Virus record (IMG/VR): IMGVR_UViG_3300044949_000917
Location: 1-21,050 of that record
DNA: 21,050 bases
Direction: 5' to 3' (one strand)
From: a virus
The translations under genes and the position numbers were made by a program. Below, in pieces: positions 1 through 21,050 of this stretch; position 1 is the first letter of the stretch, and each line of letters begins with the position of its first letter. The notes beneath the pieces were generated by a model. That model searched no databases, was not told where the DNA came from, and saw only the letters and a list, made by a program, of their open reading frames with translations.

Positions 1-2282
1 TCGAGGCGAATGACAGTGGTCATTGCGACAAGCGGGTAGATGAATGCTCATTCGTAAAAAATAAAATCATGGAGCTCCCGAGCCCATACACCAATGCCAA
101 TCTCAAGGACATCAGGTATGCGCAATCTGGGTCTGTGATTTTCATAGCCTGTAGAGGTGTGCCTCCGTACATGATCGAAAGGCGGGGCGACAATTCGTGG
201 GGGCTGGTTGAATACAGAACAATCAATGGACCTTACATGCCGTACTCCGGCAGGAAGGTGCGCCTGAAGGTATCAAGGTCAATTGGTAACCCTACCACGA
301 TGGAGTCTGACCAGCCCTTCTTCAATGAAAAAATGGTCGGATCACTATTCGAAATTACGACCGATGGACAGAGGCGAACGGTTATATTCACTGACAAGAA
401 CCAGGCGTCTGAGCCAATCCGGGTGAGCGGGCGCGGCGGCATGGAAGGTCGAGCAAGGAGATACACTTTTACCACTACTTATTCGTCTGCGTTCACTGAC
501 ACATCCACAGGTTCGTCTGTTTCAGTTCCAGCTGCCAGTGGCAACATACAGGTACAGTTCTCCTACGGACAGCCTGATGCCTGGGTGAACGGCTACGGCG
601 AGCAAACGGCTGGCGGTATAACTCCTGTCACGACAAGCGGTACGTTCGTAGTCAACGATGCCCGCCTAAAGTCTAATACCAGCCCGGCATATACCCTTGA
701 GTCGAATGACAATTCTGTTGTTTATCACAGGCTCCTACGAACAAGTGGAAACACAAACGGAACGATTGCAGCAACGATGGATTATGCCGGTGGCGCTCAG
801 ACTGGTGTCGTGAGGTTGTATGAGGTCATTGACAGCAAGACCGCAACCGTTGAAGTCCTTAAGGAAATCGGAGCAGCAGACACCTTTACAGATGACTGGA
901 GAGAGGGTGCCTGGAGCGCCAATCAGTCGTGGCCAACGGCCGTGGCGATACATGACGGAAGGCTGTGGTGGGGTGGTCTCGACAAGGTATACGGATCTGT
1001 GTCTGATGATTACTTCAACTTCGACCCAAGGATCGAGGGTGATAGCGGCCCAATCATACGATCTATTGCGACTGGTCCTGTCGAGAACATATCTTGGATC
1101 CTCGGACTTCAGCGCCTTGTGGTCGGGACTGCATCGGCAGAGGCATCGATCAGATCCAGCTCATTCGATGAGCCACTCACCCCGTCACAGTTCACTGTTC
1201 GGAATGCGTCGACGATGGGTTGCGCATCAATTCAGGCGTTACAGCTCGACAGCACAGGCATCTTCGTCCAGAAGAACTTATTTAAGATCTATGAGTTTCT
1301 CTACGACGTCAACGTCAACGACTACACGTCGAGAGACCTGACCAGGCTCAACAAGTTTGTCTGTAAGCCAGGCGTAATAGATATGGCAGGACAGAGACAG
1401 CCAGACACGAGGGTGTGGTTCGTCAAGAGAGACGGGTCTATGGCTATGCTCTTGTATGAACGGCAGGACGATGTGGTTGGCTGGTCACGCTTTGAAACGG
1501 ATGGCGAGATCGAGTCTGTCTGCACTTTGCCATCAAATGGTTCTAGCCCCAATGTTTCATCTCGTGATGATGACGTATACTTGGTTGTCAAGAGGGTCAT
1601 CACCATAAATGGTCAGGCGACAGAAAAGAGATACATTGAAAAGCTGACGTCCTCTTCTGAAACCGAGGATGGAGACGGATCGTATCTTGTCGATTGTTCT
1701 GTGAAATACACGCCCGACGTAAGCTCGACGAAGACAGTCCCAGGATTGCAGCATCTCAGGGGAAAGCAAGTTGTCGCAAAGAATGGATCGTCTGATCCAG
1801 GAAAGCTGTATACGGTCAGCAACAACGGAACAATAACGCTCGACAATTTCATCGGGACGGGGCAGTCGATCAAGTCAGTTGTTGTTGGTCTTCCTTATAC
1901 CGCCAAGTTCAAGTCAGTGAAGCTGGCCTATGGCTCCGCGCAGGGCACGGCTCTCGGGCAGAAGAAGAGGGTTGACCACCTCGGGATTGTTGCAAACAAC
2001 ACGGCCCCTGAAGGCGTGTCGATCGGCCGTAATTTCAGCGACATGACGAAACTGTCTAGCCTGATCCGCGGGAAGCCGCTGTCGGACGGCCAGATCATCG
2101 AACACTACGACTATGATGCCACCAGTTTCGGAGGCGCATGGGACACTGACAGCAGGGTCTGCATTAAGTGCGCGTCGCCATACTCCGCACATATCATTGG
2201 CCTCGTCATCAAGATGAATACCAATGACAAAGCCTATGCGTGGCAGCGACGTCAGAGTGACACCACGCCTGATGAGGCTTGA
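1..2282 (+). CDS. Tail nozzle / tail tubular protein B-like virion protein, 5' partial
   Basis: The reading frame is open from base 3 with no stop before the ATG at 69. Residues just before and after that ATG (KNKIMELPSPYTNANLKDIRY) match the conserved beginning of the second segment in this family, so 69 is not the real start and the gene enters from upstream of the window. About 759 residues are visible. The middle carries the family signature: a W-x-E-G-A-W-S segment, then WP-x-A-V-A-I-H-x-G-R-LWW-x-G, a YFNFD segment, a G-T-x-x-A-E segment, and later a DGSMAMLLYERQDDVVGWSRF stretch. Such proteins form the nozzle of short-tailed phages, through which DNA and internal proteins leave. Neighbours downstream are internal virion proteins, as in T7-like gene order. 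The family call is from remembered motifs, not a search. Confidence 0.85.
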   Translation, partial: EANDSGHCDKRVDECSFVKNKIMELPSPYTNANLKDIRYAQSGSVIFIACRGVPPYMIERRGDNSWGLVEYRTINGPYMPYSGRKVRLKVSRSIGNPTTMESDQPFFNEKMVGSLFEITTDGQRRTVIFTDKNQASEPIRVSGRGGMEGRARRYTFTTTYSSAFTDTSTGSSVSVPAASGNIQVQFSYGQPDAWVNGYGEQTAGGITPVTTSGTFVVNDARLKSNTSPAYTLESNDNSVVYHRLLRTSGNTNGTIAATMDYAGGAQTGVVRLYEVIDSKTATVEVLKEIGAADTFTDDWREGAWSANQSWPTAVAIHDGRLWWGGLDKVYGSVSDDYFNFDPRIEGDSGPIIRSIATGPVENISWILGLQRLVVGTASAEASIRSSSFDEPLTPSQFTVRNASTMGCASIQALQLDSTGIFVQKNLFKIYEFLYDVNVNDYTSRDLTRLNKFVCKPGVIDMAGQRQPDTRVWFVKRDGSMAMLLYERQDDVVGWSRFETDGEIESVCTLPSNGSSPNVSSRDDDVYLVVKRVITINGQATEKRYIEKLTSSSETEDGDGSYLVDCSVKYTPDVSSTKTVPGLQHLRGKQVVAKNGSSDPGKLYTVSNNGTITLDNFIGTGQSIKSVVVGLPYTAKFKSVKLAYGSAQGTALGQKKRVDHLGIVANNTAPEGVSIGRNFSDMTKLSSLIRGKPLSDGQIIEHYDYDATSFGGAWDTDSRVCIKCASPYSAHIIGLVIKMNTNDKAYAWQRRQSDTTPDEA

Positions 2283-2643
2283 CGTCGTTTCCCTCGACGA
2301 GAGGGAGTTCGCCCGTTTCTACAAAGTGGATCCATCAACAATACTCCCTGTTCTTGGGGTGGCGGCCAAGCGTGGCTCGTTGACGATTGGCGCCGGCGGC
2401 GTCGTTCACGGCAACGATGGGCGCGTCTGGGGCTTCCTTGACATCTTGCCTGGCAGGGCGCCGAAAACGACGTTGCGGATACTGTTGAGGTTTTTGAGGG
2501 ACCGCGCTGCGGACGGGATCAAGGAGATCCGCGTCACCAGGGACGCCAGTCTCTCAACATCCGGGCCCCTTCTGATGAGGCTGGGGTTCACCAAAACTGA
2601 TGAAACTTACGAAGACAAAGAGGTGTGGATATGGCGGGCATAG
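2272..2643 (+). CDS. Small GNAT-fold-like phage protein (T7 gp13 position)
   Basis: This codes for about 123 residues from ATG 2272, overlapping the nozzle stop by 11 bases. A longer start at ATG 2224 (139 residues) is possible; neither has a good Shine-Dalgarno, so the start is uncertain. The sequence has the look of an N-acetyltransferase fold: a strand with GVVHGNDGRVWGFLDI, a helix rich in Leu/Arg after a PGRAPKTTLR turn (the acyl-CoA loop region), and a late LLMRLGFTKTDETYEDKEVW segment, typical of the last helix and strands of GNAT proteins. GNAT-like small proteins commonly sit between the nozzle gene and the internal core proteins in podoviruses. Whether this one is an enzyme or a structural internal virion protein cannot be told from sequence. 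Confidence 0.6.
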   Translation: MRLDVVSLDEREFARFYKVDPSTILPVLGVAAKRGSLTIGAGGVVHGNDGRVWGFLDILPGRAPKTTLRILLRFLRDRAADGIKEIRVTRDASLSTSGPLLMRLGFTKTDETYEDKEVWIWRA

Positions 2644-3182
2644 CTGCAATCGTCGGCATTGCCAGTTCTCTGGCTAGTGCCGCGGTTGGAATGGCTGGCG
2701 CTGCGGCGCAGGCGAAATACATCAAGGCGCAAGCCCAGGCGGAACAGCAGCAGCTTGGCATGCAGGCGGCCGAAGAGCGCGCCGTTGGGACGCGACGGGC
2801 GCAGGATAAGGTCAGAGAGGGAAGCCTATTGCTGTCACGCCAACAGGCTGTGGCAGCTGCATCTGGAGCTGGCGCGACGGATCCGACAGTCCTTGAGCTC
2901 GCCGGCACCCTCAAGCGCGACACCAACGTCCAATCCCGTGAGTTCGCTCGGCAAGGGCTCGAGAAGGCTCAGATGCTTGAGTACCAGGGCAGGGTTGGGA
3001 ATGAGCTTGCCAAGGCCCAGGCTGGCATGACGATCCTGGGAGGCATCGGCAATACGATCAGCGCTGTTGGTGAGGCGATCGGCGGTTTCGGCGACGCATA
3101 CGCAAAGTATGGTCGCGGCATGCCGACATCCGCGAGCCTCGGCGCTTCAAGTCCCGCTTCCTGGTACAACGGCTATAACTGA
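2631..3182 (+). CDS. Internal virion protein, T7 gp14-like (183 aa)
   Basis: ATG 2631 is preferred over the in-frame GTG at 2625 because an AGAGG at 2619-2623 lies seven bases upstream. The protein starts with a hydrophobic, Ala/Gly-rich segment (about residues 3-24, containing IAAIVGIASSLASAA). A long Ala/Gln/Glu-rich helical middle follows (AQAKYIKAQAQAEQQQ), then a Gly/Ala region and a short tail ending in WYNGYN. This layout is that of phage internal core or ejection proteins of the T7 gp14 class, which form the outer-membrane part of the DNA ejection channel. Position directly after the GNAT-like gene and before larger ejection proteins agrees. It overlaps the preceding gene by 13 bases. 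Function is inferred from composition and order. Confidence 0.65.
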   Translation: MAGIAAIVGIASSLASAAVGMAGAAAQAKYIKAQAQAEQQQLGMQAAEERAVGTRRAQDKVREGSLLLSRQQAVAAASGAGATDPTVLELAGTLKRDTNVQSREFARQGLEKAQMLEYQGRVGNELAKAQAGMTILGGIGNTISAVGEAIGGFGDAYAKYGRGMPTSASLGASSPASWYNGYN

Positions 3183-3195
3183 TTGAGGTTCTTCG

Positions 3196-5229
3196 ATGCC
3201 CAAGCTTCCTGACGCAACCGACCTATCAAGAGTAGGGTTCGATGCGGTTCGCCCGTTTGTGCAGATACCAGACGTAAACATCGAAGGCGCCTACAATCGG
3301 CTGGCAACTGGTATTTCAAATCTGGGAACTGGGTTTGAGAGGCTTGGCAATAAGGTTGAGGACGCCAACCAGAGAGCGGAGCGCTTCAGAACAAAGCTTG
3401 GTCTGGTGAAGTCTGAGAAGGACTACACAGAGCGGACAAAGTCTCTCGACCCCAAAGATCCGAACTATGTCACCAAGAAGAAGACAGCTCGGCGCGAGGC
3501 GTTTGCTCCCGTACTAACATCTGTCGTTGATCCTCAGAACAAGATGGCTTTCGACACAGAGACAGAGCGTGACTACATCGCGATCAGCAAAAAGGCGGAA
3601 GCCGATCGCAGGATTGCAATGAAGCAGCAGACAAAAGATGATTTGCTCTTTTATGCCGCAAGCCTTGAGGAAAAGATCGCAAACGGAAAGTTCAATGGTA
3701 ACGCCGCCGAAGAGATCAGGTCTATGGTCGATGACAGCCCTGATCTCGATGACGATGAAAAAAATATGCTGGCGTCCGATCTCGTTCCAAGAGTGGGACG
3801 GAGCTCACTGCTGTCCACTGCCAAGAACTATATCCAGAACGGTGTCGCACTGACGCCAGAGCTAAGGCGCGCGATCTCAGACCTGGAAGATGGCTCTGAT
3901 GCGCCTGTCTGGCTTGGTGGGTTTCTTGCGAGGACGGCAACTCTCGAGAGCCGAGGCGGCATCAGGAATGAAGACCCGGAGGATGCTGATCGTATCGGTC
4001 CCTATAAGCTCGATCCTGCTGCAATCAAAGTGGCCGGACTTGAGCCGAACGACAGGCTGGACGCCAGCGCGAGCACAGAAGGTGCGGCAAGGTTGGCGCT
4101 CTCAAACTATGGAGAATTGAATTCGGCGCTCGGCCGAGAGCCAACCATGTCTGAGCTCTACATCGCCCACAAGAGCGGTGTCTCAAACACAATCAAGCTA
4201 TTGCAGAACCCCGACGCACCAGCGGCTGATATTGTTGGGGATGATGTCACCGAGAAGAATGGTGGATGGGCGGCAATGACAGCTGGTCAACTGGCTGCGA
4301 TCATGGACTTGAGATACGACGGCGAAAACGCTACCGACGATCCTGATGACATCCGTGAAGCTCTTTCGACAGATCCGGCATTCGCGTCCCTCGACAGCCG
4401 GGAGATCGAAAGGATCGTTAACTCATCGTTGGAGTTCGGTTCGGCTGGTGGATCACCTCAAGACGAGGCCATCGAAGCGCAGCGCAGATCGATATTCAAT
4501 GAATTTGCAGAGCTCGATACGTCTGGCGATCTCAACCAGGACTGGGTGAGGGCGCAGGCATACAGCGGCCTATTGTCAGCCAGAGAGGTCCGGCTCTTTT
4601 CCAATGCAGTCGCTAATCGTGATCGGGTCATTGCCGATGCTCCTGACCAGGTCGCGTCAATCGCCAGGCTGGTGAATGTGGCCTCAAATGAAAGCGATCT
4701 CAGTGAGGCCAGATCTGCCCTGGACGAGGCTTATGCAGATGGGATGGTCAGCAATCGCACGAAGAAGCGCCTGCTCGCCGGTATGAAGGCGCGGAGCGCG
4801 ACGCTCAACGGAGACAGTGATGCCGTTACCCGCAGCGAGGGCTTGATCTCTCGCATGGTTCGTAGTCGCGACTATTCAAGCGGGAATAGCGTGGATGATG
4901 AGATGGCCGAATTGACTGCGCGTATGACCTTGCAGGACTGGCGCGAGAGGAACCCGAAGGCAACGGATGTCGAGATTCTGGCAGAGGCCCAGAAGATAGG
5001 TAAGGCGACAGCAATGGACAGGGTTGAGACTGCAAGGAACAGTCTCGACTTGCCGAGTGGTCTTGCTGGCGTAAACAGGCGATCGATAGACCGAGAGTCG
5101 ATCTACAAATACGCTGCCAAGCTGCAGCAAAGTCGCCCGAAGCCTGGACGATATGAGGAGTACATGCGCGACGTGGCGCTGCTCAAGAAGTGGCTCGAGA
5201 TCATCGACATACAGGAAATGGTTGTCTAA
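3196..5229 (+). CDS. Ejection protein with lytic transglycosylase (SLT-like) domain, 677 aa
   Basis: ATG 3196 follows a GAGGT at about 3185-3189. Residues 1-235 are charged and helical. Residues about 240-350 look like a lytic transglycosylase domain: LARTATLESRGG gives the probable catalytic Glu251, followed by RIGPYKLDPAAIKVAG (the GxxQ/P-like strand region), a DRLDASASTEGAARLA segment, and LGREPTMSELYIAHKSG, which is the usual family ending. The rest, about 350-677, is helical with many Asp/Glu and no recognised motif. In T7 the equivalent domain sits in gp16, where it cuts peptidoglycan so that the ejection tube can cross the wall; here it is in the middle of the third internal protein. 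The gene ends in TAATG with the next one, so the two are probably translationally coupled. Confidence 0.75.
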   Translation: MPKLPDATDLSRVGFDAVRPFVQIPDVNIEGAYNRLATGISNLGTGFERLGNKVEDANQRAERFRTKLGLVKSEKDYTERTKSLDPKDPNYVTKKKTARREAFAPVLTSVVDPQNKMAFDTETERDYIAISKKAEADRRIAMKQQTKDDLLFYAASLEEKIANGKFNGNAAEEIRSMVDDSPDLDDDEKNMLASDLVPRVGRSSLLSTAKNYIQNGVALTPELRRAISDLEDGSDAPVWLGGFLARTATLESRGGIRNEDPEDADRIGPYKLDPAAIKVAGLEPNDRLDASASTEGAARLALSNYGELNSALGREPTMSELYIAHKSGVSNTIKLLQNPDAPAADIVGDDVTEKNGGWAAMTAGQLAAIMDLRYDGENATDDPDDIREALSTDPAFASLDSREIERIVNSSLEFGSAGGSPQDEAIEAQRRSIFNEFAELDTSGDLNQDWVRAQAYSGLLSAREVRLFSNAVANRDRVIADAPDQVASIARLVNVASNESDLSEARSALDEAYADGMVSNRTKKRLLAGMKARSATLNGDSDAVTRSEGLISRMVRSRDYSSGNSVDDEMAELTARMTLQDWRERNPKATDVEILAEAQKIGKATAMDRVETARNSLDLPSGLAGVNRRSIDRESIYKYAAKLQQSRPKPGRYEEYMRDVALLKKWLEIIDIQEMVV

Positions 5230-8105
5230 TGAGAACAGATAACATCGCCGAGGCGCTGCGCGCTCAATACGACGACGATCAGTTCAATGAGGCTGTGAAG
5301 TACGTCAATTCTCTGGCGTCGAAGGCGCCGCCTGAAACATTGGCAGCAGAGGGTCGGGTCTCGGATGACATTCTCATTCCGAAGCCACAGAACCGGGCCA
5401 ATCCAAATCCGTCGAAGCCGCAGCAACCCGGCTTCATGGACGTTCTCGACAAACAGACCGCTGGCGGCCGGAACTTGATGGCAGAAGGCGCTGCTGAGTT
5501 CCGCGACACACCAGGGATGTCGAAGTACCTCATTCCAGGCTCCCCGCAGCTGAAGCTCGCCATCGGCGCTCTTGATACCATTGTGGGTGCAGCGGCCACC
5601 CTGGGTGGGTCTGCTGCTACAGAACTGGCGCGTCCATTCGTTGCAATGGGTATCCTGGATGAGAACCAGGTTGGGAACCCCGAGAAGGCGGCGCGCGATC
5701 TGCGAGCCATGATGGACGTCGCTGCTCCAGAGTTGACGGGCTTTGGGATGGCGGGCCCACGGATGGCGTCCGGCCTCACCGCGCGCGAAGCTCTGCAGGT
5801 CGAGGGTGCCAATGCGTCTGCTAGATTGGAGGCACGAGGACCAGCGTTCTCTGGCCAGCCAGCTATGGCCATGAGCGGTGTTGATCCTGCGACAGCTGGA
5901 AAAGCGGTCGCCAATGCGGTGGACACGACCATTGCCAAGGTTGGTGAGATGGCTGGTGGAAAGCAGCCATCAGTGCCTCCGGTATCAATTGCCCCAGAAG
6001 AACGGACGGCCATCAAGGCCGTGGCGGACGCTCCAAATGAAAAGATCAGCCTTGATGCCTCATCCAAGTTGACGCTGGCAGAGGACACAGTACGCCGCGT
6101 CAAGGAACAGTATTCCCCAGAGAAGGGCTTTCTCCCCGTGAATGTAACGGGCGGTGAGTTCAAGAAAACGAAATCTGGAGATGTCGTATTTGAGCCCGCT
6201 TTCCAGCAGCCAGCATATGCCTTCCATATACCTCCGAAGGGAGTATCGAAAGGCCAGTGGCGCGACCAGCTGGCTGCGAAGATGTTTAGCGACGTTCAAG
6301 ATGTAGTGACGCGGGCGAAGGCCGGTGACACACAAGCCAAGTTCATCTTGTCGCAGGCAAACTGGTATCGCGCCATGCGGACACGTCTGCGTGATGAGTT
6401 CGGCGGACTTGGTGACACTTTTGCCGACGTTCTTGGTACTACTTCCGCGCAGACGGGCGTTGAGCAGAACTGGGATAACGCAATCGAAATCCTTCGCCGG
6501 TTCAGCCGTGGAGAATACGACAACGAGATCAACGCTTATGCCAAGCGTGTGGCAGATGGTGAGACGGTTGACGGGAAGACGCTTACCCAACTGTTCAAGG
6601 ATGGTGAGTTCCCGCTGATCACCAAGGCGTCTGGGCAGCTATTCAACGCCAACAGCCCCACATCAATGGGCGCACTTCTCAACATGTTCCGCGACATCAA
6701 GGCGGGGGCTGCGCCAAAAACACCGAATTTCACCGGGAACCTTATTGGCTACAGCAATAAGGCAACGATCGATGTCTGGGCAGCTAGGTATCTCAGAAAC
6801 AAAGCTGGACTGCCATATATACCGCCACCGGCCGAAAAGGCTGTTGCTGGAAAACATCTAACAGGCTCAACGCTTCACGATCCAAAGATCGGAACTGAGT
6901 TCGGCTTTGGCCAAGAGGTCTTTGCCAAGGCTGCAGAAGACATCAACAAGAGTGGTGTCGTGCAAGCCTATGATCCGAGCCTTGGCAAGATTGGCGAGGA
7001 TGATCTCCAGGCCGTTGTCTGGTTTATCGAAAAAGACAAGTGGACAAGGAACGGCTGGACTTCCAAAGCTGGAGAAGGTGGCTCTCTTGACTTTGAGGCG
7101 GGCTTGGCAGGCTCTGAGAAACCAAGGCGGATCAAGGAGCTTCGCCGCCAGATCAACAAAGGGTTCAAGGCGCCACCCCAGCGGAAAACAGAGAGCGATG
7201 CAGACTATGAGGCTCGTGTCTCTCAGGCTCAACGCCAGTACGACGACGCCAAGCTAGCCGCAAAGGAAGAGCTGGACAGCCTGGCCGCACCGCTGGAACG
7301 GACCGTTCTTGGCGTCTCTGCTGAGCGGCCAGGCGCTACGCCGTCAAACTACGTGCAGGCTGAGCTCGCTGCTGAGTTTGATGATGTCGTGCGAGACGAT
7401 ACTACCGTTGAGGCATATAAGCTGACCAATACCTACGGCCGTTTCATGAACACGAATGAGAGGGCGTTGGATGCCGAGTTTGTAACCCGGCAAGGGTTCG
7501 ACCCGGAGCCGCTCAAGCGGCGTCTGGTTGATGTTGGTAAGCGGTATGATCAGGACGCCGTTTTCATGTCAAAGGTGCTGCGTGACAGGACGCACCCGAA
7601 TGCTCGCCCCGGAATAGAGATCTATTTCAAGGATCGACAGGCCGCAGAATTTGCCGCTCGTATCAGCGACAAATTGACTCAGTATGGGATCGACGGGTTC
7701 ACCTTCGTAACCGATGCACGACAGCAGGACAGGGTCAATGTCCAGTCCCTATCTGGTGGGTCGGACACGGCAGGAATTACTGGCTTGAGATTGCAGTACA
7801 TTCCTGAGTTCGATGAATCCTATGATGAAGCTCGGAGAGCGCAGATTATGTCCGAGAAGCAGGATCTATTCAACGACATCGTTGCCGATCTGCTTGAGAA
7901 TGAAGATGGAATTTCTACTGCGAATGTGGTTTACTACGACACAACTGTTTTCAGGAAGGAAAACTACGATGCGGTCCTTGGCAGAGCAAGTGAAGGCGGT
8001 AGAGGAGAAGTTCGGGTTCGACAGCAAGATCGCCCAGATGTACCGGGATCAGCTGGCGGCCGAACAAGCAGGCCAGTCGGCAAAAGAAATATGGCTGACA
8101 GGTAG
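5229..8105 (+). CDS. Large putative internal virion / polyvalent-type phage protein, 958 aa
   Basis: The start is ATG 5229, sharing its A with the preceding TAA (TAATG) and preceded by AGGAA at 5213-5217. An upstream in-frame GTG at 5190 is buried in the previous gene and not needed. Residues 1-60 are polar. A hydrophobic Ala/Gly stretch lies near residues 115-140 (LAIGALDTIVGAAATLGG). Around 375 there is a QANWYRAMRTRLRDEFGG segment, and around 501-523 FTGNLIGYSNKATIDVWAARYL. I associate modules like this with large polyvalent phage proteins of unknown role. A segment near 798-830 (YFKDRQAAEFAARISDKL) looks like an alpha/beta domain. No catalytic site is clear. Order suggests an ejected virion protein. 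The last 45 codons overlap another gene in a different frame, and this frame there is Gly/Arg-rich and protein-unlike. Confidence 0.6.
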   Translation: MRTDNIAEALRAQYDDDQFNEAVKYVNSLASKAPPETLAAEGRVSDDILIPKPQNRANPNPSKPQQPGFMDVLDKQTAGGRNLMAEGAAEFRDTPGMSKYLIPGSPQLKLAIGALDTIVGAAATLGGSAATELARPFVAMGILDENQVGNPEKAARDLRAMMDVAAPELTGFGMAGPRMASGLTAREALQVEGANASARLEARGPAFSGQPAMAMSGVDPATAGKAVANAVDTTIAKVGEMAGGKQPSVPPVSIAPEERTAIKAVADAPNEKISLDASSKLTLAEDTVRRVKEQYSPEKGFLPVNVTGGEFKKTKSGDVVFEPAFQQPAYAFHIPPKGVSKGQWRDQLAAKMFSDVQDVVTRAKAGDTQAKFILSQANWYRAMRTRLRDEFGGLGDTFADVLGTTSAQTGVEQNWDNAIEILRRFSRGEYDNEINAYAKRVADGETVDGKTLTQLFKDGEFPLITKASGQLFNANSPTSMGALLNMFRDIKAGAAPKTPNFTGNLIGYSNKATIDVWAARYLRNKAGLPYIPPPAEKAVAGKHLTGSTLHDPKIGTEFGFGQEVFAKAAEDINKSGVVQAYDPSLGKIGEDDLQAVVWFIEKDKWTRNGWTSKAGEGGSLDFEAGLAGSEKPRRIKELRRQINKGFKAPPQRKTESDADYEARVSQAQRQYDDAKLAAKEELDSLAAPLERTVLGVSAERPGATPSNYVQAELAAEFDDVVRDDTTVEAYKLTNTYGRFMNTNERALDAEFVTRQGFDPEPLKRRLVDVGKRYDQDAVFMSKVLRDRTHPNARPGIEIYFKDRQAAEFAARISDKLTQYGIDGFTFVTDARQQDRVNVQSLSGGSDTAGITGLRLQYIPEFDESYDEARRAQIMSEKQDLFNDIVADLLENEDGISTANVVYYDTTVFRKENYDAVLGRASEGGRGEVRVRQQDRPDVPGSAGGRTSRPVGKRNMADR
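7953..7960 (+). promoter_or_regulatory. Strong Shine-Dalgarno for the overlapping 61-aa gene
   Basis: AGGAAGGA lies inside the 3' end of the 958-residue gene, eight bases before ATG 7969. It is one of the best ribosome binding sites in the plus-strand half. It decides the start of the out-of-frame downstream gene. Confidence 0.6.
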
Positions 8106-8154
8106 CGTTTCCTCGATGCCGAAGAAAGCTACGCCATCGAGCGATAGTAAATAG
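7969..8154 (+). CDS. Small overlapping gene, 61 aa, unknown function
   Basis: ATG 7969 has an AGGAAGGA eight bases upstream. The first 137 bases overlap the end of the 958-residue gene in another frame. The product is Lys/Glu/Gln-rich and helical (EQVKAVEEKFGFDSKIAQMY, then RDQLAAEQAGQSAKEIW) with a Ser/Lys tail (KKATPSSDSK). It reads like a real small protein, whereas the competing frame there reads as Gly/Arg/Ser-rich. Two explanations fit: a separate small gene started by internal ribosome entry, or a natural frameshifted C-terminus of the large protein. The good ribosome binding site favours the first. The gene ends 24 bases before a terminator stem. No family was recognised. Confidence 0.65.
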   Translation: MRSLAEQVKAVEEKFGFDSKIAQMYRDQLAAEQAGQSAKEIWLTGSVSSMPKKATPSSDSK

Positions 8155-8178
8155 ACCCCCCCACCATACCACCTGCTG

Positions 8179-8208
8179 AAACCCGGCCATCGTGCCGGGT
8201 TTTTATTT
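8179..8208 (+). terminator. Rho-independent terminator inside the late region
   Basis: A perfect 9-bp stem (AAACCCGGC at 8179-8187 paired with GCCGGGTTT at 8194-8202) with a six-base loop runs directly into a T-rich tract (TTTTTATTTT, about 8200-8209). It lies between the 61-residue gene and the 1226-residue gene and points along the plus strand. Only about 15 bases separate it from the next ATG (8224), leaving no space for a promoter in between. Confidence 0.85.
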
Positions 8209-8223
8209 TGAGGAAACCCAGAA

Positions 8224-11200
8224 ATGGCAGAACTGAAGATCCCCGCTGGTGTAGGCGAGGAGCGTGCGAAGACCGCTCAGTCGATGAATGCAGACAAGGC
8301 GCCAGCACCTGCTCCGGTGACGTCGCCATTCGAAAAATCTGCGGCGCAGTCTTCTGCTCAGTGGGCCCTCCAGGACGCCCAAGGCATCCGATACGACATA
8401 AACGGCAATCCTGTAGCCGAGGCCACAGAACCAGTCGCCACGCCACCAGCACCTGCAGGCGGTGAGGATCAGGCGCCGGCAGTTACAGAGAATCAATCGC
8501 CAGCAGTTACAGAGGATCAATCTCCAGGCGTACTCGGTACGGTCATGGATACCGTTGATGCCGTTGCCAATCCCAGAAACGTCAGCGCTGTTCTTAGAAA
8601 CGTGTCGGAAATACCGTCCGCTGTGGCCAGTGGTGGCATCAGGGGAATTGATGCAATCATCGGTATTGGTGACATGCTGCAAGAGGCCATGCCAGTACCT
8701 GGCCTGCAGCTCTTCGACCTCGAAGGTAATTTCGACCCAAAGTTCGTAGGCGCTGATGAGATAGCCCGCGACACCAAGATCAAGAATGAGGCTGGCTATT
8801 CTGCGGTGCCCAATTTCATAGGTGAAGCAGAGACGCCGGTCGGGAGCGCCACACAGGGGATTGCCCAATTCCTGGCGGGGTTTGGTCTTGCGGGCCGGGC
8901 TCTGAAGGCTGCAGCGTATGGGGCCACATCTATCCCTTTCTGGATGAGGGCATCTGGTCAGGGCATGTTCTCTGACTTCGCTGCCTTCGATGGGCACGAG
9001 GAACGTCTGTCCAACTGGCTGGCCCAGGAGGGGAACCCAGAAATCGTTCGTACCGTTGGCAGCCTTCTTGCGGCAGAGCAGGATGATACCGAGCTCGAGG
9101 GGCGTCTGAAGAATGTCCTTGAGGGCGTTGGCCTTGATGTGGCGTTCGGAACGCTGCTTTCTGGCATCAAGTCGATGAAGAAAGCCCGCCGAGCCAAGGC
9201 AGATCTCGGCGCCGAGACATATGCTGAGGCAGCTCGGAAACTTGAGGCTGAGGCGCTGGCGTCTGGAACACTGCCGTCATCTGGCAAAGACCCATTGGCC
9301 GCGATCGGCAGCTCTGACCCATCTGCCCCTCTGGTGGTCAAGTCGCCGCCGCTTGGTACTACTGATCCAGCTGCAGGCGTGGCTTCGTCGTCGCTGACTG
9401 GCGCAAAGAAAGTCCCTCTTGAGACAGGCGATGTGTTCATAAACTTCGCCAGGATAAACACCGAAGAGGACGTCAAGTCTGTGATCAGGCAGATGGCCGA
9501 GGCGTCTTCAGCTGAGATACAAAAGGCCCAGCGTGGCATCGTATCAAACAAGGCCACTGAGATCGCTGCCGATGCCAAGTATGACGAAGCTTTCCAGTCG
9601 ATCATGAGCCGTCGTGTCGGCGAGGGGGTTCCGCCACAGGATGTTCAACTTGCCATGCGCCGCCTATGGGCGTCATCAGCCGAGAAGCTTATGGAGGCTG
9701 CAAAAGCTTTCGAGGGGTCTACGACCGCAGAGAATGCACTAGCATTCCGGCGCATGGTGCTAGTTCACAAGATGATACAGGAACAGGTTCTGGCCGTTCG
9801 AACCGAGACGGCCAGAGCACTGCAGCAGTGGAGCATACCAGCTGGTGCTGTTGCCAAGGACAAGATCGACGCGATCAACAAGGCGATCGCTGACGGCGGC
9901 GGTCTTGATGCCACTGTCGAGATGGCGCGCCAGTTTGCTGCTATCTCTGACCGCGTGGCACTTGATCCGAGAAATATGGCGAAGCTCGACAATGTCGTCG
10001 AAGAGACGGCAGGGGCAAAGACGCTGCAGGCCGTGCAGGAAGGGTGGAAGGCTGTATCCCTCATGTCAGGCGTCAAGACCCATTTCCGCAACATCATTTC
10101 AAACACCGGGATGATCTACTCCGCGATCGCAGAGCGTGCTGTCGCAGCCAGATTGGCCGGTCTCATTGACGAACCGACAGAGGTGGCTGTTGGTGAGGCG
10201 TCCAGATTTGCAACGGGCGTGATCCACAATCTGGGCGATGCGTGGCGTGATGCGGTTGAAACATTCAGAACCGGAAACATGAAGCTTGGCGAGAGCCAGG
10301 TTGAGAGTGGAAACCGAGCTCTTGCAATCACGCAGCTTAATCCAAAGACGTCTATCGGTGCGGCAGTCCAGAAGCTAGCAGCTGCGCCGACCAGTTTTGT
10401 TTTTGGTGCGCTTCAGGCATCGGACCAGTTCTTCAAGACCCTCAACTATTCCGGTGAGATCTATGCACAGGCGTGGCGAAAGGCCGTGAAGGAAGGCACT
10501 GCACAAGGCAAGACGATCGAGGAAATCAAGGAGCGAGCTCTCGAGCTCATGAATGCTCCGAGCCGAGACATCAAGGATGCGGCAACGGCGCAAGCTGCCA
10601 AGGCTACCTTTACGGAAGATCCCGGCAAGATCACCAAGTGGCTGATGCAGGGACGCGAGAAGATACCTGGGGCACACTTTGTGGTGCCGTTCCTCATGAC
10701 ACCTGGAAACATCTTCCGCACCTCCATGCTCTCGACCCCTCTGGCGCCGTTGATGTCTAGGTACAAGGAAGCGATCGCCAAGGGCGGCGCTGAAGCGACA
10801 CTTGCCAGGACGCGGATGGGCATTGGGTCTTCCGTCATGCTCACAACGATGGATCTCGCACTGAACGACAAGATCAGTGGGGGCGGCCCAGATCCACAGA
10901 GCTCTGAATACAAGACACTGATCAGGACTGGATGGCGCCCATACTCCGTGAAGATCGGAGACAAGTGGGTTAGCTACCGCGGCCTAGAGCCATTCACCAC
11001 GGTCATCGGAATGGGAGCCGACATAGGCGAGTCCATCAAGAAGATGGACAACGCCTCCGGTGACACCTCGGACACCTTCGCAGCGCTATCAGATATGGCC
11101 GCTTCCATGATCTTTGGCGTTGGCCAGAACATGCTGGAACGCTCCTACCTTACTGGAATGGCGGATTTGATAGACGCTGTTCGCCAATCTGACACGAAGG

Positions 11201-11904
11201 GGCCGCAGTGGTTCGAAAAGTTTGTGTCGAGCTTCGTCCCGCGCATTCTTCTCGATGCACGCCAAGTCACAGACCCGACTATCTACGACGCCAGAACCCT
11301 CATTGACAGCATCAAGCAGAAGATACCTGGGATGCAAGGTGACCTTGTCCAGCGTCGAGATGAGTGGGGGAGAGGTCTCAAGATGGATAGCGGCCTTGGG
11401 CGTGCATACGACATCATCAGTCCACTCACCGTCACAAAGTCCAACCCGGAGCCGATCGACAAGGTTCTATTGGAACAGGGCTTGTCACTAGGCATCAGGA
11501 ACCGGGAGATCAGCGTCGAGGGTGTCCGTATCAACATCAGCAACAGGGCTGACGTTCACAACAGATTTCTCCAGCTCCGCGGCTCGACCAAGCCATCAGA
11601 CCTTGGACTGGCTGGCAAGAAGCTGAAGGCGAAGTACGGTGATCTCACGGCTCTTGAAGTGCTTAACCAGGTAGTGGCCGGAAAGCACAGGCTCTCGTCA
11701 AAATACGATGAGGAAGATGACGGCCAAGATGGCGGGAAGCACAAGCTACTCCGATCGATCCTAACAGACTACTCTAGGGCGGCGACCACAAAAACCCTCG
11801 AGGAGTTTCCAGATCTTCTTGATGCCGCCAAGGACAAGCGTGACCAGCGCAAACGACGGGCAAGTCAGGGAAGCGAGCTATACAGCTCAACTGTCGAAGA
11901 ATAG
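8224..11904 (+). CDS. Very large internal virion / ejection-type protein, 1226 aa
   Basis: ATG 8224 follows GAGG at 8210-8213. The N-terminal 110 residues are Ala/Pro/Gln-rich and low in complexity, including a short peptide repeat (8464-8532). Further on are Ala/Gly hydrophobic helices (GIAQFLAGFGLAGRALKAA), a segment near residue 613 (LMSGVKTHFRNIISNTG) and one near 899 (TGWRPYSVKIGDKWVSYRG, then EPFTTVIGMGADI). I recognise the last two as recurring in large phage virion proteins that lack an assigned enzyme activity. The length is close to T7 gp16 (about 1300 residues), and the position just before the lysis genes also fits, but the transglycosylase domain is in another gene here. The C-terminus is charged (KDKRDQRKRRASQGSELYSS). 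Role as an ejection protein is inferred. Confidence 0.65.
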   Translation: MAELKIPAGVGEERAKTAQSMNADKAPAPAPVTSPFEKSAAQSSAQWALQDAQGIRYDINGNPVAEATEPVATPPAPAGGEDQAPAVTENQSPAVTEDQSPGVLGTVMDTVDAVANPRNVSAVLRNVSEIPSAVASGGIRGIDAIIGIGDMLQEAMPVPGLQLFDLEGNFDPKFVGADEIARDTKIKNEAGYSAVPNFIGEAETPVGSATQGIAQFLAGFGLAGRALKAAAYGATSIPFWMRASGQGMFSDFAAFDGHEERLSNWLAQEGNPEIVRTVGSLLAAEQDDTELEGRLKNVLEGVGLDVAFGTLLSGIKSMKKARRAKADLGAETYAEAARKLEAEALASGTLPSSGKDPLAAIGSSDPSAPLVVKSPPLGTTDPAAGVASSSLTGAKKVPLETGDVFINFARINTEEDVKSVIRQMAEASSAEIQKAQRGIVSNKATEIAADAKYDEAFQSIMSRRVGEGVPPQDVQLAMRRLWASSAEKLMEAAKAFEGSTTAENALAFRRMVLVHKMIQEQVLAVRTETARALQQWSIPAGAVAKDKIDAINKAIADGGGLDATVEMARQFAAISDRVALDPRNMAKLDNVVEETAGAKTLQAVQEGWKAVSLMSGVKTHFRNIISNTGMIYSAIAERAVAARLAGLIDEPTEVAVGEASRFATGVIHNLGDAWRDAVETFRTGNMKLGESQVESGNRALAITQLNPKTSIGAAVQKLAAAPTSFVFGALQASDQFFKTLNYSGEIYAQAWRKAVKEGTAQGKTIEEIKERALELMNAPSRDIKDAATAQAAKATFTEDPGKITKWLMQGREKIPGAHFVVPFLMTPGNIFRTSMLSTPLAPLMSRYKEAIAKGGAEATLARTRMGIGSSVMLTTMDLALNDKISGGGPDPQSSEYKTLIRTGWRPYSVKIGDKWVSYRGLEPFTTVIGMGADIGESIKKMDNASGDTSDTFAALSDMAASMIFGVGQNMLERSYLTGMADLIDAVRQSDTKGPQWFEKFVSSFVPRILLDARQVTDPTIYDARTLIDSIKQKIPGMQGDLVQRRDEWGRGLKMDSGLGRAYDIISPLTVTKSNPEPIDKVLLEQGLSLGIRNREISVEGVRINISNRADVHNRFLQLRGSTKPSDLGLAGKKLKAKYGDLTALEVLNQVVAGKHRLSSKYDEEDDGQDGGKHKLLRSILTDYSRAATTKTLEEFPDLLDAAKDKRDQRKRRASQGSELYSSTVEE
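8464..8532 (+). repeat. 24-bp tandem repeat, about 2.9 copies, in-frame
   Basis: Units begin at 8464, 8488 and 8512; the first reads GAG GAT CAG GCG CCG GCA GTT ACA and later units differ at a few bases. They encode the peptide repeat (E)(D/N)Q(A/S)P(A/G)V(T) in the flexible N-terminal region of the 1226-residue protein. Because units are 24 bases, gain or loss would keep the frame. Confidence 0.8.
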
Positions 11905-11953
11905 GCGCAGATAGTTGTCTGCTGATGATCGGTATCTTGACTGGAGAATGACG

Positions 11954-12175
11954 ATGGGACGCGAAGAAGAATTTGGTGAACGTCTGGTCCGCATCGAGAC
12001 CAAGGTGGACATGCTGATCGACAGTCAGAAGAGCGCCAACGTCCACAGAGAGAAACTTGAAAAACGTGTCGAAGACATAGAGCGCCGGCTCAACGTGTTC
12101 GGAGGCGCTCTCATCGTGTTCAATTTCATACTCGTGTTCTTCGCCCCACAGATCAGGGCGATCTTCGAAAGATAA
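11954..12175 (+). CDS. XhlA-like small membrane protein, 73 aa (lysis cassette)
   Basis: ATG 11954 is preferred because GGAGA at 11943-11947 lies six bases upstream; ATG 11948 is too close to it and a TTG at 11915 has no support. Residues 1-46 are a charged amphipathic helix likely to form a coiled coil (FGERLVRIETKVDMLIDSQ, then EKLEKRVEDIERRL). Residues 48-66 form one transmembrane helix (VFGGALIVFNFILVFFA). A coiled coil followed by a single C-terminal membrane helix is the layout of hemolysin XhlA-type phage proteins, which assist holins or anchor lysis complexes. It opens the lysis cassette, followed by the basic peptide and the endolysin. The exact role cannot be fixed from sequence. 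Confidence 0.65.
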   Translation: MGREEEFGERLVRIETKVDMLIDSQKSANVHREKLEKRVEDIERRLNVFGGALIVFNFILVFFAPQIRAIFER

Positions 12176-12180
12176 CTCCA

Positions 12181-12300
12181 ATGTCAAAGAAGACAGCGAA
12201 CGCTGCGGTCAAGCCGTGGCGCCGGAAAGTCGTGCGCCGTCGCAGGGCGCACCCTCTCAACCACCAGAAGAAACTAGGACCAAAGGAGCAGCATAAGTGA
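12181..12300 (+). CDS. Arginine-rich 39-aa peptide coupled to the endolysin
   Basis: ATG 12181 begins a 39-codon frame that stops at TGA 12298-12300, overlapping the GTG start of the endolysin as GTGA. The product is very basic, with a central KPWRRKVVRRRRAHP and a tail KKLGPKEQHK, and has no hydrophobic segment. Its own ribosome binding site is weak, but AAAGGAG at 12282-12288, the site for the endolysin, lies within it. The four-base stop/start overlap and fit between two lysis genes are the evidence that it is translated. It might be a nucleic-acid-binding or membrane-active peptide, or mainly a leader that couples endolysin translation. No family was recognised. Confidence 0.5.
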   Translation: MSKKTANAAVKPWRRKVVRRRRAHPLNHQKKLGPKEQHK

Positions 12301-12818
12301 ACTGGCCACATCAGTCGCAGTGCGACGCATTCTATGGCAACCCACGCGGGCGCAACGGAACATACAGCCCGACATGGGCAAGGGCGAACCTGGTGTTCGT
12401 TCCAGTTCCTTTCAAGATGAAGTGTGCCTGGGAACCCTACAGCGCCATCAGCCGCATTCAGATCCACAAGAGGTGCGCCGACTCTCTCGGGCGTGTTCTC
12501 GCCGACATCTGGTCTCGAGCGTCCAGGAACCAGAAGACGATCGATGAGTGGGGCGCAAGCCTGTTTGGCGGATCGTTCGCATTTCGCACGATGCGTGGAA
12601 GTTCTTCTCTCTCGATGCACAGCTGGGGCTGCGCGATCGACCTGGACCCGGCACGCAATGGGCTAGGCGACTACACTCCTGTCCTGACGCCTGACCATCC
12701 CGTGGCCCTGGCATTCCGCCAGGAAGGGTGGGTTCACGGAGCGGACTGGAACGGTAACAAGAAGGTCGCGGACGAACGCCGTCCCGACGCGATGCATTTC
12801 CAGGCCGCATTGGTCTGA
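12297..12818 (+). CDS. Endolysin, M15 (VanY/D-Ala-D-Ala carboxypeptidase-like) peptidase, 173 aa
   Basis: The start is GTG 12297, eight bases after a strong AAAGGAG. The zinc-site motifs of M15 peptidases are present: SMHSWGCAIDLD gives ligands His108 and Asp115, and RPDAMHFQ gives the third ligand, His167. Between them GWVHGADWNG matches the G-x-x-x-G-x-D-W strand that precedes the final motif. Enzymes of this family cut peptide cross-links in peptidoglycan. There is no signal peptide, so release to the periplasm would need the holin encoded just downstream. The 173 residues include an N-terminal part (1-75) that is not typical of the catalytic core but has Trp/Tyr-rich turns seen in phage M15 lysins. 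Placement between membrane proteins makes the lysis role convincing. Confidence 0.88.
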   Translation: MNWPHQSQCDAFYGNPRGRNGTYSPTWARANLVFVPVPFKMKCAWEPYSAISRIQIHKRCADSLGRVLADIWSRASRNQKTIDEWGASLFGGSFAFRTMRGSSSLSMHSWGCAIDLDPARNGLGDYTPVLTPDHPVALAFRQEGWVHGADWNGNKKVADERRPDAMHFQAALV

Positions 12819-12855
12819 AACCGCGCCGGCGGCACCGGCAATCAGGGAAAGTACA

Positions 12856-13026
12856 ATGACGAAAGACATGGTGTGGGGCATCGCGCGAGCGGTGCTCGCC
12901 GGCGCCAGCGGCTATCTGGTTGGTAAGGGCATGCTCGATCAGTCGATGAGCAATGACGTGATCGGCGCCATCGGCGTGTTGTTCACCGCCGGCTGGTCCG
13001 TCTGGTCGAAGAAGCAGGCGGCGTGA
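12856..13026 (+). CDS. Holin-like small membrane protein (Pam3-gp28-like), 56 aa
   Basis: ATG 12856 follows AGGGAAA at 12844-12850. The 56 residues contain two hydrophobic helices: about 5-24 (MVWGIARAVLAGASGYLVGK) and 34-48 (VIGAIGVLFTAGWSVW), linked by a short polar turn, with a basic tail KKQAA. The short IARAVLA-GYLVGKG segment and the W-S-V-W-S-K-K ending resemble the Pam3-gp28 type of putative phage holin as I remember it. Holins permit the endolysin encoded immediately upstream to reach peptidoglycan. The stop overlaps the next gene's GTG (GTGA), so that gene is probably coupled. Confidence 0.72.
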   Translation: MTKDMVWGIARAVLAGASGYLVGKGMLDQSMSNDVIGAIGVLFTAGWSVWSKKQAA

Positions 13027-13265
13027 GCTCGTTTGAGATCGTGATGATCATCGTCGCCTCCGGGGGGTTATTCCTGGGGGCGGCGTTGGTCGCTCAGAGC
13101 CCAGGCTTCTGGCTTGGAATGATCACGGCTGCCGTGAAGGCGGCAATCCCAAAAATCACAGAAGTCTCGATGCGGCGGATGTCACCAGAGAAAGAGCGTG
13201 AGTTCCGTGACTGCATTCGGCGCGGCGGTGAGTGGGATCATATACGGAAAAGATGCAAGAGGTAA
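13023..13265 (+). CDS. Small membrane protein of the lysis cassette, 80 aa, unknown
   Basis: GTG 13023 overlaps the holin stop as GTGA. The N-terminus has one clear transmembrane helix (residues about 4-25, EIVMIIVASGGLFLGAALVA) and a second, weaker hydrophobic stretch (30-43, LGMITAAVKAAIP). The rest is basic and ends in CIRRGGEWDHIRKRCKR with two cysteines. The position would fit an accessory holin, antiholin or inner-membrane spanin. However, there is no long periplasmic coiled coil and no lipoprotein partner, so the spanin reading is weak. It ends one base before the phosphoesterase start. Confidence 0.6.
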   Translation: MSSFEIVMIIVASGGLFLGAALVAQSPGFWLGMITAAVKAAIPKITEVSMRRMSPEKEREFRDCIRRGGEWDHIRKRCKR

Positions 13266-13266
13266 C

Positions 13267-14325
13267 ATGGCGACCGGATCACGCCTGACGGACGAGCAGT
13301 GCATGCAGGGTCTGAAGGCTCTGCGAACTTTCGGTAGTTTCAAGGGGGCATCAGAGGCGACAGGCATCGCGCGCCAGACGATCAGGCGGTGGGTTGAAGA
13401 GGCAAAAGTGCGCGGACTGGCGCCGCCTTCTGACGGCGGGAGCGAGATTGAGCTTCCAGATTTCCCGGCTGATGACATTCCGATTGAGCGGGTGATCGAC
13501 CTGATGGTCGAGCGGTCGAAGCTGCGGGCTGAGAGCTACGAAGCGCACACATGGTTCCCGGTGAAGGTCAATGATGACAAGCCCATTGGCATCCTGTGGT
13601 TCGGCGACCCTCACATCGACGACAACGGTTGCGACTGGACGCTGCTGAAGCGGTACGCAGAACTCTGTGCATCCACGCCTGGGCTCTACGGCGCCAATAT
13701 CGGCGATACCACAAACAACTGGGCGGGGCGCCTGGCGGCTCTCTACGCCAAGCAGGACACGTCGGTGAAGACCGCCAGGCGATTGGCCAGCTGGTTCATG
13801 CTGGACAGCGGCATCAAGTGGCTTCTGTGGCTAATTGGAAATCACGACCAATGGGGCGATGGAGCCGAGATCCTGGCGCAGATGGCTGCGAAGCATAAGA
13901 CCCAGAAAATCGTATGCCACGACTGGGAAGCGCGGTTCGTACTACAGTTCAAGAACGGCTGCGAGATTCGCGTGAACGCTGCCCACGATTTCCCCGGAAA
14001 CTCGATGTGGAACCCTCTGCACGGTGCCGTGAAGACGGCCAAGCAAGGCGACAAGATCGACCTGCTCGTCTGTGGACACAAGCACAATTGGGCTGTGTCC
14101 CAATGGGAGATGGCAGCTCAGGGCAACGTTCCGGTCATGATCCGGGTGAAGGGCTTTAAGACCTACGACGACTACGCCACGAAGCTCGGACACTACGAGC
14201 AGAAGGAAGGCGCTGCTATCCTCACCATCATCGACCCCAACGCCACCAGCAGAGCGGGCAGGGTGACTGCCTACGCCGACGTCGAGGCTGGCGTCGAGTA
14301 TTTGAAATGGCTGCGGAGCCGGTGA
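13267..14325 (+). CDS. Helix-turn-helix / calcineurin-like metallophosphoesterase fusion, 352 aa
   Basis: ATG 13267 is chosen because AAGAGGT sits directly upstream; the in-frame GTG at 13198 would run deep into the previous gene. Residues about 8-48 look like a helix-turn-helix (ASEATGIARQTIRRWVEEAK holds the second and recognition helices). Residues 105-330 are a calcineurin-like phosphoesterase with every metal motif: GDPH (Asp114, His116), GDTTNN (Asp147), GNHD (Asn192, His193), a lone His240 in NAAHDFPG, and GHKH (His271, His273). Such enzymes cut phosphodiester or phosphomonoester bonds using two metal ions. The DNA-binding head suggests a nucleic acid substrate, but this is inference. 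It stands after the lysis genes and before the zincin, where T7-like phages have packaging genes. Confidence 0.85.
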   Translation: MATGSRLTDEQCMQGLKALRTFGSFKGASEATGIARQTIRRWVEEAKVRGLAPPSDGGSEIELPDFPADDIPIERVIDLMVERSKLRAESYEAHTWFPVKVNDDKPIGILWFGDPHIDDNGCDWTLLKRYAELCASTPGLYGANIGDTTNNWAGRLAALYAKQDTSVKTARRLASWFMLDSGIKWLLWLIGNHDQWGDGAEILAQMAAKHKTQKIVCHDWEARFVLQFKNGCEIRVNAAHDFPGNSMWNPLHGAVKTAKQGDKIDLLVCGHKHNWAVSQWEMAAQGNVPVMIRVKGFKTYDDYATKLGHYEQKEGAAILTIIDPNATSRAGRVTAYADVEAGVEYLKWLRSR

Positions 14326-14326
14326 C

Positions 14327-14584
14327 ATGGCTCGCAAGAAACGGTTCCGCAAGATCAAGATCGCGTGGAGACGCTCTGAGACTGTGTGGGGTATGGCGTA
14401 CCCGGACGAGCACAGGATCGAGCTGGACGACCGCATGACAGACGTCACGCTCATCGAGGTCGCGAGCCACGAGGTTGCACACGTCGTTCTGCCGGTTCTT
14501 GATGAGGATGCAGTCGAACTACTGGGCCGTCACATCGCTGACGTTCTAACCCGTTTGGGGTTCAAGAGGACCGTCGAGGAATAA
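14327..14584 (+). CDS. Small phage zincin-like protein with HExxH, 85 aa
   Basis: ATG 14327 follows the previous TGA by one base, with GGAG at about 14314-14317. The first 15 residues are highly basic (MARKKRFRKIKIAWRR). The centre has VASHEVAHVVLP, giving the zinc-binding His48-Glu49-x-x-His52, and LDEDAVELLG, where Glu60 or Asp61 may be the third ligand. This short form with IELDDR before the helix and RLGFKR near the end is a common phage protein type. Members are described as zincin-like metallopeptidases, mostly without a known substrate. It is the last plus-strand gene; its 3' end overlaps the last minus-strand gene by 23 bases. Confidence 0.75.
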   Translation: MARKKRFRKIKIAWRRSETVWGMAYPDEHRIELDDRMTDVTLIEVASHEVAHVVLPVLDEDAVELLGRHIADVLTRLGFKRTVEE

Positions 14585-14711
14585 GGGCGCGGATTTCGGC
14601 GGCTATGGCTGCGCGAGAAGATTTCTTTGTTGGTGGTCCAATCATCATCCTCTCCAAAATGGAGATATGCGCCTCCACCACCTCATCCGGTATCTGTTCA
14701 GGACGGATCAT
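14562..14711 (-). CDS. Small phage protein, 49 aa, paralogue of its upstream neighbour
   Basis: ATG (14711) overlaps the stop of the preceding minus-strand gene as ATGA. The 49 residues begin MIRPEQIPDEVVEAH and contain SRAAIAAEIRALIP. The neighbouring 94-residue protein begins MIRPDQIPPESVKAA and has HRAIAAAINAWP, so the two share both motifs, and even the DNA of the first 25 bases is similar (about 19-20 identical). This indicates a tandem duplication. Short proteins with an IP-x-E-x-V-x-A beginning and an RAAIAAA-type helix are frequent in phages of Alphaproteobacteria; their role is unknown to me. Its end overlaps the convergent zincin gene. Confidence 0.6.
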   Translation of the reverse strand: MIRPEQIPDEVVEAHISILERMMIGPPTKKSSRAAIAAEIRALIPRRSS

Positions 14712-14992
14712 GCTTCACCCTCTGGCTTGTCAAACTCATACAGGCGGTCCACGTTAGCATCCCAAGCGGCTTCAAACTCAGGACCAAGGCTCTCCAGTTC
14801 ACCTTCTTCATGTGGAAGTGGGAGGATGATGTTATCACCAAAGTAGCAGAGGCATTCTCTATCCAGTTCAATATCTGGCCACGCATTTATCGCAGCAGCT
14901 ATCGCCCTGTGCATCGCAAGGGCATCCGGGGCCATCATGGCTTGCCATGCCGCCTTGACGGACTCGGGTGGTATCTGGTCAGGACGTATCAC
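14708..14992 (-). CDS. Small phage protein, 94 aa, MIRP-QIP family
   Basis: GTG (14992) overlaps the previous stop as GTGA and has a very good GGGAGGTG at 14997-15004. Residues 1-40 are the shared module with the 49-residue neighbour. The second half (DRECLCYFGDNIILPLPHEE) adds a strand-rich, acidic domain that the paralogue lacks. It is acidic overall and has no membrane helix or signal. Function not recognised. Expression is probably coupled to the genes on either side. Confidence 0.72.
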   Translation of the reverse strand: MIRPDQIPPESVKAAWQAMMAPDALAMHRAIAAAINAWPDIELDRECLCYFGDNIILPLPHEEGELESLGPEFEAAWDANVDRLYEFDKPEGEA

Positions 14993-15198
14993 TTGTCACC
15001 TCCCAGCGCGGCGCGGGCCTTGTTTGCCTTGGTATATGCGCCCCAGTCGTTCAAGTCGTTTGCCGCTGTCTCCAGCGCCGCCCGCAGCCGCTCTATTTCA
15101 TCAGCGGCAGCGCGGAGATGCAGCACCATGTTGTGCGGCGCCTGCTGCGCCTCGAACAGGTCGGCCATCTGGCGCAGGCGGTCCATGATGTCGCTCAT
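14989..15198 (-). CDS. Small helical phage protein, 69 aa
   Basis: ATG (15198) overlaps the stop of the 53-residue gene as ATGA and follows a G-rich AAGGGGGCGGGG stretch. The protein is a long charged helix (MDRLRQMADLFEAQQAPHNM, then LRAAADEIERLRAALETAAN) likely to form a coiled coil. It ends NDWGAYTKANKARAALGGDK. Proteins of the form 'D-x-I-x-x-L-R' followed by 'AA-x-EIERLR-x-AL' are common, unassigned phage products. No enzyme motif. Confidence 0.72.
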   Translation of the reverse strand: MSDIMDRLRQMADLFEAQQAPHNMVLHLRAAADEIERLRAALETAANDLNDWGAYTKANKARAALGGDK

Positions 15199-15356
15199 CC
15201 CCGCCCCCTTTCCAGATCTGCCTGGCGGCGGGCCTCGGCAAGCTCTGCGTACAGGCGGCGGATGTGTGCGTCCGCAAGTTTGAGATCAGCCATCAACTGC
15301 TGAACCTGAAGCGCAAGCGCACGGTTTACGGCCTCAAGGCTTGGCTCGCGGGTCAT
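15195..15356 (-). CDS. Small coiled-coil phage protein, 53 aa
   Basis: ATG (15356) overlaps the transglycosylase stop as ATGA, and its own TGA overlaps the next ATG in the same way. The product is a charged helix, with LEAVNRALALQVQQLMADLK, then HIRRLYAELAEARRQADLER. Both junctions and the protein-like composition support it. It shares its style (short coiled coil) with the 69-residue neighbour. Function unknown. Confidence 0.65.
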   Translation of the reverse strand: MTREPSLEAVNRALALQVQQLMADLKLADAHIRRLYAELAEARRQADLERGRG

Positions 15357-15871
15357 CTGGCCACCCGTCTGGCATAGGCCGCACCCGCTCGGGTGACCCG
15401 CCGCAGGGCGCTGACGCCCTGGTAGTGGCAGGCTGCGGCGACCCGCCGGTCGCCTCGGGCGCCCCTATAGCACATGGCCAGGTGGCGCATCCCCCACTCG
15501 GTTTGAACCGCGCAGCTGGCCCGCCGAATCGATGGGCCTCTGTAGCCCATTGCGCGGGCCGTGGAGGGCATGATCTGTAGCGGGCCACTCGCCCCGCTCC
15601 TGTTATGGCGATGGCACTGTAGGCCGCTTTCTGCGCGTCCTACGCGCACCGCCAGATCCACCGGCACTCGGTGGCGCTTGGCTGCTGCCACGACTAGGGA
15701 GGTGGCGTCGGAGGCGGTGGCAGGGGTGGGCAAGGGCGAAAATAACCCAATGCAAACAATACCTGCGAAAACAATGGGGTGGGCAGTTAACTCTTTGATT
15801 GAACGCTGAGATTTTACAATCTCATCGCCCACCATACAGCCCTGTTCTTGTTTCTTTCTCATTGAAAACAT
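15353..15871 (-). CDS. Exported lytic transglycosylase (SLT domain), 172 aa
   Basis: ATG (15871) is preferred: AAAGGAAA lies just upstream, and the frame further upstream only mirrors the integrase. ATG at residue 13 is an alternative. Residues about 33-50 are hydrophobic and followed by PATASDA, so a Sec signal with cleavage after Ala53 is likely; a long charged N-terminus precedes it. The catalytic domain has VGRAESGLQC with Glu81, then RSGASGPLQIMPSTARAMGY, a standard lytic transglycosylase signature. Four cysteines (86, 120, 134, 148) in the exported part could form two disulfides, as expected in the periplasm. The enzyme cleaves peptidoglycan glycan chains. Presence in the integration operon rather than with lysis genes is odd. 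A VirB1-like role is an alternative. Confidence 0.82.
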   Translation of the reverse strand: MFSMRKKQEQGCMVGDEIVKSQRSIKELTAHPIVFAGIVCIGLFSPLPTPATASDATSLVVAAAKRHRVPVDLAVRVGRAESGLQCHRHNRSGASGPLQIMPSTARAMGYRGPSIRRASCAVQTEWGMRHLAMCYRGARGDRRVAAACHYQGVSALRRVTRAGAAYARRVAR

Positions 15872-15918
15872 TAGGTTTCCTTTCAAGGGGTGGGCAGTTT
15901 GCCCAAAGGGGTGGGCAG
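15723..15918. repeat. Four GGGGTGGGCA direct repeats around the integrase 3' end
   Basis: The 10-mer GGGGTGGGCA occurs on the plus strand at 15723-15732, 15776-15785, 15887-15896 and 15908-15917; the last three extend to GGGGTGGGCAG. All point the same way. They lie inside coding sequence of the transglycosylase and the last codons of the integrase (the protein ends LLPTPLGKLPTP). Directly repeated 10-mers next to an integrase gene resemble arm-type binding sites of a tyrosine integrase, but this is unproven. Confidence 0.5.
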
Positions 15919-16980
15919 AAGGTGAGGGATTTCGTCCTCTTTCCGTTCCATTTCCTGCAGCATCTTGAACGCAGCCTGAAGCGCCTGGCGCTTGCGGTTG
16001 GCCTCGCGGGTATAGACCGCGCTCATGGTGTTTGTCGTCCACCCAAACAACGCCTGAAGCTCCTGCTCCGAGCCACCGTTCTCAGCCACGATCGTCGCCG
16101 CCAGCTTGCGGATACCATGCGCTGACTTGGACTTGATGCCAGCCTCCCGGCACCAACGCTTGAATGCGTTGCCAAAGCTCTCTTTCGTCATCGGGCGCCC
16201 GTATTGCGACGAGAAGAAGGACATGTCGCCCAATGGTCCTGCGGCCAAGGCTTCAGACAGGCGCGGCAGGATCGGGATGTAAAGCTCGACGTTATTCTTG
16301 TGGGCGGGAATGTAAATGATCTGGTCTCTGACGTGCTGGCGTCCGACGCAGACCATGTCCGAGCGGCGCATCCCCGTATTGATCAGCAACTCCAGCGCCA
16401 GGCGCTCGCGGGTTCCGACGTCCCAGCGAGCCCGATAGGCAGCGATGTCATCCATTGACCAGGGCGGGAAGCCTTTGGTCTTCACTTTGATGAATTTGAC
16501 GTCTTTCGCCGGATCGGTATCAACCAGCTTCTCTTCTTTCGCCCATCGGAAAAGCGCACGCATTGTCTTCAGGAAGTTGTTTGCCGCTGCCGGTGTTTCT
16601 TTGCGCTTTTCCCGGCCCGCGCGGATCGCGTCATCAGTGATCTCTTCGACCGCTCGATCGCCACTTTTCTCCAAGACATGCTGCAGGATGTTATCGCGCT
16701 GCCTGCGAGTTGCGGAAGACGTCTGGGACCAGTCACTGGATCGCTTCCAGTGCTCGACCAGCCAACGCAGCGTACCGCGACTGGCGCGGACTTGTGGCGG
16801 CTTGCCGATGCTGATACCAGCAAGTGCAGCGTCGTAAGCCGCGCGCCACTCGGAGCTTCCGTAATCTCCAGGCAAACGTATTCTTTCGCCGTGGCGAGCG
16901 CGGAAAAACCAATAGACCTTTCCGTGCCTATTCACATGACGGTTTACATAAGGGAGTTTTTGTTTGGGCATGTCGCTCAT
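15883..16980 (-). CDS. int: Tyrosine recombinase / phage integrase, 365 aa
   Basis: The protein has the full catalytic set: Arg205 in NTGMRRSDM, Lys228 in AHKNN, His288-x-x-Arg291 in AHGIRK, Trp314 in LFGW (where many members have His) and nucleophile Tyr323 in SAVYTREA. Residues about 70-155 are the helical SAM-like core-binding domain. Residues 1-60 (RHGKVYWFFRARHGERIRLPG) look like an N-terminal arm-binding domain. The ATG (16980) shares a base with the upstream TAA, so the start is supported by coupling; Met4 is an alternative. It would integrate and excise the genome at attP/attB, probably needing a directionality factor. Unusually, it sits inside a long operon with replication/recombination genes. 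The C-terminal tail contains an LPTP repeat caused by the DNA repeats there. Confidence 0.93.
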   Translation of the reverse strand: MSDMPKQKLPYVNRHVNRHGKVYWFFRARHGERIRLPGDYGSSEWRAAYDAALAGISIGKPPQVRASRGTLRWLVEHWKRSSDWSQTSSATRRQRDNILQHVLEKSGDRAVEEITDDAIRAGREKRKETPAAANNFLKTMRALFRWAKEEKLVDTDPAKDVKFIKVKTKGFPPWSMDDIAAYRARWDVGTRERLALELLINTGMRRSDMVCVGRQHVRDQIIYIPAHKNNVELYIPILPRLSEALAAGPLGDMSFFSSQYGRPMTKESFGNAFKRWCREAGIKSKSAHGIRKLAATIVAENGGSEQELQALFGWTTNTMSAVYTREANRKRQALQAAFKMLQEMERKEDEIPHLLPTPLGKLPTP

Positions 16981-17156
16981 TAGAGATCGACGGGAGTCCG
17001 TCTGTCAATTGCCCCGCCAGTAGATGCTGGTGCAGGGTCTAAAACTATGTTTCCATTGCTGGAAATCTCAACACGCATCTGCAGGCCAGATTGCTTGATG
17101 GCCCGCAAGACGCGGGCGATGTCGGCTTGTGTTACCTTCGCGCCTGTTCGCGGCAT
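16980..17156 (-). CDS. Small protein coupled to integrase, 58 aa
   Basis: ATG (17156) shares a base with the stop of the previous gene (TGATG), and its own TAA shares a base with the integrase ATG. The protein starts MPRTGAKVTQADIARVLRAI, has a strand segment MRVEISSNGNIVLD, and ends in a flexible DRRTPVDL. A KVTQADIARALRA beginning followed by a VEI..(D/N)G.I strand is very common in short proteins beside integrases of Alphaproteobacteria prophages, as I recall; a function is not known to me. A directionality factor is one possibility, given the tight link to int, but nothing in the sequence proves it. Confidence 0.65.
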   Translation of the reverse strand: MPRTGAKVTQADIARVLRAIKQSGLQMRVEISSNGNIVLDPAPASTGGAIDRRTPVDL

Positions 17157-17485
17157 CACCCGTCCCTTCCCAAGCTTCCGGCAAAAACTTCCAGCGCCGC
17201 CATCAATCGACGAGCGTCATCCTTTGTCATCTGCTTTAGCGGATCATCTTCCAGCCACCCCTGCAAAGGTGCTTTGTGATGTTTGGTTCTCTTGTGTCGA
17301 GCGGTGATCTGGCGGATTCGCTCTCTGGACAGCTTGTTCCGTTTCGCCATCGCGCACAACGTGAACCGCTCCAAAGCCATAGCCGCTGCGATAGACATCG
17401 CGCGCTCGTAGCTCGCCTGTTTCAAGGCAACCAGCAAAGGAACACCGCGGTCAGCCAGCTGTTGCTTCCGACGTGACTTCCACAT
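17156..17485 (-). CDS. HTH-like basic phage protein, 109 aa
   Basis: ATG (17485) follows a GGGGGGTG stretch, and the previous gene ends two bases before. The protein is basic. The middle (AMAKRNKLSRERIRQITARH) resembles the recognition helix of sigma-factor region 4 or a similar helix-turn-helix, in which LSRERIRQI is a frequent form. The last 35 residues are acidic/helical (DDARRLMAALEVFAGSL). A DNA-binding regulator or recombination directionality factor is possible. Sequence alone supports only 'possible DNA-binding protein'. Confidence 0.6.
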   Translation of the reverse strand: MWKSRRKQQLADRGVPLLVALKQASYERAMSIAAAMALERFTLCAMAKRNKLSRERIRQITARHKRTKHHKAPLQGWLEDDPLKQMTKDDARRLMAALEVFAGSLGRDG

Positions 17486-17635
17486 TCACACCCCCCAACC
17501 GCCCACAGGCCAATCGTCATCCTGCCACACTGGTTTATGCGGCCTGGCGACGCGGTATCCTGCAATGATGCCGACGACAAAACCGATGGGCACGCCGCAG
17601 ATGAAAGCCGCGATCAAGAGTATGAGCGATGTCAT
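17486..17635 (-). CDS. Small single-span membrane protein, 49 aa
   Basis: ATG (17635) overlaps the preceding stop as ATGA and has a perfect AAGGAGG seven bases upstream. Residues 3-27 form a hydrophobic helix (LILLIAAFICGVPIGFVVGI) followed by a basic GYRVARPHK and a Trp/Asp-rich tail WQDDDWPVGGWGV. It looks like a real membrane peptide. Its role is unknown; superinfection or lysogeny functions are sometimes linked to such peptides, but no evidence here points to one. Confidence 0.68.
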   Translation of the reverse strand: MTSLILLIAAFICGVPIGFVVGIIAGYRVARPHKPVWQDDDWPVGGWGV

Positions 17636-17793
17636 TGCGGCGCCTCCTTCTCGCGCTTCAGCCTTCTGGCGATCGCACGATCGTATCGGGCGATGACGCC
17701 CTCGAGGGTCTCACCCTCGTGGTGATAGGCCAGCAGCATGTCTCGAATATCCATGAGGCTGGCGATGCGGTCGGATTCCGTGGTCCGTGGCAT
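17632..17793 (-). CDS. Small charged phage protein, 53 aa
   Basis: ATG (17793) lies two bases after the stop of the DUF6378-like gene, and the TGA overlaps the next ATG. The product is a charged helix (TESDRIASLMDIRDMLLAYH, then VIARYDRAIARRLKREKEAP). No domain recognised. It is likely real because it fills the gap exactly and uses the same kind of junction as its neighbours. Confidence 0.62.
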   Translation of the reverse strand: MPRTTESDRIASLMDIRDMLLAYHHEGETLEGVIARYDRAIARRLKREKEAPQ

Positions 17794-17795
17794 GA

Positions 17796-18095
17796 TCACC
17801 TGATCCTCCCCTCAAGCCTGTCAGCAACGAGCGTGGCGTAGCCTGCGATGTCTCTCCAACTATCGACGTGCGCCCGGTCTCCGTTGACCAGCCGCGCCAG
17901 CTTCGAGCTGATCATCAAAATGGCTTCCTCCTGATCGGGCTCCCATGTTTTTCCCCGCATGGCCATGTGTTTCCTGATGACAGACCGAAGCTCGATGGCG
18001 ACCTCCGCGAGATCGATGAAACGTCCGTATGTCTGGTGACGCTGGTCGAGGATGTGATCAACCGTCAGTTCGTCGCCTCGCTGGTAATCAACCAT
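17796..18095 (-). CDS. DUF6378-like phage protein, 99 aa
   Basis: ATG (18095) overlaps the resolvase stop by eight bases. The motifs are HILDQRHQTYGRFIDLAEVA near the start, EEAILMISSKLARLVNGD in the middle, and VDSWRDIAGYATLVADRL near the end. I recognise this as the family usually called DUF6378, small helical phage proteins with an IL-x-x-R-x-x-x-YG opening and a conserved D-x-W-x-DIAGYA(T)L ending. A link to nucleotide or NTP pyrophosphatase-like folds has occurred to me because of the helical layout, but there is no EExxE motif and I do not claim it. Confidence 0.78.
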   Translation of the reverse strand: MVDYQRGDELTVDHILDQRHQTYGRFIDLAEVAIELRSVIRKHMAMRGKTWEPDQEEAILMISSKLARLVNGDRAHVDSWRDIAGYATLVADRLEGRIR

Positions 18096-18558
18096 TCCGT
18101 CTTCCCCATTCCGCGATCAGCGCCGCCTCGGCGCGGTTGTGATCCATCTTGCGCTTGAAGTAGTGGCTGCTGTCGGGCCAAAGCTCTATCGCCCTGGCGC
18201 GCGACACCTCGGCGTCGGAGTTCAGGCCCATCGCCTTCTTCCAGGACGCCGGCCGCACCAGCTCGGTGCGGATCCCCAGGCACTGAAACACGGCGCAGAT
18301 CTGGCCGAAGCACTCACCAAAACGAAATGCCGACACAGTGCCCATCTGCGGGCTGGCGGTGACCTGCTCGATGAATGCCACGCCCACCCTCACGTCGCCG
18401 ATCAGCTCGTCATGGAGGAGGGCAGGGCTGAGTTCAGCCCTGCTTCCGTTCTTGTGCGGCTTGTCGATCGTCGGCAGGTCGAAGACCGTCAGGAGGTTGG
18501 GACCGTCGAGAAGAGCGACGGCGCCAGACAAGCCAGGATCGATGCCAGCCACGATCAT
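18088..18558 (-). CDS. RuvC-like Holliday junction resolvase, 156 aa
   Basis: ATG (18558) shares a base with the upstream TGA (TGATG). The RNase H-fold nuclease motifs are clear: IDPGLSGAVA with Asp7, AFIEQV with Glu64, and the closing KMDHNRAEAALIAEW with Asp139-His140. VRPASWKKAMGL matches the loop before the last acidic motif in phage and bacterial RuvC. The enzyme is expected to cut four-way DNA junctions during phage recombination or before packaging. Length is a little under bacterial RuvC (about 170). It lies next to the putative single-strand DNA-binding protein and the RecB/Cas4-like nuclease. Confidence 0.88.
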   Translation of the reverse strand: MIVAGIDPGLSGAVALLDGPNLLTVFDLPTIDKPHKNGSRAELSPALLHDELIGDVRVGVAFIEQVTASPQMGTVSAFRFGECFGQICAVFQCLGIRTELVRPASWKKAMGLNSDAEVSRARAIELWPDSSHYFKRKMDHNRAEAALIAEWGRRNG

Positions 18559-19154
18559 CAGCCGAAGTCCATGTTGGCGAGGTCGGCCTGCTTCTTCGCA
18601 GCTGGCGGCGGCACTGCGCGAGAGCCTGTGGACGGCGGGGCTGAGCGCGTTGCTGAAGGTGCTGGCGCCTCGTCGTCTCCATCGTCGGCGGGGCGATCGA
18701 TCCAGCCCAAGATCTCAAAGTTCGGGACACGGGTATTGCCCTTGCCAACCTTCACCGGCGTCGATCCTGTATAGGCGCACATCACAACCTTGCCTTCATT
18801 GTCAGGCTTTTCCTTGCCCGCAACGGACCACAGCTGTGAAAAACCTTCTTTAGGTCCGGTTCCAGTCGAACTCCATTCAGCCCATCCTCGGTCGGGGCCG
18901 AGCCAAACCCTGACAGAAAAACCTCTCTTGAAATCTCCCTCTGGCTTGATACCCATCTGGCCAATGCGCTCGTCCCAAATCCACTGCGGCGCCTGTCCCT
19001 CGGTAACAAGACCCCATCCCGTCTTGATGGTGTCGAGATCAAACACGATCTTCTTCAAATCAAATTCGTCTTTGCCAAGCTGCCACGAATTGATCGACGG
19101 ACTGAAACGGATGTAAGTTCCTCCGCTGCCCCCAAGTCCCAGAGATAATGTCAT
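18558..19154 (-). CDS. Putative phage single-strand DNA-binding protein, 198 aa
   Basis: ATG (19154) is chosen because AAAGGT lies about eight bases upstream; an ATG at 19238 would add 28 residues running into the end of the HNH gene. The body is strand-rich with many aromatics (TYIRFSPSINSWQL, then KTGWGLVTEGQAPQWIWDE, then GFSVRVWLGPDRGWAEW). A Pro/Ala/Ser-rich linker follows, and the tail ends KQADLANMDFG. Beta-rich core, flexible linker and a short acidic/aromatic tip are the design of single-strand DNA-binding proteins, in which the tip recruits partners. Neighbouring nuclease and resolvase genes agree. I did not match a named family, so this is a structural inference. Confidence 0.6.
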   Translation of the reverse strand: MTLSLGLGGSGGTYIRFSPSINSWQLGKDEFDLKKIVFDLDTIKTGWGLVTEGQAPQWIWDERIGQMGIKPEGDFKRGFSVRVWLGPDRGWAEWSSTGTGPKEGFSQLWSVAGKEKPDNEGKVVMCAYTGSTPVKVGKGNTRVPNFEILGWIDRPADDGDDEAPAPSATRSAPPSTGSRAVPPPAAKKQADLANMDFG

Positions 19155-19227
19155 GCGTTCTACCTTTGCTTTCACCTTTGCCGCGATAAGGCCCGCGGGC
19201 GTTGCCTCCCGGCTCAGATGCCGAAGA

Positions 19228-19731
19228 TCATGCGACATGCTTCCATGTGTTGAATGTTCTTGCCCGCAGTATTGTGGTCTTGCTCAACCCAAGCTGCCGC
19301 GCTAACGAGCGCGCACTCTCTTGTGACGATCTGATGAATTTAACCAAATCATCGGAAAGCTTTGCGTTGGGATGCAACTCACCAGGCATGCACGGAGAGC
19401 GACCACGAAGAACCATGTCACGCATGTTCTGTTGATGCGTGCCCAGCTCAAGATGAAGCGGGTTAATGCAGCAACGGACGTCGCATTTGTGCCTAACATC
19501 CATGCCTGCAGGTATTTCACCATGACAAACCATGAATGATGCGCGATGCGCTGACATTCGTGTTTTCTTGTCAAAAGCAATAACGCCGTATCCGAGGTAA
19601 TTTTCGCATCCTACAAAAAGGATGCAGCCGCTCTCTGTGACAGGCTCGCTTAATTGTTCGAGCCTTTTTCGCAGGGACGAAATCTTTTGCTCGTGGGTTC
19701 GTTGCTTACGCTCAAATACTCCTTTTGGCAT
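19228..19731 (-). CDS. HNH endonuclease with C-terminal HTH-like domain, 167 aa
   Basis: ATG (19731) shares a base with the stop of the nuclease gene (TGATG) and follows a GGGGGT stretch; a GTG four codons earlier is possible. The HNH motif runs SAHRASFMVCHGE, then DVRHKCDVRCCINPLHLELG (residues about 60-97 with His81, Cys83, Asn90 and His93). The C-terminal 45 residues (HPNAKLSDDLVKFIRSS, then LARQLGLSKTTILRARTF, ending TWKHVA) form the usual small DNA-binding module of phage HNH homing endonucleases. The region is poorer in GC (two counted 60-base lines, 19321 and 19561, are 42% and 38%) than its neighbours (for example 63% at 18481). This suggests separate arrival as a free-standing homing gene. 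Confidence 0.88.
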   Translation of the reverse strand: MPKGVFERKQRTHEQKISSLRKRLEQLSEPVTESGCILFVGCENYLGYGVIAFDKKTRMSAHRASFMVCHGEIPAGMDVRHKCDVRCCINPLHLELGTHQQNMRDMVLRGRSPCMPGELHPNAKLSDDLVKFIRSSQESARSLARQLGLSKTTILRARTFNTWKHVA

Positions 19732-20459
19732 CAGTACCCCCACACCTCGAACCCAGCTTGCCGAGCGGCTGGGTCGCTCCAGTAGAAACTGCTGAAATCC
19801 ACTGCGATGTATCTGGCGAGTTCATTCGGATCGTCCGAGATCGACAGGAACCGCTCGAGAGCCGACGCAATCTTCACGATGGCCTCGACGTGCTGCTTCG
19901 CGTTCTCCAAGCTGTAGGTGACTGCGCGCTTGTCGCTCGCATAGGTGATACGGAGGTCGAGGTTGTCGCTCATCGCATAGCCATACCCGGCGACCTGTCT
20001 GGCGTGCCCGTCACTGATCTCGGAGGGAATGCGGAGCGTCGTTTTCAAGTCGATGATCACGCCGGTGTCCTCGTACATCAGGTCAATGAAGCCACGCATC
20101 GGGAGCGGCAGGTCTGGATGTTCCCACAGCACCTCGTGCTGGTAATGCGACGGCGTCCCGTATGGGCGCAGTTCCGTCAGGCCCTGCGCGACAATGAGCG
20201 GCACGGCCTTGCGTTCCTTCTCACGGTTGGGATCGCCGCTCAATGCGGTGAGCCGGTCGAACTCTTTCACCGCCGCCTCCTGACAGTCCGCAACCGGCGC
20301 CGACAGATCGTTCAGTCCGTGGATGATGCCGTGCTCTACAGCGTTGCCGCGGTGAGCAGCGCAGCCAACCGGCTGACGTCGCCCCATGAGCTTCTCAAGG
20401 ATGAAAAGGCCCGGCGCGTTCTGAAACAGGTTGAGCGTCGATGCGCTCAGATGCTTCAT
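19731..20459 (-). CDS. PD-(D/E)XK nuclease, RecB/Cas4-like, 242 aa
   Basis: ATG (20459) has GAGAGG upstream and starts MKHLSASTLNLFQNAP, the usual opening of this family (the S-x-S-x-L-x-x-F element). A TTG nine codons earlier is less likely. Active-site pieces are HRGNAVEHG (His43), MRGFIDLMY (Asp126), VIIDLKTT (Asp137, Lys139) and RQVAGYGYA (Gln155). These are the expected elements of an exonuclease that acts on DNA ends. I see no four-cysteine iron-sulfur cluster of the classical Cas4 type and no cas genes nearby, so a phage recombination exonuclease working with the single-strand DNA-binding protein is more probable than a CRISPR role. Confidence 0.85.
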   Translation of the reverse strand: MKHLSASTLNLFQNAPGLFILEKLMGRRQPVGCAAHRGNAVEHGIIHGLNDLSAPVADCQEAAVKEFDRLTALSGDPNREKERKAVPLIVAQGLTELRPYGTPSHYQHEVLWEHPDLPLPMRGFIDLMYEDTGVIIDLKTTLRIPSEISDGHARQVAGYGYAMSDNLDLRITYASDKRAVTYSLENAKQHVEAIVKIASALERFLSISDDPNELARYIAVDFSSFYWSDPAARQAGFEVWGY

Positions 20460-20482
20460 CCCATGCCTCTCGCACGCGCTTG

Positions 20483-20791
20483 TCAATTCACTGTTCCCTT
20501 TTCCTCGATGAAACGCGAGCGAACGTCGCGCAGGAGATCGACATACTTCCTGAGTTGCAGGTTCATCGTCTCTGGCAGTTCAGCAAGGAACTGTTCGCCG
20601 ACGCCATTGCGGTCCAGCTCAAGCACGATGTTCGCCAGGACGCTGGTGACAGATTTCATCGCGTGCTCGAGCGCCATCGCCCAGGCTTCGTCGTCGGTTT
20701 CGACCCGCCTCATTAGAATGATCAGCGCGGCCGTGTATTCAGCCGTGAGAAACGGAAGCTCTTTGGCCAGTTTGACGGGGTCAGTGGTCAT
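20483..20791 (-). CDS. Phage protein of unknown function, 102 aa
   Basis: ATG (20791) overlaps the upstream stop as ATGA. A longer frame begins 32 codons earlier but only mirrors the neighbour. The protein is helical (KELPFLTAEYTAALIILMRR, then MNLQLRKYVDLLRDVRSRFI) and mildly acidic. No catalytic motif, signal or membrane segment is evident; the TAALIILM part is hydrophobic but short. It precedes the nuclease gene by 23 bases. Confidence 0.62.
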   Translation of the reverse strand: MTTDPVKLAKELPFLTAEYTAALIILMRRVETDDEAWAMALEHAMKSVTSVLANIVLELDRNGVGEQFLAELPETMNLQLRKYVDLLRDVRSRFIEEKGTVN

Positions 20792-21050
20792 GCAGCCTCG
20801 TCGTGCCTGTCTGTGCGGCCACGGATTTCGAAGAAGCCAGGACACCCGCGCATCTTCATGTAGGCGCGGGACATCTCTGGCTGCCAATTGTTGTTGATCA
20901 CGAAATCGCGATTTTTGGCGTCGATGATCTCATGGTGACGGATCACCTCCAGTATCGTGCGGGCGCCGTAGTGATCGCGCCCCGTTGAGCGGACTTTGTC
21001 AGCCTCGCGAACGAACAATTCCCAAACGTCCTCTGGAACGTCGGATGGTC
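20788..21050 (-). CDS. Conserved phage protein, 5' partial at window edge
   Basis: The frame is open to the right edge of the window with no stop, so the start lies outside; a TTG at 21018 is not needed. The visible part reads DVPEDVWELFVREADKVRST, then GRDHYGARTILEVIRHH, INNNWQPEMSRAYM and GFFEIRGR. A VW-x-LF opening, an S/A-R-x-IL-x-x-IRWH-like helix, an x-INNN strand and a final GFFE-x-R form a pattern that I know from small unassigned phage and prophage proteins. The function is not known to me. Confidence 0.72.
   Translation of the reverse strand, partial: PSDVPEDVWELFVREADKVRSTGRDHYGARTILEVIRHHEIIDAKNRDFVINNNWQPEMSRAYMKMRGCPGFFEIRGRTDRHDEAA

Follow-up and report, generated by a model that had tools for sequence, protein, structure and literature searches.

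The 3' end of a large structural gene in an uncultivated virus raised the question of whether a single stretch of DNA encodes two proteins there, and in which relation the two reading frames stand to each other. The window, i.e., the whole linear IMG/VR record of 21,050 bases (1–21,050), carries a T7-like structural operon in which a tail protein (69–2282; PHROG 376), a 139-aa gene, a gp14-like internal virion protein (2637–3182; PHROG 418), and a 677-aa gene at the gp15 position (3196–5229, plus strand), bearing a transglycosylase-like stretch (PHROG 22520 and 4067), precede a large gene of 958 codons, here termed P2 (5229–8105, plus strand). The stop of the 677-aa gene overlaps the P2 start as TAATG (5227–5231). 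A small gene of 61 aa starts in the +1 frame of P2 (7969–8154, stop included, plus strand), sharing 137 nt with it (7969–8105), and is followed by a gp16-like internal virion protein of 1226 aa (8224–11904, plus strand; PHROG 6651, E 1.5e-49) and an endolysin (12297–12818). Between the small and gp16-like genes, in the middle of the structural operon, lies a terminator-like hairpin of ten pairs followed by TATTTT (8178–8203, plus strand), which is a consensus match only, with three such sites in 2 kb against a shuffle mean of 1.9. Separately, a 365-aa ORF on the minus strand (15883–16980) looked tyrosine integrase-like by eye, which, if true, would make this T7-like phage temperate; an annotated integrase is also found in the named relative MW202801. 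As detailed below, the small gene is very probably a conserved gene of an uncultivated group of T7-like podoviruses, with its own Shine-Dalgarno sequence and ATG, across which the stop of P2 has shifted between lineages.

The ATG of the small gene (7969–7971) is preceded by the Shine-Dalgarno sequence AGGAAGGA (7953–7960), located within P2 codons, and by an eight-base spacer, AAACTACG (7961–7968), all on the plus strand; re-reading of the sequence returned exactly the start codon, spacer, and 61-codon frame given in the initial annotation. That annotation had also called the ribosome-binding site strong; its predicted duplex of −6.5 kcal/mol is more stable than those of all 27 other upstream out-of-frame ATGs in P2. 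Across 70 distinct loci, 84% of the small-gene ATGs reached a duplex of −5 kcal/mol or lower vs 15% of 1613 control out-of-frame ATGs, with weaker signals in some loci, such as the nested L010 clade (−2.9 kcal/mol) and locus L078 (−2.7 kcal/mol). Wherever P2 reads FR or MR at the Shine-Dalgarno position, the 0-frame Arg residue is encoded by AGG or AGA, and the groups with NGGISY carry the site as GGAGG, such that the ribosome-binding site is kept while the P2 amino acids encoded by it change. As is characteristic of overlapping genes, the small gene thus possesses an initiation signal of its own, observed both in the Shine-Dalgarno enrichment and in an ATG retained in 112 of 112 loci, and we infer that it is translated.

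The small frame is conserved as a protein across relatives. When 572 six-frame segments were scored with a profile built from 27 distinct relatives, with the window left out, the small frame of the window came first at E = 2e-15 and the runner-up reached E = 1.3. In a first pass, 149 loci had a P2 end, 61 of which duplicated another over the final 300 nt; the frame was found in 86 of the 88 distinct ends, the remaining two contigs stopping inside P2. A second pass drew on 219 loci, from which 116 distinct P2 ends were retained, the remaining loci being duplicates or lacking a P2 end; all 112 distinct loci reaching past the P2 end (window included) harbor the small gene with an ATG start in the +1 frame, four further distinct loci break off within P2, and L008 is truncated within the small gene. 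Presence holds by construction in 20 of the 86 first-pass loci, which the small protein itself had retrieved; the other 66, as well as 26 added later, came from P2 searches or are the window itself. The later-added loci, which lie outside the profile, had bit scores of 48–91, equivalent to E values between 4e-11 and 1e-24 in a nominal set of one million sequences. The relatives read comprise 80 of 358 and 80 of 471 in two P2 searches, i.e., a minority of those known, and the loci are related, so that these counts are not independent events. Over codons 2–45, the window and its 70 full-overlap relatives are 37.5% identical in the small frame and 19.4% in the 0-frame, the small frame being the more alike in 70 of 70 comparisons. 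The initial annotation would have been contradicted by relatives in which the 0-frame tail persists but the other frame is missing; the small frame was instead found in 112 of 112 loci, and the variable part is the 0-frame tail. The comparison establishes the small gene, its frame, and its conservation, and a sequencing error or chance open frame, favored by nothing beyond the single-contig source, is effectively ruled out by the identical +1 relation in 112 distinct loci together with the profile match.

Two explanations had been offered for this frame, an internally started gene or a frameshifted extension of P2, and only the former withstood the comparison. A programmed +1 frameshift would make the small frame an alternative C-terminus of P2 rather than a separate protein. 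In line with it, the 60 codons preceding the ATG in the window leave the +1 frame open, the codon pair TTT AGG, which we take to resemble +1 shift sites with a rare AGG, precedes the small ATG in many loci, and an internal virion protein of Alteromonas virus H4/4 is reportedly produced through a −1 shift (PMC5658483). However, P2 of L078, to which three viral contigs are 100% identical, ends 7 nt before the small ATG, and the +1 frame is blocked directly ahead of the ATG (0 codons) in L076 and 2 codons upstream in L034, L148, and L224. Because P2 stops before the small gene in the former and the +1 frame is shut in the latter four, an internal start is supported over a frameshift product. Moreover, TTT AGG is missing from the L030-L036, L039, and L016/L019 groups, which retain the ATG, and an XXXYYYZ heptamer occurs within the possible shift window in just 40 of 112 loci, whereas the small ATG is kept in all 112. 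With neither an upstream frame open in all loci nor a conserved shift site, a programmed frameshift product was rejected as highly improbable.

The position of the P2 stop relative to this internally started gene separates 111 loci into five classes: 1 separate, 31 short (17–56 nt of overlap), 9 partial (101–158 nt, the window having 137), 48 overrun (P2 stop up to 120 nt past the small gene), and 22 nested (P2 stop further on). In the arrangement that we propose, the small gene and the P2 core would be the constant parts and the P2 stop the variable one. Depending on the lineage, this stop precedes the small gene, falls 17–56 nt into it or part way along it (the latter being the case in the window), sits just beyond it on the start codon of the following gene, or comes hundreds of codons later, in which case the small gene is nested in full. 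As an additional observation, the small protein is longer (94 aa) in the short-overlap loci L163, L169, L171, and L173, where the added end carries YDPSTIDQIVNRVRG or a variant of it. The classes cluster on the P2 tree, with 12 changes vs 51.5 in shuffles (108 rows), on a tree that is unrooted and has several long end branches, including that of the window; at least 12 changes among the five classes are needed on it, and nesting arose more than once, L076 lying apart from the main nested group. P2 growing over the small gene is the likely direction, and only likely rather than proven because the tree is unrooted. Beyond the small gene, the nested extensions of P2 include a zeta-toxin-like domain (L017, 4237–5964; E 1.4e-13), an ADP-ribosyltransferase-like domain (L076, 5108–5764; E 4e-7), and a PcfJ-like domain (L118, 8065–12135; E 1.9e-8), and, given these additions, the P2 C-terminus seems to be a site of domain addition. 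In the alignment of the relatives of 5229–8105, one P2 relative matches endolysin PHROG 7348 at 2.2e-20, a lineage in which a cell-wall domain appears to be fused to P2.

The conserved core of P2 spans approximately residues 270–908. The earlier proposal that the conserved part ends near residues 910–915 agrees well with the stops of short-overlap relatives, 17–56 nt past the small ATG, and with the AlphaFold2 model of the window P2, which falls below a pLDDT of 50 for residues 927–958. Also as described in the initial annotation, the 0-frame turns Gly/Arg-rich over the last ~45 residues of P2, in the part overlapping the small gene, and this tail is predicted to be disordered. Across 22 distinct loci in which the small gene is overrun or nested, the first, second, and third codon positions of the small gene differ by 0.35, 0.24, and 0.46, the usual coding pattern, and amino acid identity is 0.57 in the small frame vs 0.38 in the 0-frame, the former being the more conserved in 225 of 231 pairs. 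Nevertheless, 23 of 29 distinct loci keep the 0-frame free of stops along the entire small gene, whereas synonymous recoding of the small protein with the codon usage of each locus would be expected to leave 1.8 such loci. The fourfold sites of the small frame coincide with the first positions of P2 codons. In overrun/nested pairs with a core difference of at least 0.3, their divergence is 0.63–0.68 times that of the fourfold sites in the P2 core; in the same bins, the control ratio, taken from short-overlap loci beyond the point where P2 stops, is 0.95–1.08. At core differences of 0.05–0.3, the ratios are 0.76 for overrun and 0.58 for the control, the latter on 410 sites and too noisy to use, and the bin below 0.05 is uninformative. 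Restricting the analysis to stop-safe sites, at which T cannot create a stop, gave 0.61 in overrun/nested loci vs 1.08 in the control, and because the deficit persists at these sites, the tail appears to be constrained in its residues as well as in its openness. Both frames are under selection in the overrun and nested loci, the classes that this comparison covers. Dual coding is established in this way for the overrun lineages, where the codon evidence supports a 0-frame tail that is translated and selected.

A further feature of the overrun class concerns the end of the tail. All 46 overrun loci that have a downstream ORF (46 of 46) place the P2 stop between −10 and +10 nt from its ATG (two more overrun loci had no such ORF by that rule), and the commonest joint is exactly TGATG or TAATG, the latter also joining P2 to the preceding 677-aa gene in the window. 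The corresponding distance is 134–603 nt in the short-overlap class. With the stop positioned on the start codon of the following gene, the overrun tail may act as a translational bridge that would hand terminating ribosomes to that gene for reinitiation, while the small gene would be read from inside. The bridge does not apply to the window, because its P2 stop falls 119 nt short of the gp16-like start with the hairpin in between.

Alternatively, the small gene may be real and the overlapping P2 tail a passive by-product of stop loss with no role. The 0-frame tail is indeed the less conserved frame, that of the window is predicted to be disordered, and 31 short-overlap loci do without it; however, the excess of open 0-frames, the fourfold deficit at stop-safe sites, and the meeting of the stop with the downstream start codon in 46 of 46 overrun cases all count against passivity, which we consider rather unlikely. 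For the 45-residue tail of the window itself, which has no close relatives to compare, the passive explanation may hold.

Regarding the proteins themselves, the small-protein consensus from 76 sequences is MxTLxExLxxxIxxxGExSPxVQMLRNQIxAEKSGKSxQELYLTGSVKK, in which Q28, T44, and G45 are invariant and the C-terminal end bears the conserved motif Y/W-[LIV]-T-G-S/A-V. The model of the window protein predicts two helices (residues 4–15 and 20–44) with moderate confidence only (mean pLDDT 71.6). No membrane stretch is present, the highest 19-residue hydropathy mean being 0.53, and Cys occurs in 1 of 97 distinct small proteins. The best family match among 76 members was phrog_7334 (12 members, E 1.8e-4), covering positions ~940–983 of a 1078-position profile of unknown function, and the best Pfam match reached E 0.0025 in two members. 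P2 is strongly conserved in 46 sequences and belongs to no named family, with weak matches to DUF7178 in 38 of the 46 (best 4.6e-5) and to PHROG 3842 in 39 (best 3.8e-5). No match to the window P2 was found by tblastn in 50,697 phage records (E ≤ 1e-5), nor to the L039 P2 among cultured phages (E ≤ 0.01), and the small protein of L005 returned at E ≤ 1 four records of archaeal rod-shaped viruses (E 0.03–0.2), taken as chance. Uncultivated relatives of P2 are numerous, amounting to 40 loci with the window protein as query and to 358 and 471 relatives with alignments in later searches, and P2 also occurs on two MAG contigs, one from Hyphomicrobiales and one from Verrucomicrobiota. Against the PDB, P2 produced no sequence match and no fold match at E ≤ 0.001, and a BFVD fold search returned proteins of uncultured Caudovirales, mostly unnamed or uncharacterised. 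Neither P2 nor the small protein matched an ejection-protein PHROG.

The linkage between the two genes is established by the neighborhoods, as 34 of the 35 loci checked among those found with the small protein have P2 directly upstream, and the remaining one, L056, starts at the gene. The wider synteny is not tidy across relatives: by tblastn, the 677-aa protein at the gp15 position occurs upstream of P2 in the window alone (1 of 86 loci), and the gp16-like protein occurs downstream in 44 of 86 and is unseen in 42, 24 of which extend at least 3 kb downstream. From the gene order, we infer that P2 and the small protein may belong to the virion. T7 also has small virion proteins, such as gp6.7 and gp7.3. 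Because of the strict P2 linkage, the position between ejection genes, and the lack of a membrane stretch, we tentatively propose that the small protein is soluble, folds as a helical hairpin, and serves the DNA-ejection module as a P2 partner or assembly factor, produced in amounts proportional to those of P2; this role is possible though still doubtful. Host-directed small genes are usually patchy, and both this pattern and the strict linkage to P2 (34 of 35 loci) weigh against a host-directed factor, e.g., in anti-defence, acting outside the virion module. Such a factor has in its favor that host processes are frequent targets of small proteins made by phages (PMC11323111), and that no family match says otherwise, but we regard it as somewhat improbable.

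On a broader reading that returns to the P2-partner role, and that we put forward as speculative, P2 and the small protein would form an unrecognised ejection module of widespread uncultivated podoviruses, preserving the stepwise swallowing of a small neighbor: from a short overlap, through a tail reaching exactly to the next start codon, to a fusion with new domains beyond the nested gene, with the small gene under selection throughout. The small gene is likely missed or mis-started by gene callers that limit overlaps. The surviving intermediates allow a test, from sequence alone, of how a pair of existing genes ends up on shared DNA and at what cost to each, and a candidate partner is now named for a large, strongly conserved, and uncharacterised protein of the ejection operon.

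Comparison with known systems places the locus among overlapping genes while setting it apart in several respects. The gene order of the window matches six named phage records and resembles T7 gp14/gp15/gp16 in the succession of tail tube B, the 139-aa gene, and the gp14-like, gp15-position, and gp16-like genes. Unlike in those six records, in which the gene before the gp16-like one ends within ~10 nt of its start, P2 and the small gene constitute an extra pair here, and the searches above (PDB sequence and fold for P2, ejection-protein PHROGs for both) showed no similarity to the T7 ejection proteins. Ejection proteins are reported to be mosaic, gp15-like ones being recognised mainly by size and place (PMC8954989). 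In the Rz/Rz1 lysis genes, too, a larger gene harbors a small one in its +1 frame, in nested and overlapping forms depending on the phage, and the present pair shares both traits; the small protein, however, has no membrane stretch or lipobox, and an Rz1-type spanin or lysis gene was rejected on the Cys content (1 of 97) and the hydropathy maximum (0.53). Termination-reinitiation gene pairs with TGATG or ATGA joints (cf. PMC6728339 and PMC10666635) resemble the overrun loci in that the P2 stop meets the next start, but here the coupling frame crosses an entire third gene. In mechanism, the arrangement is of the type seen in phiX174, in which gene B is nested in gene A. There, as here, the C-terminal part of a long gene crosses a small virion-assembly gene in another frame, an overlap attributed to C-terminal extension (PMC8227390). 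The present case differs in involving tailed dsDNA phages and unrelated proteins. We found no paper on the P2/small gene pair, which is not proof of absence from the literature; the overlapping-gene mechanism is known, of the phiX174 A/B type, and the gene family and the overlap series are new as far as we found, with all states, from separate to nested, surviving here in related lineages, unlike in phiX174.
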